From positions 2,045,726 to 2,109,725 of the forward strand of contig NZ_KI913949.1 of assembly GCF_000332095.2 (NCBI RefSeq): DNA of 64,000 nucleotides, in the 5' to 3' direction. The DNA comes from Leptolyngbya sp. PCC 6406. Lineage in GTDB: Bacteria > Cyanobacteriota > Cyanobacteriia > Phormidesmidales > Phormidesmidaceae. The notes under the pieces were generated by a model. That model saw only the letters and a program-made list of their open reading frames with translations, did not search any database and had not been told where the DNA came from. Positions 1-64,000 of the stretch are shown piece after piece. The translations under genes were made by a program, and so were the position numbers. Every line of letters begins with the position of its first letter. Positions within the stretch are counted from its first letter, which is position 1.

Positions 1-150
1 TGGGGTAGGGGCGCGGTTTCCGCGCCCAATGCAGGGTGGTGCTTGTTGGGGCGGGGGTTATGTGCCCAATGCAGGGTGGTGCTTGTTGGGGTGTGGGTTA
101 TGTGCCTGCCCAATGCAGGATGGTGCTGGTCGGGGCGGGGCTTCGCGCCC
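1..150. repeat. G/C-rich dispersed repeat with three direct units
   Basis: Three direct copies of a 27-bp unit beginning CCCAATGCAGG lie at 25-51, 65-91 and 109-135, the third with three changes. They are flanked by GGCGCGG...CCGCGCC-type palindromes. The same GGGGCGCGG/CCCAATGCAGG module recurs near 60855-60890 and 61132-61165, so this is a dispersed intergenic family and not coding sequence. Confidence 0.75.
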
Positions 151-156
151 AAATGA

Positions 157-322
157 AATGCACCCGATCCCCTGTCGGGGGTAAAAACACGAAAGCCCAG
201 GAAGCCGAGTAAGGAATCTCATCCTCACTTGCCTCCCGGGCTTTTATCCCGCCGTGTGCCCGATGGACATACCGCCCCCTGTCTAATGGTCAGGGGAGGG
301 ATACCGCTCAGGTGCTTCTCTC
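157..322 (+). ncRNA. Candidate structured RNA, rod-like
   Basis: Nested complementary segments could fold this stretch into one long rod. Pairs from outside in are GCACC with GGTGC, ATCCC with GGGAT, CACG with CGTG, and AAAGCCC with GGGCTTT. They end in a long imperfect hairpin at about 197-243 (GCCCaGGA...TCCcGGGC). A side hairpin CCCCTG/CAGGGG lies near 277-297. The rod shape and length recall 6S-type RNAs, but I do not recognise a conserved 6S, SRP, RNase P, tmRNA or cobalamin-riboswitch sequence. It precedes an Npun_F0494 gene and cobQ on the same strand. Strand and function are inferred. Confidence 0.4.
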
Positions 323-324
323 GG

Positions 325-535
325 TCCAGACATTTTAGTCAGCGCCAGCGCTAACTAAAACCGGAACCCTAGAAGCCTGTGATATTTTTTCGACGACTTG
401 AGACTGTGTATAGCGGTTCTCCCTCGGGCTAAGAACAGGCAAGGGGCTTAAGCTCCTTGTTCGCCGAAGTGTCATTAAGTTGAGGTGTCCCTCATACAGT
501 GGGGAACCGCCATGTTCCTTAAGGGATATAGCAAT
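325..535 (+). ncRNA. Second structured intergenic segment
   Basis: Contains an uninterrupted set of hairpins: TTTTAGT and AGCGC pairing with GCGCT and ACTAAAA near 335-360; an outer helix GCGGTT (about 413) with AACCGC (about 506); and inside it CAAGG/CCTTG around a GCTTAAGC core near 438-460, plus GAGG/CCTC near 482-494. No open reading frame with coding character is seen. It may be the 3' part of the preceding candidate RNA, a leader of the downstream gene, or a degenerate repeat. Confidence 0.3.
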
Positions 536-678
536 CTCCGGCAGGGGTGATCGTAGCCTGTGTTACGAACAATCTCAAAATCCTGGGGGAGGGGATTAGG
601 TTAGGGGTAGGGAGACCTGTAACAAGGGTATTTACAATTGCCGCCTACAATTGGGATGAGACGGTTTGGGGCAGGCCG

Positions 679-1077
679 ATGGATTCCTCTATTCACTACG
701 ACAGTCGTGCCTATCTGCGGGCGGAACGGGCGGTGCGCTGCTCTCCCTTTCGCGCCAAGCTGCTGCAAGATCTGCGATCGCACAGTGTTGCCCTCGATGC
801 CCTAGTGGATGACACCGGCATCCACCAGGGCTACACCCTGCGTCCCCTCTCGGAACTAACCGCCGAGAATGAGATGCTGTGGCTGCTGGCAGTAGGGCTC
901 CTACGGCGGGAAGTGGATGGACAGGGCCTCACCGACAGCTTTCGGCTCACCCCCCTAGGCCGACAGATCCTAGACCATTGGGAAAGCTCTGGGGTTCCGG
1001 ATTTGTCTCCCCGCCCCCAGGATCACCTATATAATTTCCTGAATCGATGGCTGCGCCTACCGAACTGGCTCCAGTAA
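679..1077 (+). CDS. Npun_F0494 family protein (conserved cyanobacterial protein of unknown function)
   Basis: A 132-residue soluble protein. I recognise the cyanobacterial family signature: RAERAxRCSPF near the N-terminus, GYTLRPLSEL in the middle, LRREVDGQGLTDSFRLTPLGRQ, and a C-terminal RWLRLP. No catalytic motif or membrane segment is apparent. The DGQG..DSFRLTPLGRQ stretch looks like a winged-helix-type segment, but that is inference. The frame is open upstream to a GTG at 547; I prefer ATG 679 because family members are about 130 residues and the upstream residues look non-conserved. It ends 34 bp before cobQ on the same strand, so the two may be co-transcribed. Confidence 0.75.
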   Translation: MDSSIHYDSRAYLRAERAVRCSPFRAKLLQDLRSHSVALDALVDDTGIHQGYTLRPLSELTAENEMLWLLAVGLLRREVDGQGLTDSFRLTPLGRQILDHWESSGVPDLSPRPQDHLYNFLNRWLRLPNWLQ

Positions 1078-1111
1078 CTCGATTCCATTTTCCCAATTTC
1101 TGGAGGCAACG

Positions 1112-2608
1112 ATGAAGGCAATCATGGTGGTGGGCACCACCTCCCATGCAGGCAAGTCCCTCATGGCTACTGCACTCTGTCGTATCCTCAACCGCAAAGG
1201 CTGGCGCGTAGCTCCCTTTAAGGGACAAAACATGGCCCTCAACGCCTACGTCACCACGACTGGGGCAGAAATTGGCTACGCCCAGGCGGTACAAGCCTGG
1301 GCTGCGGGGGTTCCTCCCCAGGTAGAAATGAATCCCATCCTGCTAAAGCCCCAGGGAGACATGACCTCCCAGGTGATTTTGCGGGGGCGATCGGTGGGCA
1401 CCACCAACGCTAAGGATTACTACGAAAACTTTTTTGAAATCGGTTGGCAGGCCATCCAGGAAAGCCTGACCCGTCTCCAGCAGGACTTTGACCTGATCGT
1501 CTGCGAGGGAGCAGGCAGCCCCGCCGAGATCAACCTCAAGCATCGAGATCTCACCAATATGCGGGTGGCCAAATATCTAAACGCCCCCACGGTGCTGGTG
1601 GCAGATATCGATCGCGGCGGCGTCTTTGCCCACATCATCGGCACTCTAGAACTGCTAGATCCCGACGAGCGTGCCCTGATCAAAGGCTTCGTCATCAACA
1701 AGTTTCGGGGCCAGCGAGAAATTCTCCAACCCGGTTTGGATTGGCTAGAGGAACGCACAGGTATCCCCGTCATTGGGGTGGTGCCCTGGTTAGATCAGTC
1801 CTTCCCAGCAGAGGACTCCCTCTCCCTTCTGGAACGATTGCCCGCCAAGCAGTCCGCTGAGATCACAATTGCAGTGATTCGCCTACCCCACATTTCTAAC
1901 TTCACCGACTTTGACCCCCTAGAGGCAGAGACCTCCGTGCGGGTACGCTACATCACCCCCAAGGACGACCTAGGCTACCCCGATGCAGTGATCATTCCCG
2001 GCACTAAAACCACCATTGCCGACCTGCTCGTACTCCAACGCACCGGAATGGCGGAGGCGATTCAAAACTACGCTGCCGCCGGGGGTACAGTGCTGGGCAT
2101 CTGCGGCGGTTACCAGATGATGGGGGAATTTCTCGCCGATCCCGAAGGGCTCGAAGGCCAAGACGGTCGCTACAAGGGGCTGGAACTGCTCCCCACCCGC
2201 ACCATCATCACCCCCAAGAAGGTGGCCCGCCAGCGCCTTGTCACTTCCCAATATCCCGCCATGGGGCTGCCGGTCTCGGGCTACGAGCTGCACCAAGGCC
2301 GGACCCAAGTGATCCCCGCCGAGGAAGCCAGTAGCCGCGCCGACGGCCATCCCGGCTACGAGTTTCTCTTTGACGACCAAGGACTGGGACTGGTGGACAG
2401 CACCCATTCCATCTGGGGAGCCTACCTCCACGGCCTCTTTGACAACGGCCCTTGGCGGCGGGCTTGGCTCAATCGCCTCCGCCAACAGCGGGGGCTTGGC
2501 TCCCTGGCCACAGGCATTCCCAACTACCGGGAGCAGCGGGAAATGATGCTGGACGTACTCGCGGACTCGGTAGAGACCTACCTCGATCTGGAACCCCTGC
2601 TGAAGTAG
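1112..2608 (+). CDS. cobQ: Cobyric acid synthase CobQ
   Basis: Amidates the b, d, e and g carboxylates of adenosylcobyrinic acid diamide in cobalamin (pseudocobalamin) synthesis, using glutamine and ATP. The 498-residue length is normal. Residues 1-230 form the DTBS-like ATPase half: the P-loop variant GTTSHAGKS is at 8-16, followed by KGQNMALNA and the CEGAGSPAEIN motif. The C-terminal half is a class I glutamine amidotransferase with nucleophile Cys331 in GICGGYQMMG and His440 in YLHGLFDN. ATG follows a GGAGG at 1101-1105. No cobalamin riboswitch was recognised upstream. Confidence 0.95.
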   Translation: MKAIMVVGTTSHAGKSLMATALCRILNRKGWRVAPFKGQNMALNAYVTTTGAEIGYAQAVQAWAAGVPPQVEMNPILLKPQGDMTSQVILRGRSVGTTNAKDYYENFFEIGWQAIQESLTRLQQDFDLIVCEGAGSPAEINLKHRDLTNMRVAKYLNAPTVLVADIDRGGVFAHIIGTLELLDPDERALIKGFVINKFRGQREILQPGLDWLEERTGIPVIGVVPWLDQSFPAEDSLSLLERLPAKQSAEITIAVIRLPHISNFTDFDPLEAETSVRVRYITPKDDLGYPDAVIIPGTKTTIADLLVLQRTGMAEAIQNYAAAGGTVLGICGGYQMMGEFLADPEGLEGQDGRYKGLELLPTRTIITPKKVARQRLVTSQYPAMGLPVSGYELHQGRTQVIPAEEASSRADGHPGYEFLFDDQGLGLVDSTHSIWGAYLHGLFDNGPWRRAWLNRLRQQRGLGSLATGIPNYREQREMMLDVLADSVETYLDLEPLLK

Positions 2609-3275
2609 AGTTTGCCTGTCCACGACTGAAGTTGCTTAGAAGTCGCTTAGAAGTCGCTGCGCGAACAACATGACAATCCGCCTGGGACTTGCGTCTAAAT
2701 AAAGCACCGGAAGCGTTGATCACTGTAGGGTGCATAGCGCTAAGGCGCGGCTTCGACCACGCGCAGCAATGCACCAATAGGCAAGGTGGCAATGGGTACC
2801 TTATTTTCCTGCGAGTCCCCTGTCATTCCGAGCGCAGGGAGGAATCTCGGGCTTGCTTACAGAGGGAAGTTTCTTGGAAGCGTGATGGTCCTAAAGAGCC
2901 GGTCTAGCTCCTTCGGGGCGGCTATACCAATGACCATCGCACCTGAATAGTCCTTTCCTCGGCTAATGTTGTCGAGTTTGTTTATTATTGTTAATACAAA
3001 GTCATAGCAATTCCGGATAACCTCCCTCAGGCAGCCCCTTCCCCCCATCCGTCAAGCAGCTTCACCGGAGTCTGGTCTAGGGATTGATTGCCCATTAATA
3101 AGGGGTTGGCCCTTACCCGACCTGCTGAGCCTTACCTCTATATACTGATTCTCTACTTCCCTGTGTAGCCAGCAGTGCCCTTGCGTGACTGCCGTAATTT
3201 TTGGCTTTTCCGGCCCGTCCCCATGCCGGCAGGTGATCTTCTCCATATCTATATCCCTGTTTACCCCTAACTCCC
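2609..3275. other. Intergenic region with dispersed repeats
   Basis: No supported gene. It holds two repeats also found elsewhere in the window: a palindromic GTAGGGTGCATA...GCAATGCACC element at 2725-2775 (second copy 60771-60821), and TGTCATTCCGAGCGCAGGGA at 2821-2840 (copies at 30994 and, inverted, 61017-61038). Short direct repeats of AGAAGTCGCT occur near 2638-2656. The A/T-rich stretch 2960-3010 could hold a promoter for the downstream relA/spoT gene, but no clear box was identified. Confidence 0.6.
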
Positions 3276-5564
3276 ATGATCATGACCTCCGCTGTGACCC
3301 CAGTTCTCCCCGCCGATTGCACCCTCCCCAATTGGCTGGAAACCTGCCTACTGAGTCATCGGGTTGAGGGGGAGAGAGGAACGCCCCCAACGGACAAGTC
3401 CAACAGTGAGCTCGTGTGCCGCGCCTTTGAATTTGCCTACGCTCTCCACCAGGGACAGATGCGGGCCTCGGGTGAGCCCTACATCTGCCACCCCATCGCT
3501 GTTGCCAGTCTGCTGCGGGATTTGGGGGGCGACAGCGCCATGATTGCGGCAGGTTTTCTCCATGACATTGTGGAAGACACGGACGTTACCCCAGAGGAAA
3601 TTGAAGCCCAATTTGGGGGCGAGGTGCGGCGTTTGGTGGAAGGGGTCACCAAACTCTCCAAATTCAACTTTCAGAGTAAGACCGAGCGTCAGGCCGAAAA
3701 CTTTCGCCGCATGTTTTTGGCCATGGCCCAAGATGCCCGTGTCATTGTGGTGAAGCTGGCGGATCGCCTCCACAACATGCGCACCCTAGAGCACCTCAAA
3801 CCCGAGAAACAGCGCCGCATTGCTCAGGAAACCTCGGAGATTTTTGCCCCCTTAGCGAACCGCTTGGGGATTGGTCGCTTCAAGTGGGAACTGGAAGATC
3901 TGTCCTTTAAATACCTGGAGCCAGACGCCTACCGCCACATGCAGGACTGCGTCTCGGAAAAGCGCACCGATCGGGAAAGTCGCCTCCAACTCGTTGCCGC
4001 CACCTTAAGAGAGCGGCTAGAGGAAGCCGGGGTCAAGGTGGTTGAAGTCAGTGGTCGGCCTAAACACCTCTATGGTATCTATCGCAAAATGGAGCGCCAG
4101 CAAAAAGCGTTCCACGAAATTTTCGATGTGGCAGCAGTTCGGGTCATTGTTCACAACAAGGATGAATGCTATCGGACCTTAGCCATTGTCCATGACGCCT
4201 TTCGTCCCATTCCCGGACGCTTCAAGGACTATATCGGCCTGCCCAAGCCCAACCGCTACCAGTCCCTCCACACCGTCGTTCTGGGCAACCATGGTCGCCC
4301 CATTGAGGTGCAGATCCGCACCCTAGAGATGCACCATGTCGCCGAGTACGGGATTGCAGCCCACTGGAAATACAAGGAATCTGGCGGCTCCAGCAATACC
4401 CAGGTCACCACCGACGATGAGAAATTCACCTGGCTGCGGCAACTGCTGGAATGGCAGAGTGACTTGAAGGATGCCCGAGAGTTCATGGAGGACATCAAGG
4501 GCAATCTCTTTGCCGAGGATGTCTATGTGTTCACCCCCGATGGGGATGTGGTCTCCCTGGCTCGGGGTGCAACCCCCGTGGATTTTGCCTATCGCATTCA
4601 CACCGAAGTAGGCAACCACTGCGCCGGATCGCGGGTAAATGGCCGCATCGTTCCCCTGGATACCCCCTTGCAGAATGGGGATATTGTGTCCATCATCACC
4701 CAGAAGAATGGCCACCCGAGCCTGGACTGGCTTAACTATGTGGTGACGGCGGGGGCCAGAAATCGCATTCGCCAGTGGTATAAGCGATCGCACCGGGATG
4801 AAAACATGGCTCGGGGCCGCGACATGCTAGAGAAGGAGCTAGGTAAAAATGGCTTTGAATCTCTACTGAAGTCTGCCCCTGCCCAAACCGCCGCTGAGCG
4901 CTGCAACTACTCCAGCGTTGAGGATCTTTTGGCGGGGCTGGGCTATGGGGAAGTGACTCTCAATCTCGTGGTGAATCGCCTGCGGGAGGCGGTGAAGCTC
5001 CATCAACCCCTCACGGGTTCAGAGGTAGCCCAGAGTGATCCCGAGGGGTTGCTAGCGGAGGCGGTCACGAGTCCCTCCCGTTCCCATAGCTCGACTTCCT
5101 CAGATTCTCCCATTCTGGGTATTGAGGGGCTGCTGCATCACATGGCGGGCTGTTGCCATCCCCTGCCTGGAGAGCCCATTATTGGTGCGGTTTCCCTGGG
5201 CAGTCGCGGTATTGCCATCCACCGTCAGGGTTGCCCCAATGTGGAGCCTGTTCCCGGTGATCGCCTCGTGCCCGTGAGTTGGAATGCAGGGGATAGTAAA
5301 AATGGCCATCGCCCTCCCACCTATCCTGTGCAGGTCAGAATTGAGGTGATTGACCGAGTCGGCGTCCTCAAGGACATCCTCTCCCACCTGTCGGATTTGC
5401 AAATTAATGTCCACAAGGCCCAGGTCAAAACCTTCCCTGGGCAAACCGCCGAAATTGAGTTGGGTTTGGACGTGCGAGACCATGCCCACCTAGAGCAAAC
5501 CTTCAACCAAATTCGTAAGATGACGGATGTGTTGAAGTTGCGCCGCCTCAGTCAAGGGGAATAA
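3276..5564 (+). CDS. Bifunctional (p)ppGpp synthetase/hydrolase (RelA/SpoT homologue)
   Basis: A 762-residue long RSH enzyme that makes and degrades the alarmone (p)ppGpp in the stringent response. An N-terminal HD hydrolase domain carries His96-Asp97 in FLHDIVEDT. The synthetase domain has RFKDYIGLPKPNRYQSLHT near 315. The RxKD form of that loop (RFKD) is the version found in bifunctional enzymes, whereas monofunctional RelA has ExDD. A TGS domain at about 420-480 (VYVFTPDGDVVSL) and a C-terminal ACT domain (about 685-760) complete the usual order. ATG 3276 is the longest start; the next ATG is two codons in. It stands alone. Confidence 0.95.
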   Translation: MIMTSAVTPVLPADCTLPNWLETCLLSHRVEGERGTPPTDKSNSELVCRAFEFAYALHQGQMRASGEPYICHPIAVASLLRDLGGDSAMIAAGFLHDIVEDTDVTPEEIEAQFGGEVRRLVEGVTKLSKFNFQSKTERQAENFRRMFLAMAQDARVIVVKLADRLHNMRTLEHLKPEKQRRIAQETSEIFAPLANRLGIGRFKWELEDLSFKYLEPDAYRHMQDCVSEKRTDRESRLQLVAATLRERLEEAGVKVVEVSGRPKHLYGIYRKMERQQKAFHEIFDVAAVRVIVHNKDECYRTLAIVHDAFRPIPGRFKDYIGLPKPNRYQSLHTVVLGNHGRPIEVQIRTLEMHHVAEYGIAAHWKYKESGGSSNTQVTTDDEKFTWLRQLLEWQSDLKDAREFMEDIKGNLFAEDVYVFTPDGDVVSLARGATPVDFAYRIHTEVGNHCAGSRVNGRIVPLDTPLQNGDIVSIITQKNGHPSLDWLNYVVTAGARNRIRQWYKRSHRDENMARGRDMLEKELGKNGFESLLKSAPAQTAAERCNYSSVEDLLAGLGYGEVTLNLVVNRLREAVKLHQPLTGSEVAQSDPEGLLAEAVTSPSRSHSSTSSDSPILGIEGLLHHMAGCCHPLPGEPIIGAVSLGSRGIAIHRQGCPNVEPVPGDRLVPVSWNAGDSKNGHRPPTYPVQVRIEVIDRVGVLKDILSHLSDLQINVHKAQVKTFPGQTAEIELGLDVRDHAHLEQTFNQIRKMTDVLKLRRLSQGE

Positions 5565-5786
5565 AGGGCAGGAACGACTTGCCGAATCCTTGAGTTTGAC
5601 AGTACAAATGTCTTATGGTTCTTGGGTAAGCGGATTCCACCTAAGGAATCATCCCTTGGGTTAGGAAGGGATAGCTCCACCTGATTCACGCTTTGGGCTC
5701 TGCCTAGATCTGGGACAGGGATGTAGCTGAAACACGTTAGGGATCACTTGGACTGTAGGAACCTGGCTCAAGTTATTCCTAGCGTT

Positions 5787-6182
5787 CTAGCTCGGTAACA
5801 TCGCCACGATGTCATCCACAAACTTTTGGTGATCTACCACGGGTTTGGAGATGTAGCCGTCTGCCCCACTCTGTTGGAGGAAATTTTCGCGATCGCCCTG
5901 CATTGCATGGGCGGTGACCAGAATAATGGGCAAACTGGCGGTGACCGGATCAGACTTGAGCATCTGGGTAATCTTGATGCCGTCTACCGGCTTGCCCTGG
6001 TACACACTATGGGCTAAGGACACATCCATCAAAATAATGTCCGCTTCCCGGTTTTGGGCAATACGCATGACTTCATCGACATTTTCCGTATGCTTGACCG
6101 CCAATCCTCCCCGCTTGGTCAGAATTTTGGAGAACACGCGGGCGTTGATCATGTCATCTTCAACGATGAGGACGGTCTTCAT
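5787..6182 (-). CDS. CheY-like single-domain response regulator
   Basis: A 131-residue stand-alone receiver. Phosphoacceptor Asp53 (ADIILMDVSL), acidic pair Asp9-Asp10 after strand 1 (LIVEDDMINARVF), Thr90 (LVTAHA) and Lys113 (YISKPV) are all present, so phosphotransfer is probably intact. The N13 after the acidic pair and the E-D-D-x-x-N pattern resemble receivers that work with hybrid kinases. No output domain and no adjacent kinase, so the partner is unknown. It lies convergent to relA/spoT. Confidence 0.88.
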   Translation of the reverse strand: MKTVLIVEDDMINARVFSKILTKRGGLAVKHTENVDEVMRIAQNREADIILMDVSLAHSVYQGKPVDGIKITQMLKSDPVTASLPIILVTAHAMQGDRENFLQQSGADGYISKPVVDHQKFVDDIVAMLPS

Positions 6183-6235
6183 GGTGCTTCCTTTTCAACT
6201 GGGGCCTCTTGAGGACGGCAAACCTTGGCCTATCG

Positions 6236-6265
6236 AGAAGTCCTGCCCGTAAAGGCAGGACTTCT
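6236..6265. repeat. Perfect inverted repeat between the receiver gene and gyrA
   Basis: Arms AGAAGTCCTGCC and GGCAGGACTTCT flank a 6-nt loop. It lies between divergent genes, so it is not an obvious terminator for either. It may be a binding site, a leader hairpin of the gyrA transcript, or a small dispersed repeat. No T-run follows. Confidence 0.6.
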
Positions 6266-6400
6266 GCTTAATCTTAGCGGCCCCTTTATTGCGATGTTAG
6301 GGGGTTTGCATATACCTTACAGCATTGTTAAGGCTCCCTCAGGGTGGCATTTGTTCCCCCTGGTATCCCCAACCGTTTAACCCTGCGAGGACAGCGATTC

Positions 6401-8929
6401 ATGGCAGACCAACTCAACATCCTACCGGCGGGGCAGGTCGTGATTACGGCGCTGCACTCGGAGGTGCAGCGGTCCTACCTGGAATACGCCATGAGCGTGA
6501 TTGTGGGCCGAGCTCTGCCGGATGCTAGGGATGGCCTCAAGCCAGTCCATCGGCGCATTCTCTACGCCATGCATGAGCTGGGTTTGACCCCTGATCGCCC
6601 GTTTCGCAAATGTGCCCGTGTGGTGGGGGATGTGCTGGGTAAGTACCATCCCCATGGGGATCAGGCGGTGTATGACGCTTTGGTGCGAATGGTGCAGGAT
6701 TTTTCTAGCCGCTACCCGCTGCTGGACGGCCACGGCAACTTCGGTTCTGTGGACAATGATCCTCCGGCAGCTATGCGCTACACCGAAACCCGGTTGGCGG
6801 CGGTGGGCCATGAGGCGCTGTTGAGTGAAATTGGGGAAGCCACTGTCGATTTTACCGACAACTTCGACAATTCCCAGCAGGAGCCCGTGGTGCTCCCGGC
6901 CCAGTTGCCTAATCTCTTGCTGAACGGGTCTTCGGGTATTGCGGTGGGTATGGCGACTAACATTCCTCCCCACAATTTGGGGGAGGTAGTGGATGGGTTG
7001 ATTGCCCTGATTGATCGGCCTGATCTCAGCGATCGCGCTTTGTTGGATCTGATTCCTGGTCCCGACTTTCCCACGGGGGGGGAGATCATTGATCGCAAGG
7101 GGATTGAGGATGCTTACCTGACTGGGCGTGGGAGCATTCCTGTGCGGGGGATTGCGCAGTTTGAGGAGGTTCAGCCCGGTCGGGGTCGCCAGCGCCGCAG
7201 CGCTATTGTGGTGACGGAGTTGCCCTACCAGGTGAATAAGGCGGCTTGGATTGAGAAGATCGCGGATTTGGTTAACAACGGGCGTATTGAGGGCATTGCC
7301 GACATTCGCGATGAGAGCGATCGCGATGGGATGCGGGTGGTGATTGAGCTCAAACGGGAGGCTCAGCCTCCGGTAATCCTGGATACCCTCTATCGCCTCA
7401 CCCCTTTGCAAAGCAACTTTGGGGCGATCATGCTGGCCTTGGATGGTGGGCAACCTCGCCAACTTACCCTGCGGCAAATGCTCCAGGCATTCTTGGATTT
7501 TCGGGAAACGACGCTGACCCGACAATATCGCCATGAGCTAGAGAAAACCGATGCCCGCCTCCATCTCCTGGAGGGGTTACGGCTGGCCCTGGACCACTTG
7601 GATGAGCTGATCGACCTGCTGCGCAATGCCCCTGACGGCACCACGGCCAAGGTGACGATGCAGGAGACCTTTGACCTCAGCGATCGCCAAGCGGATGCCA
7701 TTCTGGCTATGCCTCTGCGGCGATTGACGGGGTTGGAACGGGACAATCTGCAACAGGAATATGAGGAATTGGCCCAGCGGCGGGATCGCCTTCAGCAACT
7801 GCTGGGGGATCGGCGGGAACTGCTGAAGGCGCTGAAGAAGGAACTGCGATCGCGGAAGAAGAAGTTTGGCGATCAGCGCCGGACCCGGATTCAGTCGGAA
7901 GCGGAACGGGTGGAGGAAAGCCAACACCTGGCGGAGATCCTGGCGGAGCACCAGGAGGAAGAAACCGTACTGGAGTTCACCCAAAAAGGCTATGTGCGAC
8001 GGTCTTCCCCACGCGCCTATCAGCGGCGGCAGTCCCGCCAGGGAGCCGAGGCCGAGGCGGAATTTCAGGAGGTGGAGGACGTGACCCTCCAGGTGGACAT
8101 CGCCACCACCAGCCAAGAACTGCTGGTCCTGACCCGTGAGGGCAAAGCCTATACCCTCACCATTGGCGACATTCCCGCCACCCAGCGCCAGTCTAAGGGG
8201 GTACCCTTGGTGAATCTGCTGCCCAATGCGGTCCCCTCGGAAGCCGGAGTGGTGGCGGTCCAGAGGGTGCTGACGGAAACGGCCCTGCCCCAAGATTTAA
8301 TCATGCTGACGCGCCAGGGTCGGATTAAGCGCTTGCCCCTGGCGGATTTTACCCATCTGACCGGACGGGGACTCACGGCCCTGAAGCTGAAGGAGGGGGA
8401 TGAACTGGCCTATACCACCCTGGCCACAACGGGGGATCAACTTGCGATCGCAACCTCCGGCGGACGACTGCTGCGGTTCAACGTAGACGACGACAACCTG
8501 CCACCCATAGGTCGCGCCGCCCAAGGCCCCCAAGCCCTGCGCCTGCGCAAACAGGAATGCGTTGTCGGCTGTGTGCGCCTCCAAAACGAGCGGGACTGTG
8601 TCACCCTGATTTCCGCCGCCGGATTTGCCCAGCGCCTCCCCACTGCCGGACTGCCCATCGCCCTAAGGGGCGGCCTCGGTACCCAAGCCTTTTTGTTCAA
8701 GCAAAAGACCGACACCCTCGTCGCCATGACCGCCGCCCCTCAACAGGGTGAACTGACCGTGGTGACCACCGCCGGACGGGTCGCCCAGATTGCCCTCAGC
8801 ACCATTCCTCGCCAGGGTCGCACCACCAGTGCCAACTATCGTCTGGGTAAATTTGATCGCGGAGAAAGAATTGAGTCCGTGACCCTGACCACTGTGGCCG
8901 ATAATGAATCCCAGCAATCCAGCGGCTGA
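6401..8929 (+). CDS. gyrA: DNA gyrase subunit A (type IIA topoisomerase A subunit)
   Basis: DNA-cleaving subunit of gyrase, 842 residues from ATG 6401. That start is preceded by GAGGAC about 8 nt upstream and matches cyanobacterial GyrA N-termini (MADQLN...). The frame extends upstream to 6344. The catalytic tyrosine is Tyr127 in [11 protein letters not shown], with the winged-helix motif [20 protein letters not shown] before it. The C-terminal beta-pinwheel contains a degenerate GyrA box, QRQSKGV near residue 594, instead of QRRGGKG, so a ParC-like assignment cannot be fully excluded. The ABC transporter gene starts 15 bp after the stop. Confidence 0.88.
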
Positions 8930-8944
8930 TGGGGACCGGAAACC

Positions 8945-10333
8945 GTGGCGCAAGTTGTAATCGAAAACCTCTACAAAACCTTCCCCCAAGGGGTGCACAC
9001 CGCTCCCCCTGGAACCGAGGTCGTTGACTCCCTAGATCTCATCACCGACCCCACCGCTGGGGGATCAGCGGTGCTACGCCGCATCAACCTCGCTGTCGAA
9101 GATGGAGAATTCATGGTGCTGGTGGGGCCATCGGGCTGTGGCAAAAGTACCCTACTGCGGCTCCTGTCGGGGCTGGAAACCGCCACCGCTGGTAATATCT
9201 GGGTGGGCGATCGGCAAGTCACCCACCTGCCCCCCAAGCAGCGGGACACCGCCATGGTGTTCCAGAGCTACGCCCTCTATCCTCACCTAACGGTGTACGA
9301 CAACCTGGCCTTTGGCCTGCGACGGATGCAGCCCCGGCCCCTCGTTGTAGCCCAGCCAACCCAAGATTCAGCAGAATCTGTGGCTGGAACAGCGGCGACA
9401 TCTGCAATTTCAATTAATGCCAAGAGCAATCCCGAAACCCACACCCACACCGATGCCAACGCCATTCTCCAACAAGCCCTCTTAGAACGGGTCTGGTGGC
9501 AACAGATCTTGGTCACCCTGTCTCGCCGCCTACCGCCAGGATTGCGCTACGTGTCCAAGGCGGAAAAGCTGATCGATAGCCGGGTGCGGTCCGTGGCCCG
9601 GATGTTGCAGATTGAGCCCCTCCTGGGGCGCTATCCCCGCCAGCTCTCCGGAGGACAAAAGCAGCGAGTAGCCCTGGGGCGAGCCATGGCCCGCAATCCC
9701 CAAGTCTTCCTCATGGATGAACCCCTGTCCAACCTGGACGCTAAGCTGCGAACAGAAACCCGCGCCAATATCGTCAATCTCCAGCGCCAATTGGGCATCA
9801 CCACCCTCTATGTCACCCATGACCAAGTGGAGGCGATGACCATGGGCGATCGCATTGCCGTCATCAACCAGGGCCAAATTCAGCAGGTAGCCACTCCCCT
9901 GACCCTCTACCGCGAACCCGCCAATCGCTTTGTCGCCTCCTTCATTGGTTCACCGCCGATGAATTTTCTCTCGGTGCAGGTAAAGCCCCCCCTCGTGGTC
10001 AGCCATCCCGGCTTTCGCATTACCCTACCGGGCCTGTGGGAAACGGTACTGTCCTCCTACGATGGCCAGAGGGTTATCCTGGGGATTCGCCCAGAACACC
10101 TCACCATCAGCCTACCTGCTCCCAAAAATCTACCCGTCACCGTCACTCGCATTGAAGCGCTAGGCAGCGAAACCTACTTGACGGTAACCCTGGGCCATGA
10201 AAGCCTCCAGGTACGGGTGGCTCCCGATATAACGGTGGCCCTAGGAGAGGAATTGTGGCTTGCGATCGCACCCGAACACATCCACCTCTTCCACTCCGAC
10301 ACAGGAGCCACCCTTCGTCCTACATCTCCCTAA
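8945..10333 (+). CDS. MalK/UgpC-type ABC transporter ATP-binding protein with an unusual insertion
   Basis: ATPase subunit of a carbohydrate- or polyol-type importer (CUT1 class), 462 residues from GTG 8945. Walker A GPSGCGKST is at about 61-69, Q-loop VFQSYALYPHLTV, signature LSGGQKQRVALGRA near 233, Walker B VFLMDEPLSNLD near 254, H-loop VTHDQ. A C-terminal TOBE/OB regulatory region (GIRPEHL) follows. Between DNLAFGLRR and the RVRSVARML helix there is an insertion of roughly 80-90 residues, low-complexity in its first half. Residues 15-40 also hold an extra loop between the first strand and VLRRINL. No permease genes are adjacent, so the substrate is unknown. Confidence 0.88.
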   Translation: MAQVVIENLYKTFPQGVHTAPPGTEVVDSLDLITDPTAGGSAVLRRINLAVEDGEFMVLVGPSGCGKSTLLRLLSGLETATAGNIWVGDRQVTHLPPKQRDTAMVFQSYALYPHLTVYDNLAFGLRRMQPRPLVVAQPTQDSAESVAGTAATSAISINAKSNPETHTHTDANAILQQALLERVWWQQILVTLSRRLPPGLRYVSKAEKLIDSRVRSVARMLQIEPLLGRYPRQLSGGQKQRVALGRAMARNPQVFLMDEPLSNLDAKLRTETRANIVNLQRQLGITTLYVTHDQVEAMTMGDRIAVINQGQIQQVATPLTLYREPANRFVASFIGSPPMNFLSVQVKPPLVVSHPGFRITLPGLWETVLSSYDGQRVILGIRPEHLTISLPAPKNLPVTVTRIEALGSETYLTVTLGHESLQVRVAPDITVALGEELWLAIAPEHIHLFHSDTGATLRPTSP

Positions 10334-10681
10334 ACCCTTCCTGCATTCCGTGCAGAAACCGCCCCCCTACCCATCCATCTCTAAGAAGGTACTGCCCACC
10401 GTTCCCTACATCTACGGAATTAATTTCAATCTTGGATTACCCGGCACTGGGTAGGGCGGGTTTTGATCCTCCCATTTGGGATTTCCCAGTAGACACGAGC
10501 TAAACCCGCCCCTACGGGATTTACCCCAACACCCCATCACCCCAACACCCCCCCACTCCATCACCATCAACAGACCATGTCACAATAAGGACTAGAGTAT
10601 CCATCCTATTGGTTTGCAGTTTCGTCCTCATCGGACTAGCGACTGCTATGGATCACGACATACAGCGGGATACAGATTGTT
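10334..10681. other. Intergenic region with an REP-like dispersed repeat
   Basis: About 10410-10525 carries a dispersed element with inverted arms GGGCGGGTTT and AAACCCGCCC. It is almost identical to 31195-31302, and inverted copies occur at 36250-36350, 36415-36475, 60920-60990 and 61188-61290. The remaining sequence precedes nblS; no clear promoter boxes were identified. Confidence 0.7.
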
Positions 10682-12679
10682 TTGATCAGGCTGCTGCGAG
10701 AATTGCGTGACTTAGTCCTGCGGTGGTGGGGAGACTTTACCCTCCAAACCCGGCTGATGGCGGGGGCAACCCTAGTGGTATCCCTGTTGATGAGCGGGCT
10801 GACCTTTTGGGCTGTCAACACGATTCAGGCCGATGCCCGCCTCAACGACACCCGTTTTGGGCGTGATCTGGGTCTACTACTGGCGGCAAACGTAGCCCCC
10901 ATGGTGTACGCAGGCGATCGCAGCGAATTAGCCCGCTTTTCCTACAGTTTTTACCAAAGCACCTCCAGCGTTCGCTACATGCTCTATGCCGACGAAGATG
11001 GTGCTATTTTCTTTGGCATCCCCTATTCCGAAGCCGCCGTGCAGAACTCCCTCACCCTGCGGCGACGGATGCAACTGCCCGAAGACTACGCCAAGAGCGC
11101 CGACCTGCCCTTTGTCCGCCAACACCTTACCCCTGCGGGGGAAGTCACCGATGTCTTTGTCCCCATCAGCTACGACGGCAAGTATCTCGGAGTGATGGCC
11201 CTGGGGATTAACCCCAACCCCACCGTGGTCGCCTCCTCCCACCTGACGCGGGACGTGACCGTAGCCGTGTTTGTCTCCATCTGGGTCATGGTGATCCTCG
11301 GTGCAGTCTTCAATGCCCTCACTATTACCCAGCCCATCAAAGAATTGCTGACGGGGGTTCGCAACATCGCCAGCGGCAACTTTAGGCAACGGGTAGACCT
11401 GCCCCTAGGGGGAGAACTGGGGGAACTGATCTTCAGTTTCAATGAAATGGCGGAGCGCCTAGAGCGCTATGAGGCCCAGAACGTTGAAGAACTCACGGCA
11501 GAAAAGGCCAAGCTGGAAACCCTGGTGTCCACCATCGCCGATGGGGCGATTTTGATCGATACCAATATGGCCATTGTTCTAGTCAATCCTACCGCCCGTC
11601 GCATTTTCGGCTGGGAAGGACGAGACCTATTGGGGTCCAGCGCCCTGCAAAACTTCCCCAATGCAGTGCGAGTCCAACTCACCCGGCCCTTGTTTATGGC
11701 GGCGGCGGGGAACTCCGAAGGTATGGAGTTTCGCATTGCCCTGACAGAGCCCACCAACCGCACCATCCGGGTACTTCTGAACACGGTGCGCGATCAGGCC
11801 CGAGAAAGTGTCAAGGGCATCGCCATCACAGTGCAGGACATCACCCGTGAGGTGGCGCTCAACGAGGCCAAGAGCCAGTTCATCAGCAATGTCTCCCACG
11901 AACTCCGCACCCCCCTCTTCAACATCAAGTCCTTTATTGAAACCTTGCACGAATACGGCGAGGAACTGAGCGACGCCGAGCGGCGGGAGTTTTTGGAAAC
12001 CGCCAACCACGAAACCGATCGGCTGACCCGGTTAGTCAACGATGTCCTGGATCTGTCGCGCCTGGAATCCAACCGCCGTTACCGCTTTGACTCGGTGGAT
12101 ATGACCCAGCCCATTGAGCAGACCCTCCGCACCTACCAGCTCAATGCACGGGATAAGAAAATTACCCTCTCCCACCACATTGAACCGGACCTGCCCCTGC
12201 TGCGGGGCAACTATGATCTCCTCCTTCAAGTGTTTGTCAATCTAGTGGGCAATGCCCTCAAGTTCACAGAGGCCGGGGGCCATGTAGCAATTTGGGCCTA
12301 CCGCCTACACCATCAAGGCCATGTGGATGGGGCAGATGAGTATGTGCGGGTAGAGGTGGCAGATACGGGGATGGGCATTGCCCAGGAAGACCAGGATGCT
12401 ATTTTCGACCGCTTTTTCCGGGTGGAAAACCGGGTCCACACCCTTGAGGGCACAGGGCTGGGTTTGTCGATTGTGAAAAACATTATTGAAAAGCACAGCA
12501 GCCAGGTCCATCTCATCAGTGAGGTGGGGGTAGGCACTACGTTCTGGTTTGATCTGGTGGTCAGCCCCCCCGACTCTGAGCCCAGTCTGGTCATGGTCAG
12601 CTCTCCCCTCGGCAATGATGCAGCGCCAGAAGGCATAGATGCTGCCACGCTCTACCCTGTGATGCCTTCGGAGGCGTAG
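10682..12679 (+). CDS. nblS: Sensor histidine kinase NblS (Hik33/DspA family)
   Basis: Membrane-bound kinase of 665 residues, matching the Hik33/NblS family in length and sequence (FTLQTRLMAGATLVVSLLMS; WAVNTIQADARLNDTRFGRD). In cyanobacteria it controls responses to high light, nutrient, cold and redox stress through RpaB-type regulators. Order: TM1 about 26-46, periplasmic sensor with FGIPYSEAAVQNSL, TM2 about 186-207, HAMP (about 206-258), PAS (about 270-380), HisKA with His406 (SHELRTPLFN), HATPase with GTGLGLSIV. The start is uncertain: TTG 10682 is the longest in-frame start, with another TTG at 10703; an ATG at 10648 is in another frame. A 47-bp piece of this gene (11929-11975) is duplicated at 13104-13150. 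Confidence 0.9.
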   Translation: MIRLLRELRDLVLRWWGDFTLQTRLMAGATLVVSLLMSGLTFWAVNTIQADARLNDTRFGRDLGLLLAANVAPMVYAGDRSELARFSYSFYQSTSSVRYMLYADEDGAIFFGIPYSEAAVQNSLTLRRRMQLPEDYAKSADLPFVRQHLTPAGEVTDVFVPISYDGKYLGVMALGINPNPTVVASSHLTRDVTVAVFVSIWVMVILGAVFNALTITQPIKELLTGVRNIASGNFRQRVDLPLGGELGELIFSFNEMAERLERYEAQNVEELTAEKAKLETLVSTIADGAILIDTNMAIVLVNPTARRIFGWEGRDLLGSSALQNFPNAVRVQLTRPLFMAAAGNSEGMEFRIALTEPTNRTIRVLLNTVRDQARESVKGIAITVQDITREVALNEAKSQFISNVSHELRTPLFNIKSFIETLHEYGEELSDAERREFLETANHETDRLTRLVNDVLDLSRLESNRRYRFDSVDMTQPIEQTLRTYQLNARDKKITLSHHIEPDLPLLRGNYDLLLQVFVNLVGNALKFTEAGGHVAIWAYRLHHQGHVDGADEYVRVEVADTGMGIAQEDQDAIFDRFFRVENRVHTLEGTGLGLSIVKNIIEKHSSQVHLISEVGVGTTFWFDLVVSPPDSEPSLVMVSSPLGNDAAPEGIDAATLYPVMPSEA

Positions 12680-12688
12680 CAATGGGCA

Positions 12689-13090
12689 TTGGAAAAAACT
12701 CAAGAGGAAACGGCTTTGGGCCATGCCTTTCAAACGCCGGGGGTGATTTTTACGCCGGAGGATGCGGTGATTCCTGATGTGGTGTGGATCAGTCGGGAAC
12801 GGTTGGCCCAGGGGGTAGATGAGGCGGGTCATTTGACGGTGGCACCGGAGTTGATCGTGGAGGTGCTCTCACCGGGGGAGCGCAATGAGCAGCGCGATGG
12901 CCCCTTGGGGCCGGTCTCTGACCATCGCGAAGTAAAAGTAAAGCTCTATTCCATCTATGGGGTGCAGGAATATTGGATCGTTAGGGATCTGCGGGTTAAT
13001 AGTGTACCCAGTGGCCAGGTTTTCTCCCTCTGGGAGACGCAAGCGAACGACTTCGCTCAACCAGCGGTCAACGGGCTCGATTCTCCGTAA
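12689..13090 (+). pseudogene. Uma2 family (DUF820) endonuclease remnant
   Basis: About 130 codons resembling the middle of a Uma2 protein: FTPEDAVIPDVVWISRERLAQ, then HLTVAPELIVEVLSPG, then NEQRD and VKLYSIYGVQEYWIVRDL. The expected N-terminus (ExxY...YELIDGE region) is missing and no good start exists; the frame opens at a TTG 10 bp after the nblS stop. An apparent insertion of about 10 codons (GPLGPVSDHR, from a GGCCCC/GGGGCC palindrome) splits NEQRD from EVKVKLYS. The C-terminus is replaced by the right end of a dispersed element (about 13021-13105). Probably inactive. Confidence 0.75.
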
Positions 13091-13105
13091 CCTTCCAAGT
13101 CGTGT
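13021..13105. repeat. Right-end fragment of a MITE-like element
   Basis: Resembles the right end of the element at 20476-20758: TTTCTCCC, GGGAGACGC, GACT..GCTCA.CCAGCG.TCAAC, then TTCTC.GTAACCTTCCAAG followed by TCGTG. The end matches the inverted terminus CACRACTTGGAAGGTTA of the full copy. No left end was found nearby. It forms the last codons of the Uma2 remnant and directly abuts the nblS duplication. Confidence 0.65.
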
Positions 13106-13150
13106 CCTTTATTGAAACCTTGCACGAATACGGCGAGGAACTGAGCGACG
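13104..13150 (+). repeat. 47-bp exact duplication of an internal nblS segment
   Basis: Identical to 11929-11975, the nblS codons just after the HisKA phospho-histidine motif. It lies about 1.2 kb downstream in direct orientation, with no other nblS sequence around it, and begins where the MITE-like right end stops. It is not a gene. Confidence 0.9.
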
Positions 13151-13240
13151 AGGTAACGCCGCCACCCATACTGCCCTGACAGCCCTGGTCCTGGGGCTCT
13201 CTAGCTGCTAGAGGATAAGTCCATTCCCCTAGCTTGCAAG

Positions 13241-13261
13241 TCATACTCATAATGAGTATGA
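13241..13261. promoter_or_regulatory. Perfect 10-1-10 palindrome upstream of dps, candidate operator
   Basis: TCATACTCAT, a central A, then the exact reverse complement. It lies 117 bp upstream of the dps ATG. Length and odd-centred symmetry fit sites of the Fur/PerR/Zur superfamily (7-1-7 type with AT-rich halves). Dps genes are commonly under iron or peroxide control. The regulator is inferred only. Confidence 0.6.
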
Positions 13262-13377
13262 TTTAGGAGTACTGATGGATCGGGGCGTTAGATGATCTGA
13301 TTGGACTGCCCGATTCACCTGCAAGTTTGCAGGGACTATTTTCACTGAATTTTTTGAATTTTTTAGGAGGGCGACCT

Positions 13378-13908
13378 ATGGTTGCAACAATGTCAAAGGC
13401 AACAGCCCAGTTTTACCCCAGTCGTATTGATCTGTCGCAAGAGATCCGATTCAAGGTGGTTGAGCTTTTGAACCAATCCCTGGCAGCAAGTCTGGATCTG
13501 AAGACCCAAACCAAACAGGCCCACTGGAATGTGAAGGGGAAAGACTTCTTCCAACTTCATCAACTGTTTGACGAAATGGCTGGGGAACTAGAGCAGTACG
13601 TGGATATGGTGGCAGAACGGGTCACTGCCCTGGGGGGTACCGCCCTCGGCACAGCCCGCATCGCTGCCGAGGTCTCCATCCTGCCGGAGTATCCGGTAGA
13701 TGCGGTGGACGGTGAAGAGCACATCGCCGCCCTAGCAGAGCGCTACGCTGCCTACGGCAAGCATCTTCGCGCTGCCATCGACACCACTGATGATCTCGGA
13801 GATGCCGATACCGCCGATCTCTACACCGAGATTTCTCGCACCATCGACAAGCGCCTCTGGTTCCTAGAAGCCCACTTGGTTACCAAGACGGATGTGAAGT
13901 CGTTGTAG
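13378..13908 (+). CDS. dps: Dps-family DNA-protecting ferroxidase (Dps 1)
   Basis: A 176-residue ferritin-like protein that oxidises Fe(II) with peroxide and stores it in a 12-mer. It has the classic ferroxidase ligands: His49 in KQAHWNVKG, then HQLFDEMAGELEQYVD with H, D and E at the expected spacing. ATG 13378 is chosen over the upstream frame opening because AGGAGGGCGACCT is an excellent ribosome-binding site. It is a different subfamily from the second Dps 0.9 kb downstream. The palindrome at 13241-13261 probably regulates it. Confidence 0.93.
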   Translation: MVATMSKATAQFYPSRIDLSQEIRFKVVELLNQSLAASLDLKTQTKQAHWNVKGKDFFQLHQLFDEMAGELEQYVDMVAERVTALGGTALGTARIAAEVSILPEYPVDAVDGEEHIAALAERYAAYGKHLRAAIDTTDDLGDADTADLYTEISRTIDKRLWFLEAHLVTKTDVKSL

Positions 13909-13990
13909 ATGGAAGCGGGCGGATGGGAAGCGGTTGCGATCGCAGACCCTATCCCAAGTCCAGCTCGAAATCTGGAGTTTCCTCGATAGC

Positions 13991-14024
13991 GTGACCCAGC
14001 AAGCCTTTACGGGTGCTGGGTCAC
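13991..14024 (+). terminator. Strong hairpin after dps
   Basis: 11-bp perfect stem (GTGACCCAGCA with its complement) around a 12-nt loop, 82 bp after the dps stop. The following sequence has only a weak T content, so it may be a terminator or an mRNA-end stabiliser. Confidence 0.55.
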
Positions 14025-14150
14025 ACTTCGTTTGACTCAGCCTACAGCAACTAGCCTGCGGCTAGTACTGGGCGACATAAGTTTGGCTATCGTCGTCGCG
14101 CCAGCCTTTGGCTTGCCGCAAACCAGAGGCTGGCAGACAGAAAAGCAAGT

Positions 14151-14405
14151 CTACAGGGGGGCGGGCAAGTGCCAGCAGCCATCCAGCCATTGGGCCAGAT
14201 CGGGGCGGGGGGTAGAGCAGCGGCGAACTACAGTCCACACCTGGAGCGCCGCCTGGGGCGTCGTGATCTTCACCTGGAGCGGTTGATGGCTCTGGCAATG
14301 ACAGGGAATATCCAGTTCTTGGAGACGAAAATAGACCTGCCAGCGATCGCAGCAGTCAATAGGAATCATCGTGTCTGGATAAGGGGCTTGCACAGGTTTC
14401 TCCAT
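14151..14405 (-). CDS. Asr1405/Asl0597 family protein
   Basis: An 84-residue small protein. I recognise the cyanobacterial family pattern: an I.CxDRWQVYFRLQELDIPC core, then QPLQVKI and a closing LAQWLDGCW. No membrane segment or known catalytic motif. Function is unknown in the family. It is transcribed against the two flanking dps genes. A hairpin with arms CCAGCCT/AGGCTGG at about 14101-14133, just past its stop, may end the transcript. Confidence 0.8.
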   Translation of the reverse strand: MEKPVQAPYPDTMIPIDCCDRWQVYFRLQELDIPCHCQSHQPLQVKITTPQAALQVWTVVRRCSTPRPDLAQWLDGCWHLPAPL

Positions 14406-14774
14406 TGAACGGGGCCTAGGCGAGGGAGTTAATACGGATCAAAATTTGTACGAGGGCAAACCGAAAAGTACTCTCAATAGCAAAATGAATGTCTATTTTT
14501 TCGTCCCAGAGTCTAAGAGGCAGGATCTACGCTTAGGGGGGCTTGGAAAAATAATGTGCCTTTTCCTATCGATCACTTATTGAGAAGAGGTTTCGGGTCA
14601 CAAAGGCTAAACGCCTTATGGGGCAAGGAATTCAGGATTTTGATGCGCTAACATAAGGTCATGTTCACGGGTCTTCCTAGAACTGAGAACTAAAACAGTC
14701 GCGATCGCAGAGGCTCAAATCATTGAGCCGTTATCCCTAGATCGCAGGAAGACACCACCATAGGGAGTTTTGCT
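14406..14774. other. Intergenic region upstream of mrgA
   Basis: Divergent promoter region between the Asr1405-family gene and the second dps. It is A/T-rich from 14430 to 14600. A hairpin GGCTCAA/TTGAGCC lies at 14712-14729, about 45 bp before the mrgA start, inside the probable 5' leader. No Fur-like palindrome comparable to 13241-13261 was found here. Confidence 0.5.
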
Positions 14775-15320
14775 ATGGCCACTGCATCCACTCTTGTGAT
14801 TCCATTTGGGCAAGTTGGCGACAACGTCATTTTGCTGGAGCACTCCGTTACCGAACCTATTTGTGAAGGCTTAAACCTGCTGCTAGCCAGTTTTCAAGCC
14901 CTCTTTATTCAGTACGAGAAGCACCACTTTGTCGTAGAAGGGGCTGAGTTTTACCAGATCCACGAATTTTTCCAGGATGCCTACGGCGAAGTGCGGGGGC
15001 ATGTCCACGACTTGGGCGAGCGTTTGAACGGCTTGGGTGGCGTTCCTGCCGCCAGCTTCAGCAAATTGGCAGAGCTGTGCTGCTTTACCCCCGAAGTCGA
15101 TGGCATTTTCCGCTGTCGCCAGATGATTGAAAATGACCTGGCAGCGGAACAGGCAATCCTGGGGGTCTTGCGTCGTCAGGCGGCTCAAGCTGATAGCTTG
15201 GGCGATCGCGCCACCCGCCACCTGTACGAAACCATCCTCCTGAAAACAGAGGAACGGGCTTACCATCTGGGCCATTTCTTGGCCCCCGATACCTTGGTGA
15301 TGTTGAACGGCAACGCCTAA
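14775..15320 (+). CDS. mrgA: MrgA/DpsA-type ferritin-like stress protein (Dps 2)
   Basis: A 181-residue Dps-family protein of the cyanobacterial MrgA/DpsA subgroup: [58 protein letters not shown] and [23 protein letters not shown] are all family hallmarks. Ferroxidase-site histidines and acidic residues lie in [18 protein letters not shown]. Homologues protect against peroxide and mobilise internal iron. AGGGAG about 9 nt upstream supports ATG 14775. A terminator follows at 15390. Confidence 0.93.
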
Positions 15321-15765
15321 CACGATCGCCCCATCTCTCCTGAGTTCGGCTCGTCTTTACCCCAGATTTCATATCGGACGATCTGCGATACAGCTCCCAA
15401 TTTAGGGGGCTGTTTTTTTGATCTGCCCTGCAAATACACTATACCCACAAATGAGAATAGATGTCATAAAAATCCAGGGGTTTCATCAAAGATTCAAGAA
15501 TCTCTACAGCCTCAGACCCTTCGGAACCCTCCAAAAGTAAGAGACAGTAATGACTGGGCCTATTTTTGCTGGGTAAGTAATATTCGCCTAAAACCCTTGT
15601 ACTTCAGCGATGAGTCCTAGGCGCAATCACCATTTTTGCGCACCACCCTCGGGGTCGGAGGGTGGTGGGCCAAGAAAATAGCGTCATCGCTCCCCAATAC
15701 CCCATTAGGCTATTCCAATGCTACCTTGGAATAGGTTGCAATAGCTGAGGCAGCAAAGAGGGAAT
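15321..15765. other. Intergenic region between mrgA and the [2Fe-2S] protein gene
   Basis: Holds the mrgA terminator, then a hairpin CACCACCCTC/GAGGGTGGTG at about 15642-15668 with no T-run, and a 9-bp stem CTATTCCAA/TTGGAATAG at 15710-15734, some 30 bp before the next start codon and therefore likely in its 5' leader. No gene seen. Confidence 0.6.
15390..15419 (+). terminator. Rho-independent terminator of mrgA
   Basis: Stem ACAGCtCCC/GGGgGCTGT with a 6-nt loop, followed directly by a run of seven T. It lies 70 bp after the stop codon. Confidence 0.9.
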
Positions 15766-16398
15766 ATGGATGCTGTGACTATTCGCCCCGACGGCACCTT
15801 TTGCCTCCACGGGCGCTTCCTGGCATTTGCACCGGACAAGTTCTCCCCCTACAAGTACATGACCCTGGCAACGCCAACGGGCAATCGCAGTATCAAGCTC
15901 AGCAAATCCCTGCGGCTGATGCTGTTTCGAGACCTGACCCCCGGCGACTGGGTGCGGGTGGTGGGCCAGCAAAAGATTGCCAAAAAAGATGGGGGCCTAC
16001 GGTGGAAAGCCCAGGAAGTTTTGAAGTTGCCTGCCCCACCGGAATTAGATGTACCCCTGGAGCCTATGCCCACTTCCCTTCCTTCCCCACTGGGTGTTGC
16101 CCCAGAGGGCACGGTGGGCGAAGTGACCCAACCTCAAAGGAGGAAGGCCAAGGTTTTGATCTGTCAGAAATCCGGCTGTCGTAAACGGGGGAGCAATACA
16201 GTCTGCAAAACCCTCGCAGCGGCCCTTGATGCCCTGAATCTCAGCGATCAGGTGACTATTAAGGAAACAGGTTGCATGGATCGCTGCAAGGCTGGACCCA
16301 ATGTGGTGATCATGCCCGACAAGGCCAGCTACAGCCGCGTGGCTCCAGCGATGGTAGCCGAGTTAGTCCAGCGCCACTTTACCGCTGGAACAGATTGA
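15766..16398 (+). CDS. Thioredoxin-like [2Fe-2S] ferredoxin domain protein
   Basis: 210 residues. The first ~95 form a conserved N-terminal module (GTFCLHGRFLAFAPDKFSPY; KSLRLMLFRDLTPGDWVRV), probably an OB-like fold by inference. A proline-rich linker follows. Residues 128-205 are a thioredoxin-fold [2Fe-2S] domain as in NuoE/HoxE-type subunits and (2Fe-2S) ferredoxins: Cys133, Cys138, Cys170 and Cys174 (ICQKSGCRK...GCMDRCKAGPNV) are the likely ligands. Electron-transfer partner unknown. Convergent with the RppA-like regulator gene. Confidence 0.8.
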   Translation: MDAVTIRPDGTFCLHGRFLAFAPDKFSPYKYMTLATPTGNRSIKLSKSLRLMLFRDLTPGDWVRVVGQQKIAKKDGGLRWKAQEVLKLPAPPELDVPLEPMPTSLPSPLGVAPEGTVGEVTQPQRRKAKVLICQKSGCRKRGSNTVCKTLAAALDALNLSDQVTIKETGCMDRCKAGPNVVIMPDKASYSRVAPAMVAELVQRHFTAGTD

Positions 16399-16416
16399 AC
16401 CTATCTGCCAGATGGC

Positions 16417-17097
16417 CTACTCGCCCAACCGATATCCCTTGCCGTAGACGGTATGAATCAGAGACAAGGTGCCCTTGGGCTCAATCTTGCGGCGGAGGAG
16501 GCGCATTTGGGCCGCTAGAACATTGCTGCTGGGCTTGTCGGTGTCGCCCCAAATAGCCTGGTAGAGGCGATCGTGGGTGAGGACTTGGTTGGGGTGACGC
16601 AACAGGTAGGCTAGCAGTTGGGTTTCCTTTTCCGATAGCTCAATGGATTGGCCTTGGCGGTAGGCAAGTTGGTTGCGTTCCTCTAGGGCTAAATCCTCAA
16701 ACTGGAGGCGATCCGGCGGGGTAGGGGGGTCCAGGGTGGGGGGACGACGGAGCAGGGCGCGCACCCGTGCCAGCAGTTCCCTTAGCTCAAAGGGTTTGAC
16801 CAGGTAGTCATCGGCTCCAGCATCCAGACCCGCAACGCGATCGTCCACGGTGTCCTTGGCGGTGAGGAATAATACGGGGGTTACGTCTCCCTGGGATCGA
16901 GTCTGGCGACAGATATCGAGGCCACTGACCTGGGGCAGCATCCAGTCCAAAATCAGCAGATCGTAGCCGCCTTGGCGGGCCAGACGACTCCCCTCGTTGC
17001 CCGTAATCGCCACATCCACAACGTACCCCTCCCGTTGCAAGAGTCGGCTCAGGGGCTCTGCTAATTCGGCCTCGTCGTCCACCAGCAATATGCGCAT
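16417..17097 (-). CDS. rppA: OmpR-family response regulator, RppA-like
   Basis: 226 residues: receiver with Asp7-Asp8, phosphoacceptor Asp51 (LLILDWMLP), Thr79 and Lys101 (YLVKPFELRELLARVRALLRR), then a winged-helix DNA-binding domain (SEKETQLLAYLLRHPNQVLTHDRL; TVYGKGYRL). The ILDWMLP..SGL motif and overall sequence match the cyanobacterial RppA group, which usually pairs with an RppB kinase for redox or metal sensing. No kinase gene is adjacent here, so the symbol is a family-level guess. Confidence 0.7.
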   Translation of the reverse strand: MRILLVDDEAELAEPLSRLLQREGYVVDVAITGNEGSRLARQGGYDLLILDWMLPQVSGLDICRQTRSQGDVTPVLFLTAKDTVDDRVAGLDAGADDYLVKPFELRELLARVRALLRRPPTLDPPTPPDRLQFEDLALEERNQLAYRQGQSIELSEKETQLLAYLLRHPNQVLTHDRLYQAIWGDTDKPSSNVLAAQMRLLRRKIEPKGTLSLIHTVYGKGYRLGE

Positions 17098-17419
17098 AAT
17101 TTCAGATCATACGCCCCTGACTGTCTATTCCTAAGCGGCTAAGGGACTCGCAAGAAAATAAGGTGCCAATTGCCATCTTGACCTGAGTTCGACTTAAGCT
17201 TCGCTGCCCATCCGCCAGGGAATAAATTGCCCTGGCTCACAGCAGAAGTCCGTTAAAACGGACTCGCCCCCCTATCCCCAGCCCAGCTCCCAGTCCATTA
17301 AAAATGGACTTAAGCCTGTTAGCTGGGAATTTTGAATTCCCGGCGGGGTGACGGCGCTAATCCCGAACTGACGTTTATTTAGACGCACGTCCCTAAGCTA
17401 TGACGCTACTGATCCGCGA
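17098..17419. repeat. Intergenic cluster of small perfect hairpins
   Basis: No gene. Three perfect inverted repeats: AGTCCGTT/AACGGACT at 17247-17264, AGTCCATT/AATGGACT at 17292-17310, and GGGAATT/AATTCCC at 17325-17341. The second is enclosed by CCCAGCT (17282) and AGCTGGG (17321). The first two differ only by compensating changes, which points to a small hairpin-forming dispersed repeat or a structured transcript at the end of the usher operon. Confidence 0.7.
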
Positions 17420-20400
17420 TTACTGAAATGACAGTACGCCGAGGTCGTACACCCCATCCGCCTCTGAGGGGATATCGAAGGCAATGGGAGCGCGATTGCG
17501 CCAGCGAATTTCGTAGCGTCCAGGGACAAAGCCCATCAAAGCAAATCGGCCCACCCGGTTAGTAAACAGGATTTGGGGAGTCCAGTCAGGGTCAGACAAG
17601 GACACCACCTCCCCACTCTGCAAGCTAATCGGGTCTCCCCCGCCATCCACCAGCACCCCCCGAATAAAAACCGAGGCATCAGTACCCGCCAGAATCACGG
17701 TGCCGCTGCGGTAGCTCGGCATGACCACATAGGATCCCGTGCCCAGGTCATAGCCCAAGGGAGCCTCCGGCGCATCCAGTTCTACCCGAGAGACGTAATA
17801 GGGCTGTACATCTGGCAAGACAGCGGGGCCAAACCCATCCACAACCGCCAAATAGTTCTCCTGGGAAGGATTGACCCCAATCCGCTGTCCCCGCCAGCGA
17901 TCGCGGGGCACAATCAGCACAAAGCTGTTATTCACGGGGCGAGACCAGCCGAAATGGCCATCGGCAAACACCAGGGCCGTACCAAAGTTAAGGCGGGTGG
18001 TATTGCGGGTTTCTGCCCCGGCCCGTTGTGGCCAAGAAATATCCTGAGTGAGGCCCAGATCAAAGCGGTAGTTGGTATAGGTCAACCGCCCCGACAAATC
18101 GCGGCTTTGGCTGCCTTCAGTCAGATCCAGAGAAAACCCCGGACTTTGTACCGGGCGTTCAGGACTCTGACGCCAAGACAGGCGCGTACTTTGCCCCTCG
18201 CGATTGGTCAGCGTCGTGTTGAGAGCCACCGACTGACGGCGCTGTCCTGGTAGCCACTGCAATCCCAAAAAGGCGCGAGTTTCTTCCTGGCCCTGAAAAT
18301 TCCGACCATAGCTCACCGTGGCATTGCCAGTAAGGCCATTGCCGAAGGACCGCGACAATCCTAAATTCACCGTGTAGATATCCGCCACCCCTCGCCCCAC
18401 CCGATAGGTGCCACTCAGGTTGGCCGCCGTATTGCCAAAAATCCGCTGACTGTAGGAGGCGGAGAGATCCAAGCCATAGTCGCTGGGGTTAGGGGAGTTC
18501 AGCGTCGTGAAGGCGTCGCTCCGGTATTCAGCGGCCACACGAAAGGTCCGATTTGTCGAATCCTGGGTACGGTTAGGGGGAATCTCATACTGGAGACGGA
18601 AAGCCATCCCCGTCCCCACATCACTCCGGTTGCTTGCGGCCACATCCCAAGCAAAGTTACCCACGGAGGAAGCCCAGATCCCATCGGTTTCCAGCAGTTG
18701 AAAGTCCGAGGTTGCTTGCACATAGCCCCCCAGGGTCACGACCTCCGTTACTCCCCAACGGTGGGCCAGGGAAACCAGAGGCTGATCCCAGGAGTATTGG
18801 CGCTGTCCTGCCAGGGTCTGGGAGGGTATTCCCACGTTATAGGAAAATTGCTGGAGCCCCGGAGCCAATAAATTACCCGCCAGCGCCGCAGAAAAGCTCA
18901 GCCGCTGCACTTGGCCCAAGTCATCGGTGATGATCAGTTGGATGTCATTGGTCCCCGTGCTCAGGGGCAGATTACGAATATCTTGGGGGCCTGCCTCTAG
19001 GCGCAATTGCTGCACCCGTGCCCCATTCACAAAGGCTTCTACCGTCGCGGGCCGTTCTAGGAAGAAGGTGTATTCTCCCGTGGGGCGAGTGACTCGGTAG
19101 GGTTGGAGGGCATAGTTGCGGGAGACAGACAACCCGGCCATGGGGACCGCTGTTTGAAAGGCGCTGGTGATGGGCAGCGATAGATCACCGACGATGTAGC
19201 GGAGGGCATGGGTCGGATCGTCTCGAACGACCCGGATGTCGCCTCGGGTCAGGGCGGGAGATCCCGCTTCAACCCAGTTGCCACTGCCCTCTAAAACCCA
19301 GCCGGAAATATTCAGGGCACCATCCAGAGCCAGACGGAGGGGTTGTCGCCCAGTGTTTTGCTGCCCTGACCAGACAATATCTTCCCCGGCTCGCAGGTTG
19401 ATATAGCCGCTGACGGTACTAACGGGCACGGCATTAGCCGCCTCTGGGGGTAACCCCAGGGCGTTAATGACATTGGTCTGTCGCAATGCCGGCGGAATGT
19501 GTAGATAAAGCTCCAGCAGGCTCGGATCAAACAGGGTAGTGATGCCTATCTGCTGTAGCGCACTCAGCGCTAAGTAGCCCTGGTCATCGACGGCGGCGGT
19601 GAGTTGGGCTTGCAGATCAGCCTGCACAATCGAGGCAGTTTTTTCTAAAACCGGGGCGGCCTGGACCTGACTGGCTACTCCTGCCGAGAGGATAACCAAA
19701 GCCTGTCCCTGGGGCTGATCGTTAATGAAAAAAGGAACTGCAATGGTCAGGGACCGGCCCCCAGGGGCCATCGCATCGGCCTGGGACCGAGGTCGTCCAA
19801 AAACCCGCTCAAAGAGTTCGTCCTCTGTCTCCGCCGATTCCTCCGTCAGTGGAGCATCTGGGGGCGGGGACTGCGGGGCGGGCACCGGAGTTTCCCTCTG
19901 AGTCTCCGGCGGCATCTCCGTTTCAGGAGGGCTGTCTGTGTCTAAGGTCGGTTCCGTTGCACCCTCTACGGTTGCTTCCGCTGGGTCTTGGGGGTCTATA
20001 GCCTGAGATCTGGGGCTCCACACGGGACTCTCTAGGCCACCCTCCATCCTCGGGGTTTGCAGTGCTGCCCCTAAAGGCGGGGTGACCTCCAGATCTGGAG
20101 ATGCCGCCACGGCTGACGCATTGGGTGGGGCAGGGACAGAACGTGGTGCCGGGAGAGCATCGGCGTCGGCCTGGACAGTCGCAGTCCCCACCTCCGACCC
20201 AGGAGCTTGAGGCGCAGAAAAGGATGGCTGCGGAGTCGGTAAGGAGGAAGCCACCACATTGGCGCTGGTAACCGTTGAGGTGTCACCAGCGCCAATGGCT
20301 GCTAATCGAGGTGAGGGAACTGCGATCGCAGCAACAGGGGGAGGGACAATCGGCTCTGGCCTCGGGATAACCGGATTAGCCAGGGGCGAAGCCACCTCTA

Positions 20401-20428
20401 CGGTAGCCAGGAGGTAAGGGGTTAACAC
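17420..20428 (-). CDS. Outer-membrane usher of a chaperone-usher pilus
   Basis: 1002-residue usher (PapC/FimD class, archaic-type by sequence style), the outer-membrane beta-barrel that assembles pilus subunits. Residues 1-~215 are low-complexity, Pro/Ala/Glu-rich, which is unusual. The N-terminal domain follows (TIAVPFFINDQPQGQALVIL), then a barrel rich in alternating strands (YSWDQPLVSLAHRWGVTEVVTLGGYVQ; SLSRSFGNGL) and a C-terminal domain ending RVGRFALMGFVPGRYEIRW. The start is odd: GTG 20428, an in-frame TGA two codons before it, no clear signal peptide, and an ATG 7 bp upstream in the wrong frame. A MITE-like element ends 47 bp upstream. The secretion signal may have been lost or the annotated start may be wrong. 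Confidence 0.85.
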   Translation of the reverse strand: MLTPYLLATVEVASPLANPVIPRPEPIVPPPVAAIAVPSPRLAAIGAGDTSTVTSANVVASSLPTPQPSFSAPQAPGSEVGTATVQADADALPAPRSVPAPPNASAVAASPDLEVTPPLGAALQTPRMEGGLESPVWSPRSQAIDPQDPAEATVEGATEPTLDTDSPPETEMPPETQRETPVPAPQSPPPDAPLTEESAETEDELFERVFGRPRSQADAMAPGGRSLTIAVPFFINDQPQGQALVILSAGVASQVQAAPVLEKTASIVQADLQAQLTAAVDDQGYLALSALQQIGITTLFDPSLLELYLHIPPALRQTNVINALGLPPEAANAVPVSTVSGYINLRAGEDIVWSGQQNTGRQPLRLALDGALNISGWVLEGSGNWVEAGSPALTRGDIRVVRDDPTHALRYIVGDLSLPITSAFQTAVPMAGLSVSRNYALQPYRVTRPTGEYTFFLERPATVEAFVNGARVQQLRLEAGPQDIRNLPLSTGTNDIQLIITDDLGQVQRLSFSAALAGNLLAPGLQQFSYNVGIPSQTLAGQRQYSWDQPLVSLAHRWGVTEVVTLGGYVQATSDFQLLETDGIWASSVGNFAWDVAASNRSDVGTGMAFRLQYEIPPNRTQDSTNRTFRVAAEYRSDAFTTLNSPNPSDYGLDLSASYSQRIFGNTAANLSGTYRVGRGVADIYTVNLGLSRSFGNGLTGNATVSYGRNFQGQEETRAFLGLQWLPGQRRQSVALNTTLTNREGQSTRLSWRQSPERPVQSPGFSLDLTEGSQSRDLSGRLTYTNYRFDLGLTQDISWPQRAGAETRNTTRLNFGTALVFADGHFGWSRPVNNSFVLIVPRDRWRGQRIGVNPSQENYLAVVDGFGPAVLPDVQPYYVSRVELDAPEAPLGYDLGTGSYVVMPSYRSGTVILAGTDASVFIRGVLVDGGGDPISLQSGEVVSLSDPDWTPQILFTNRVGRFALMGFVPGRYEIRWRNRAPIAFDIPSEADGVYDLGVLSFQ

Positions 20429-20475
20429 GGTTCATGCCAGGAAGATGCACAGTCATCAAGACAGGTAGGAAGGAA

Positions 20476-20758
20476 CACGACTTGGAAGGTTATGTCTTGA
20501 AACGAGCTGAAAAGCCTGCCATGTCGTTGTCTTCATACAGACATCTAGTTCCCTGTTCGCGTTAGCGGCTCCCCTAGGGAGCAACGGAGTCGTTGGCTTT
20601 GCCGCCCCAGAGGGGCTAGGGAACGGCCAGAACCCGGTGGCGTGGCTGGCTTTCTCCCCTCGGGAGACGCTGCGCGTTGGCGTAGCCTGTCTGAAAGACT
20701 TACGACTCCGCTCAGCCAGCGTCAACAGGCTTGGTTCTCTGTAACCTTCCAAGTTGTG
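20476..20758. mobile_element. MITE-like element with 17-bp terminal inverted repeats
   Basis: Bounded by CACGACTTGGAAGGTTA at 20476-20492 and its complement with one mismatch at 20742-20758 (consensus CACRACTTGGAAGGTTA). About 283 bp, no transposase frame, and internal short palindromes. A right-end fragment of a relative lies at 13021-13105. It separates the pilus chaperone from the usher. No clear target-site duplication is visible. Confidence 0.7.
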
Positions 20759-20795
20759 AAGGGAAACAACACAGCTAAAAAATCAGCGCAGATCA

Positions 20796-21578
20796 TCAGC
20801 GCAGTTCAAAGGTTGCCGACACAGGCCCTACGGGCAGTCCGGCGGGCCAGGGTAGGGTAAACTGCCGCTGGCCTTGGGCCAGAATGTTTTCCCCACTGAT
20901 CCCTTGCAGTTGCTCGGGAGTCAGGAAAACTGCTGCGGCCTGGGGCTGGCCCCCTGCCCCCAGGGGAGTCAGGTTAAGGTGCAAACCCGTCAAGAGTTGA
21001 TGGGCTGTACCCTGGTTGTTAAATTGCAGCACCAGCGCATCAGCACCGTTAATGGATTGATGGCGGGCACTGTCCAAAACCACGTCAGATGCAGCTCCCC
21101 TAGGGGTGACATAGAGAGAGGCCACATAGTTGTAGAGGGCGGTAATGTTGACCACCGGAGTCGTCACTTCTAGGACAGGCAGATTCAGGTCGATATAAAG
21201 CTGTTCCGTGATTAAGCGAAAAGCTAGCTCCTGATCTGGGTTGGGCTCCCCTAACCAAGTCACCCGAACCGTTTGCACGGCTCCCGGTTGCAGCAAAATT
21301 TGGGGAGGATACACCACGAAATCATCCTCAGCATCAGCGCGGCTCTCGTTGCCATCGGCATCCATCTGGCGATCGGTGATGCGAATTTCAAGGGCGACGG
21401 GTTCGTCGCCAGTACTCGTGACCTGAAAGGCTCCCGTAGAGCGGTTGCCACTGGGTTCGAGGATGAGGCTAGCAGGGGACAATTGATAAGTGGGGCCAGC
21501 CCAACCCGGTTGGGCCGTGAGGAGCCCTAACCCCATGAACATTGAGGCGATACAGCCCACCCGTGTGAGTGTCTTCAT
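20796..21578 (-). CDS. Periplasmic pilus chaperone (PapD/FimC-like)
   Basis: 260 residues. A signal peptide (about 1-27, MKTLTRVGCIASMFMGLGLLTAQPGWA) sends it to the periplasm. Two Ig-like domains follow: the first with YQLSPASLILEPSGNRSTGAFQV, the FVVYPPQILLQPGAVQTVRV edge-strand region and FRLITEQL; the second from about 155. It would cap and donate a strand to pilus subunits before handing them to the usher. GGAGA about 10 nt before ATG supports the start. It stands between the subunit genes and the usher on the same strand. Confidence 0.88.
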   Translation of the reverse strand: MKTLTRVGCIASMFMGLGLLTAQPGWAGPTYQLSPASLILEPSGNRSTGAFQVTSTGDEPVALEIRITDRQMDADGNESRADAEDDFVVYPPQILLQPGAVQTVRVTWLGEPNPDQELAFRLITEQLYIDLNLPVLEVTTPVVNITALYNYVASLYVTPRGAASDVVLDSARHQSINGADALVLQFNNQGTAHQLLTGLHLNLTPLGAGGQPQAAAVFLTPEQLQGISGENILAQGQRQFTLPWPAGLPVGPVSATFELR

Positions 21579-21706
21579 CGATTTTCTCCAGGTTGTAAGA
21601 CAAGTAAATTGCCTTTTATAGCGATCCAGCCCGGATCCTGAAGGGCAAGGGCTTCATGTTTCACAACATGATTGGGGATTGCTATGCAAGACCTTTTACA
21701 GAGGGT

Positions 21707-22171
21707 TTACTGGTTTATCAGGGTGAATACCAAGGTGTCCAAATAGGGTCCGGCAGGTTTGCCATTGACCTCGCTAGCTATCAGGGTAGCTTGGACAGGA
21801 AAAGTACACCCGACAGGGGCATCACAGGTCAGCGTTGATGTGGTGCGAACAGTAATGTCATTCCCACTAGAAAGATTGCTGATTAATTCCCCATCAACGG
21901 TTAACGAATAGGGAATGGTATAGGAATAGATGGAATGTCTAAGGGCTCCGCCCTGGGTAGATCGCACCTGCAAAATCCAACCATTGGGACTATCAGACTG
22001 AATATGGACGGTGCCAAAATCCTCCTGACTATTCCCTATTGTCACGTTTAGGGTAAAGGTATTGCTGGGGGTATATTGCACAATTCCTAATGCTGAAGCC
22101 GCGATGGGGGAGAGGATAGTGAGTCCTAACGTGGCTGACATCAGCCATTGAAAAAAATGGTAATCTTGCAT
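21707..22171 (-). CDS. Secreted pilus subunit candidate 2
   Basis: 154 residues from ATG 22171, which has GGAGG 8 nt upstream; the frame opens further up at 22240 within a palindrome. Signal peptide around residues 8-28 (LMSATLGLTILSPIAASA). The mature part is beta-rich, with a Cys pair (CDAPVGC) and a C-terminal strand LDTLVFTLIN. The block W-I-L-Q-V-R-S-T-Q-G-G-A-L-R matches WTLQVKSAHGGQLR of the preceding subunit, so the two are paralogues. Likely a chaperone-usher pilin or tip protein by context. Confidence 0.7.
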   Translation of the reverse strand: MQDYHFFQWLMSATLGLTILSPIAASALGIVQYTPSNTFTLNVTIGNSQEDFGTVHIQSDSPNGWILQVRSTQGGALRHSIYSYTIPYSLTVDGELISNLSSGNDITVRTTSTLTCDAPVGCTFPVQATLIASEVNGKPAGPYLDTLVFTLINQ

Positions 22172-22196
22172 CTTTAACCTCCGCAAGATAGTCATG

Positions 22197-22233
22197 TTGT
22201 AAAGATGCAGTATTGAATACTGCATCTTTACAA
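22197..22233. repeat. 37-bp perfect palindrome between the two pilus subunit genes
   Basis: Arms TTGTAAAGATGCAGTATT and its complement around a single G. It sits in the 111-bp gap between subunit 1 and subunit 2, just before the subunit 2 ribosome-binding site. In RNA it would be a very stable hairpin that could stabilise or attenuate the upstream subunit message. No T-run follows in the direction of transcription. Confidence 0.85.
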
Positions 22234-22282
22234 GAGTCAAACCTTAAATGAAACCAGGACTCTAGGTGTTTTCCGGGAAGAA

Positions 22283-22813
22283 TTAATTAGAGGTCAAGGT
22301 AAAGGTCAAGGTGTCACGGTAGGTTCCATGAGGCACGTATTGACCAGCCGCGATCGCAGCGGTAACGGTAGGCGCGACCCCTGAGGCCGCAGCATCGGAG
22401 TACACCGCATCAATCAAAAGCACGTCAGTATTCACTGCTCCAAAGGTTACTGGGGTAATGGTAGTGCCATCAATGGCAGAAACTGTCAGACCTGTGTATG
22501 CAATGTATTGAGTGAGTTCAGTGGATGCTCCGATATTTCGTAGTTGACCACCGTGAGCAGATTTAACCTGTAGAGTCCATGTAGCAGAATTAGTTGTGAT
22601 GCCTAAGCTGCCGATGGGATAGGCTGGGTTTGCAACCCCGCCGACGATTGTTGTGCCCTGGGTGGGCGAAAAGGTCAATGTGCTAATGGGGGCAACGACA
22701 CCGGTGACCTCACCATCACTCGTTTGGGCTAGGGCTGTTGGTGCGATCAGTAGGGTTGCTCCTACGAATAGACCAGAGGCTACGAGGACATTGCGGAAAG
22801 TAGTGTTCAACAT
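22283..22813 (-). CDS. Secreted pilus subunit candidate 1 (probable major subunit)
   Basis: 176 residues. Signal peptide about 1-29 (VLVASGLFVGATLLIAPTALA). The mature domain is beta-rich, without cysteines, and ends in a typical last strand TYRDTLTFTLTSN, as in subunits assembled by donor-strand exchange. It contains WTLQVKSAHGGQLR, shared with subunit 2. AGGAG 9 nt before ATG supports the start. First gene of the four-gene cluster, so likely the most expressed. Spore-coat-U-type pilins of archaic pili are the nearest functional analogy; that is inference. Confidence 0.72.
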   Translation of the reverse strand: MLNTTFRNVLVASGLFVGATLLIAPTALAQTSDGEVTGVVAPISTLTFSPTQGTTIVGGVANPAYPIGSLGITTNSATWTLQVKSAHGGQLRNIGASTELTQYIAYTGLTVSAIDGTTITPVTFGAVNTDVLLIDAVYSDAAASGVAPTVTAAIAAGQYVPHGTYRDTLTFTLTSN

Positions 22814-23459
22814 GATTTGAGTCTCCTAAGAGGGAAATGATCTACCTGATTTTTGTATCGATCCAGGTTGATCTGAGGTTTTGAAAAGTCATCTTCAGAT
22901 CTGCATTGCCCCATTGTTGAGAGGGCTCAGAAAGTCTGAAGACAAGCCTGGTAGTGTGCACGGGTGCTGCGATCACATCTTGTGAGCATGTTCGCAATCG
23001 AGAGAAAAACGAGGATGAACCGTAGAGAAGTTCGGAATTCACTTACTCTTGAATTCAGTTCAGGCTAGGTGCTTTCTCTTTCATGTCTACTAATGTAGGG
23101 GATTGATAGTGACGAACACATGATAGTTACACCTATCTTTTGAATGACTTCCTGATCCGACTCAAGGTAAATACGCAGTTTTAATACTGTCTAAACCGCA
23201 GCAAATCAGAAATAAATAATCATCGTCTTAGCCAATATATATCAGCATGATTTCCACATATCGAATGAATTCGCAATCAATCGACAACGAAGAGAGATTA
23301 GAATGTTCCGGATTCCCAGCTCCTCTTTAAGCATGCCCAGCAAGCATAGCGTGGGTAGGTAGAAAAAAGTGAAACCCCGAATGAGTCAGCAAACGGAATT
23401 AAGCGGATGATTTTTGGGATGAAATACTCTCAGCCCACCGTCCCTCTCCAGCAATAGCC
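22814..23459. other. Intergenic region upstream of the pilus operon
   Basis: About 650 bp between two minus-strand genes. It is A/T-richer than its surroundings, especially 23090-23300. It must contain the pilus operon promoter (reading leftwards) and the end of the big kinase transcript. I see no dispersed repeat, no strong hairpin and no convincing open frame. Confidence 0.5.
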
Positions 23460-26400
23460 TCACTCCTGCTGGAGGGGGATGGTGATAATAAAGGTGGTGC
23501 CCACACCAACTTCTGAGTCGCAGGTGAGGGTGCCACCGTGTTTTTCGGCCACTACCTGGTAACTGATAGAGAGCCCCATACCCGTGCCTTCCCCAATGGG
23601 CTTGGTGGTGAAGAAGGGGTCAAATAAGCGATCGCGCACCGCTGCTGGAACCCCTGGTCCGTTATCTCTGAAGCGAATTTCTACCTGCTGATCGGGCGTG
23701 AGTTGGGTTTGGATGTAGATGGCAGGGGGCTTAGGCGTGGAACCAGAGCGTTGCTCTTCCAAGGCATCCAGGGCATTGCTGAGGATGTTCATAAACACCT
23801 GGTTGAGCTGTCCGGCATAGCATTCCACCAGCGGTAATGGGCCATAGTCGCGATGGATTGCCACTTCACCGCCATCGGGGCGGGCCTTGATGCGGTTTTG
23901 CAAAATCATCAGGGTGCTGTCGATGCCTTGGTGAATATCCACCGCCTTCATCTCCGCCTCGTCCATGCGGGAAAAAATCCGCAGGGAGGAGACAATTTCC
24001 TGAATCCGCTCTGCCCCCACCTTCATGGAGTTCAGGAGCTTGGGCAAATCTTCCATCACAAAGGGCAAATCTATGGCTGCCACTTCCGCCTGGATTACCG
24101 CCTCCGGCTGGGGGTAATGGGTTTGGTAGAGATTGACGAGGCCCAGCAAGTCCTGGGCGTAGACCCGAGCGTGGGTGAGGTTGCCGTAGATAAAGTTGAC
24201 GGGGTTATTGATTTCGTGGGCCACCCCCGCCACTAACTGCCCCAGGGAAGACATTTTCTCGCTCTGCACCAACTGGGCTTGAGCCTTCCGTAGATCCTGG
24301 AGGGTAGCTTTGAGTTCCCTGGCCCGCAGGCGTAGTTTAGTTTCGGACGCTTGTAGTTGTTCTTCGGTTTGCTTACGCCGGATGCCTAGGGCGAGCTCAT
24401 CCGCCACCAGCCCTAAGGTATCGAGGGCAGAGTCGGCGAGGGGATGGCGGGCAAATAGGGCCACGACCCCGAGGAGTTCGTCATCCACAATTAGGGGATA
24501 GCCCACGAAGGCGATCATAGCTTCGCGCTGCACCCAGCCTGGATCGCCAATTCTCGCATCATGGGGCATGTCGTTGGTGAACTGGGGCTGCCGCTCCGCT
24601 GCAATCTGGCCAATTTTGAGCTGGCCGACGGGGATACGGGCATGGGTACCGTCGATGTTGGTATAGAGTCCGGCGCTGGCCTGAAGTTCGAGTACCTGTT
24701 CCGGGACGTTGAGGGTCCAAATGCGGGCCAGGGTAGCCTCCATTTGTTTGACAATCACCTGGCTACAACGCTGAAGCATAGCCCCGAGATCCCCTCCTCG
24801 GGTCAAAATACTGTCGATTTCGGCCCGGAAGGCGGAGAGTTGGGCCTGTTGTTTGAGGGCGGCTTGGGCAATCTTGAGGCCGGTAATGTCGATGGAGGTG
24901 CCGACGATGCGGTGAATATTGCCGGAGAGATCGCGCAGGGGATTGAAGGTGCTGAGTCGCCAGACGAATTTGCCCTGTAAGGGCAAATATTCTTCCTGGG
25001 TGATGGCGGTTCCAATCTCGATACAGCGACGGCAGCGATCGCGGATTTCTTGACCGGCCTCGGGGCCAAAGACGGCTTCGGGGGTTTTTCCGGCAATGCT
25101 GTCGCTGGATTTGCCCGTGGCTTTTTCAGCAGCACGGTTGTGGCTGGTGTAGACGATGTCGCCATCGGCCTGCACATTGAAGACAAAGATACTGTCCTCA
25201 ACCCCGTCGTAGATGCTGCGGAGAAACTGTTCTTGAATTTGGAGGCGGGCTTCTGCGGCTTTGCGATCGCTGATATCGGTATAGGAGCGAATAGTACCCA
25301 CAATGTTGCCATCATCATCCTGAATGGCATTGGCCTGCAACAGGGCGGGAATCAGACGCCCCCGCTGCGATCGCATCATCACCTCTCCGGTATAGGCTCC
25401 CTGCTTCCGAATTACCTGAAAAATGTAGTCCGCCATGCGGGGATCAGCGTAGACATTAGCAATGTTGCCCACCTGCTCCTGGAACTCGGTGATAGAGGCA
25501 AACTCAAATAGGTCACAGAAGGCTTGGTTCTGATAGGTTTGCACCGAGTCGGTATCGGTGATGCATATTGCATCGCCAGAACTATCCAGAGCTTGGCGAA
25601 ACAGCCGCAGCGTGGCCTCCACCCGTTTCTTGTCGGTAATGCTGAGGCCCGTACCCCGAAAGCCGATTACCGTACCCGCCCCATCCAACATGGGTAGGCC
25701 GCTGACTTCTTCCCAGACTACCTCCCCTCTGGGGTTAATATTTCGATAGGCCAGGGTGAAGCTGTGCTTGTCAATGGCCGCTGATTGCAGGACAGATTGG
25801 AGCCGAGGAATATCCTCCGCTAGCATCACCTCAAAGGAGGATCGCCCCATCAGGGCAGAGGCACTGTGGCCCTTCACCATCTCCACCTTATCCGTGAGAA
25901 AGGTGTAAACCCCATTCACATCAATTTCCCAGACGTATTCCCCCGCTGCCTCGGTGACATCGCGGAAGCGCCGTTCACTGGCCTGGAGACGCGCCTCCGT
26001 TTGCTTGCGTTCCGTAATGTCGCGGGCCGTGGCATAGAGAATCTGATCCTCGGCATAGGTCACCGAAGACCAAGACAGCCAACGGTAGGTGCCATCTTTA
26101 CAGCGCCACCGATTTTCAAAGCTGTGGAGCGATTGTCCCGCTAGCACCGAGTCGCCAATCGCCAGGGTGGCGGCCAGGTCATCGGGGTGAATGAACTCCA
26201 GAAGTGGTAGGGCTAACAGTTCCGCTTCGCTGTAGCCCAGCACCGCCGTAAAGGCAGGGTTAATCCGCTTAAGATAGCCATCGAACCCGAGGATGCCGAT
26301 GAGATCGCGAGACAGTTGGAAAAAGCGATCGCGCTCCGCCCGTGCCTGTTGCAGGTCCGTCACATCGCGGCTGATACCGATAATGCCCTGGCTTTCCCCA

Positions 26401-27725
26401 GCGGCATTGTAGTAGGGAGTCTTGGTGACCAAAAAAGTCCGCAGTTCTGACCCTAGGGGCACGGTCTGCTCAAAGGTTTGGGGCTGACCCAGGGCCATCA
26501 CCTGCTGGTCTGTCGCCTGAATCGTTGCGGCGACATCCTGGGGATAGAGGGCATCGTCCGTCTGCCCCACCAAGGAGGCATCTTCAGAAGCCAGAGTCCT
26601 TTGCAGGGCATCGTTCGCCAGCAGATAACGGCCTTCAGGATCTTTAACAAAAATGAGATCAGAGGTGCCGTTAATGACGCTATTGAGGAGGCCGTAGCTC
26701 TCTTGAATATCACCCTCGGCTCGCTTACGGAGGGTGACATCCAGAAGCACACCATCCCAGACAATGGCTCCATTCCCCTGGACCTCGGGACGAGCATTGC
26801 CCTGCACCCACTTTTCCTGACCGGCGGGGGTGCGGATGCGCCACTCGTGAGCAAAGGGCTCAAAGGTCCGGGCCGATTCTTGGATGGCCCGCTCCAGGGA
26901 AATGCGATCCTGGGGATGGACGTAGTTCAGGGCCTGATCCATCGCCTCGGGCTCTAGCCCCAAAATCGTGCGACAGGCATCGGAGACGTAGAGAAAGGAA
27001 CTGGAACCATCGGGGGCTAGCTTGAACTGGTACAGCATTCCCGGTACGTTGGCGGATAGTTTTTTGAGCCGCAGTTCACTGGTCCGCAGTTGCTCCAATG
27101 CCTGCTGCCGCGCGATCGCACTTCCCAAACTATCCGCCACCGCCTGAACAATAGCCTGCTCCCCCTCATTCCAACTGCGATGTTTAGAGACCGGCCCAAA
27201 GGGGCCATCGCAGTGGCAACGGTCAAATCCGATCAGCCCCCAAACTTCCCCCCCGACAAAGATCGGTACCCGTATGAGGCTCAAAATGCGATCGCGAGCC
27301 ATCACCGCCTGCTCTGGAAACGGCAGCGTCGCAGTACGCCCATGGAGTATCTCCCCAGCGCTAAAGCAGGACAACCACCGTTCCAAGCCCGCTGCGGTGT
27401 AGGCCAAATTTTGCCAGTGGGGAAGACTCGTCGCCACCCCCTCCCCCAACCACTCAAACCGCAGGCTCAGAGCGATCTCTCCCGTCTCAGGATGGGGATG
27501 GTGTTTGTAAATGCAGGCCCGATCCGCCGTTGCCACCTCACCTAAAACCGCCAGCACCTCCGTTGCGGCTAACTGCCAGTGGGGCGTCGCCAGCAACCGT
27601 CGATTAGCCTGCACTAACCCCTGCAGAAGCTCCTCATAGTTAGCCACAGTACCGGAATCCTGGTTGGCCCCAGCCCCTTTGGTACTGTCCCCCGCCGCCG
27701 TCAGAGACGGATCCACAAACGTCAT
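23460..27725 (-). CDS. Multi-PAS/GAF sensor histidine kinase
   Basis: 1421 residues, apparently cytosolic (no membrane segment seen). Order: N-terminal GAF (about 40-215, [16 protein letters not shown]), then five or six PAS/PAC modules ([101 protein letters not shown]), a second GAF (about 985-1140), a coiled coil, HisKA with [26 protein letters not shown], and HATPase with RDNGPGVP and [15 protein letters not shown]. It autophosphorylates on the H-box histidine. Ligands unknown; stacked PAS domains suggest integration of redox or light cues. No regulator is adjacent. Confidence 0.9.
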   Translation of the reverse strand: [1421 protein letters not shown]

Positions 27726-28246
27726 AGGTGCAAGGAATGAACGTGGACAACACTAACTAGGCTCTAATACTGCTAACACTAAAATATTGCTCAGGGATCT
27801 GCGGGCTAATCCAGTACAAATCCATTGCCTGTTGTTTAGGATGCCCAAACTGGTTTGTAGACTCTCCCTATTTCCTCCGCTCCCCTGCTCCCCTGACCCT
27901 AGGACGTGTGGACAATTAACGGGGAAACCCTTACAGGGTAGGTTTGATCACGCCTGACAGCATAGTTGTCCCGTTCTTCCCCAGGGATATCCTATCCCCA
28001 ACTTAGGCCAGAAGCATGAGATGCAAAGGATTACCCATCAAGGGTTACCCATCATAATATTCCGGATCGTATTCCGGCCTTCCAGGGCATCAGGGCCATA
28101 CATAGGCGGATTCCACCATAACCACTAAACTCTAGGTATTCCGTTGATTCTAGAAGACTCCCGACAGGGCAAATTACAGGGCTACTGGCCGGGTACGAAT
28201 ACCGTTCCTGAGTGATGACAACAACTCTGGTGCTATAGGTGTACAC
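27726..28246. other. Intergenic region, divergent promoters
   Basis: Lies between the divergently transcribed kinase and radical SAM genes, so it should hold both promoters. A short direct repeat TTACCCATCA occurs at about 28031 and 28046. GGGATCTGCGGG.TAAT near 27797 also occurs in the Uma2 remnant near 12988, so a small dispersed fragment may be present. No gene seen. Confidence 0.5.
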
Positions 28247-29866
28247 ATGAACATTCTTTTAATTTATCCTCGGTTTCCCAAGAGCTTTTGGTCCTTTGAC
28301 AAAACGCTAGAGCTGGTCAACATGAAAGCCCAATTACCTCCCCTGGGCTTGATCACAGTCGCTGCAATTTTGCCTCAAACCTGGAACTACAAGCTGGTCG
28401 ATCGCAACGTTCGTGGGGTCACCGACACAGAATGGCAATGGGCCGACTTAGTCATCCTGTCCGCCATGATTGTCCAAAAGCCCGACTTCCTCGCCGCCAT
28501 TGAAGAGGCCAAAGGCTGGGGCAAACGGGTCGCCGTAGGAGGCCCCTACCCCACCGCAATTCCCGAAGACGCCGCCCAATCTGGAGCCGACTACCTGATT
28601 TTGGATGAAGGGGAAATCACTCTGCCCCTATTTGTGGCGGCGGTGGAGCGGGGCGAGATCAGCGGCACCTTCCGCTCCGACGGCGTAAAACCCGATGTCA
28701 CCGGCACCCCTATTCCCCGCTACGATTTGTTGGAAATGGATGCCTACGCCGAGATGTCAGTACAGTTTTCGCGGGGGTGCCCCTTCCAGTGCGAATTTTG
28801 CGACATCATCGTGCTCTACGGGCGCAAACCCCGCACCAAGGAACCAGAACAATTGCTGGCGGAACTCCAGTGCCTCTACGACCTGGGCTGGCGGCGCAGT
28901 ATCTTCATGGTGGATGACAACTTCATTGGCAATAAGCGCAACGTCAAACGGCTGTTGCAGGCCATGAAACCCTGGATGGAGGAGCACAACTATCCCTTCT
29001 CCTTCGCCACAGAAGCTTCCGTAGACTTAGCCCAAGATCCAGAACTGATGCAGACCATGGTGGACTGCAACTTTGGCACTGTATTTCTGGGAATTGAAAC
29101 CCCAGACGAGGCTAGTCTGTCCCTAACTCGCAAGTTTCAAAACACCCGCGATCCCCTGTCAGAATCGGTGATCTCCATCGCCCGTACTGGACTGCGGGTG
29201 ATGGCGGGGTTCATCATCGGCTTTGATGGCGAAAAGCGGGGAGCAGGCCAGCGGGTCAGTCAGTTCGTGGAGCAAACTGCCATCCCCACCGCCCTGTTTA
29301 GTATGTTGCAGGCGTTGCCAGACACGGCCCTATGGCATCGTCTAGAACGGGAGGGGCGAATGCTTAGAAAAAGTGCCGACATCAATCAGGTCACTCTGAT
29401 GAATTTTGTCCCCACTCGCCCCATTGAGGAGATTGCCCAGGAATATATCGAAGCTTTTTGGCAACTCTATGAGCCCTTGACGGTGCTGAACCGCACCTAT
29501 CGCCATTTCCTCATGCTGGGGGAGGGGCAAAAGCGGACCTACAAAAACCGTAAGACTACGGCGGGCAGTCCCGATATCAACTGGGTGACGATTCGCGCCT
29601 TTTTGATCGTCTGCTGGCGGCAGGGGGTCAAGCGCAATACCCGCTTCCGGTTCTGGACCAACCTGGCCCATATCCTCTGGCGTTATCCCCATGTGGCAGC
29701 GAACTATGTCTCGGTCTGTGCCCAGGCAGAGCATTTTATCGACTTCCGTGAGGTAGTGCGTGACAACATCGAGAGCCAACTCCAAGCCTATCTAGAACAG
29801 CGGGAGAAGACCCAGGCCACTGCCCCGCAACCGTTACCGGAAGCGGCCAATGCTTCTGCGGCCTAG
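28247..29866 (+). CDS. B12-binding domain radical SAM protein (DUF4070-type)
   Basis: 539 residues. A cobalamin-binding Rossmann-like domain (1-~140; MNILLIYPRFPKSFWSFD, PPLGLITVAAILP, then VGGPYPT) precedes a radical SAM core with the 4Fe-4S motif Cys178-x3-Cys182-x2-Cys185 (RGCPFQCEFCDI). GIETPDEASL and MAGFIIGFDGE belong to the core, and a C-terminal DUF4070-like region follows. Class B radical SAM enzymes of this kind often methylate unactivated carbons; hopanoid methylase HpnP is a relative, but orthology cannot be claimed. It stands alone; a 37-bp palindrome follows. Confidence 0.85.
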   Translation: MNILLIYPRFPKSFWSFDKTLELVNMKAQLPPLGLITVAAILPQTWNYKLVDRNVRGVTDTEWQWADLVILSAMIVQKPDFLAAIEEAKGWGKRVAVGGPYPTAIPEDAAQSGADYLILDEGEITLPLFVAAVERGEISGTFRSDGVKPDVTGTPIPRYDLLEMDAYAEMSVQFSRGCPFQCEFCDIIVLYGRKPRTKEPEQLLAELQCLYDLGWRRSIFMVDDNFIGNKRNVKRLLQAMKPWMEEHNYPFSFATEASVDLAQDPELMQTMVDCNFGTVFLGIETPDEASLSLTRKFQNTRDPLSESVISIARTGLRVMAGFIIGFDGEKRGAGQRVSQFVEQTAIPTALFSMLQALPDTALWHRLEREGRMLRKSADINQVTLMNFVPTRPIEEIAQEYIEAFWQLYEPLTVLNRTYRHFLMLGEGQKRTYKNRKTTAGSPDINWVTIRAFLIVCWRQGVKRNTRFRFWTNLAHILWRYPHVAANYVSVCAQAEHFIDFREVVRDNIESQLQAYLEQREKTQATAPQPLPEAANASAA

Positions 29867-29886
29867 CTGGCGGAAATTTCGAGGGA

Positions 29887-29923
29887 GCTATTTTTAAGGG
29901 GGTTGAACCCCCTTAAAAATAGC
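29887..29923 (+). terminator. 37-bp perfect palindrome after the radical SAM gene
   Basis: Arms GCTATTTTTAAGGGGGTT and its complement around a single G, starting 21 bp past the stop. It could act as a terminator or 3' stabiliser; the stem's own A-run precedes the end, and no T-run follows. The 18-1-18 geometry equals that of 22197-22233. Confidence 0.65.
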
Positions 29924-30091
29924 CCTGGATTATAGATGGGTATCATTTCTGTGTTGCCCTTTCCCGGTTCAGCGTTAATATCAGCAAACAGGGTGGCCGT
30001 ATCCTACTCCCCAAGCAAAGGATAGGGATAGTCTTGATCCCTAGGGTGCTTGGTACCAGCCTGCCGCGATCGCATCGACGGACATTAGCCT

Positions 30092-30961
30092 ATGACTTCC
30101 TCTGTTCCTGTTAAATCTCCTGTTAAATCTGTTGCCCCAGAGCTGCCAACTTTTGGCAAAGGCAAGCCCGAGCAAGGTAAGCCAGACCCAGACAAATTGC
30201 ACTCCCGTCCAGAGTTCAGGACGCAGGTAGTGCCCCCTGCCCCTGCCAACTCCCCTACCCTCAACCCATCTACTCCCCAAGCACCCACTCTGCTCACAGC
30301 AGCACCCATCACAGCGGCATCCGCATCTATCAAGGCAGCATCGGGCAAGGCAGCATCGGGCAAGGCAGCATCGGGTAATGTGGGCAGCGCAGCACTGCCC
30401 ACATTACCCAAGGGTCGGCGACCCAGCTTTAGCAGCCACCGCAACGAGGCTAACGCCACCTTAGCGGTAGATCTATTGGCCCAGGTGGGAGATGCGATCG
30501 CAGGTTGGCATCAGGAACTGCGCCAAGTACTCGCAGACATTGAGACGGTCTACCTAGCAGGGCCGATTGTGGAGGGCTGGCTAGAGGCCATGACTCCAGA
30601 CCATGATGGACACCAGACTGATTCAGATTCAGAGGAAGCGAGCCTCCTACGCCACGGTGATCCAGCACGGCTTGCCGCCTATGTAGAACAGCTTTCCCGT
30701 CAACCAGCGATGCCCCCCCGCAATACCATCCCCAGCCAATATCGACTATGCAGCCTAGATGCCGATGGGCGTCTGCAATGTCACCTCTGCCCGCCAGAGC
30801 AATTGGCAGTGATTAGCCAGGGCATTGCCCGCCATCAACAATTACGACACCTCGTTCACCGCAAGCAGGATTTAGAAGCCCATCTCCAGCGGGCCGCTGC
30901 GGCACTGACCGTCACTCGCGATCGCCTCGGCCTCCCCACCGCCCCAACCCCGTGCCCTTAG
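30092..30961 (+). CDS. Conserved hypothetical protein with low-complexity N-terminus
   Basis: 289 residues. Residues 1-~125 are Pro/Ala/Ser/Lys-rich and disordered. They include three in-frame copies of KAASG from a 15-bp tandem repeat at 30332-30376, directly followed by a 15-bp-arm inverted repeat at 30373-30409. The C-terminal half (about 130-285) looks folded and helical, with LLAQVGDAIAGWHQELRQVL, YRLCSLDADGRLQCHLCPPEQ and a helix LVHRKQDLEAHLQRAAAAL. I think the C-terminal part is a cyanobacterial family of unknown function. No transmembrane segment. Confidence 0.65.
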   Translation: MTSSVPVKSPVKSVAPELPTFGKGKPEQGKPDPDKLHSRPEFRTQVVPPAPANSPTLNPSTPQAPTLLTAAPITAASASIKAASGKAASGKAASGNVGSAALPTLPKGRRPSFSSHRNEANATLAVDLLAQVGDAIAGWHQELRQVLADIETVYLAGPIVEGWLEAMTPDHDGHQTDSDSEEASLLRHGDPARLAAYVEQLSRQPAMPPRNTIPSQYRLCSLDADGRLQCHLCPPEQLAVISQGIARHQQLRHLVHRKQDLEAHLQRAAAALTVTRDRLGLPTAPTPCP

Positions 30962-31614
30962 GAACGTGCAATTCAATAACATGACAATCCGTCTGTCATT
31001 CCGAGCGCAGGGAGGAATCTCGGTCTTGCTTGTAGAGTGAGATATAGGGCAGGCCCTATGCCCTCCGGGCAGACTACGCCCTAGCGTTAGCCTTAGCGTA
31101 GCCATGCCGGAGGCTATTGCCCGAAGGGCTATACGGCTTCGTTGCTCCTCCGGAGCCGCTACGCAAACAGGGCAAGCAAGGGATTGCCCCTACGGAATTA
31201 ACTTCAATCCTGGATTACCCGGCACTGGGTAGGGCGGGTTTTGAGCCTCCCATTTGGAATTTCCCAGTAGACACGAGCTAAACCCGCCCCTACGGGATTT
31301 ACCCCATTCCCCCATCCCCCCCTCATACGAATGGGTTTTATCCCCCTGCGACGTAAGGACGAAAGTGCCGCCACAAAAGACTCCTGCGGCCATTTCCACA
31401 GCAGGCACCAACTCCCCCTAAGTGGGGCATAAATTCTGTCGCATCAATTACGATCTGGGTTGACCGCAATTGGGTTTAGGGTGCTATAGTAGCCATAGAG
31501 AAAATATCGGTTGCGGCATTTGTTTCTAGTATTAACGAGTTTTCACGTTTTTCCATTGACAGGCTTACCTCCGAAATTTAACTCTTCACATCCTTTAAAT
31601 CTTGGGGACAATCC
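30962..31614. other. Intergenic region with dispersed repeats and the RRM gene promoter
   Basis: 30994-31031 is a copy of the TGTCATTCCGAGCGCAGGGA repeat. 31040-31190 is a run of overlapping short palindromes (for example CCGGAGG and GCCCTATGCC types). About 31195-31302 is the REP-like element shared with 10410-10525. From 31430 the sequence becomes A/T-rich and carries the promoter and a leader of roughly 120 nt for the RRM protein gene. Confidence 0.65.
31460..31490 (+). promoter_or_regulatory. Probable sigma70-type promoter of the RRM protein gene
   Basis: TTGACC at 31460-31465 and TATAGT at 31485-31490 with a 19-bp spacer, longer than the ideal 17. Transcription would begin near 31497 and give a leader of about 118 nt, as is usual for cold-regulated RNA-binding protein genes in cyanobacteria. 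Confidence 0.5.
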
Positions 31615-31932
31615 ATGTCAATTTACGTAGGTAACCTGTCTTATGAGGTTACAGAAGCTGATCTAACTAGCGTCTTTACTGAGTACGGCTCAGTTAAGCG
31701 AGTTCAGCTACCCACAGACCGCGAAACAGGCCGCATGCGCGGTTTTGGTTTTGTAGAAATGGGTGCAGAGTCCGAAGAAGCTGCCGCTATCGAAGCCCTT
31801 GACGGCGCTGAGTGGATGGGCCGCGACTTGAAAGTCAATAAAGCCAAACCCCGTGAAGATCGCGGTAACTCCTTTGGTGGCGGTGGCGGTGGTGGTGGAC
31901 GCAGAAGCGGTGGCTTTTCTCGCGATCGGTAG
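31615..31932 (+). CDS. Glycine-rich RRM RNA-binding protein (Rbp)
   Basis: 105 residues: one RNA-recognition motif (1-~80) with RNP2 IYVGNL and RNP1 RGFGFVEM, then a short Gly/Arg tail (GGGGGGGGRRSGGFSRDR). Members of this cyanobacterial family bind RNA, are often cold-induced and may take over the role of CspA-type chaperones. A leader of about 118 nt and a strong terminator make it a single-gene transcript. rpsU, a frequent neighbour of rbp genes, is not here. Confidence 0.93.
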   Translation: MSIYVGNLSYEVTEADLTSVFTEYGSVKRVQLPTDRETGRMRGFGFVEMGAESEEAAAIEALDGAEWMGRDLKVNKAKPREDRGNSFGGGGGGGGRRSGGFSRDR

Positions 31933-32029
31933 ATCGTGATATTAAGCAGCTTTAGTGACCACAACTTTACTAAAGTAATCCAGCTTTTAGACCGTCATTT
32001 ATCTTGTCACCTAGACCAGATATAACCTT

Positions 32030-33225
<1,196 letters not shown>

Positions 33226-33234
33226 GCAGACAAA

Positions 33235-34083
33235 ATGACTACCCTCACCCTTCAGAAACAATCCACCTGCGGCGGCGGTACCGTAGCCTATTACAGCCAT
33301 CGATCCACAGTTTGTGACTGTGATATGCGCTTTGCTGTCTTCATTCCACCCCAGGCCAAGAGCCATCCGGTGCCAGTGCTGTACTACCTATCGGGCCTGA
33401 CCTGCACCGAGGAAAATTTTACGGCTAAGGCTGGTGCCCAGCGTTATGCCGCCCAACATGGTCTCATGCTGGTGGCCCCCGATACCAGTCCCAGGGGGGT
33501 GAATATTCCGGGGGAGGATGACGACTGGGACTTTGGCAGTAGTGCCGGATTCTATGTGGATGCGACGATTGCGCCCTGGAGTTGCCACTATCGCATGTAC
33601 AGCTATGTGACCCAGGAACTGCCGACCCTGATTGCCGAACATTTTGCTATCCAACCCGATCGCCAGGGCATCTTTGGCCATTCCATGGGGGGCCATGGCG
33701 CTTTGGTGGCAGGGCTACGAAACCCAGACCTATTCAAGTCGATCTCGGCCTTTGCCCCGATTGCTGCCCCGATGCAGTGTCCTTGGGGTCAGAAGGCATT
33801 TACGAATTATTTGGGCTCAAATCCTGAAACCTGGCGAGATTATGATGCCAGCCTGTTAGTGAAGCATCATGCTGATGCCAATCGCCTGATTTTGATCGAT
33901 CAGGGGACGGCGGATGCCTTTCTAGAGTCCCAACTCATGCCTCAGGTGTTGGAAACAGCCTGTAAGGATGCGGGACAACCCCTGAATCTACGTTTTCAGG
34001 ACAGCTACGACCACAGCTATTTCTTTATTGCCACCTTTATGGAGGACCATATCCGCCATCACGCAGGGGTGCTCTGTGCTTAG
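33235..34083 (+). CDS. fghA: S-formylglutathione hydrolase
   Basis: 282-residue serine esterase (esterase D family) that hydrolyses S-formylglutathione to formate and glutathione. Catalytic triad: Ser150 in GHSMGGHGAL, Asp227 in QGTADAF, His260 in YDHSYFF. PDTSPRGVNIPGEDDDWDFG is the family signature. It follows adhC directly and completes glutathione-dependent formaldehyde removal. Confidence 0.96.
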   Translation: MTTLTLQKQSTCGGGTVAYYSHRSTVCDCDMRFAVFIPPQAKSHPVPVLYYLSGLTCTEENFTAKAGAQRYAAQHGLMLVAPDTSPRGVNIPGEDDDWDFGSSAGFYVDATIAPWSCHYRMYSYVTQELPTLIAEHFAIQPDRQGIFGHSMGGHGALVAGLRNPDLFKSISAFAPIAAPMQCPWGQKAFTNYLGSNPETWRDYDASLLVKHHADANRLILIDQGTADAFLESQLMPQVLETACKDAGQPLNLRFQDSYDHSYFFIATFMEDHIRHHAGVLCA

Positions 34084-34156
34084 CGGGAAGATCTAAGGCT
34101 ATCCCGGACTATGAACTGACGGGTTATAACCCTTCGGGTATGTTGCGCTAGTGGCT

Positions 34157-34190
34157 GTATAGGGGCGGTTGGTTCAAACCGCCCCTATAC
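34157..34190 (+). terminator. Hairpin after the formaldehyde operon
   Basis: 14-bp perfect stem GTATAGGGGCGGTT with its complement, 6-nt loop, followed by GTTTG. It begins 73 bp after the fghA stop. It also resembles the GGGGCGG-type dispersed palindromes elsewhere in the window. Confidence 0.6.
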
Positions 34191-34308
34191 GTTTGTCAGG
34201 AGCGCGGCCATCCTGCGGTGCATTGCTTCGCTAATGCAACCCGGAGGGAGAAAACTGGGTTAGTCGGTACATTATTTGACGACAGATTCGTTATCCCAAA
34301 CTGGGGTT

Positions 34309-35841
34309 CTAAGAGGACTTGCTTGGGGGAGGTTGGAGGGGCAAAAGCACATGAAAAGTGGTGGCTCCGGGCTGGCTGGCTACCGTAATGGTGCCGCGAT
34401 GGCGATCCACAATGCGATGGACAATGCTGAGTCCCATGCCGCTGCCCTCGCCTACGGGCTTGGTCGTGAAAAACGGGTCGAAAATGCGAGCCTGAATGTT
34501 CTCGGGAATGCCGGAGCCTGTATCGCTAAAAGATACGTGGACGGCCTCGCCTTCAAGTTTGAGCGTAATGGTAAGGGTGCCTTGGCCATTCATGGCCTGG
34601 ATGCCGTTGTGGATCAGGTTGCTCCACACCTGATTGAGTTCATCAGGGTAGCCCCAGATCTCCGGTACGGACTCGTATTGTTTCACCACTTCTACCCCCC
34701 GCTTGAGGTTGTTGTGGTAGAGGGTCAGGACCATGTCGATATTGTCCTGGAGGTTGGTGCGTAAGGGCTCGCTGTCGTTACTTTGACGGGCGTAGCTCTT
34801 GAGGGCGGAGACAATTTTTGTAGCCTTCTCCACTGCCAGTCGAATTCGTTCCCCACTGTTGCGCTGCACCGTTAAAGCCTGAGCTGCTGCGAGTATTTCA
34901 GGGCTAAGGGTGTGGCTCAAGAGGGGGATGAAACGAGTGATGCCCTGGGTAATTCCCATACTCACCAGTCTCAGGGCAACTGTTTCGCTATCGGGAACGC
35001 CCGCTGCTGCCAGGTCAGCGGCGATGGTGCGGCGGGCCTGTCGTTCTTCGCGAGCCACGAGCATAGGGCGCTGCTCCAGGGTCAGTGCCAGCAGGGCTTG
35101 AAAATCGGCAAGCTGGTCTTCTGACAGCGATCGCAACAGGTTTGGGAGCTGTTCTAGGGATCGGGCGGAGGCCGTGATCAAACTGCCAATGGAAGCTCGA
35201 ATCGCCCCCATGGGGGTATTGATCTCGTGGGCGACTCCCGCCACCAACTGTCCTAGAGCTGCCATTTTCTCGGACTGAACTAAGCTTTCCTGGGCCGCCT
35301 TAAGGCTGTCTAGAGCTGTGGATAGGGCTTGGGTTCGTTCATCCACGCGCTGTTCTAGGGTTCGATTTGCCTCCTCTAAGGCTTGGTTGAGACTGAGAAG
35401 CTGTTGATTTTGAGCTGCCAGTTTTTTGTCCTGTTGATAACTGTTGACTGCCTCCGATACCGTCAACCGCAGATCCTCCGGTTGCCAGGGCTTGGCGATA
35501 TAGCGGTAGAGTTTTGCATGCTGGATGGCGTTCCCTACCGCTTCGATGGTGGCCTGTCCTGTCAGCATTACCTTGAGGGTTTTGGGCAACCGTTGGTGGA
35601 TGCGTTTCAGCAGTTCATCCCCCTTCATTCCCGGCATAATGTAGTCGGAAATCACTAGGGGGATTTCGTAATCCTCCTCTAGTAATTCCTCTACCAGTTC
35701 TAGGGCTCCCTCGCCACTATCCACAATTTCAATCAGAAACTTCTGATTAAAGGACTGCCGCAGTTCATCCCGCAGGCTCTCCAATAAAATCAGCTCATCG
35801 TCCACGCAGATAATGGCAGGTTTGGCCTGAACTTCACCCAT
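34309..35841 (-). CDS. Receiver-histidine kinase fusion
   Basis: 510 residues from ATG 35841. An N-terminal receiver ([14 protein letters not shown]; phosphoacceptor in [31 protein letters not shown]) is followed by a coiled coil and a kinase with H-box [24 protein letters not shown]. It has a region of ~110 residues ([17 protein letters not shown]...) between H-box and catalytic domain, shared with the 36528-39167 kinase, and HATPase motifs [22 protein letters not shown] and [11 protein letters not shown]. The frame extends to a TTG at 35871; ATG 35841 overlaps the end of the upstream receiver gene (ATGGGTGA), so translation is probably coupled. No membrane segment. Confidence 0.9.
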   Translation of the reverse strand: [510 protein letters not shown]

Positions 35842-36232
35842 GGCTGGCAAGCCCCGACTGGATGGCTTCAATCAAATCTGCCTCCGACCAAGGTTTGAAG
35901 AGACACTTGTGCAGGTTGGCTTCTACCTTGACCCGTGCGATCGCAGTTTCATCCGCCTGCCCCGTGAGCAGCACCTTCACCACTTTAGGAAAGCGCTGAT
36001 GCACCTTGATCAAGAACTCATCTCCCTTCATTCCCGGCATCAGCCAGTCGGAGACAATTACGATTACATCGGTATTCTCCGCCTGAATCTCGTCGAGAAC
36101 CTCTAGGGCATCATCCGCATCCTGGGCAACTTCATAGTAATAGGCATCCCCAAAGGCTTCTCGGAGCTGGGCGCGCAGGCTTTCTAGGACAATGGGTTCG
36201 TCGTCTACACAGAGAATGACGGGCTTGGACAT
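35834..36232 (-). CDS. CheY-like response regulator
   Basis: 132 residues, a single receiver closely related to the receiver of the following kinase ([60 protein letters not shown]; LFKPW). Phosphoacceptor Asp, Thr and Lys are present. It overlaps the next gene by 8 bp in the same operon, which suggests a phosphorelay or competition within a receiver/receiver-kinase pair. Confidence 0.9.
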   Translation of the reverse strand: [132 protein letters not shown]

Positions 36233-36527
36233 GGGAGTGGGGTGTTGGGGTATTAGGGTAAATCCCGTAGGGGCGGGTTTGGCTCGGATCTAATGGGGAA
36301 TCCCAAATGGGAGGCTCAAAACCCGCCCTGCTGTCGCCGGGTGACCCGGATTGGGGAGTAGGAGGCGCGGTAGGGGCGAGCGGTGCTCGCCCTGCCAGGG
36401 AGTGGGGGAGGAGGGGTGGGTTTGGCTCGTATGTACCGGGGAATTCAGAATGGGAGGCTCAAAACCCGCCCGGTCCGGTTCTGGAGTGGGGGAATTGATG
36501 ATTGGCAATTTTCATAATTATCAATTA
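36233..36527. repeat. Two inverted copies of the REP-like dispersed repeat
   Basis: 36250-36350 and 36415-36475 each contain GGGCGGGTTTGGCTC ... GAGGCTCAAAACCCGCCC, the reverse orientation of the copies at 10410-10525 and 31195-31302. The first also has GTAGGGGCGAG...CTCGCCC palindromes between. No gene. Confidence 0.75.
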
Positions 36528-39167
36528 TTAATTGTCCGTTGAAGTGGTAGCGATGGTGGATGGCTCCTCTATTTTCGGAGGCTGCATCGGCAACGTGACG
36601 GTAAAGGACGTGCAGCCCGGTCGGCTGGTTACCGCAATTTGGCCTTGGTGTTTCTCTATAATTTTTTTCACCACGTTGAGGCCGAGGCCGCTACCCTCTC
36701 CAGCGGGTTTGGTGGTAAAAAATGCCTCAAAGATGCGTCCCTGGATGTCTTCGGGAATGCCGGGGCCATCGTCGGTGATGGTGATGGTGACGCCATCCGC
36801 GATAGTCTCTGACTGGCCAAAGGCCATCGCGCCCACCGTAAGAGTCAGAGTACCCCGATTATCCATGGCTTGGAGGGCATTGTGGATAAGATTGGTCCAC
36901 ACTTGGTTGATCTCGTCGGGATAGCCGATGACCGGAGGCACCGGACTGTAGTGCCGCACCACCTCCACCCCCCGCTTGAGCTGGTTGTAGTAAAGGGTCA
37001 GCACCGTATCCAGGCTTTCCGCCACATCAAAGGACTCCGGCTCCCCACTGACACTATGGTGGGCATAGCTCTTGAGGGCAAATACGACCTTTGAAGCGCG
37101 ATCGGTGGCGTTGTGGATGGTTTGGGCACTGCGGTAAAGCCCCGTCAGCCGGTAGGCGGTTTCTAGCAGATCCCGCTGATTGGGCAATTGCAAGAGGGGC
37201 ATGAAGGGTTCCAGATCGTCGTAAATACCCATGACCACCAGGGTTTCTGCCATGGTATCGGCCTGGGGCAGCCCCGCAACTTCTAGGGTGCGGGTCAAGG
37301 TCCGGCGGTGTTGCCGCTCAGCCTTGGCCGACAGTAGGGGAGGCCGGGTCAAGGACCGCATCACGAGGGCGATGAACTGCTCCGTGGCCTCTGGAGGCAG
37401 CACCTGAAGCAACTTGGGTAGGCTATTGAGGGTATGGTCCAGATACTTGGTGATATTACCCACGGAGGACCGAATGGCCCCCAGGGGTGTATTCACCTCG
37501 TGGGCTACCCCCGCAACGAGATGGCCCAAGGCCGCCATTTTTTCTGACTGAATTAACTCATCCTGGGTGGTTTTGAGTTCTTGTAGGGCGGCAGCGAGAT
37601 CGGCGTTTCGTTGATACAGAGCAGCCTCTGCCGCCTTGCGATCGCTAATATCCCGAATCATAAACAGCACCTCATCAGGACCACTGGCCACCACCCGGAC
37701 CTCCTCATACTGGATCCGGTCCGCCAAGGGATTTGCCTGCTCGTAGAGCTGAATTTCCTGGGTCTCTAGGGCCGCTTGGATTGCCCGTTGGTGACGGCGG
37801 GCCACATTCTCAGGCAAGAGATTGGTAATGGGTTGGCCCACGGGCTCGTAATCCTGGGGCAGCAGATCCAGCACCTGATCGGTTTTCACATAGCCTAGAT
37901 AGGTGCCATCCCGCCCCACTCGAAACATCAAGTCCGGAATCCCGGTCAGAATGGCTCGGTTATGAGCCTCAGCCTCCTGCATTTGCTGGGTACGCTCTGC
38001 AACCCGGTCCTCTAGGGTGACAAAGGCAGTCTTAAGCTGCTGGGTCATGCGATTGAAAGTGTCTGTTAGTTGCCCCACCTCATCCTGGCGGAAAATGGGG
38101 AGTGCGGTATCGAGCTGTTCCATCGCAGCACTGGCAGACCAATCCGTCAGTGCGATCGCCGCCGCCGCCCGGTTCAACTGAGCCAGAGGTTGGGTCAGCC
38201 GCCGCGATAGCTCTATAGCCCCTAGGGTGCTGCCTCCTAGCACCAGCCCCGATACCAGCGCCGCTAGAAAAAGTTGTTGGCGCAGGGTAGCGCGGACATC
38301 GTCAATGGGCACATAAATCAGGGCTGCTCCCACTACTTGGTCCCCATCATTTCGCAAGGGGGTCGCCACCTTTAGGATCGGTCCCAAAATCCGCCGCTTG
38401 GGTTGAGCCCTCCCCTGGGCTTGCAGAATCAAATCCCAATCCTCCTCCCCCAAATTAGAGGGTCTGCCTGGGGAAACCCCAGAACTAAGCACCGTTAAGT
38501 TACTGTCTACAATCCAAACACCGGCAATGCTGCCCAGATCAATTTGGGTTTGCACCAGGCGATCGAGCCCCAGATTTCGTTGCAGATCGGCCATAAAGTC
38601 GCCCCGATAACCCACCTGGACGATGCGAGGCTGATCGATTCCGGCTATCCCCACATACTTGAACAGTTGCCCATCATATTCTCGGGGTTTGGCCGACTGA
38701 ATAACGGTTTTGGCTTCCCCTGTTAGTAAAGGCCAGAAGACAGATGCCTGGGGCTGCACTTGGGTATCGGGGCTAAAGGTAAAGTTAATATCTACGTTAT
38801 TGATAAAGACCCCACCCGACTCATTACTCACCCAGAATTCGTCTATCGCTGTCGTGGCAGCAATACGATCGAAAATACTGGTGATCTGGGGAGGCGGAAC
38901 GCCCACCTTGGTTGCAAGGTTGACGAGGTGGGCGGTCAGGGCGGCTTGGACCAGCATTTGTTCTGAAATGGCGTCCTCGACTTGATCAGAAACGCGCTCC
39001 GCAAACTCGGCACTGGTGGCTAGGGTCTGGGCAATCTGAATGCCATCAGCGGCGGTTTTTTCTAGTAATGCTTGACGGCTGGTCCAGGTCAAAATCGCCA
39101 CCGTAGGGAGCAGTGCCGCTGCCACCCCGGCCATTCCCATCAGCACGATCTGTCGTCGCAGTTCCAT
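36528..39167 (-). CDS. Membrane sensor histidine kinase (extracellular sensor-HAMP-PAS)
   Basis: 879 residues from ATG 39167 (AAGGAG upstream; the longer frame to 39200 starts with TTG). TM1 about 8-30 (GMAGVAAALLPTVAILTW), a periplasmic Cache-like sensor to about 300 (VIDSN-like WIVDSNLTVLSSG; VVGAALIYVPIDDV), TM2 about 304-325, HAMP, PAS/PAC (PDLMFRVGRDGTYLGYVKTD; FMIRDISDRKAAE), H-box AALGHLVAGVAHEVNTPLGAIRSS, the extra ~110-residue region shared with the preceding kinase, then NQVWTNLIHNALQAM, DDGPGIP and GEGSGLGLNVV. It is the first gene of the minus-strand signalling cluster; the receiver genes downstream are plausible partners. Confidence 0.9.
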   Translation of the reverse strand: MELRRQIVLMGMAGVAAALLPTVAILTWTSRQALLEKTAADGIQIAQTLATSAEFAERVSDQVEDAISEQMLVQAALTAHLVNLATKVGVPPPQITSIFDRIAATTAIDEFWVSNESGGVFINNVDINFTFSPDTQVQPQASVFWPLLTGEAKTVIQSAKPREYDGQLFKYVGIAGIDQPRIVQVGYRGDFMADLQRNLGLDRLVQTQIDLGSIAGVWIVDSNLTVLSSGVSPGRPSNLGEEDWDLILQAQGRAQPKRRILGPILKVATPLRNDGDQVVGAALIYVPIDDVRATLRQQLFLAALVSGLVLGGSTLGAIELSRRLTQPLAQLNRAAAAIALTDWSASAAMEQLDTALPIFRQDEVGQLTDTFNRMTQQLKTAFVTLEDRVAERTQQMQEAEAHNRAILTGIPDLMFRVGRDGTYLGYVKTDQVLDLLPQDYEPVGQPITNLLPENVARRHQRAIQAALETQEIQLYEQANPLADRIQYEEVRVVASGPDEVLFMIRDISDRKAAEAALYQRNADLAAALQELKTTQDELIQSEKMAALGHLVAGVAHEVNTPLGAIRSSVGNITKYLDHTLNSLPKLLQVLPPEATEQFIALVMRSLTRPPLLSAKAERQHRRTLTRTLEVAGLPQADTMAETLVVMGIYDDLEPFMPLLQLPNQRDLLETAYRLTGLYRSAQTIHNATDRASKVVFALKSYAHHSVSGEPESFDVAESLDTVLTLYYNQLKRGVEVVRHYSPVPPVIGYPDEINQVWTNLIHNALQAMDNRGTLTLTVGAMAFGQSETIADGVTITITDDGPGIPEDIQGRIFEAFFTTKPAGEGSGLGLNVVKKIIEKHQGQIAVTSRPGCTSFTVTLPMQPPKIEEPSTIATTSTDN

Positions 39168-39392
39168 GCCCTCTCTCCTTATCATTCCGATGATCGCCAA
39201 AAAATGGCCGCAGAGTAGTCCCTAAGGCATCCTACTTCCCAGACCGAATTCTTCGCGCCCCAGCCGGATCAAGCCGGATGCAACCGCAATCATCCTAGGT
39301 AATTAATTCCATGATCATGCCCCATTTCCCTCTCTGCCTATCTTTTACAATTTCATTAGCCCCACCCTACCCGTCCTACTCACACTCTATTC

Positions 39393-40298
39393 ATGGATCT
39401 CACCCCAGCCCTGCCCACTTTTTTTGTCACCCTGCGCGAGGGGGTGGAAGCGGCCCTAGTTGTGGGAATCGTGTTGGCCTGTTTGGGCAAGGCTCAGCAG
39501 TCCTCTTTGAATCGCTGGGTGTATCTCGGAATCGGGGCAGGTCTGGGGGGAAGCGTACTGGTGGGGATCATCATCAGTGCCAGTGTGGCCCAGGTGCAAC
39601 AAGGGTTTCCCACTCTAGAGCCCATTATTGAGCCTTTGTTTGACAGTCTCTTCTGTGGGATCGCAATTCTCATGTTGAGCTGGATGCTGGTGTGGATGAC
39701 CCGCCAGTCCCGTGCGCTCAAGGCTGATATTGAGGGGGTTGTGAACACGGCTTTGACCGATGGGGATGCCGCTGGCTGGAGCATCTTCAGCCTGATCTCC
39801 ATCGCAGTCCTGCGGGAGGGTATTGAAACGATGCTGTTTGTATTCACCACCGTGCAACAGAGCGGAGTGGCTCTCTTGGGTGCGATCGCAGGGCTACTCG
39901 GAGCGACCACCCTGGGTCTAGGGCTATTTCGCTGGGGTATCCGCATTAATCTGCGCCAATTTTTTCAGGTCATGGGGGTACTCCTCCTATTGATCATCGG
40001 CGGACTGGTAATCTCCCTCTGCCGCAACCTAGACGCCACCCTCTATGCCCTCAGCAGCTTGGCCCTGATCCAGGGGAATCTGTGTATTTCCCAGCAGTCC
40101 TGCCTCTTAGGGCCACTGCTGTGGGACACCAGCACCGTCCTCAACGATCACCGCTTTCCTGGCATCCTGCTCAAAACCCTCCTGGGCTATCGCGACCACC
40201 TCTATGTCGGCCAACTCCTGGCCTACCTTCTCTTTATCCTCACTGTTGGTAGCCTCTACTTCCGCAGCCTCCGCCCCCTTGTCTCTGATGGGCAGTGA
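39393..40298 (+). CDS. FTR1 family iron permease
   Basis: 301 residues, polytopic (about seven membrane helices). The two REXXE iron-binding motifs are REGVE at 15-19 and REGIE at 141-145, both inside predicted helices, as in Ftr1/EfeU. It would import iron across the cytoplasmic membrane. A loop with Cys residues (GNLCISQQSCLLGPLLWDTS) precedes the last helix and is typical of cyanobacterial members. EfeO/EfeB partners are not in the window. No clear Fur-type palindrome was found upstream. Confidence 0.9.
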   Translation: MDLTPALPTFFVTLREGVEAALVVGIVLACLGKAQQSSLNRWVYLGIGAGLGGSVLVGIIISASVAQVQQGFPTLEPIIEPLFDSLFCGIAILMLSWMLVWMTRQSRALKADIEGVVNTALTDGDAAGWSIFSLISIAVLREGIETMLFVFTTVQQSGVALLGAIAGLLGATTLGLGLFRWGIRINLRQFFQVMGVLLLLIIGGLVISLCRNLDATLYALSSLALIQGNLCISQQSCLLGPLLWDTSTVLNDHRFPGILLKTLLGYRDHLYVGQLLAYLLFILTVGSLYFRSLRPLVSDGQ

Positions 40299-40339
40299 TA
40301 GACCCACACCCCCTTAGGCTCTTGAGGCCGTGGAGAGGC

Positions 40340-40482
40340 TAGTACCACAGGGCGTAAATCAGTCCATTATTGTCGCACCAGCCCAACATTTTCCGGTCCC
40401 CTCTCCCAGGCGGAGAGGCTAGGGAGAGGGGACAAGGTGTGCCACGATAGAACGGTTAGGGTATTTACGCCGCAGACTACTA
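40340..40482. mobile_element. 143-bp MITE-like element, copy 1
   Basis: Ends are inverted repeats of the form TAGTAnnnnnnGGCGTAAAT; the centre holds a CCCCTCTCCCAGG hairpin. Shares long blocks with 53700-53845 (GCACCAGCCCAACATTTTC, CACGATAGAACGGT). No coding capacity. It fills the gap between the FTR1 and BASS genes. Confidence 0.75.
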
Positions 40483-40568
40483 GGGTCAGGGTTCCCCAAA
40501 CCCGTAACGTCCCCATTGTAGGAAAATAATTATCACCCCGAACTGGGGTCCGCAACGAAGGGGGTGAG

Positions 40569-41441
40569 ATGGAATCGAGTTTTTTGACCGCTATTTTCCT
40601 GCCCCTAGCCCTGTTCATCATCATGCTGGGCATGGGGCTAGGGTTGACGATCGCCGACTTTAAGCGCGTCTTGGTTGAACCCAGGGCAGTCCTGTTGGGG
40701 TTGGGGGCGCAGTTGTTGCTGCTGCCCCTGGTGGGTTTTGGATTGGCCTGGATATTTCCCCTCTCCCCGCCGTTGGCGGTGGGGGTGATGATTTTGGCCG
40801 CCAGCCCCGGTGGTCCCACCTCTAACCTAATCACCTACCTGGTGGGGGGAAATGTGGCCCTGTCCATTAGCCTCACCGCCATTAGCAGTCTGGTGACGGT
40901 GTTTACCCTGCCCCTGGTGGTCAACCTGGCGATGGCAACCTTCATGGGGTCGGCGGTGGCGCTGCAACTCCCCTTTGGAACTACGGTGCTACAAATCGCC
41001 GTCATCACCCTGATTCCGGTCACCTTGGGCATGGGGCTGCATCGATTTGCACCCACCTGGGCCAAGGGACTGGAAAAAGGGGTGAAATGGCTATCTCTGA
41101 TATTTCTGGGGTTGATCATTGTGGGGCTATTGGTGCAAGAACGCGCTAGTGTCCTGGGCTTTTTCTTGCAAGTGGGGAGCGTGACCCTGGCCTTGAATCT
41201 CGTGGCCATGGCCCTGGGCTATAGTCTGGCTAGGGTGAGCCAATTGTCGGAGCCCGATGCAAAGGCGATCGCGGTGGAAGTGGGCATCCAAAATGGGACA
41301 TTAGCGATCGCGGTAGCCAGCGCCCCGACTCTCCTTAATATGCCTACAATGGCGATTCCAGCGGCGATCTATAGCTTGCTGATGTTTGCCACCAGTGCCC
41401 TCTTTGCCGGGGTAATCAGCCGTGGAGGGAAAGGGCGATGA
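40569..41441 (+). CDS. BASS-family (bile acid:sodium symporter-like) transporter
   Basis: 290 residues, about nine or ten hydrophobic helices. Family motifs: MLGMGLGLTIADFKRVL near the N-terminus, AASPGGPTSNLITYLVGGNVALSISLTAISSL (Na+-binding crossover), and VEVGIQNGTLAIAVA. BASS members carry organic anions such as pyruvate with sodium; the substrate here is not known. The start ATG follows GGGGGTGAG. It lies between an iron permease and ileS without visible operon links. Confidence 0.88.
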   Translation: MESSFLTAIFLPLALFIIMLGMGLGLTIADFKRVLVEPRAVLLGLGAQLLLLPLVGFGLAWIFPLSPPLAVGVMILAASPGGPTSNLITYLVGGNVALSISLTAISSLVTVFTLPLVVNLAMATFMGSAVALQLPFGTTVLQIAVITLIPVTLGMGLHRFAPTWAKGLEKGVKWLSLIFLGLIIVGLLVQERASVLGFFLQVGSVTLALNLVAMALGYSLARVSQLSEPDAKAIAVEVGIQNGTLAIAVASAPTLLNMPTMAIPAAIYSLLMFATSALFAGVISRGGKGR

Positions 41442-41552
41442 CACCGTTCTGCCCTGACCCCACCGTGCCTGCCTTACCCTAGTAAGGTATCTGCCCCATC
41501 CGCTCCACCTTGAAACCGGCCCAGCTTGAAGCCGGGTAGAGGATAGCGGATA

Positions 41553-44513
41553 ATGGCGGGCATTGTCCTTAACCCTTCCCAGTGCTGTATCGCCGTGACT
41601 AAGCCCCAAAATTCCGGCAACACCTACAAAGACACCATCCTGCTGCCCCAGACCACCTTTGACATGCGGGCCAATGCCCCCCAGCGGGAACCAGAAATTC
41701 AGCAGTTCTGGGCCGATCAGCAGATTTACGAAACCCTGGCCCAGAGCAACCCAGGGGCTCCCTTTGTGCTCCACGATGGCCCCCCCTACGCCAACGGCGA
41801 TCTCCACATTGGCCACGCCCTGAACAAAATCCTCAAGGACATTGTTAATAAGTACCAAATTCTCCAGGGACGCAAGGTGCGCTATATCCCCGGTTGGGAT
41901 TGCCACGGCCTGCCCATCGAGCTGAAGGTGTTGCAGGCTATGGACAGCGACACCCGCGCCAACCTGACCCCGATTAAGCTGCGGAAAAAGGCCAAAGCCT
42001 TTGCCCTCAAAACGATTGAGCGCCAACGGGCCGGATTCAAGCGCTACGGCGTTTGGGGCGACTGGGACACCCCCTACATGACCCTGCAACCGGAATACGA
42101 AGCAGCCCAAATTGGGGTCTTTGGCCAGATGTACCTGAAGGGCTACATCTATCGCGGCCTCAAGTCCGTCCACTGGAGCCCCACCTCCCAAACCGCCCTG
42201 GCGGAGGCAGAGTTGGAATATCCCGAAGGCCATACCTCCCCCAGTATCTACGCCGCTTTTCCCCTAGTGGAGGCATCCGCCGCCGCTAAGGCCACCCTGG
42301 CCCCCTATGGAGAAAATCTGGGGGTGGCGATCTGGACCACGACCCCCTGGACCATCCCCGCCAATCTGGCGGTGGCGGTGAATGGGGACTTGACCTACGC
42401 AGTGGTGGCAGTGGCGTCAGGGAAGCCGTTCCCATATCTGCTGATTGCCAAGGATCTGTGCGATCGCCTCAGTCAAGTTCTGGGTACAGAATTGACCTTA
42501 AAGGCAGAACTGAAGGGATCAGACCTAGAGGGCTGCACCTATCGCCATCCCTTGCAGGATCAACTGCCCACGGATAAGCGGGGGGAAACCAGTCCGGTGA
42601 TTGTCGGCGGTGACTATATCACCACGGAATCCGGTACTGGGCTCGTCCACACCGCCCCCGGCCATGGTCAAGAGGACTTCCAGGTGGGGCAGCGCTATGG
42701 GCTCTCCGTTCTCTGTCCCGTGGATGAACGGGGGGACATGACGGCAGAGGCGGGGCCGTTTGCGGGGTTGAATGTCCTCAAGGATGCCAACCCGGCAGTC
42801 ATCGAGGCATTGCAAACGGCGGGCTCTCTGCTGAAGCAGGAACCCTATGTCCATAAATATCCCTACGACTGGCGGACGAAGAAGCCCACCATTTTCCGGG
42901 CCACAGAGCAGTGGTTTGCCTCGGTGGCCGGGTTTCGCGATGAAGCCATGGCGGCGATTCGCTCGGTGCAGTGGATTCCCGCCCAGGGGGAAAACCGGAT
43001 CACCGCCATGGTGGGCGATCGCAGCGATTGGTGTATTTCTCGCCAGCGCACCTGGGGGGTGCCCATCCCCGTCTTCTACGACGAAGAAACCGGGGAACCC
43101 CTGATCAACCCAGACACCCTGGACTATATCCAAGCCCTATTTGGCGAAAAGGGCTCCGATGCCTGGTGGGAACTGTCGGAGTCGGAATTGCTGCCGCCCG
43201 CCTACCGCGACAATGGCCGCACCTACCGCAAGGGCACCGACACCATGGATGTGTGGTTCGACTCTGGTTCCTCTTGGGCGGCGGTGGCTCAACAGCGGGA
43301 CGCACTCCATTACCCGGTGGAAATGTACCTGGAGGGCTCCGACCAACACCGGGGCTGGTTCCAGTCCAGCCTGCTCACCAGTGTGGCGGTTCATGGCCAC
43401 GCCCCCTACAAAACCGTGCTCACCCACGGCTTCACCTTGGATGAGCAGGGGCGTAAAATGAGCAAATCCATCGGCAATGTGGTGGATCCCCAAATCGTGA
43501 TCGATGGGGGCAAGAATCAAAAACAGGATCCTCCCTATGGGGCGGATGTGTTGCGGCTGTGGGCCTCTTCGGTGGACTATTCCTCCGATGTGCCTTTGGG
43601 CAGCAATATCCTCAAGCAGATGGCGGATGTCTATCGTAAGATCCGCAACACCGCCCGGTTTTTGCTGGGGAATTTGCACGACTTTGACCCGGCCCAAAAC
43701 GCAGTGGCCTATGGCGATCTGCCGGAACTAGATCGCTATATGCTGCACCGGATGACGGAGGTGTTTGCGGAGGTGAAGGATGCCTTTGACACCTACCAGT
43801 TTTTCCGATTCTTCCAGACCATCCAAAATTTCTGTGTGGTGGATCTGTCCAATTTCTATCTAGATACGGCGAAGGATCGCCTCTACATCAGTGGGGCAGA
43901 TTCCCCCCGCCGCCGCAGTTGTCAGACAGTACTGGCGATCGCGATTGAAAACCTAGCCCGCGCTGTCGCCCCCGTCCTCTCCCACATGGCGGAGGATATC
44001 TGGCAAAATCTGCCCTACCCCACTTCCCATACCTCTGTCTTCCAATCCGGCTGGGTCGAGATGGAAGCCCAGTGGGTCAACCCCGACCTGGCTAGCCCCT
44101 GGCAGCACCTCCGCACCCTGCGCCAAGGGGTGAATCAGGTTCTAGAGCAGGCCCGCAGTGGGAAGGCGATCGGCTCGTCTCTGGAGGCCAAGGTGCGGCT
44201 CTACACTGAGGACGAGACGCTACGCTCCCGCCTGGATTCCCTCAATCCTGGGGATGCGATCGCACTTGGCAATAACCACGTAGACGAGCTCCGCTACCTT
44301 TTTCTGGTCTCCCAGGTGGAAATTCTGGACAGCCCCGAGGCTCTGACGGGACTTAAGTTCAGCGGCGAAAGCGCCGGGGTACAGATTGGGGTGGTTGATG
44401 CGGTGGGCCAAAAGTGCGATCGCTGTTGGAACTACTCCACCCACGTCGGTGACTCAGCGGAACATCCTCAGATCTGCGATCGCTGCACCGCCGCCCTTTC
44501 TGACACTTTCTAG
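41553..44513 (+). CDS. ileS: Isoleucyl-tRNA synthetase
   Basis: 986-residue class I synthetase that charges tRNA-Ile. HIGH at 85-88 (GDLHIGHALNK), KMSKS at 635-639, the CP1 editing domain between (TTPWTIPANLAVAV; TESGTGLVHTAPGHGQEDF), an anticodon-binding region, and a C-terminal zinc finger CDRCWNY...CDRC. ATG 41553 has GAGG about 10 nt upstream; a GTG at 41595 is a possible shorter start closer to the conserved NTYKDTILLPQT. Confidence 0.96.
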   Translation: MAGIVLNPSQCCIAVTKPQNSGNTYKDTILLPQTTFDMRANAPQREPEIQQFWADQQIYETLAQSNPGAPFVLHDGPPYANGDLHIGHALNKILKDIVNKYQILQGRKVRYIPGWDCHGLPIELKVLQAMDSDTRANLTPIKLRKKAKAFALKTIERQRAGFKRYGVWGDWDTPYMTLQPEYEAAQIGVFGQMYLKGYIYRGLKSVHWSPTSQTALAEAELEYPEGHTSPSIYAAFPLVEASAAAKATLAPYGENLGVAIWTTTPWTIPANLAVAVNGDLTYAVVAVASGKPFPYLLIAKDLCDRLSQVLGTELTLKAELKGSDLEGCTYRHPLQDQLPTDKRGETSPVIVGGDYITTESGTGLVHTAPGHGQEDFQVGQRYGLSVLCPVDERGDMTAEAGPFAGLNVLKDANPAVIEALQTAGSLLKQEPYVHKYPYDWRTKKPTIFRATEQWFASVAGFRDEAMAAIRSVQWIPAQGENRITAMVGDRSDWCISRQRTWGVPIPVFYDEETGEPLINPDTLDYIQALFGEKGSDAWWELSESELLPPAYRDNGRTYRKGTDTMDVWFDSGSSWAAVAQQRDALHYPVEMYLEGSDQHRGWFQSSLLTSVAVHGHAPYKTVLTHGFTLDEQGRKMSKSIGNVVDPQIVIDGGKNQKQDPPYGADVLRLWASSVDYSSDVPLGSNILKQMADVYRKIRNTARFLLGNLHDFDPAQNAVAYGDLPELDRYMLHRMTEVFAEVKDAFDTYQFFRFFQTIQNFCVVDLSNFYLDTAKDRLYISGADSPRRRSCQTVLAIAIENLARAVAPVLSHMAEDIWQNLPYPTSHTSVFQSGWVEMEAQWVNPDLASPWQHLRTLRQGVNQVLEQARSGKAIGSSLEAKVRLYTEDETLRSRLDSLNPGDAIALGNNHVDELRYLFLVSQVEILDSPEALTGLKFSGESAGVQIGVVDAVGQKCDRCWNYSTHVGDSAEHPQICDRCTAALSDTF

Positions 44514-44589
44514 CGAGTCGATTGTCACAATGGGCACCTCCTGTTGCTGCTGTTGGGGTACAGAAATGAGATATACCCGGCATCGATAT

Positions 44590-44860
44590 ACCCGGCATCG
44601 GTAGCGAGATAGGAGGGAAGTCCAAGCTCTGCTTCGACTTCGGCAGCACTCATTAAGCGATTTGTGTAGGCTTTGATCGCGATCGCTTCAAGGGCACGTT
44701 GGCAGGCAGAGTTGGGCGAGATGGAGCTGAAGACGATGTTCCAGGTCTGCGGGGATGGGGATGTTCATGGGAGTTCTTCTGGTTGCATGATTGGGTCGCC
44801 GTAGACTTCATAGACAAGTTGGCGATTGCGACTCCTTTTCGATCATAGATAACGGCCAGT
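44590..44860 (-). pseudogene. Decayed copy of the NACHT-gene tail and following antitoxin-like gene
   Basis: About 44600-44775 matches the gene at 48039-48329 (including the segment around CTTCGGCAGCACTCAT and GGGCACGTTGGCA), and about 44776-44855 matches the last codons of the 48326-52453 gene. The bait motif can still be read as YDRKGVAIANL, then in another frame VYEVYGD and finally EELP before a stop; a frameshift and deletions prevent expression. It is the relic of a second, otherwise lost unit of the same system. The rest of 44514-44888 holds no gene. Confidence 0.75.
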
Positions 44861-44888
44861 TGAGGTGGAAAGGTAACGAGTTTTGATG

Positions 44889-45374
44889 CTATTCTTCGCC
44901 TGCCATCTGTAATATTTGCTGATAAAAATTAGGACTAATCCATGTCCCCTGATTGATTAAGTTATCCAGCAAGGGAGTGATCTTGCTCACGATTCCCTCT
45001 TCCTTGGCAAGCAATAAAATCCCTATGGTGCCGATGGTGGGTAATGCTAGCATTTGGGCTAGTTTGCGTCCTGCTCGTTCGTCCATTAGCAATCGATTTG
45101 CTTTCAATTCTTCAGCTAATGCGATCGCGGCACATTCGCCCCGGTCAAGTCCTGGGGTCTGTAGCAGTTGTTCAATTCTTCCTACCTGTTGAACAGTCCG
45201 TGTTTCAATCCATGTGGTAGCAGGGACTGCAATTGTAGCAGGATGACTGCCTGTGGTGAGTTCTGCATAAACAGTTGGAGGAATTAGGATCTTTGTGAAT
45301 AGAGAATGGAGCAAATCAAGACGGTCAATTTTGGCTAGTTCACTTAGGGGCGTCGTATTGGAGACAATTATCAC
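44889..45374 (-). CDS. DUF3368 PIN-like toxin, copy 1
   Basis: 161 residues. DUF3368/PIN-fold protein, probably a nuclease toxin of a type II toxin-antitoxin pair. Acidic residues typical of the family are in VSNTTPLSELAKI, LDRGECAAIALAEEL and LLMDERAGRKLA. GTG start, sharing GTGA with the stop of the upstream UPF0175 gene, so the pair is translationally coupled. Confidence 0.85.
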   Translation of the reverse strand: MIIVSNTTPLSELAKIDRLDLLHSLFTKILIPPTVYAELTTGSHPATIAVPATTWIETRTVQQVGRIEQLLQTPGLDRGECAAIALAEELKANRLLMDERAGRKLAQMLALPTIGTIGILLLAKEEGIVSKITPLLDNLINQGTWISPNFYQQILQMAGEE

Positions 45375-45637
45375 GGTTGAATCAGGCTCCGGGTTTCAGC
45401 CACCTCTTGGGTGATCTCTTCAGGAGTTTGCTCTGGGAAAACCGAGATTTTGTACTGTCCCATCAGTTCTATAACTTCTAAGCGACTGAGGTTAAGACTC
45501 TGAGCTGCGTAGCCTGTACTGATACTGCCGTAGCGCAGAAGTTCCATGATGTAAGTCTGACGGGCTTTCGCTTCAGCTTGCTGGCGAACGGTATTGTCCA
45601 ATTCAATACCTTCGGGCAGGTCGATAGTAATTTGCAT
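45371..45637 (-). CDS. UPF0175 family antitoxin, copy 1
   Basis: 88 residues with the UPF0175 pattern: MQITIDLPEGIE strand at the start, then helices YIMELLRYGSISTGYAAQSLNLSRLEVIELM (HTH-like). Expected to bind DNA and neutralise the adjacent DUF3368 protein. It precedes and overlaps its toxin gene. Confidence 0.85.
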   Translation of the reverse strand: MQITIDLPEGIELDNTVRQQAEAKARQTYIMELLRYGSISTGYAAQSLNLSRLEVIELMGQYKISVFPEQTPEEITQEVAETRSLIQP

Positions 45638-45758
45638 GGTTCAATCTCCTAAGTCAGGGGTTTCGGTGGATTTATTGAAGTGATCAATAATTTCGCGAAT
45701 TTCACTTACTGGAGTTTCAATTGCTTCATTGTTCAGATTCCGTTGATTCAGTTTGTGA

Positions 45759-46178
45759 TTATTTCAAGAGTCGAGTGAAGCCTGCTTGTTCAAAGTGGTG
45801 GTCGGTAGTGAGAGCTTGTTGGATGTTGTGTTGTTGCATGATGACAAAGGAACTGCAATCAACGAGTGACCAGGGTTTATCGGGGCGGTTTTGGCAAAGT
45901 TCCCAGGCGGCTTGGTCGAGGGTGGGATCGATATGGAGATGGGTGATGTAGGGATTTTATCGGACGATATTGATGTGGTTGAAGATGCGATCGCGCGGTA
46001 GGCGATGGGGGCTATTGAGAAGCGCGACAAGTTCGGCAATGACATAGTTTGTGGTGATGATAGAGATCCGATTGGCGATCGCTTGACGAAACTGCTGGGC
46101 AGCGATCAGGTGATGGTTTTCGGTGGGGATGAAGAGACTAGCCCAGCCAGAGGTATCGATGAAGAGATTATTCGGCAT
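45759..46178 (-). pseudogene. VapC-type PIN toxin interrupted by an in-frame stop
   Basis: Reads MPNNLFIDTSGWASLFIP...NYVIAELVALLNS...RIFNHINIVR, then TAA at 45957-45959, then continues in the same frame NPYITHLHIDPTLDQAAWELC...WSLVDCSSFVIM...ALTTDHHFEQAGF to a stop at 45759. The first acidic residue (LFIDTSGW) and the last ones (LVDCSSF, TTDHHF) are on opposite sides of the stop, so the truncated product would lack half of the PIN active site. It overlaps its antitoxin gene by 11 bp. Confidence 0.8.
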
Positions 46179-46422
46179 TGTGAAGTTCTTGGTAGAGGGC
46201 TTCGCCAATGTATTCGTCGTGGTTTTCAGCGAGGTCAGTGGTGCCGAGGTCTAGGGTGCCGATGAGGGAGAGGAGTTGATCGGTGTCGGCGGTTGCGATC
46301 GCGGGTTGGAGGTATTGGTTGAGGACTTGTATGATCAGGTTTTCAGGGGTGGTTTGGTTTTGGGTGGCTTGATGGATTAGGGTTTGCTGAAGGGCTTCAG
46401 GCAGGTCGATGGTAATTTGCAT
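46168..46422 (-). CDS. VapB-like antitoxin of the broken VapC
   Basis: 84 residues. N-terminal MQITIDLPEALQQTLIHQATQNQTTPENLIIQVLNQYL resembles a ribbon-helix-helix; the C-terminal tail (ENHDEYIGEALYQELHN) is acidic as in antitoxins. It starts 2 bp after the preceding gene and overlaps the start of the VapC gene. Confidence 0.8.
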   Translation of the reverse strand: MQITIDLPEALQQTLIHQATQNQTTPENLIIQVLNQYLQPAIATADTDQLLSLIGTLDLGTTDLAENHDEYIGEALYQELHNAE

Positions 46423-46424
46423 GG

Positions 46425-46844
46425 TCAGGCTCCTTGGTCAGGGGTTTCGCTCAGTTTGTCGAGATAGGTTAGGGTGGCTTTTGCCCATACGCTGTCTTCC
46501 AGGTAGTGCTTGACAACTTCGCCCAGGGTGGCTTTGAGGGCTTGGGCGTGACGCTCCGGGTTGAGGAGTTGTTGGCTGAGGATGGTGAGTTTACTCGTTG
46601 GAGATTGCTGAATCTCGATGAATTCTGAGTCAATGATCGCTAGGGCTTCGACTTCGGTAGTGACTTGGGGATGTTGAGTCTGAAGTTGGGGTAGGAGGGT
46701 TTGCAGCTCGGCAATGGCTGCTTGTACTTCGGGGTCAGTGACAGCAGAATTATGCGTCCCAATCTGATCGCCCTCGATCGTGCCGCCCAGGTTGACGGCA
46801 GCATTGTTTGCGTTGAAGTTTTGGATGTTGAACGTGTTATTCAT
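46425..46844 (-). CDS. Small bait-motif protein 2 (possible STAND accessory)
   Basis: 139 residues. A short N-terminal Asn/Gly-rich motif (NANNAAVNLGGTIEGDQIG) is comparable to the DLRGA...GDQI motif of the neighbouring small protein and the NACHT protein. A helical domain follows (AAIAELQTLLPQLQTQHPQV) with C-terminal VVKHYLEDSVWAKATLTYLDKLSE, matching VGEHFAENNVWAKGAIAFLEGVSE of the 47614-48003 protein. No enzyme motif. It sits with 2-3 bp gaps between toxin-antitoxin genes, so it is co-transcribed. Confidence 0.7.
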   Translation of the reverse strand: MNNTFNIQNFNANNAAVNLGGTIEGDQIGTHNSAVTDPEVQAAIAELQTLLPQLQTQHPQVTTEVEALAIIDSEFIEIQQSPTSKLTILSQQLLNPERHAQALKATLGEVVKHYLEDSVWAKATLTYLDKLSETPDQGA

Positions 46845-46847
46845 CTT

Positions 46848-47336
46848 TTAGGATTCTTGAGACAGCATCAGGATATAGTGATAGAGCTGAGAACTAACGC
46901 GAAAGCCAGCTTGGTTGCTTAAAGCATCCATAACGGGTTGAACTTTGGGGATGAGGTTTCTTTGTTTAGCGATGACCAAAATACCCAATAGTCCAATTAC
47001 AGAAAGACCATAGCGCTGTGCTTCTCTGCGACCTAGCCGCTCGTCAATCAGGAGTTCATCAGCTTTAAGCTGAATGGCCAAAGCAATGGCGTGAGCTTCT
47101 CCAGGGTCTAAATTTCTGTTTTGCTGCAAGGTTTCAGCTATAGTAGTGCTGCTTAGGGGTTGAACTTGAATCCAATCAAGGGTGAGGATATTTTGAATCC
47201 GAGTATCCGGAGCCGCAGTCAGTTCATTCGCGACAAGATTAGGGATGACGACGGTGCCATAAATATTGGGTAGCAGCCAAAGGTAATCAATTAGCGCTAG
47301 GCTTCCTAGGGGTGAGGTGTCGCTGACGACAATCAT
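46848..47336 (-). CDS. DUF3368 PIN-like toxin, copy 2
   Basis: 162 residues from ATG 47336, which overlaps the upstream antitoxin stop as ATGA; the TTG at 47342 is rejected. VVSDTSPLGSLALIDYL, LDPGEAHAIALAIQL and LLIDERLGRREAQ are the family acidic motifs. Paralogue of the 44889-45374 protein but clearly diverged. Confidence 0.85.
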   Translation of the reverse strand: MIVVSDTSPLGSLALIDYLWLLPNIYGTVVIPNLVANELTAAPDTRIQNILTLDWIQVQPLSSTTIAETLQQNRNLDPGEAHAIALAIQLKADELLIDERLGRREAQRYGLSVIGLLGILVIAKQRNLIPKVQPVMDALSNQAGFRVSSQLYHYILMLSQES

Positions 47337-47584
47337 AGCCAACCCCGATTACGGAGGTTTTGGAGGTCTTCTTCAAAATCCTCAATGTCGTAATGAATGC
47401 AGATATCACGACTACCAATTAGTTGCTGAAATTCCATTTGGTGCATCCCGGCGATTTGGCTGGCGGTACCTAGGGTGACCAGTTCTTGCTGAAAAAGAGC
47501 AATGGCAATTTCCCGCAACCAGTCCTTTTGGTTTAGAGTTGCGGTTGAATCTAGGTTTTCAGGCAAGTTCAGGGTAATTTGCAT
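47333..47584 (-). CDS. UPF0175 family antitoxin, copy 2
   Basis: 83 residues from ATG 47584 (the frame is open to 47728, but the upstream residues overlap the preceding gene and look non-coding). MQITLNLPENLDS start, helices LREIAIALFQQELVTLGTASQIAGMHQMEFQQLI. Cognate antitoxin of the DUF3368 protein, with a 4-bp ATGA overlap. Confidence 0.85.
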   Translation of the reverse strand: MQITLNLPENLDSTATLNQKDWLREIAIALFQQELVTLGTASQIAGMHQMEFQQLIGSRDICIHYDIEDFEEDLQNLRNRGWL

Positions 47585-47613
47585 GGTTTTGAGTTCGCTG
47601 AGTTCAATGATTG

Positions 47614-48003
47614 TTATTGCCCATCTTCGCTCACGCCTTCGAGAAAGGCGATCGCGCCTTTTGCCCAGACATTGTTTTCGGCAAAGTGTTCGCCAACTTT
47701 GATACTTGCTTTCTTGCCACCATTCCAAAGTCGTTTGAGGTTAAGGAAGTTTTGCCACCGCTGCTGATCTTGGGCTTTGATGAGTTTTGCCTCGACTTCA
47801 ATGATTTGTGGCACGGTGCTTGGGTCTGACAAGGTGGGGTATTTCTGCTGAAGTTGCTTAATAAATTGCTGGTAGTCTGTCAACAAAATTTCAATATTTT
47901 GCTCAGACGCAGTTTGAATATGAGCAATCTGGTCGCCTTGAACGGTTTCGGCAAGATTGCCAATGTTGGCACCACGAAGATCAAATTTAGGGGCGTTGGA
48001 CAT
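47614..48003 (-). CDS. Small bait-motif protein 1 (possible STAND accessory)
   Basis: 129 residues from ATG 48003. Residues 6-25, FDLRGANIGNLAETVQGDQI, are nearly the same as the C-terminal motif of the NACHT protein. A helical middle (ILLTDYQQFIKQLQQKYPTL) and a tail VGEHFAENNVWAKGAIAFLEGVSE follow, related to bait-motif protein 2. Similar small proteins with a DLRG..I.N.A..V.G.Q leader occur next to STAND NTPases in cyanobacteria (from memory). It may be the partner recruited through like-with-like motif assembly. Confidence 0.72.
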   Translation of the reverse strand: MSNAPKFDLRGANIGNLAETVQGDQIAHIQTASEQNIEILLTDYQQFIKQLQQKYPTLSDPSTVPQIIEVEAKLIKAQDQQRWQNFLNLKRLWNGGKKASIKVGEHFAENNVWAKGAIAFLEGVSEDGQ

Positions 48004-48038
48004 GGCGGTAATAGTCTTGAAGAATTGGAGACGTGTCA

Positions 48039-48329
48039 CTAAGAATGATCATGGAGAACGAGATCGAGGGTTTGGATGTCTTGCTGAATGTCTTCTAGGG
48101 TAAGGGAGCGAATAGCACCGTGCTGTTTGAGAAAGGCATCGGTGGCGAGATGGGAGGGAAGGTTCAGCAGAGTTTGGACTTCGGCAGCACTCATGAGGTG
48201 ACTTGTGTAGGCTTCGATCGCGATTGTCTCCAAGACAGGCTGCGCCAACGCTTCGAGGGCACGTTGGCAGAGTTGGGGGAGATGGGACTGAAGGCGGCGT
48301 TCTAGGTCTTCAGGAATGGGGATCTTCAT
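48039..48329 (-). CDS. UPF0175-like small helical protein coupled to the NACHT gene
   Basis: 96 residues. N-terminal MKIPIPEDLERRLQSHLP, then IAIEAYTSHLMSAAEVQTLLNLPSHLATDAFLKQHGA, an HTH-like segment similar to UPF0175 antitoxins. Its ATG overlaps the TGA of the trypsin-NACHT-HEAT gene by 4 bp, so it is translated with it; GAGGAACTCCC upstream supports the start. No toxin follows directly; it may regulate the operon or modulate the NACHT protein. A relic copy is at 44600-44775. Confidence 0.7.
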   Translation of the reverse strand: MKIPIPEDLERRLQSHLPQLCQRALEALAQPVLETIAIEAYTSHLMSAAEVQTLLNLPSHLATDAFLKQHGAIRSLTLEDIQQDIQTLDLVLHDHS

Positions 48330-51300
48330 GGGAGTTCCTCCGTTTGTGTGATTTGGTTGCCGTGGACTTCATGGGCAAGATTGGCAATCGTGGCTCCTCT
48401 TAGATCATAGGTAACTGGGTTTGTTGCGGGGGTAAGATCGGTGTTCTGGCTGTTTTGCCGATCGCCCTCCTGCGCGGCTAAACAGGCTTGCCAAATCTCG
48501 TAGTTGTAGAATTGGCAGCGGTCTTGGATCGCGGCAATCGCATTCTCTAGGTAGTTCTCAGGTTGTCGCAAATGTAACTGCCACAAATCGGTTATGGTGG
48601 CAGCACTCCCCACCTTCCCTAAAGCGACAGCCGCGTCCCTACGGACATCCGAGTTCTGGTGTTGGAGATCCTGGAGTAAGCCCGGAATCGCCGCCTCACT
48701 CCCCACCTTCTCTAAAGCCGCCGCCGCGCTCCTACGGACATCCGAGTCCTGGTGTTGGATCGCCTGGAGTAAGGCCGGAATCGCCGCCTCACTCCCCAAA
48801 TTCCCTAAACCCTCAGCCGCGATCCAACGGACATGCCGGTCCTGGTGTTGGAGGGCCTGGAGTAAGGCCGGAATCGCCGCCTCACTCCCCAAATTCCCTA
48901 AAGCTTCAGCCGCGCTACTACGGACATTCCGGTCCTGGTCTTGGAGCGCCTGGAGTAAGGCCGGAATCGCCGCCTCACTCCCCAAATTCCCTAAAGCGTC
49001 AGCCGCGCTACTACAGACATACGAGTCCTGGTCTTGGAGGGCCTGGAGTAAACTCGGAATCGCCGCCTCACTCCCCAAATTCCCTAAAGCTTCAGCCGCG
49101 CTACTACGGACATTCCGGTCCTGGTCTTGGAGCGCCTGGAGTAAGGCCGGAATCGCCGCCTCACTCCCCAAATTCCCTAAAGCTTCAGCCGCGCTACTAC
49201 GGACATTCCGGTCCTGGTCTTGGAGCGCCTGGAGTAAGGCCGGAATCGCCGCCTCACTCCCCACCTTCCCTAAACCCTCAGCCGCTCTCCAACGGACACG
49301 CCAGTCCTGGTCTTGGATCGCCTGGAGTAAGTCCGGAATCGCCGCCTCACTCCCCAAATTCCCTAAAGCTTCAGCCGCGCTACTACGGACATGCGAGTCC
49401 TGGTGTTGGAGGGCCTGGAGTAAGGCCGGAATCGCCGCCTCACTCCCCACGTTCCCTAAACCCTCAGCCGCGCTCCTACGGACATGCGAGTCCTGGTGTT
49501 GGAGGGCCTGGCGTAAGGCCGGAATCGCCGCCTCACTCCTCACCTCCCCTAAACCCTCAGCCGCGCTCCTACGGACATGCGAGTCCTGGTGTTGGAGGGC
49601 CTGGCGTAAGGCCGGAATCGCCGCCTCACTCCTCACCTCCCCTAAAGCGTTAGCCGCGCTCCTACGGACATCCGAGTCCTGGTGTTGGAGGGCCTGGAGT
49701 AAGCCCAGAATCGCCGCCTCACTCCCCAAATTCCCTAAACCCTCAGCCGCGCTCCAACGGACATCCGAGTCCTGGTGCTGGAGCGCCTGGAGTAAGGCCG
49801 GAATCGCCGCCTCACTCCCCAAATTCCCTAAAGCTTCAGCCGCGCTACTACAGACATACGAGTCCTGGTGCTGGAGCGCCTGGAGTAAGCCCGGAATCGC
49901 CGCCTCACTCCCCAAATTCCCTAAAGCTTCAGCCGCGCTCCTACAGACACGCCAGTCCTGGTGCTGGAGCGCCTGGAGTAAGGCCGGAATCGCCGCCTCA
50001 CTCCCCAAATTCCCTAAAGCTTCAGCCGCGCTACTACAGACATACGAGTCCTGGTGTTGGAGGGCCTGGAGTAAGCCCGGAATCGCCGCCTCACTCCCCA
50101 AATTTCCTAAAGCTTCAGCCGCGCTACTACGGACAGACCAGTTCTGGTGTTGGAGAGCCTGGAGTAAGCCCGGAATCGCCGCCTCGCTGTGGCTGGTGGC
50201 CCAACAGTTCACTTTCAACCTTTTGGGGATGGCTCGGGCATCAATCCAGCCAACGGTTTTAGGTTGGAAAGATGCCTTGACCTCCCCTGCCAGTCTGGCC
50301 CCTAGCATCAAGTCCACGTCGTCCATCGCCAGCTTCACCACTCGCAAAGCCTGGGCTGATTCATTGACCAGGGCCAGCAATAGGGCAATAGGCTCTGTCC
50401 ACTTCAGCAGGTTGAGGTAGTCGCGCCTGAGTTGCTCATCGCTTAGCTCGGGAAGGCGTTGCAGCAACTGTTCGGCGGCGTAGTATTCCTGAATCAGTTG
50501 GTGGCGAAACTCGATTTGGTCGGTGGTGCGGTTTTGCAGTAGGTGGTATTTGAGCAGATCGTCTAAGATGTCGCGGACGGGGAATTTCTCCTGAGCAAAG
50601 AGTTGGCTGAGTTCCCGTTCGGCTTCGGTGCGGTGAATCGCCACGCGAAAATCCACCGGGGTTTCGCCCTGCATCATCCGGGCTGCTAGAGCCATCAACG
50701 CTTTTTTCCACAGACGGCGATCGCTCAGCGCCCGCACATCCCCCTTCAACAGCGCCACCTCATGCTTGCGCACACTGCTGTCCTCATACATCGTCGTAAA
50801 CGCCCGAAACACCTCAGCCAGGTTGGTGGGTATTTGCCGATTGGGCAACTGCTGAAACACCTCACACAGCATCCACAACAGCAGCGGCGTTTGACCAAAC
50901 TCCCGCAGACGGTCATTCAACTGCCGCAACATCGCCTCCCCCTGGTCGGGCACATAGGCGCGAATGAACGCCTGCATCTGCGGCTCGGTCAGGGGCTGCA
51001 TTTCCAGCTTTTTCTCAATTCCCAGGTCGCCCCCCAGCCCCAGATCCCGCGTGGTGAAGATCATCGGTACTTGGGGGTGATTGCGCCGAAAGGCTGTCAG
51101 TTGGGTTCTGGCCTCCTCCGAAGGCAACTCATTCAGCCCATCAATCAGCAGCAAAAAGCGGTTTTGGTCTAGCAACGTCGCCAGGGTAGCGTCATCCAGC
51201 CTCACCCCATGGCGCTTCAGAAACCCCCGCATCAGCCCCTCAAGGGAATCTTGCCAATAGCGCAACTCCACCAATACCGGTATCTTCTCTGGCCCCCCTC

Positions 51301-52453
51301 TCCCAGGTTTGGGAGAGGGGCTGGGGGTGAGGGCCTCCGGGGACTTGACTATAAACGAATTCGCCTCCTCCAACAGCAGACGAATCAACGCTGTAGATTT
51401 GCCCGATCCAGGCCGCCCCACCAGCAGCACATGGTCATCTGCATACTTGCGAATACCCTCTAGCACCGGCAACCGCTCAGTTTTCTCGCGCTTCTCCTGG
51501 GCGGGGTCTTTCTCCTCAGGGGTTTCTTTCTCAACGGTCTGCACCATCAGGCCAAAGTCAAAAATCGGCGGCGGCTCTGGTGCGGGTTGCTCTGGCGCAG
51601 GTTGCTCAACTTTGCCCGTGGCATCCGTCAGCGTGTAGTGCGTCCACCATTTCTCGTAAGTTGTGGTGAGGGTCTGCAAATAGGGCTCAAAGTCGATGTC
51701 AGCGAGACTGGAAGGCTGGTCGGCAGTTGAAGTTCCCGATTCATAGAAATTGATCTGCGTCCCAATCTTGTCTCTGCCAACCTTGTCGCCAGCGACCACA
51801 TCACCGTGGACTGTCTGACTCGCTTCAGCAGTTATCTCTGGCAAAAGTTGCGCCCAGCGTGAATCCTGCTGGTGAGCCTGCTGCTGAAGCTGCTGTAACT
51901 CAGGGAACTGCTCCAGAATCACGCGGGTGGGGATGGCACCACCACCGAGATCGGAAGCGCGATCGCGGGTAAAACTGACCAGGCCACAGACCCGGCCCGT
52001 CCTCAAATTCAGCAGTGGCGCACCACTCAACCCCGGACGCACCTGGGCCAGCTTAAACACCAGCAATTCCGAGCCATTCTCCGTCGCCGAGCCCTCACAG
52101 ACCCCCGTCACCGACGTTCCCTCAGGAAACCTATCGGGATAGCCATAGGTGTACAGGTCATCCTGGGGCTGAAACGCCTCCCCCAAATACCCACAGGGCA
52201 TCTCCCCATAGGGCAGTGGCGAGCATCGCAACAACGCCAAATCAACCTCAGGCCGCCGCTCCACCACCTCAGCTTCAGCCAAACGCCTCTGCTGCCCATC
52301 AATCTGAGCCCTAGCGTCACCCTGAAGCACCTGGACCACATGGTCACAGGTCAAAATCAATCCCGGCGCAACAAAGAACCCCGTCCCCCAGCCACCAGGA
52401 ACCGTAATCTTGACCGTACAATCTTGCAGCAGTTGATCAAGCCGCTGGGACAT
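48326..52453 (-). CDS. Trypsin-NACHT-HEAT STAND protein
   Basis: 1375 residues. (1) Trypsin-like serine protease, 1-~200: His38 (LTCDHVV), Asp71 (EVDLALLRC), Ser143 (PGLSGAPLLN), triad intact, no signal peptide. (2) Linker with a repeated GD-K motif at 216-230 (HGDVVAGDKVGRDKIG). (3) NACHT NTPase from ~325: Walker A GRPGSGKST at 346-354, Walker B FLLLIDGLNELPS, sensor MIFTTRDL, helical region to ~720. (4) Seventeen near-identical 31-residue HEAT-like repeats, 756-1282, plus a degenerate one. (5) C-terminal YDLRGATIANLAHEVHGNQI. Such proteins are thought to oligomerise on sensing a ligand through the repeats and then activate the protease; here this is inference. First gene of a tight minus-strand cluster. 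Confidence 0.9.
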   Translation of the reverse strand: MSQRLDQLLQDCTVKITVPGGWGTGFFVAPGLILTCDHVVQVLQGDARAQIDGQQRRLAEAEVVERRPEVDLALLRCSPLPYGEMPCGYLGEAFQPQDDLYTYGYPDRFPEGTSVTGVCEGSATENGSELLVFKLAQVRPGLSGAPLLNLRTGRVCGLVSFTRDRASDLGGGAIPTRVILEQFPELQQLQQQAHQQDSRWAQLLPEITAEASQTVHGDVVAGDKVGRDKIGTQINFYESGTSTADQPSSLADIDFEPYLQTLTTTYEKWWTHYTLTDATGKVEQPAPEQPAPEPPPIFDFGLMVQTVEKETPEEKDPAQEKREKTERLPVLEGIRKYADDHVLLVGRPGSGKSTALIRLLLEEANSFIVKSPEALTPSPSPKPGRGGPEKIPVLVELRYWQDSLEGLMRGFLKRHGVRLDDATLATLLDQNRFLLLIDGLNELPSEEARTQLTAFRRNHPQVPMIFTTRDLGLGGDLGIEKKLEMQPLTEPQMQAFIRAYVPDQGEAMLRQLNDRLREFGQTPLLLWMLCEVFQQLPNRQIPTNLAEVFRAFTTMYEDSSVRKHEVALLKGDVRALSDRRLWKKALMALAARMMQGETPVDFRVAIHRTEAERELSQLFAQEKFPVRDILDDLLKYHLLQNRTTDQIEFRHQLIQEYYAAEQLLQRLPELSDEQLRRDYLNLLKWTEPIALLLALVNESAQALRVVKLAMDDVDLMLGARLAGEVKASFQPKTVGWIDARAIPKRLKVNCWATSHSEAAIPGLLQALQHQNWSVRSSAAEALGNLGSEAAIPGLLQALQHQDSYVCSSAAEALGNLGSEAAIPALLQALQHQDWRVCRSAAEALGNLGSEAAIPGLLQALQHQDSYVCSSAAEALGNLGSEAAIPALLQALQHQDSDVRWSAAEGLGNLGSEAAILGLLQALQHQDSDVRRSAANALGEVRSEAAIPALRQALQHQDSHVRRSAAEGLGEVRSEAAIPALRQALQHQDSHVRRSAAEGLGNVGSEAAIPALLQALQHQDSHVRSSAAEALGNLGSEAAIPDLLQAIQDQDWRVRWRAAEGLGKVGSEAAIPALLQALQDQDRNVRSSAAEALGNLGSEAAIPALLQALQDQDRNVRSSAAEALGNLGSEAAIPSLLQALQDQDSYVCSSAADALGNLGSEAAIPALLQALQDQDRNVRSSAAEALGNLGSEAAIPALLQALQHQDRHVRWIAAEGLGNLGSEAAIPALLQAIQHQDSDVRRSAAAALEKVGSEAAIPGLLQDLQHQNSDVRRDAAVALGKVGSAATITDLWQLHLRQPENYLENAIAAIQDRCQFYNYEIWQACLAAQEGDRQNSQNTDLTPATNPVTYDLRGATIANLAHEVHGNQITQTEELP
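48607..50187 (-). repeat. 17 tandem 93-bp units encoding HEAT-like repeats
   Basis: Each unit encodes SEAAIP.LLQALQHQD followed by a variable stretch and then SAAEALGNLG. Units are almost identical at DNA level, including synonymous positions, which implies recent expansion or gene conversion. Differences gather at repeat positions 17-22 (for example SYVCS, WRVCR, SDVRW, SHVRR, RNVRS). Confidence 0.95.
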
Positions 52454-52579
52454 ATCAGCGTTCTAAGCTTTCAAGGGCATTGTCCGGCAGCTTTTCACTA
52501 GACCAATCCAGCTTGCACCGAAGCTACCCTTCAGTTATATCTCTCCCAACTGCCTTGTCTCAATAATCACTTTCCCAAT

Positions 52580-53671
52580 CTACTTTCCCAAAAAGGCGAC
52601 CAACGCCTCCAACTTCTCCCAGGCGGCTCCACTGGCGAGAATCGTTTGGGCTTGGGTGATGCCGTCTGCGATCGCAGTTTCCAGCGTGTCCCCCTGGGCG
52701 AGCCCCGCCACCTTCAGAGCGAGGGCGGTGTTGAGGGCCACGACATCCCGCTGGGCAGGGGTGCCGTGGCCTTGGAGTACTTGACGCAGGATCGTGGCAT
52801 TGTCCTCCACCTCTCCCCCCTGGAGCGCCGCCTTATCCGCCGGGGTCAGGCCAAAGGTGTGGGGATCGAGGACGGCGGTTTGCACTTGGCCCTGGGCCAG
52901 CACCGCCAGGTCCGTGGGGGCTCCCAGTCCAGCCTCATCCAGGCGCTCCCGACCATGGAGGACAATAGCCTGGGGCAGGCCCAATTGCTGAAGGGCTCCA
53001 GCCATGGGCGCAATGACAGCGGGGTCAAAGACGCCAATCACCTGGCCCGTGGGCCGGAGGGGATTCACCAGGGGACCGAGGAGATTGAACACGGTGCGGA
53101 CCTTCAGGGTACCGCGTAGGGGGGCGACGGCCTTCATGGCCGGGTGCCAGCCACGGGCAAAGAGAAAGGTGATCCCCACTTCCTTGACAGCGGCCCGAAC
53201 CTGCTCGGGATCAGCACTGAGGTTCACCCCCAGGGCTTCCAAGACATCCGCAGAGCCCACCTTGCTGGAGGCAGAGCGGTTGCCGTGCTTAGCCACCGCC
53301 ACCCCGGCTGCCGCCGCCACAAAGGCCACAGCGGTGGAGATATTAAAGGTGTGGGAACCGTCTCCCCCGGTGCCACAGGTGTCGATCAGGGGCGTCGGTA
53401 AGGTGGCGTCTCCCTCGGGACCGCCGAGGGATTGGGCCTGGAGCACTCGCGCCATCCCCGCCAGTTCATCCGCTGACACGCCCTTGGCCTGGATCGCCGC
53501 CAGAATCCCCCCCGACAGAATGGGATCAATGGATTCCGTCAGCCAGCCCCGCATGAGGGTTTCAGCCTGATCGGTAGTGAGGGAGGCTTTGTCGATGATC
53601 TGCTGGAGCAGAGCGGACCAATCGGGGGCGGTATCTGCGATCGCGGTTGTCACGGCACTTAGGGGTAACAC
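52580..53671 (-). CDS. trpD: Anthranilate phosphoribosyltransferase
   Basis: 363 residues; joins anthranilate and PRPP in tryptophan synthesis. PRPP-binding loop [14 protein letters not shown] (97-110), [21 protein letters not shown], and the [37 protein letters not shown] signature. GTG 53671 is the first start; a GTG at 53653 is a slightly shorter option. A MITE-like element separates it from argJ upstream. Confidence 0.95.
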
Positions 53672-53699
53672 AGTAAGGTTTGCAAGGGGAGTATATCGC

Positions 53700-53845
53700 T
53701 AGTAATGCTTGGCGGAAATAGGCTTACGATTCTGCCGCATCAGCCCAACATTTTCTAGTCCCCTCTCCCAGGGGGAGAGGGCTAGGGTGAGGGGCCAATG
53801 TGTACCACGATAGAACGGTCAGAGTATTTACGCTGCACAGTACTA
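53700..53845. mobile_element. 146-bp MITE-like element, copy 2, supplying the argJ stop codon
   Basis: Homologous to 40340-40482 with the same TAGTA-ended inverted termini and central CCCCTCTCCCAGG hairpin. Its right terminus (reading TAGTACTGTGCAGCG on the minus strand) begins with the TAG that ends argJ, so insertion occurred exactly at the gene's 3' end. Confidence 0.75.
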
Positions 53846-55084
53846 AGTGGTGTATTCAGCATTGATGCGGACGTAATCGTAGCTGAGGTCACAGCCCCAG
53901 GCCGTGCCCTGGCCGGGGCCAGAGCCAATGGCAACGTGGATGGTGACGGTGTCAGTCTTCAGGTATTCCCCAGCACTGGCCTGCTTCAGGTAGGCGCTGG
54001 CGGCAGCGCGATCAAAGGGCAGAGGTTGCCCCTGTTCCATCAGTACAAAATTCCCCAGTTGCACCCGCAGATTTTTCAGCTCAAAGGGCACCCCGGCTCG
54101 ACCCGCAGCAGCGGCGATGCGACCCCAGTTGGGATCACGGCCAAAAATGGCGGCTTTGGTCAGGGCAGACCCGGCAATGGTGCGGGCAACGAGACGAGCA
54201 GCGGCATCATCCGGGGCTCCGGTGGCCGTCACCTCTAGCAGGCAGGTGGCCCCTTCGCCATCCCGTGCGATCGCCTTAGCCAAGTGGGCACAGACCGCCG
54301 TCAGCATTGCCTCTAGGCGATCCGCCGCTGGCCCCGGCTCCGTAATCGCTACCGCCCGCGACTGGCCATTGGCGAGGGCCAGCAGGCTGTCATTGGTGCT
54401 GGTATCCCCATCCACCGTGATTTGGTTAAAGCTGCGATCCGCCGCCCGCCGCAGCATCGCCTGCCATAGGGGCGGCGACACGGTGGCGTCACAGGTGACG
54501 AAGGCTAGCAGGGTGGCCATATTGGGGTGAATCATGCCGGAACCCTTAGCGATGCCCCCCACCCGCACCGGGCGATCGTCCATCTCCAGTTCCAGGGCGA
54601 TGGATTTAGGCACCAGGTCCGTGGTGACAATGGCTTGGGCGGCGGCATCGGAGCCCGTCCCACTCAGGGCTGCCACCAAAGGGGGAATACCCGCCGTCAG
54701 TGCCGCCATGTTAAGGGGCTGGCCGATGACTCCGGTGGAGGCCACCAGCACCGATTCCACAGCAATACCTAGGGTCTGGGCTAGGGTTTCCGCACTGGTG
54801 ACCGCATCCTGCCAGCCCTGGGGTCCGGTGCAGGCGTTGGCCTGTCCTGCATTGACCAAGATCGCCTGGGCCGCTGCCCTAGCTTCTAGATGCTGCTGGC
54901 AGTAGTCCACGCAGGCAGCGCGAACTTGGCTGGTGGTGAAGACGCCAGCGGCGATCGCCGCTGTGTCCGACACAATTAGTGCTAAATCAGGAGCACCAGA
55001 AGGTTTGAGCCCCGCTGCGATGCCCGCTGCCCGAAATCCCTTGGGTGCGGTAACGCCCCCTTCAATCACCCGCCAGTCCGCCAT
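53843..55084 (-). CDS. argJ: Bifunctional glutamate N-acetyltransferase/ornithine acetyltransferase ArgJ
   Basis: 413 residues; recycles the acetyl group from N-acetylornithine to glutamate in arginine synthesis. Self-cleaving precursor: KGSGMIHPNMATLL with the nucleophile Thr191, giving alpha and beta chains. Other motifs: FTTSQVRAACVDYC, LVNAGQANACTG, STGVIGQPL. The last codons (AEYTT) match family C-termini; the stop lies in a MITE-like element. Confidence 0.95.
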   Translation of the reverse strand: MADWRVIEGGVTAPKGFRAAGIAAGLKPSGAPDLALIVSDTAAIAAGVFTTSQVRAACVDYCQQHLEARAAAQAILVNAGQANACTGPQGWQDAVTSAETLAQTLGIAVESVLVASTGVIGQPLNMAALTAGIPPLVAALSGTGSDAAAQAIVTTDLVPKSIALELEMDDRPVRVGGIAKGSGMIHPNMATLLAFVTCDATVSPPLWQAMLRRAADRSFNQITVDGDTSTNDSLLALANGQSRAVAITEPGPAADRLEAMLTAVCAHLAKAIARDGEGATCLLEVTATGAPDDAAARLVARTIAGSALTKAAIFGRDPNWGRIAAAAGRAGVPFELKNLRVQLGNFVLMEQGQPLPFDRAAASAYLKQASAGEYLKTDTVTIHVAIGSGPGQGTAWGCDLSYDYVRINAEYTT

Positions 55085-55169
55085 GGCCTGTCTCCCTGCA
55101 CACCGAAACCCGATTATACGTCTCGGGGTTTCGCCAAAATTCTCTCCAGGGAATTCTGGCCCGTTCCCG

Positions 55170-56450
55170 TCACCAGGTCCTGGCTTCGCAGGCTAGGAGC
55201 TTGTCCAACGTTGCGATCGCGGTTGTATCCCCACTGGCCCGCACCGCCTGCTCCATAGCCACATTGATCAGCTCCATCCGCAGCCGCATGTGGTATGCCT
55301 GCCGCACCTCGTTGCCGCCGCCATGGCCAGAGCGAGGCAACCGCTCCCCCAAGGGCTGGGAGAGGGGACGCCCCAGCTTAGCGGCTAGGGCCGTAATGAC
55401 GTAGCGCTGCTCAGGACGAGCCAACCCCTGCCAGGTGGCGATGGGGGTGGACAATAGGGTACTGATGTCACTGCGGGTGGCCCGCTCCTGGAGCCAAACC
55501 TCAACGGTGGAGATCGGCCAGTCGGGAGTCTCCTCATCCACCTTGGCGAAGGCGTGGGCCTCAGCGTAGGAAATACTCCCATCCTGGTCATAGTCCGCCG
55601 AGGGAACAGAATTGCCCACGCGATCGCGGCCACTGAGTCCGGCAAAAAAACTAGAACTATAGTCCTTGTAATCGGCCTCGTTCACCAAGGGCGTACAACC
55701 CACAGAGGGGCGTTCCTTCACCGTGGCAAAGAAGCCACACCGACTTTGCAGGGCCACCGATCGCCGGGGATCGCCGCCCTCATAGATTAGATTGGCAAAG
55801 GATCCCGCATAGCACTGGGCCATCATGGTCACAAAGGGAATCTCCTGGGGCCACTGATCCAACAGCGTCCCCAGTTCCTGCACCGAGAGACGCTGCTCGC
55901 CCCAGTGGATCAGGGCGTTGTTGTTGAGGTTGGCCTGATTCAGCTCACCATGCCCCGTGAAGTAGAAAAAGGCGGGGCAACCCCGGCTCCCAGCAGGGGT
56001 AGTGGGATAGCGCTGAAACCAGCTCTGGGTATTGCTCCGGGTAGCCGCCCCTTGCAGGTTAGGAATCTCCGGTACCTTGAATTGCTCCCGCCCCGCAGGA
56101 TCCAAATACCGCACCGTGGCCCGCCCATCATTGCCATTCGCAAAAAACACGGAGGCTCGACCAAGATCAATCCCCAAGAAATCCAGGGTGCGCTGGAAAT
56201 AGAGCACATTCTTTTCCAAGGCAATTTCGTTGTAGCTGGGGGCTCCTCCCCCCGCTACAACCAGAAATTCTGTCGGCTGGTCGAGGGTTTCAGCCCGAGT
56301 GGCGCTGGAAGAACCCACCACCCATTGCCATCCCTGGCCAATCAGGTGGGGTTGGTTGCCCAGCAAAATCGTGGCAATCGCCGCCACAATCACCAAGAGG
56401 GCAATCCGCCGCTGACGCTGTTGAGAAAAAGACATGGCAGGGGTAGCCAT
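55170..56450 (-). CDS. Membrane-anchored or exported caspase-like cysteine peptidase with an EF-hand
   Basis: 426 residues. A basic N-terminus and hydrophobic stretch 16-30 (IALLVIVAAIATILL) suggest a signal anchor or signal peptide. The C14/C13-like core has catalytic His167 in FFYFTGHGEL and Cys213 in VTMMAQCYAGSF. A canonical 12-residue EF-hand loop occupies 286-297 (DYDQDGSISYAE), so activity may depend on calcium. Orthocaspases are usually cytosolic, which makes the N-terminal segment notable. A C13 (legumain-like) assignment is also possible. Single gene between argJ and the HPPD-type gene. Confidence 0.75.
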   Translation of the reverse strand: MATPAMSFSQQRQRRIALLVIVAAIATILLGNQPHLIGQGWQWVVGSSSATRAETLDQPTEFLVVAGGGAPSYNEIALEKNVLYFQRTLDFLGIDLGRASVFFANGNDGRATVRYLDPAGREQFKVPEIPNLQGAATRSNTQSWFQRYPTTPAGSRGCPAFFYFTGHGELNQANLNNNALIHWGEQRLSVQELGTLLDQWPQEIPFVTMMAQCYAGSFANLIYEGGDPRRSVALQSRCGFFATVKERPSVGCTPLVNEADYKDYSSSFFAGLSGRDRVGNSVPSADYDQDGSISYAEAHAFAKVDEETPDWPISTVEVWLQERATRSDISTLLSTPIATWQGLARPEQRYVITALAAKLGRPLSQPLGERLPRSGHGGGNEVRQAYHMRLRMELINVAMEQAVRASGDTTAIATLDKLLACEARTW

Positions 56451-56558
56451 AGCATTGTCCCTATTTTGGCCTCTTTTCCCCTAGATGGCTGAGGTGCGAT
56501 CGCCCATTTTCAGGATTACAGTATCCCTTGTCGTGAGCAGTCGTGAGCAATTTACCCT

Positions 56559-57698
56559 ATGGACATTGATCATCTGCACCTCTACGTGGAGGACGCAGGC
56601 CGGTGGCGAGACTGGTTTCTCAACACCCTCGACTTTGTCCCTATGCCTAGGGGGCCGGGGATTGTCCTTCCGACCCTGGGGGTTCAGGGAGCCGGAATTC
56701 GTATTCTGCTCTCTGAACCCAACCCCCGCCAGCCGGAGGTGGCTACCTACCTCCGGCACTATTCCAGTGGGGTGGGGGATGTGGCCTTTCGAGTGCCGGA
56801 TGTGCAGCGGGCCTTGGCCACTGCCACCCAGGCGGGAGCGGTGATGACCGCCCCCCTACAAAGGTTTGCCCAGGGCTATCGTTGCCAGGTCCAGGGGTGG
56901 GGTAGCCTCCGCCATACCCTGGTGGAATATGTCGCCCCGCCCCTAGCCCCCGCCCCGACTGAAGTCAGGACTGCGGTAATAGAACAAACCGGGAGGCAAG
57001 ACCCTGGCCCTCCGCTTCCCTCCGACTTAACGCCATTGGCGGCGGAGATCGGCACCTGGAAAATCCCCTGGCAGTCCATTGACCATGTGGTGCTGAATGT
57101 CCCGGACGGGGAACTGATGGCGACGGCGGATTGGTATGAGCATTGCTTTGGCTTCCAGCGCCAGCAGAGTTTTGCCATTGCTACGGCCCAATCAAGTCTT
57201 CGGAGTCTGGTGCTGAGGCATCCCCAGGGCTCCGCCACCCTGCCGATCAACGAGCCCGCGTCGGCCAATTCCCAAATTCAGGAATTTCTCGATCACCACG
57301 GGGGGCCAGGAATTCAACATGCGGCCCTCAAGACCCGGAATTTGGTGCGAACGGTGGCGGCACTCCGGCAGCGGGGACTGTCTTTTTTACCTGTACCTGC
57401 CACCTATCATGAGGGGTTGCGCGATCGCGCTGATTTTTGGGCAGAGGCAGGGGACTGGCGCGCGATCGCAGAACAGCAAATTTTAGTGGACTGGGTACCC
57501 CAAGCCCCAAAAGCACGGCTACTCCAGACCTTTAGCGATCCTCTGTTTGACCAGCCCACCTTTTTCCTAGAGTTGATTGAGCGCCAAATCCACTGGGAGG
57601 GTCAGACCCAACAGCAGGCCCGAGGCTTTGGGGAAGGGAACTTTCAGGCGTTGTTTGAGGCCATCGAACGCCAGCAGCAGCAGCGCGGCAGTCTATAG
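56559..57698 (+). CDS. hppD: 4-hydroxyphenylpyruvate dioxygenase family protein
   Basis: 379 residues, two vicinal-oxygen-chelate halves. The iron triad is complete: His176 (SIDHVVLNV), His254 (GIQHAALKT), Glu338 (FFLELIERQ). GFGEGNFQALFEAIERQQ is the family C-terminus. It would convert 4-hydroxyphenylpyruvate to homogentisate for tocopherol and plastoquinone precursors; the N-terminal half is diverged, as in cyanobacterial members. Hydroxymandelate synthase is the main alternative. Confidence 0.88.
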   Translation: MDIDHLHLYVEDAGRWRDWFLNTLDFVPMPRGPGIVLPTLGVQGAGIRILLSEPNPRQPEVATYLRHYSSGVGDVAFRVPDVQRALATATQAGAVMTAPLQRFAQGYRCQVQGWGSLRHTLVEYVAPPLAPAPTEVRTAVIEQTGRQDPGPPLPSDLTPLAAEIGTWKIPWQSIDHVVLNVPDGELMATADWYEHCFGFQRQQSFAIATAQSSLRSLVLRHPQGSATLPINEPASANSQIQEFLDHHGGPGIQHAALKTRNLVRTVAALRQRGLSFLPVPATYHEGLRDRADFWAEAGDWRAIAEQQILVDWVPQAPKARLLQTFSDPLFDQPTFFLELIERQIHWEGQTQQQARGFGEGNFQALFEAIERQQQQRGSL

Positions 57699-57869
57699 CC
57701 ATTTTTCCTCTGAAGGGATGGGGTAGTCTGTAATAAATTTTCATCCCCAAGCCCTCCGTTTTTTATCCCAGTCAGTTTAATTTCCCCGTTTGATTTTCCG
57801 GCACTCCCCGTCCGGCACCCCCGTTTATTGCCCCCATCTATCCACCCTACTTCGAGGGGATCACCCACC

Positions 57870-58580
57870 ATGCTGCGCATTTTTACGGACTTTGATGGCC
57901 CCATCATGGACGTGTCCGAGCGCTATTACCAGGTGTATCAAGTTTGCCTAGCCCAGGCCCGAGAACAGGATCAAACCGTGACCGTGTTGCCCAAAGAGCA
58001 GTTTTGGCAGATGAAACGCGCCCAAGTGCCCGAGCGTCACATCGGCCAAATGTCAGGGCTACACGACGACCAAGCCCGCCGCTTTGCCCAACTGCGGCGA
58101 GAAACAGTCCATAGCCTCCCCTATCTCCGCCATGATCGGGTGCTCCCCGGTGCGGCGACGGCTCTGGAACGCTTGCAAAGCTTAGGCTGTGATCTCGTCG
58201 TTGTGACCATGCGGCGTGCCCACACGCTGAACTTAGTTCTAGAGCAACAGCCCCAAATCGGTCGATTTTTCCCCACCGACAGACGCTACTGTCTGGCCGA
58301 TGATTATCTCAAGGATCAGGATGTGGTGGAAAAGCCCCGGTTGATGGCCCGCGCCCTAGCCCAACTGCCCCCCCAGCCCCAAAGCTGGATGATTGGGGAT
58401 ACGGAGGCCGACATTGCCGCTGCCCGCGCCCACGGTATTCCTATCGTGGCGGTGCTGAGTGGGATTCGCAATCGGGAGCGACTGCTAGCCTACGGCCCAG
58501 ATGCCATCGTGGATAACCTGCCCCAGGCGGTGGATGCCATCGTGCAGCAGGCCCCAGCGATGTCGGTACGGGGGCTCTAG
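57870..58580 (+). CDS. HAD-superfamily hydrolase
   Basis: 236 residues from ATG 57870 (GAGGGG upstream); the frame opens at 57828. Motif I DFDGPIMD with nucleophile Asp7 and acid Asp9, motif II VVVTMRR, Lys in VEKPR, motif IV IGDTEADIAAA. A helical cap lies between 15 and 95. Phosphoglycolate-phosphatase-like by sequence style; substrate unknown. Its last 4 bp overlap the convergent CPP1-like gene. Confidence 0.85.
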   Translation: MLRIFTDFDGPIMDVSERYYQVYQVCLAQAREQDQTVTVLPKEQFWQMKRAQVPERHIGQMSGLHDDQARRFAQLRRETVHSLPYLRHDRVLPGAATALERLQSLGCDLVVVTMRRAHTLNLVLEQQPQIGRFFPTDRRYCLADDYLKDQDVVEKPRLMARALAQLPPQPQSWMIGDTEADIAAARAHGIPIVAVLSGIRNRERLLAYGPDAIVDNLPQAVDAIVQQAPAMSVRGL

Positions 58581-59203
58581 CGCAAAAAGCTGCTGACAAC
58601 CCAAAACACAAACAGGGTAATGGTGGCGGCCCAGATCTGAACGGTCTCAGCCGGGTTGCTACTGCCAGGGAGGATCATCCCTTGGCTAGCAATGCCGTTA
58701 CCAATAGCAATGCCCAGGATCATACCCACTGCTAATCCGGCAATGGTCCAGAGAATTGCCCGCCAGAAGCGATATTCTTTGCGGTTGAGAAAATAAATGG
58801 TGCAGCCGACCCCAACGGCGAGGGCCAGGGAGGGAGCTGCGATCGCGCCAATAATTGCGAGGGTGGCAAACACACCACCGGAGAGGAGCACATCATTGCG
58901 GGAGGGGGTATCCAGCACCTGCACCAGCCAATCGGGGCGCTCTCGCCCTAGACTCTGGACCTTGGGGGCCGGGGTCTCAGGGGGCTCTTCTGCGAATCGG
59001 ATGCGGTCAGGTACCTTGATTTTGCCCTCCTGCCGCAGACGCAATCGCTCCATAAGAATGGCGTCATAGGCTGCCTCAATGACATCCATTTGTTTGCGAT
59101 CGCCGGAACATTCCGCCAAAAGGCGAGTGCGGGCCGCTTGAATGTCGTCAAACGAGGAAGATTTATCTAAGCCTAATGTGTCGTAGAAATTTTGCTCGCT
59201 CAT
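58577..59203 (-). CDS. CPP1-like family protein (J-like, DUF3353)
   Basis: 208 residues from ATG 59203 (frame open to 59251). N-terminal J-like domain (NFYDTLGLDKSSSFDDIQAARTRLLAECSGD) without the HPD tripeptide, a linker, then three or four membrane helices (LLSGGVFATLAIIGAIA; LALAVGVGCTIYFL; ILWTIAGLAVGMILGI; IWAATITLFVFWVVSSF). The plant relative CPP1 helps protochlorophyllide oxidoreductase fold and import; cyanobacterial members are thylakoid or membrane proteins of uncertain role. Confidence 0.85.
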   Translation of the reverse strand: MSEQNFYDTLGLDKSSSFDDIQAARTRLLAECSGDRKQMDVIEAAYDAILMERLRLRQEGKIKVPDRIRFAEEPPETPAPKVQSLGRERPDWLVQVLDTPSRNDVLLSGGVFATLAIIGAIAAPSLALAVGVGCTIYFLNRKEYRFWRAILWTIAGLAVGMILGIAIGNGIASQGMILPGSSNPAETVQIWAATITLFVFWVVSSFLR

Positions 59204-59251
59204 CGGTATTTCCCCGTCAGCTCTGGCGATTCCGTCAAGCCTATCACCCAC

Positions 59252-59870
59252 AGGACTGCCCTAGGCAGCCATGAACAGGGTAATGACCCATGACATTAGG
59301 ACATGGGGATAGACCACAGGACTGACCTAACGGGCTATGGCTATGGTAATGGTGCATGGATCTAGCCTTTAGTTTAACCAGCTAAGTCCGGGATCGGAAG
59401 CCACCTGCCCCAACTCTTTCCATCTTCTCTGGAACCTGAATGGGCCAACCGGAAGAGGGCTACTACTAGGGAAAAGGGCTGCCATTAAGGGTGGACTATC
59501 GTTGGGGTGACTTTGGGGCAGCTTTCGGGTGGCTTTCGGGTGCGATCGCAACGTATCCCCAGCGTAAATTCCCGGAGTAAATCCTTTAGAATCCAGACAT
59601 TCCAGCCCCTAACGGTCCCGTCTTGCTAATTTTGCCTCTATACCTGCCTAAATATACTGAGGTTGTGCTAAACCTTTGATACAGAAATGTTGTTGTCTAA
59701 GCAGTTACTTTTGGCTATCCATGGGAACCCTGTTAAAAGCCTGCAAATATAAGCCCCTGTAAAGGGGGATGTTCAGGTTCAGGGGCATCAACTTTACGGG
59801 AAATTTACATATAGCCTGCGAATAGTGGTTTAGGCGTTCATAATAATGGCGCGGATGGGTTCAGCGTTTT
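59252..59870. other. Intergenic region upstream of the OmpR-family regulator
   Basis: No supported gene. It holds the CPP1-like promoter at its left end. Around 59793-59811 is TTTACGGG, three bases, then TTTACATA, close to the HLR1 pattern of RpaB sites (two TTTACA-type octamers spaced by four) but with a one-base shorter spacer. TAATAAT at 59841-59847 could be a -10 box. Confidence 0.4.
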
Positions 59871-59984
59871 ATGGAAAATAGTGCTGGAGACGACCTCCAG
59901 GAGATCATCCCCTTGGAAATATCTGTACCTTCCTTTGAAGCTGTCAAAGAAGCAATCGATGTCCCTTCGGTAAAGCGTTCATAG
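59871..59984 (+). CDS. Possible 37-residue leader peptide
   Basis: ATG 59871 to TAG 59984, MENSAGDDLQ...VKRS, an acidic peptide ending 2 bp before the ATG of the OmpR-family regulator. The near-zero spacing fits translational coupling or a leader. It has no recognised homologue and no strong ribosome-binding site, so it may be chance. Confidence 0.35.
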   Translation: MENSAGDDLQEIIPLEISVPSFEAVKEAIDVPSVKRS

Positions 59985-59986
59985 CC

Positions 59987-60703
59987 ATGGCTTCTGCCAA
60001 GATTCTTGTTGTTGATGATGACCCTGCCATTCGGAACCTGGTCTACCGGTTTCTCTCTAAGCAAGACTATGAGATGGAATCTGCCGAAGACGGAAAGAGT
60101 GCTCGGGCAGCCTTTGACCAGTTCAATCCAGACCTGGTGATTCTGGATGTGAATCTGCCCGATGCTAACGGGTATGACATTTGCCAAGAACTCCAGGCCC
60201 GCACGGGAGTCTTTGTGTTGTTACTCACCAGCCGCAGTGACGAGGCCGACAAGATTCGTGGCTTCAACCAAGGGGCAGACGACTATCTGACCAAGCCCTT
60301 TAGCTTGGGGGAGCTGGAGGTGCGAGTGGGCGCAATCCTCAAGCGCCAGCGCCCGGTAACCATGGCCGAACAACAACGCCTCATCTTTAATAAGCTGGCC
60401 ATCGACCCTGTGCGTCGTGAAGTGGCCATCGACAATGAAATGATTGCCTTAACGGCCCTAGAGTTCGATCTGCTGCACTTCCTAGCCAGCCATCCAGGTC
60501 GAGTTTGGCGGCGAGCAGAGCTAATCCAAAAGGTGTGGGACTACGAATACGTGGGTGACCAGCGAGTAGTGGATGTTCACATCGGTCAAATTCGCAAAAA
60601 AATTGAGCTGGATATTGCCCAACCCGCCATGATTCAGACGGTGCGAGGGGTAGGGTATAAGTTCGAGCCACCCCAAGCTTCAATGGATGATGCCCCACTT
60701 TGA
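59987..60703 (+). CDS. OmpR-family DNA-binding response regulator
   Basis: 238 residues: receiver with DDDP acidic cluster, phosphoacceptor in DLVILDVNLPDANGYD, LLLTSRSDEADKIRGFNQGADDYLTKPFSLGELEVRV, then a winged helix (LTALEFDLLHFLASHPGRVWRRAELIQKVWDYEYVGDQRVVDVHIGQIRKKIE...IQTVRGVGYKF). It is not RpaA or RpaB by the sequences I remember. No kinase is adjacent; NblS, encoded in this window, is a conceivable but unproven partner. Confidence 0.92.
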   Translation: MASAKILVVDDDPAIRNLVYRFLSKQDYEMESAEDGKSARAAFDQFNPDLVILDVNLPDANGYDICQELQARTGVFVLLLTSRSDEADKIRGFNQGADDYLTKPFSLGELEVRVGAILKRQRPVTMAEQQRLIFNKLAIDPVRREVAIDNEMIALTALEFDLLHFLASHPGRVWRRAELIQKVWDYEYVGDQRVVDVHIGQIRKKIELDIAQPAMIQTVRGVGYKFEPPQASMDDAPL

Positions 60704-61347
60704 AACCCTTTCGTTAGGGGAGTGGGGGGGGTGGCAGAGAGTTTTGAATTTTGAGTTTTGAATTGATCCCGTAGGGTGCATAACGCTAAGGCGTGGCTTC
60801 GCCCACGCGAAGCAATGCACCGCAGAGATGCCGCCCCCAATGCAAGATGGTGCCGTAGGGGCGCGGAAACCGCGCCCAATGCAGGACGTGACAGCAAGGT
60901 GGGGTGTTGAGGCGATCAATCCCGTAGGGGCGGGTTTGGCTCGTGTCTACTGGGAAATCCCAAATGGGAGGCTCAAAACCCGCCCTGCCCAGTTTCCTAA
61001 AAGCCAGACCAGGATCCCTCCCTGCGCTCGGAATGACAGGCTTCCCTCTGTTTCTTCCATGCATTACCCAACCCCAAATGTTGGGTCTGTTGCTCCGGAG
61101 GGGAAATTTTGGGTTTTGAATTAAATATCCCGTAGGGGCGCGGTTTCCGCGCCCAATGCAGGGTTTGACAGAGATTGTAAGGGCTGTAGGGACGGTTTTA
61201 GCTCGGATCTATGGGGAAATCCCGAGATGATCGCCCAAAACGCGCCCTACCCAGTGCCGAAAAATCCAGGATTGAGGTTAATTCCGTAGGGGCGCGGGGC
61301 CTCGCGCCCTCTGTAGGGGCAATCTCTGGTGGTGGCCCAGTGATGGT
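60704..61347. other. Intergenic mosaic of dispersed repeats
   Basis: Contains at least five repeats: the GTAGGGTGCATA...GCAATGCACC palindrome (60771-60821), the GGGGCGCGG/CCCAATGCAGG module (60855-60890 and 61132-61165, with a partial at 61287-61320), the REP-like GGGCGGGTTT element (60920-60990 and 61188-61290) and the inverted CCCTGCGCTCGGAATGACA repeat (about 61017-61038). No gene. Confidence 0.75.
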
Positions 61348-61584
61348 CTAAAGGGTTTCTAGCTCATCGGCCCGCAGGTGGGCCTTAAAGGGCTTTTTCG
61401 CGCCTTCAACCGTAAACTCAACCAATACGGGAAAGTTGGGGCTGATGGGACGGCCCTGCCAATCAGATAGCACCTTAATCACCGTTCCCTCTAACCCTTT
61501 GCCATCAAAGGGTTCATTGCGATGGAGGGGATAGTGATAAAAGACAACGGTTTCCTTAATACGAACGCGATCGCCCACTTTCAT
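61348..61584 (-). CDS. ftrV: Ferredoxin-thioredoxin reductase, variable chain
   Basis: 78-residue SH3-like subunit that stabilises the catalytic FTR chain, which passes electrons from photosystem I ferredoxin to thioredoxins. MKVGDRVRIKETVVFYHYPLHRNEPFDGKGLEGTV, WQGRPISPNFPVLVEF and FKAHLRADELE are the family hallmarks. ATG 61584 (AAAGG upstream) fits the usual start; the longer frame begins with TTG 61614. Confidence 0.93.
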   Translation of the reverse strand: MKVGDRVRIKETVVFYHYPLHRNEPFDGKGLEGTVIKVLSDWQGRPISPNFPVLVEFTVEGAKKPFKAHLRADELETL

Positions 61585-61699
61585 AAACCAATTAACCTTT
61601 GCTTGATCCGCCAAGATGGTTAAGAATCCTTGCAGGTAATCCTGGGGATCCCAGTCTCCTGAAGAGCCTTACCATCTTTGCATAGTTTGTGCAGAGCCT

Positions 61700-62003
61700 T
61701 TAGAGGCGTAATCCTTGGTCTTTTAGGGTTGCATCAATCCAGGCCAAGTCCCTATCCGTGAGGGGCGGCAACGGATCCTGCTGGTAGTCAATGAAGTAGT
61801 CGTAGCCCGAGTGCTCGTGTACCTTCTAATAGCGAATTGACGCCAATGACCTCGTAGACCCGTTTCTCGATGTCAACTTGGTATTTGGGGAGCAATTGGG
61901 GCGTGAGCACATCGGCCAGGGCTACGATCAGGCGATTGTGCACCGTAGACCAGCGATCGGGGTGTTCCAGATAGGGATTCATGCCCGGAAAAGGGGAAGC
62001 CAT
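61700..62003 (-). pseudogene. DUF4058 family protein, internally deleted
   Basis: Starts MASPFPGMNPYLEHPDRWSTVHN, the DUF4058 N-terminus, runs about 66 codons, and stops. In another frame just before that stop, the typical C-terminus appears (HSGYDYFIDYQQDPLPPLTDRDLAWIDATLKDQGLRL) ending at 61700. Some 150 codons are missing between, with a frameshift at the join, so it is inactive. Confidence 0.8.
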
Positions 62004-62052
62004 TGTGCCACCTAGCACGGTATTGCTTTAATTCTAGGGGCTGCGCTAGGAA

Positions 62053-63183
62053 CTACTGTCCCCTCACCCAATCACGGACAATTGCGGCGGTAGCGGGGGC
62101 CAAAAATACCCCGTTGCGGTAATGCCCCGTGGCCAGCAGGACATTGGTAAACCCCGCTAAGGGCTCAATCACCGGAGCGGCGCGACCCTGTGGCCGGGGG
62201 CGCAGGCCGTGCCAGGTTTCCAGAATTTCGGCCTGAGCCAAGGCGGGGCAATAGGCGATCGCCCTCTGCCATAGGGCTTGCAACAGATCCGAGTCTGGCT
62301 CTAGGGCCATCCCCTCCTCGGGGGGAAACTCCACCGTCGCCGCCACCCCGTACTCACCGCCGCCCAGGGGCACCAAATGCACGTCATCCCCATTAATCAC
62401 AGGCTGAAACTGGGGGTCGCCCAGGGGGCTGGTGACCCGCACCCGCATTCCCTGCCCCAAAACTGGTCCCAAGGGAAGGGGTTGAGCCAGCATCGCCGTC
62501 AGCGCCCCAGTGCCTAACCCCGCCGTCAGCACCACCCGATCCGCTGCATAGGTCTCTCGCAGTGTCGTGACCGCCTGGACACAACGCTCTCCGAGCGACC
62601 TTTGGTCATCGCAATTCTGGTCCCATCCCAGTTCAAACCCCGTTACCGCTTCTTGGAATCGGCAGGTGACGCCGTTGCCCGCCGCCGCCTGCACTAACGC
62701 TTGGGTCAGGGCCTTGGGGGCAATCTGGCGATCGCAGGGGGAGTAGATCCCCGCCGCTATCTGGTCCGGGGCGAGATGGGGACAGGCCGCAGCTACCTGC
62801 TCCGGCTTCCAAATTTCTAAGGGCCACCCCTGAAGCTCACGGATAGCTTGGAGCGATTCCCAGCGTGGTAGCACTGCCCGGTCAAAACACACACTCAGTA
62901 TCCCCTGGGCATTATAGGGAACGGAAAACCCCAGGGCCGCCAACTCCGGCAACAGGGTGTGGTAGCGGCGTAGGCTAGCCTCCCGCAGCCGCCAGTTACG
63001 CCCCTTCACCTTCTGGCTACAGACCCCCATCAAAATGCCGAGGGCAGCCCCCGTGGCCCCATGGCCCGGAAGCTGGCCATCCATCAGTGTCACCGTCAGG
63101 TCGGGGCAACGGCTGAGTTCGTAAGCCACCATGGCCCCAACGACACCGCAGCCCACGACGATGATTCGCGTCCGTTGACTCAT
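62053..63183 (-). CDS. FAD-dependent oxidoreductase of the glycine/D-amino acid oxidase family (ThiO-like)
   Basis: 376 residues. N-terminal dinucleotide-binding IIVVGCGVVGAMVAYEL, GATGAALGILMG loop, and the C-terminal LLATGHYRNGVFLAPATA motif typical of DadA/ThiO oxidases. ThiO makes iminoglycine for thiazole synthesis in other bacteria, so thiO is possible but not certain. Its ATG overlaps the psbQ stop (ATGA), so the two genes form an operon. Confidence 0.82.
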   Translation of the reverse strand: MSQRTRIIVVGCGVVGAMVAYELSRCPDLTVTLMDGQLPGHGATGAALGILMGVCSQKVKGRNWRLREASLRRYHTLLPELAALGFSVPYNAQGILSVCFDRAVLPRWESLQAIRELQGWPLEIWKPEQVAAACPHLAPDQIAAGIYSPCDRQIAPKALTQALVQAAAGNGVTCRFQEAVTGFELGWDQNCDDQRSLGERCVQAVTTLRETYAADRVVLTAGLGTGALTAMLAQPLPLGPVLGQGMRVRVTSPLGDPQFQPVINGDDVHLVPLGGGEYGVAATVEFPPEEGMALEPDSDLLQALWQRAIAYCPALAQAEILETWHGLRPRPQGRAAPVIEPLAGFTNVLLATGHYRNGVFLAPATAAIVRDWVRGQ

Positions 63184-63638
63184 GCCTCCCCAGTCGGGCT
63201 CGGGACGAGCTGTAAGAAGGCATCGAAATCATCCAGGGCAAGGCGGTACTGGGTGCCTGCTACCACTTGGTTGTATTCCGCCGCCGCCGCATCCAGGCGT
63301 TCTAGATGGACGGCGAGGCTCTCCGCTAGAGTCTTGGCCTGGGACGCATCCTGGGGCAGCAGTCGCGCTGTCACCCGGCCCAGACGTGCTCGCAGTTCTC
63401 CTAGCGGACCATGGATAAAGGAGCGGATGTTTACCCAGTCTTTGTTCTGGATGTAGTCCTCTAGTTCCGGGAAGCGATCGCGCAGGGTGATCACACCGGC
63501 ATTGAAACTCTGAATTTGGGCAATCGTGTCGGGAGTGTAGGTGGGAACCTGGGTGACACTGGGGCCACCACAGCTCACCAATACGGTGGCGATCACCGCC
63601 AGCAACAGCCCCAAAATGGGCCGATACCGTACGATCAT
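63180..63638 (-). CDS. psbQ: Photosystem II lipoprotein PsbQ
   Basis: 152 residues. Signal peptide with lipobox VLVSC (lipidated Cys23), placing it on the lumenal side of the thylakoid membrane. The four-helix-bundle region includes ALRD-like LRDRFPELEDYIQNKDWVNIRSFIHGPLGELR and ALDDFDAFLQL. CyanoQ stabilises the oxygen-evolving side of photosystem II. It lies upstream of the ThiO-like gene with a 4-bp overlap and is divergent from the PSII S4-domain gene. Confidence 0.92.
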   Translation of the reverse strand: MIVRYRPILGLLLAVIATVLVSCGGPSVTQVPTYTPDTIAQIQSFNAGVITLRDRFPELEDYIQNKDWVNIRSFIHGPLGELRARLGRVTARLLPQDASQAKTLAESLAVHLERLDAAAAEYNQVVAGTQYRLALDDFDAFLQLVPSPTGEA

Positions 63639-63828
63639 TGTTTTAATCCTCCTAAATCAGGATGTTAACTGACACACCCTAACCGGCGTTTTGGGATGCC
63701 AGGGGCCAAAGGGTAGGCCGTGTTGTATTTTACCGTTCTCCCCCGAGGCGGCGAGGGCCACCGGCGGACAAGGCACAATGGAAGATGACCCATTCAGTCT
63801 GTATCCCTATCCTGCCTGTTGCGATCGC

Positions 63829-64000
63829 ATGTTGCCCAAAGCTGACCTTCTCAAAGCCGTTGACCATAAAGATGCCCTTACCCGATTGCTAGACCAGGCG
63901 GACCAAGCCATTCGGACCTGGGAAGTAGTCGTGACAGATTTCCTGTCGCCGCCAGAACTGGTGGAGGCCCAGTCCCTATTTCAGCGGCTGACAGAGGTGC
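63829..64000 (+). CDS. Photosystem II S4 domain protein, 5' part
   Basis: The first 57 codons of a gene cut by the window end. MLPKADLLKAVDHKDALTRLLDQADQAIRTWEVVVTDFLSPPELVEAQSLFQRLTEV matches the start of the YlmH-like cyanobacterial and plastid family with a C-terminal S4 RNA-binding domain, linked to PSII function. ATG 63829 follows a HIP1 octamer; an in-frame ATG at 63778 would add 17 residues without family similarity. Confidence 0.85.
   Translation, partial: MLPKADLLKAVDHKDALTRLLDQADQAIRTWEVVVTDFLSPPELVEAQSLFQRLTEV

Follow-up and report, generated by a model that had tools for sequence, protein, structure and literature searches.

Within the window, the whole 64,000-nucleotide stretch of Leptolyngbya sp. 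PCC 6406 DNA analyzed here, a large gene on the minus strand encodes 17 tandem HEAT units that are probably the ligand sensor of an immune-type receptor. Our reading, to which we assign a probability of roughly 0.7, is that the array acts as the sensing module of a bacterial NLR-like receptor and is diversified by recombination between repeats and by selection on a binding groove, with no diversity-generating retroelement (DGR) involved. Computational analysis of the gene and its relatives revealed a common architecture, homogenized repeats, position-specific diversification, gene-to-gene turnover of the sensor, swapping of effectors, and pairing of short motifs with neighboring genes. The receptor gene and its parts are as follows.

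48326..52453, minus strand: Trypsin_2-NACHT-HEAT protein of 1375 aa, putative NLR-like receptor (ORF, Pfam, relatives)
51980..52387, minus strand: Trypsin_2 protease domain, aa 23–158 (Pfam, E = 4.3e-18)
51743..51808, minus strand: linker carrying a short GD-rich motif, HGDVVAGDKVGRDKIGTQINFY, aa 216–237 (sequence)
50774..51436, minus strand: NACHT NTPase, about aa 340–560, bounds approximate (Pfam NACHT, E = 5.1e-7)
48608..50188, minus strand: hypervariable-groove array of 17 HEAT units of 93 bp, aa 756–1282 (TRF, ORF frame, AlphaFold2 model)
48488..48607, minus strand: C-terminal array cap with the conserved sequence IQxRC(K/Q)FYNYEI (kept in relatives)
48350..48415, minus strand: C-terminal short motif VTYDLRGATIANLAHEVHGNQI, aa 1347–1368 (matches the N terminus of the 47614–48003 product; cognate pairing across loci)

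The order of the parts, an effector, an NTPase, and superstructure-forming repeats (Trypsin_2, NACHT, and HEAT, respectively), is that of NLR/STAND-NACHT proteins. The predicted triad positions of the protease are filled (H38, D71, and S143, assigned by motif). The NACHT domain scored 30.1 bits against PF05729 (Pfam cutoff, 26.7) and contains the Walker A and B motifs required for NLR/STAND-NACHT membership (GRPGSGKST at aa 346 and the Walker B-like FLLLIDGLNE at aa 433). The effector-switch-sensor plan of the receptor and its relatives, as judged from sequence, is the plan of NLRs. The linker motif HGDVVAGDKVGRDKIGTQINFY appears to be of the same kind as the C-terminal motif of the receptor. 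An identity as a phycobilin lyase was considered and rejected; models for CpcE, NblB, and similar proteins matched generic repeats only, with scores below the cutoff.

TRF detected one 93-bp array in the window (48604–50185; 17.0 copies; score, 2372; no indels). In the reading frame it resolves into 17 exact 31-residue units, nearly all beginning with SEAAIP, and the initial annotation, which had placed 17 such units at 48607–50187, was correct to one base. That annotation had described the units as almost identical, which holds moderately: pairwise identity averages 0.891 for the DNA (minimum, 0.828; maximum, 100%) and 0.776 for the protein (minimum, 0.613). Units 11, 12, and 14 have the same DNA sequence. 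The framework is conserved even at silent sites, as the annotation had noted: A3 and A4 are encoded by GCG, L8 and L27 by TTA, Q10 and Q15 by CAG, and V19 by GTC in 17/17 units. Variation is indeed concentrated in a few codons, and the most variable unit positions in the window are, in order, 18, 21, 7, 17, 25, and 29, followed by 22 and 20. At positions 17, 18, 20, and 21 only one codon is used per amino acid, so each codon change is a residue change; at position 18, six different NNT codons specify six residues. Four units (2, 3, 4, and 13) have Cys (TGT) in place of Arg20 (CGT), which is conserved in the others, and together they form a cysteine stripe.

Eleven other HEAT loci were sampled from the same genome as a control. 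Their mean unit DNA identity is 0.30–0.59, and the likeness of the array's units is therefore not due to chance. Mean unit identity is 0.30–0.41 in ten of these controls, nine HEAT proteins that lack a P-loop and one (L090) that has it. The eleventh, L122 (G000:C1:3241500-3246500), also contains a P-loop, and its repeats are partly homogenized (mean identity, 0.59; maximum, 0.86). Among the HEAT loci sampled, the homogenized arrays of the host genome are P-loop-linked ones only. Recent expansion or homogenization, the former already proposed in the annotation, is supported because the silent sites are near-identical and ordinary HEAT proteins encoded elsewhere in the genome are not homogenized. 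Identity between units is usually higher within a gene than between genes, though not in every array, and this comparison, together with the same-genome control, argues for concerted evolution of the units. Relative to the fungal criterion for high internal conservation (HIC), which asks for repeat identity exceeding about 85% across a minimum of 100 aa (PMC4986451), the array stands at 89% for DNA and 78% for protein, with 85% protein identity reached by subsets of units only.

In an AlphaFold2 model of aa 245–1375, pLDDT is about 90 over the array and all 17 units are predicted to form a helix A at positions ∼2–11 and a helix B at positions 17–30. The variable positions 17, 18, 21, 22, 25, and 29 are all in helix B, where they fall within a 140° arc (arithmetic from the sequence at 100° per residue) opposite the conserved positions 19, 20, 23, 26, 27, and 30. 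The best named PDB sequence matches of the array are chains of alphaRep, an artificial HEAT-like binder (best match overall, 5.8e-117; alphaRep-like chains from 3e-76). The best fold matches are also alphaReps, with TM scores of 0.88–0.90 (by target length), and include the EGFP complex 4xl5. AlphaRep fully randomizes its positions 18, 19, 22, 23, and 26 and varies position 30 (PMC3754942), which by alignment correspond to array positions 17, 18, 21, 22, and 25 and to position 29, respectively. AlphaRep binders contact their targets via the randomized positions on the concave face (PMC3754942). In the model, the variable positions of the array share one face of helix B and coincide with target-contacting positions of alphaRep, rather than falling in the buried core.

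Selection was assessed in 22 arrays, the window array and 21 others, each having six or more units and an internal identity of 70% or higher. Variability was ranked as an average over arrays with at least 75% identity, and the top five positions were 18, 21, 17, 22, and 25. This groove list was derived before the randomized positions of alphaRep were read; it was drawn partly from the same data, and its match to the outside alphaRep definition limits the circularity. The pN/pS ratio of the window array at these five positions is 3.64 by the NG86 method, a value that on its own represents a small sample with few synonymous changes at groove codons, and recombining repeats violate the tree assumptions behind such ratios. 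In neutral duplication-mutation simulations, where recombination enters only through the simulated duplications, the mean ratio was 0.82–0.88, and 0/150 runs reached 3.64 at each of four mutation loads. Among the 21 non-window arrays, groove pN exceeded array-wide pS in 19 (Wilcoxon p = 1.6e-4; median ratio, 1.89) and was below pS in the other two; the median ratio was 0.36 at core positions and 0.86 at the remaining positions. Greater variation at exposed than at buried positions is a feature of HEAT proteins in general. The NG86 ratios and the neutral simulations point to positive selection at groove codons. Selection for a changeable surface, as the initial annotation had suggested, is supported because the window ratio was never reached in neutral runs and because pN exceeded pS in 19/21 other arrays.

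The NACHT domain of the receptor has 54 relatives, all cyanobacterial and nearly all from filamentous genera, including Nodosilinea, Leptolyngbya, Phormidium, Nostoc, Brasilonema, Moorena, and Trichodesmium. In these proteins the array sits between NACHT and the C terminus while the effectors change. The N-terminal module is trypsin (L033) or another short domain, and the C-terminal module is TIR (L021), caspase (L065), PNPase (L063), metallophosphatase (L062), or a motif-bearing tail. Arrays of relatives end in the conserved cap IQxRCKFYNYEI, and in some relatives the array is diverged or was not recognized; copy counts range from none recognized to about 29, values that draft assemblies may miscount. 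In 15 gene pairs with NACHT domains 80%–91% identical, unit number differs in 15/15; 14 of these pairs have no five-residue groove signature in common, and the remaining pair has one. The same units in the same order, a finding that would speak against a changeable sensor, were therefore not seen. The NACHT domains of L048 and L066, for example, are 91% identical, yet their array units have 59% DNA identity and no groove signature in common, and the window array and L022 are 86% alike in framework with zero signatures in common. This turnover is between genes and species, with one genome per species. The sister genomes examined, wherever their ileS and trpD flanks could be located, lacked the receptor and its neighbors, and the locus therefore looks accessory in those genomes.

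On the output side, four features lie downstream of the receptor.

48039..48329, minus strand: UPF0175 gene, between the receptor and the small protein (Pfam, E = 6e-9)
47614..48003, minus strand: small protein with N-terminal motif KFDLRGANIGNLAETVQGDQI and a helical domain (sequence, relatives, structure model)
46848..47584, minus strand: pair of UPF0175 and DUF3368 (PIN-like) genes (Pfam)
46425..46844, minus strand: second small protein, with motif NLGGTIEGDQIG of another type (sequence, relatives)

The small protein encoded at 47614–48003 occurs fused to NACHT-HEAT proteins in L022, L028, and L033. Its predicted structure is a helical bundle, with the motif itself disordered, and a PDB search with this fold returned nothing better than E = 2.9. 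In six loci (the window, L025, L036, L043, L044, and L071), the receptor tail and the N terminus of the nearby small protein carry the same type of motif, and the cognate assignment of receptor and small-protein motifs ranks 1 of 720 permutations by score; the window and L044 have one type, so the types are not fully independent. The C-terminal motifs of receptors and the N-terminal motifs of their neighbors could represent a possible new amyloid-like or adaptor pairing. The NLGGTIEGDQIG motif type is also present at the C termini of L032 and L035.

Homologs of UPF0175, often accompanied by a DUF3368 PIN-like gene, adjoin 13/57 NACHT loci, mostly those of the closest relatives (among them the window, L022, L029, L032, L033, L035, L047, and L089). 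This toxin-antitoxin-like pair may belong to the receptor system or guard it. A further UPF0175/DUF3368 pair, a small ORF, and then a short PIN-like ORF lie at 44889–46422, between ileS and the receptor locus, and the region is predicted to be a dense toxin-antitoxin-like island. Small domains, either fused (C termini of L058, L060, L067, and L068) or separate (the L044 small protein), end in a hydrophobic helix such as VETVKILFAPAGIPIEAIRAW, as expected of a putative membrane-active, BELL-like effector.

The array could instead be an ordinary structural scaffold in which the groove varies by relaxed constraint on exposed residues and recombination homogenizes the rest. HEAT repeats generally keep their core and vary their surface, and the positions randomized in alphaRep were themselves chosen from the natural side-chain distribution (PMC3754942). 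Relaxed constraint, however, yields pN/pS up to about 1, compared with 3.6 in the window and a median of 1.9 in the other arrays; the remaining positions, many of which are exposed too, have a median of 0.86, and ordinary HEAT proteins of the host genome are not homogenized. We consider a scaffold improbable. Somewhat less improbable, and still unlikely, is that the same machine recognizes a self/non-self protein in allorecognition or kin discrimination within filaments or mats, like HET-D/HET-E, rather than a phage product. The closest evolutionary analog works in allorecognition (PMC1805685, PMC12222747), and nearly all members of the family come from filamentous cyanobacteria, which often form mats; against this, the bacterial NACHT proteins that have been characterized are antiphage proteins (PMC12169576), and this analysis gave no evidence for a host-encoded polymorphic partner. 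Because of those characterized proteins, antiphage action is by analogy the more likely role of the receptor, and allorecognition as in Podospora would fit its evolution equally well.

DGRs do act on NACHT-associated sensors of multicellular bacteria (PMC10907252), and the position 18 codons, all NNT, could be derived from an AAT template codon. A two-unit query, however, matched the array alone genome-wide, so there is no DGR template repeat in the genome; RVT_1 matches are >0.45 Mb away or on other contigs, and the variation extends across 17 units and includes sites that no adenine template simply explains. Variation written by a DGR is thus very improbable. We give equally little credence to an assembly artifact or a decayed pseudogene: repeats are prone to misassembly, and the array was judged from an assembly, which leaves its exact copy number provisional, but the ORF is open for 1375 codons with exact periodicity and units that differ among themselves, the contig is 5.47 Mb long, and like arrays occur in many independent genomes.

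For the preferred reading, a receptor whose groove is diversified by recombination and selection, we propose the following mechanism. The HEAT solenoid would offer a concave groove lined by unit positions 17, 18, 21, 22, 25, and 29. Recombination between repeats, through unequal crossing-over or gene conversion, would keep the framework alike, alter copy number, and shuffle units, and selection would favor residue differences at the groove, with the result that specificity would change far more quickly than the NACHT switch does. Binding of a variable protein ligand to the groove may release the NACHT module, which would then oligomerize in an NTP-driven manner and activate the fused trypsin-like protease. 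The C-terminal motif may recruit the cognate small motif protein encoded nearby, and an invader, whether phage or other non-self, would probably be answered with an abortive or cell-death-type response. A broader proposal, for which we judge the odds to be slightly short of even, is that the NACHT receptors of filamentous cyanobacteria constitute a natural, DGR-independent, alphaRep-like repertoire: recombination would supply combinations of groove residues, selection would retain the ones able to bind new proteins of phage or non-self origin, and effectors would be swappable and partners coded by motifs.

If our reading is true, the fungal NLR principle of homogenized repeats with a diversifying binding surface extends to bacteria with HEAT repeats. 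Specificity change in bacterial NLRs would also become directly testable because alphaRep has already shown how the array scaffold binds: one could read groove residues unit by unit, swap arrays, and use an isolated array to fish for ligands. Both have a 31-residue unit, and the five positions randomized in alphaRep are the variable ones of the array; alphaRep is an engineered library, whereas the array is natural and fused to a NACHT switch.

The literature search returned no report of selected, homogenized HEAT arrays in bacterial NACHT proteins, which is weak evidence, with most subscription papers outside the search; within the literature covered, the combination of a homogenized HEAT array and groove selection on a NACHT protein is apparently unreported in bacteria. 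Cyanobacteria are known to have WD40 proteins that are highly repetitive (PMC5587647). Like the receptor, bNACHT antiphage proteins have a central NACHT module and an N-terminal effector, but those characterized carry SNaCT or NCH1 C termini (PMC12169576) in place of a homogenized HEAT array. Avs1, a protease-STAND antiphage protein, similarly joins an N-terminal trypsin-like protease to a STAND NTPase; its profile was not matched along the whole receptor, for which PADLOC gave weak or partial matches only, with Avs1b over the protease alone (aa 5–106, E = 7e-4). DGR-diversified NACHT sensors also place a diversified sensor on a NACHT protein (PMC10907252), but those diversify a C-type lectin by error-prone reverse transcription. 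The receptor locus resembles BASS/BELL amyloid signalosomes in having a short motif common to an NLR and a neighboring small protein. BASS is at the NLR N terminus and BELL at the C terminus of the partner (PMC7889193), and the window has the reverse arrangement, with motifs at the NLR C terminus and the partner N terminus.

The closest parallel is with fungal NLRs, in which homogenized repeats under diversifying selection are established; some of the fungal cases of high internal conservation involve HEAT repeats (PMC4986451, PMC12222747). The HNWD/HET-E and HET-D proteins of Podospora anserina have near-identical repeats with concerted evolution, copy-number variation, and selection at a few surface residues; the positively selected sites are on the concave side in TPR and mostly so in ANK repeats (PMC1805685, PMC4986451, PMC12222747). 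The receptor and the HNWD-type proteins are alike in being NACHT-type NLRs with near-identical C-terminal repeats and few selected surface residues. The fungal proteins mostly carry WD40, TPR, or ANK repeats and HET or other effectors, with a known ligand (HET-C) and demonstrated within-species alleles, whereas the receptor is bacterial and combines 31-aa HEAT units with a trypsin effector.

What the first reader, a model, noticed from the sequence alone, without database searches (positions are those of the whole stretch)
55170..56450. Caspase-like peptidase with signal anchor and a canonical EF-hand loop
His167/Cys213 dyad, hydrophobic N-terminus and a perfect 12-residue EF-hand (D286, D288, D290, S292, S294, E297) combine in one protein. 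Metacaspases often need calcium but rarely through an EF-hand; an exported, calcium-gated caspase homologue would be unusual.
Basis: partly seen in the sequence, partly recalled or inferred. Interest (0 to 1): 0.5.

Follow-up and report, generated by a model that had tools for sequence, protein, structure and literature searches.

The report
Exported caspase-like protein with EF-hand loop
A cyanobacterial gene encodes a probably exported, caspase-shaped protein-cutting enzyme with a calcium-binding-type loop that its relatives keep as strictly as the catalytic residues; the same kind of loop recurs at the same place in many other bacterial caspase relatives, but calcium binding has not been shown.

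Summary
Observation confirmed. The 426-aa protein (55170-56450, minus strand) has the His167/Cys213 dyad, a hydrophobic N-terminus and a canonical EF-hand loop at 286-297. Alone it matches nothing in Pfam, NCBIfam, PADLOC or PHROGs. It belongs to an unnamed family: 64 of 68 related loci are cyanobacterial by title, 2 Archangium, 2 planctomycete. Among 83 distinct rows His is kept in 82, Cys in 83, and the loop's first Asp and last Glu in 82 of 82 that have the position. The AlphaFold model has a legumain/metacaspase fold (Z about 20).

The premise of rarity fails. The loop joins helices alpha4 and alpha5 of the p10 half, and such a loop follows the same helix in other bacterial caspase homologues: 27 of 90 C14 loci from three phyla, about 0.1 expected from shuffles. 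Exported prokaryotic caspase homologues, and EF-hands in archaeal ones, are in print.

Most likely: an exported clan CD cysteine peptidase with a resident calcium ion in p10, rather than a calcium-switched one. Calcium binding and protease activity are untested. A new variant of a known kind.

The parts
55170..56450 (-). whole gene, 426 aa, caspase-fold protein
   Evidence: relatives; dN/dS 0.10-0.24 in 19 pairs of close relatives
56358..56405 (-). hydrophobic N-terminal segment (residues 16-31): signal anchor or signal peptide
   Evidence: hydropathy 2.60, 65 of 83 relatives at 1.6 or more, 13 of 83 lipobox-like; helix 9-31 in model
55476..56267 (-). caspase-fold core (about residues 62-325)
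   Evidence: model and fold search
55950..55952 (-). catalytic His167 codon
   Evidence: 82 of 83 rows
55812..55814 (-). catalytic Cys213 codon
   Evidence: 83 of 83 rows
55737..55739 (-). Cys238, possible disulfide partner
   Evidence: Cys in 80 of 81 rows with a residue; pairing is inference
55695..55697 (-). Cys252, possible disulfide partner
   Evidence: 83 of 83 rows; model pLDDT only 61 for residues 251-260; pairing is inference
55632..55661 (-). helix 264-273 (alpha4 of p10)
55560..55595 (-). EF-hand-type loop, residues 286-297
55539..55568 (-). helix 295-304 (alpha5 of p10, the F helix)
55491..55523 (-). conserved motif at residues 310-320 after alpha5, possible substrate-cleft loop
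   Evidence: D310 in 80 of 81 rows with a residue; T315 invariant and P312, S314, E317, W319, L320 nearly so in 42 rows; role is inference
55173..55475 (-). C-terminal helical region, residues 326-426
   Evidence: helices 326-333, 337-343, 346-358, 379-406, 409-422

Best explanation
The protein is a membrane-anchored or secreted cysteine peptidase of the caspase fold (clan CD, between families C13 and C14). His167 and Cys213 cut peptide bonds in proteins outside the cytoplasm. The EF-hand-type loop joins helices alpha4 and alpha5 of the p10 half and most likely holds one Ca2+ ion that keeps this half folded and places the conserved motif at 310-320 near the substrate cleft. Outside the cell calcium is usually plentiful, so the ion is more likely a resident cofactor needed for folding or activity than a switch. 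Shown here: sequence, conservation, predicted fold, matching place of the loop in other bacterial caspase homologues. Inferred: export, Ca2+ binding, catalysis, the effect on the cleft.
For: Confident model (mean pLDDT 89, pTM 0.84; blocks 281-300 at 97) with clan CD relatives at Z about 20 over about 220 residues. Dyad and loop about equally conserved across 83 rows. Profile-profile match to 9 EF-bearing C14 domains with His, Cys and loop in register, probability 99%, E 1.9e-17; with the loop masked on both sides still 98% and 1.7e-12, and the helix after the loop still in register. In the model of such a C14 domain the loop 201-212 is flanked by helices 186-197 and 210-224. The linker before the loop varies in length among relatives while the loop stays. 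Export: 65 of 83 with a strong hydrophobic segment against 9.8 expected, 13 of 83 lipobox-like, and two further conserved Cys. dN/dS 0.10-0.24 in 19 pairs.
Against: No calcium-binding or protease assay exists here. In the window protein the preceding helix is detached from the loop. The acidic residue two before the catalytic Cys, typical of metacaspases (recalled), is absent (A, S or V in the 66 rows), so P1 preference cannot be read off. One distant relative (L122) has lost the catalytic His and kept the loop. The orthocaspase MaOC1 is calcium-independent (PMC7475262, passage); whether it has this loop was not tested. 18 of 83 relatives fall under the hydropathy threshold. The remark on extracellular calcium is general knowledge.
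Confidence: 0.58

Rival explanations
1. Calcium-gated enzyme: the loop is empty at rest and calcium arrival outside the cell, or at a damaged envelope, switches the peptidase on.
For: Loop conserved like the dyad. Several clan CD enzymes need or are activated by Ca2+ (table in PMC4357240, passage).
Against: A lone EF-type loop embedded in a folded core suggests a structural site more than a switch (inference). Nothing in these calls bears on affinity. An exported site would usually meet calcium at once (general knowledge).
Confidence: 0.2
2. The loop is a purely structural turn that needs no metal, or binds another ion such as Mg2+.
For: Position 6 is not Gly in 15 of 82 rows and position 7 varies widely; no ion in the model.
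Against: Ligand positions 1, 3, 5 and 12 are D, D/N, D/N/S and E in 82 of 82 rows, which a plain turn would not require.
Confidence: 0.12
3. The protein is not a peptidase in the cell: a pseudo-enzyme, or a transpeptidase/ligase like plant asparaginyl ligases, which share the fold.
For: Peptide ligases and the GPI transamidase subunit are among the close fold matches. One distant relative lacks the His (L122).
Against: Dyad kept in 82 of 83 (His) and 83 of 83 (Cys) rows.
Confidence: 0.1

Closest known systems
Legumain, peptidase family C13
   Same: Same fold (human legumain 7fqk_A, Z 20.4, rmsd 3.4, 222 residues) and His-Cys dyad. 29 of 42 family members match the C13 model at E up to 1, best 1.8e-5.
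   Different: The window protein does not match the C13 model at E up to 1. Legumain is listed as activated by pH, not calcium (PMC4357240, passage). 14% identity in the structural alignment.
Metacaspases (C14B), e.g. Arabidopsis metacaspase 9
   Same: Same fold, tied with legumain (9n3e_A, Z 20.3, rmsd 2.9, 224 residues). Metacaspases mostly depend on Ca2+, AtMC9 being an exception (PMC5756287, passages).
   Different: The TbMCA2 calcium site is four Asp (D173, D189, D190, D220; PMC4357240, passage), not a 12-residue EF loop. No acidic residue two before the Cys in 66 rows.
Prokaryotic orthocaspases / bacterial C14 proteins
   Same: A subset carries the same kind of EF loop at the matching p10 position. 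Forms with one N-terminal helix or signal peptide are known: 46 sequences (PMC3501461, passage).
   Different: The window protein is not among the 11 C14 places found in its own genome. Orthocaspases were described as lacking p10 and hence calcium-independent (PMC5756287, passage).
Archaeal orthocaspases with an EF-hand motif
   Same: EF-hand motif in 7 archaeal caspase homologues (PMC6426788, passage).
   Different: Listed there among additional domains on the termini; here the loop lies inside the caspase fold. Whether those 7 are the same case was not tested.

Membership tests
Clan CD cysteine peptidases | caspase-type fold | tested here: met
   model pLDDT 89, pTM 0.84; Z about 20 to legumains and metacaspases
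Clan CD cysteine peptidases | catalytic His then Cys | tested here: met
   H167 in 82 of 83 rows, C213 in 83 of 83; in register with the C14 dyad
Clan CD cysteine peptidases | peptidase activity with strict P1 preference | not testable with these tools
   needs an enzyme assay
Legumain family C13 | match to Pfam PF01650 over its curated score (22.8 bits) | tested here: not met
   window protein: no match at E up to 1. Relatives: 27.2 bits in G172 (family member), 17.7 in L058
Legumain family C13 | cleavage after Asn | not testable with these tools
   needs an enzyme assay
Caspase/metacaspase family C14 | match to Pfam PF00656 over its curated score (21.4 bits) | tested here: not met
   window protein: no match at E up to 1; not among the 11 C14 places in G000. 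23 of 42 members match at E up to 1
Caspase/metacaspase family C14 | acidic residue two before the catalytic Cys, as in metacaspases (motif recalled) | tested here: not met
   A, S or V at 211 in the 66 rows; one distant relative, L131, has E
EF-hand | 12-residue loop with ligands at 1, 3, 5, 7, 9, 12 | tested here: met
   D286, D288, D290, S292, S294, E297
EF-hand | helix directly before and after the loop | tested here: inconclusive
   window protein: F helix 295-304 attached, preceding helix ends at 273. C14 relative: helices 186-197 and 210-224 around loop 201-212
EF-hand | binds Ca2+ | not testable with these tools
   needs a binding assay or a structure

The most novel reading that the evidence does not exclude
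Bacterial caspase-fold proteins share an integral EF-hand: alpha4, a calcium loop and alpha5 of the p10 half form a helix-loop-helix that predates the split between C13-like and C14-like bacterial families and has been lost in many lines. Many proteins filed as p10-less, calcium-independent orthocaspases would then have a p10 half with a calcium site unlike that of eukaryotic metacaspases, and the exported family seen here would be one that kept it nearly without exception.
Probability: 0.35. Interest if true: 0.65.

Novelty: new variant of a known kind. Interest (0 to 1): 0.45.

Why it matters
The passages seen hold that orthocaspases lack p10 and so escape calcium control (PMC5756287). A conserved EF-type loop inside the p10 half of an exported family, and of 27 of 90 C14 loci from three phyla, predicts that a whole set of bacterial caspase homologues needs calcium by a site not described for metacaspases in the passages seen. 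One purified domain with and without EGTA would test it. It also gives an unnamed, patchily spread cyanobacterial family (11 of 292 genomes with a strong match) a likely activity and location.

Tried and rejected
Rejected: that the EF loop is a chance match (38 of 20,000 shuffles; 82 of 82 rows). Rejected: that the combination is unique to this gene. Led nowhere: sequence search of solved structures with the protein and with its profile gave no caspase-type hit; EF-bearing C14 queries hit metacaspases, MALT1 and GSU0716 (3bij), but in each row the matched stretch ended before the loop, so no solved structure with this loop was found that way. Phage and plasmid collections: no match at E 1e-5. 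Gene neighbourhood: the most widespread neighbours reach 14 of 69 loci; apart from the mixed response-regulator cluster and the M28 gene, none exceeds 9. No partner was found for the window copy. Promoter and terminator scan uninformative.

My first C14 survey used too strict a motif and missed dyads in about half the loci; with match coordinates replaces it. One search took the 30 loci returned by each of three searches, the best-scoring places and not a random sample; two planctomycete positives (L170, L190) are near-identical and from one genome; L181 is a poor fit to the context. The position of the loop was tested by profile alignment for 9 C14 domains chosen because they carry it, and by eye for the rest. 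L092, with Ser at loop position 3, was not counted as positive.

Rows dropped: L062, L064 and L067 (frame broken in the assembly) before alignments; 7 repeat rows of the same genes before the count of 83. Alignment A1 holds 42 of 69 sequences.

No paper in the held library was found to describe an EF loop inside the bacterial p10 half; searches. Papers: passages of PMC6426788, PMC5756287, PMC7475262, PMC4357240, PMC3501461; PMC8283722 search listing only. Subscription papers are mostly not held.

Full report
What is there. The minus-strand ORF 55170-56450 encodes 426 residues. It is single-copy in its genome: one match at E up to 0.01. It lies between a divergent gene resembling 4-hydroxyphenylpyruvate dioxygenase (266.7 bits, below the model's cut-off of 277) and, 85 bases downstream on the same strand, argJ, followed by trpD.

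Family. On its own the protein matches no model in Pfam or NCBIfam at E up to 1, in PADLOC at E up to 1 or in PHROGs at E up to 0.1. A scan of genome contigs gave 68 related loci, 64 cyanobacterial by record title, 2 Archangium (about 53% identity) and 2 planctomycetes (31-34%). Whole-genome searches found strong matches in 11 of 292 genomes of the window's phylum plus one weak match. In the phylum of the Archangium genome 12 of 146 genomes matched: 4 strongly, 8 distantly. In that of the planctomycete genome 5 of 149 matched: 3 strongly, 2 weakly. The spread is patchy. Close relatives evolve under purifying selection, dN/dS 0.10-0.24 in 19 pairs.

Fold. Scanned one by one, 29 of 42 members match Peptidase_C13 and 23 of 42 Peptidase_C14 at E up to 1, best 1.8e-5 and 5.7e-5; EF-hand_5 is matched by 6 of 42, best 0.054. 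The AlphaFold model is confident (pLDDT 89, pTM 0.84) except for the N-terminal 60 residues, the stretch 251-260 and part of 371-380. Against solved structures human legumain (Z 20.4) and Arabidopsis metacaspase 9 (Z 20.3) tie; caspase-8 follows at 17.4. So it is a clan CD fold, and C13 against C14 is not decided.

Conservation. In 83 distinct rows, His167 is kept in 82, Cys213 in 83, Asp286 and Glu297 in 82 of 82 with the position, Cys238 in 80 of 81 and Cys252 in 83. One distant relative, L122, has Phe in place of His. The linker before the loop is long in the window family and short in some distant relatives, while the loop itself stays.

Export. The N-termini are not alike in sequence, yet 65 of 83 have a 17-residue segment of mean hydropathy 1.6 or more, against 9.8 expected, and 13 of 83 have a lipobox-like motif. 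Independent kinds of export signal point the same way. The conserved pair Cys238/Cys252 would fit a disulfide outside the cytoplasm; that is inference.

The loop is not peculiar to this family. A profile of the family aligned with a profile of 9 cyanobacterial C14 domains that carry such a loop: probability 99%, E 1.9e-17, with His, Cys and loop in register; with the loop masked in both, 98% and 1.7e-12, and the helix after the loop still in register. The model of one such C14 domain (pLDDT 82.5, seven sequences; the other four models 73-78) shows helix 186-197, loop, helix 210-224. Among 30 C14 loci from each of three searches, 5 (the window's phylum), 16 (phylum of Archangium) and 6 (phylum of the planctomycete) carry the loop after the matching helix; shuffles give 0.05, 0.00 and 0.05. 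Those loci are best-scoring matches, not a random sample.

Mechanism. The best-supported reading is an exported cysteine peptidase with a resident Ca2+ in the alpha4-alpha5 junction of p10. Between this junction and the C-terminal part lies the motif at 310-320, conserved to distant relatives, which may form part of the cleft; the ion could hold alpha5 and that motif in place. Steps shown: fold prediction, conservation, matching position. Steps inferred: ion, catalysis, export, cleft.

Against the literature. Passages seen: EF-hand motifs in 7 archaeal orthocaspases (PMC6426788); metacaspase homologues with one N-terminal helix or signal peptide, 46 sequences (PMC3501461); orthocaspases as p10-less and calcium-independent (PMC5756287); MaOC1 calcium-independent (PMC7475262); calcium sites of clan CD, with TbMCA2 using four Asp (PMC4357240). 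I found no description of an EF loop inside the p10 half of bacterial caspase homologues in ten searches of the held library.

Verdict. Interest 0.45; novel reading 0.35 likely, 0.65 if true.

Noticed in passing
window 48326-52453 (-): 1375-aa protein with a trypsin-like domain, NACHT and long HEAT repeats: a defence-type architecture, two genes away from the caspase-like gene.
   Followed up: partly
L058:3990-5927: The Archangium violaceum relative carries a C-terminal AHH nuclease domain (PF14412, E 1e-14): a caspase-like domain fused to a toxin-type nuclease. The same genome has a second copy, 461-aa open frame.
   Followed up: partly
L009, L011, L019, L023, L024, L025, L027, L029, L040, L042, L046, L053, L061, L064, just upstream of the caspase-like gene: In 14 of 69 loci a gene of one sequence cluster lies directly upstream on the same strand; the one tested (L029) is peptidase M28, E 1.4e-34. 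Not seen beside the window gene.
   Followed up: partly
L122: Distant relative with Phe instead of the catalytic His but an intact loop and Cys: possibly a pseudo-enzyme.
   Followed up: no
L088, L096, L097, L102, L103, L106, L109: C14 loci with SGYG in place of SGHG (Tyr for His, as in pseudo-orthocaspases); 0 of these 7 has the EF loop.
   Followed up: no
G000 (window's genome): 11 C14 places in a 5.8 Mb genome, none of them the window gene.
   Followed up: no
L062, L064, L067: Family members whose frame is broken in metagenome assemblies.
   Followed up: no
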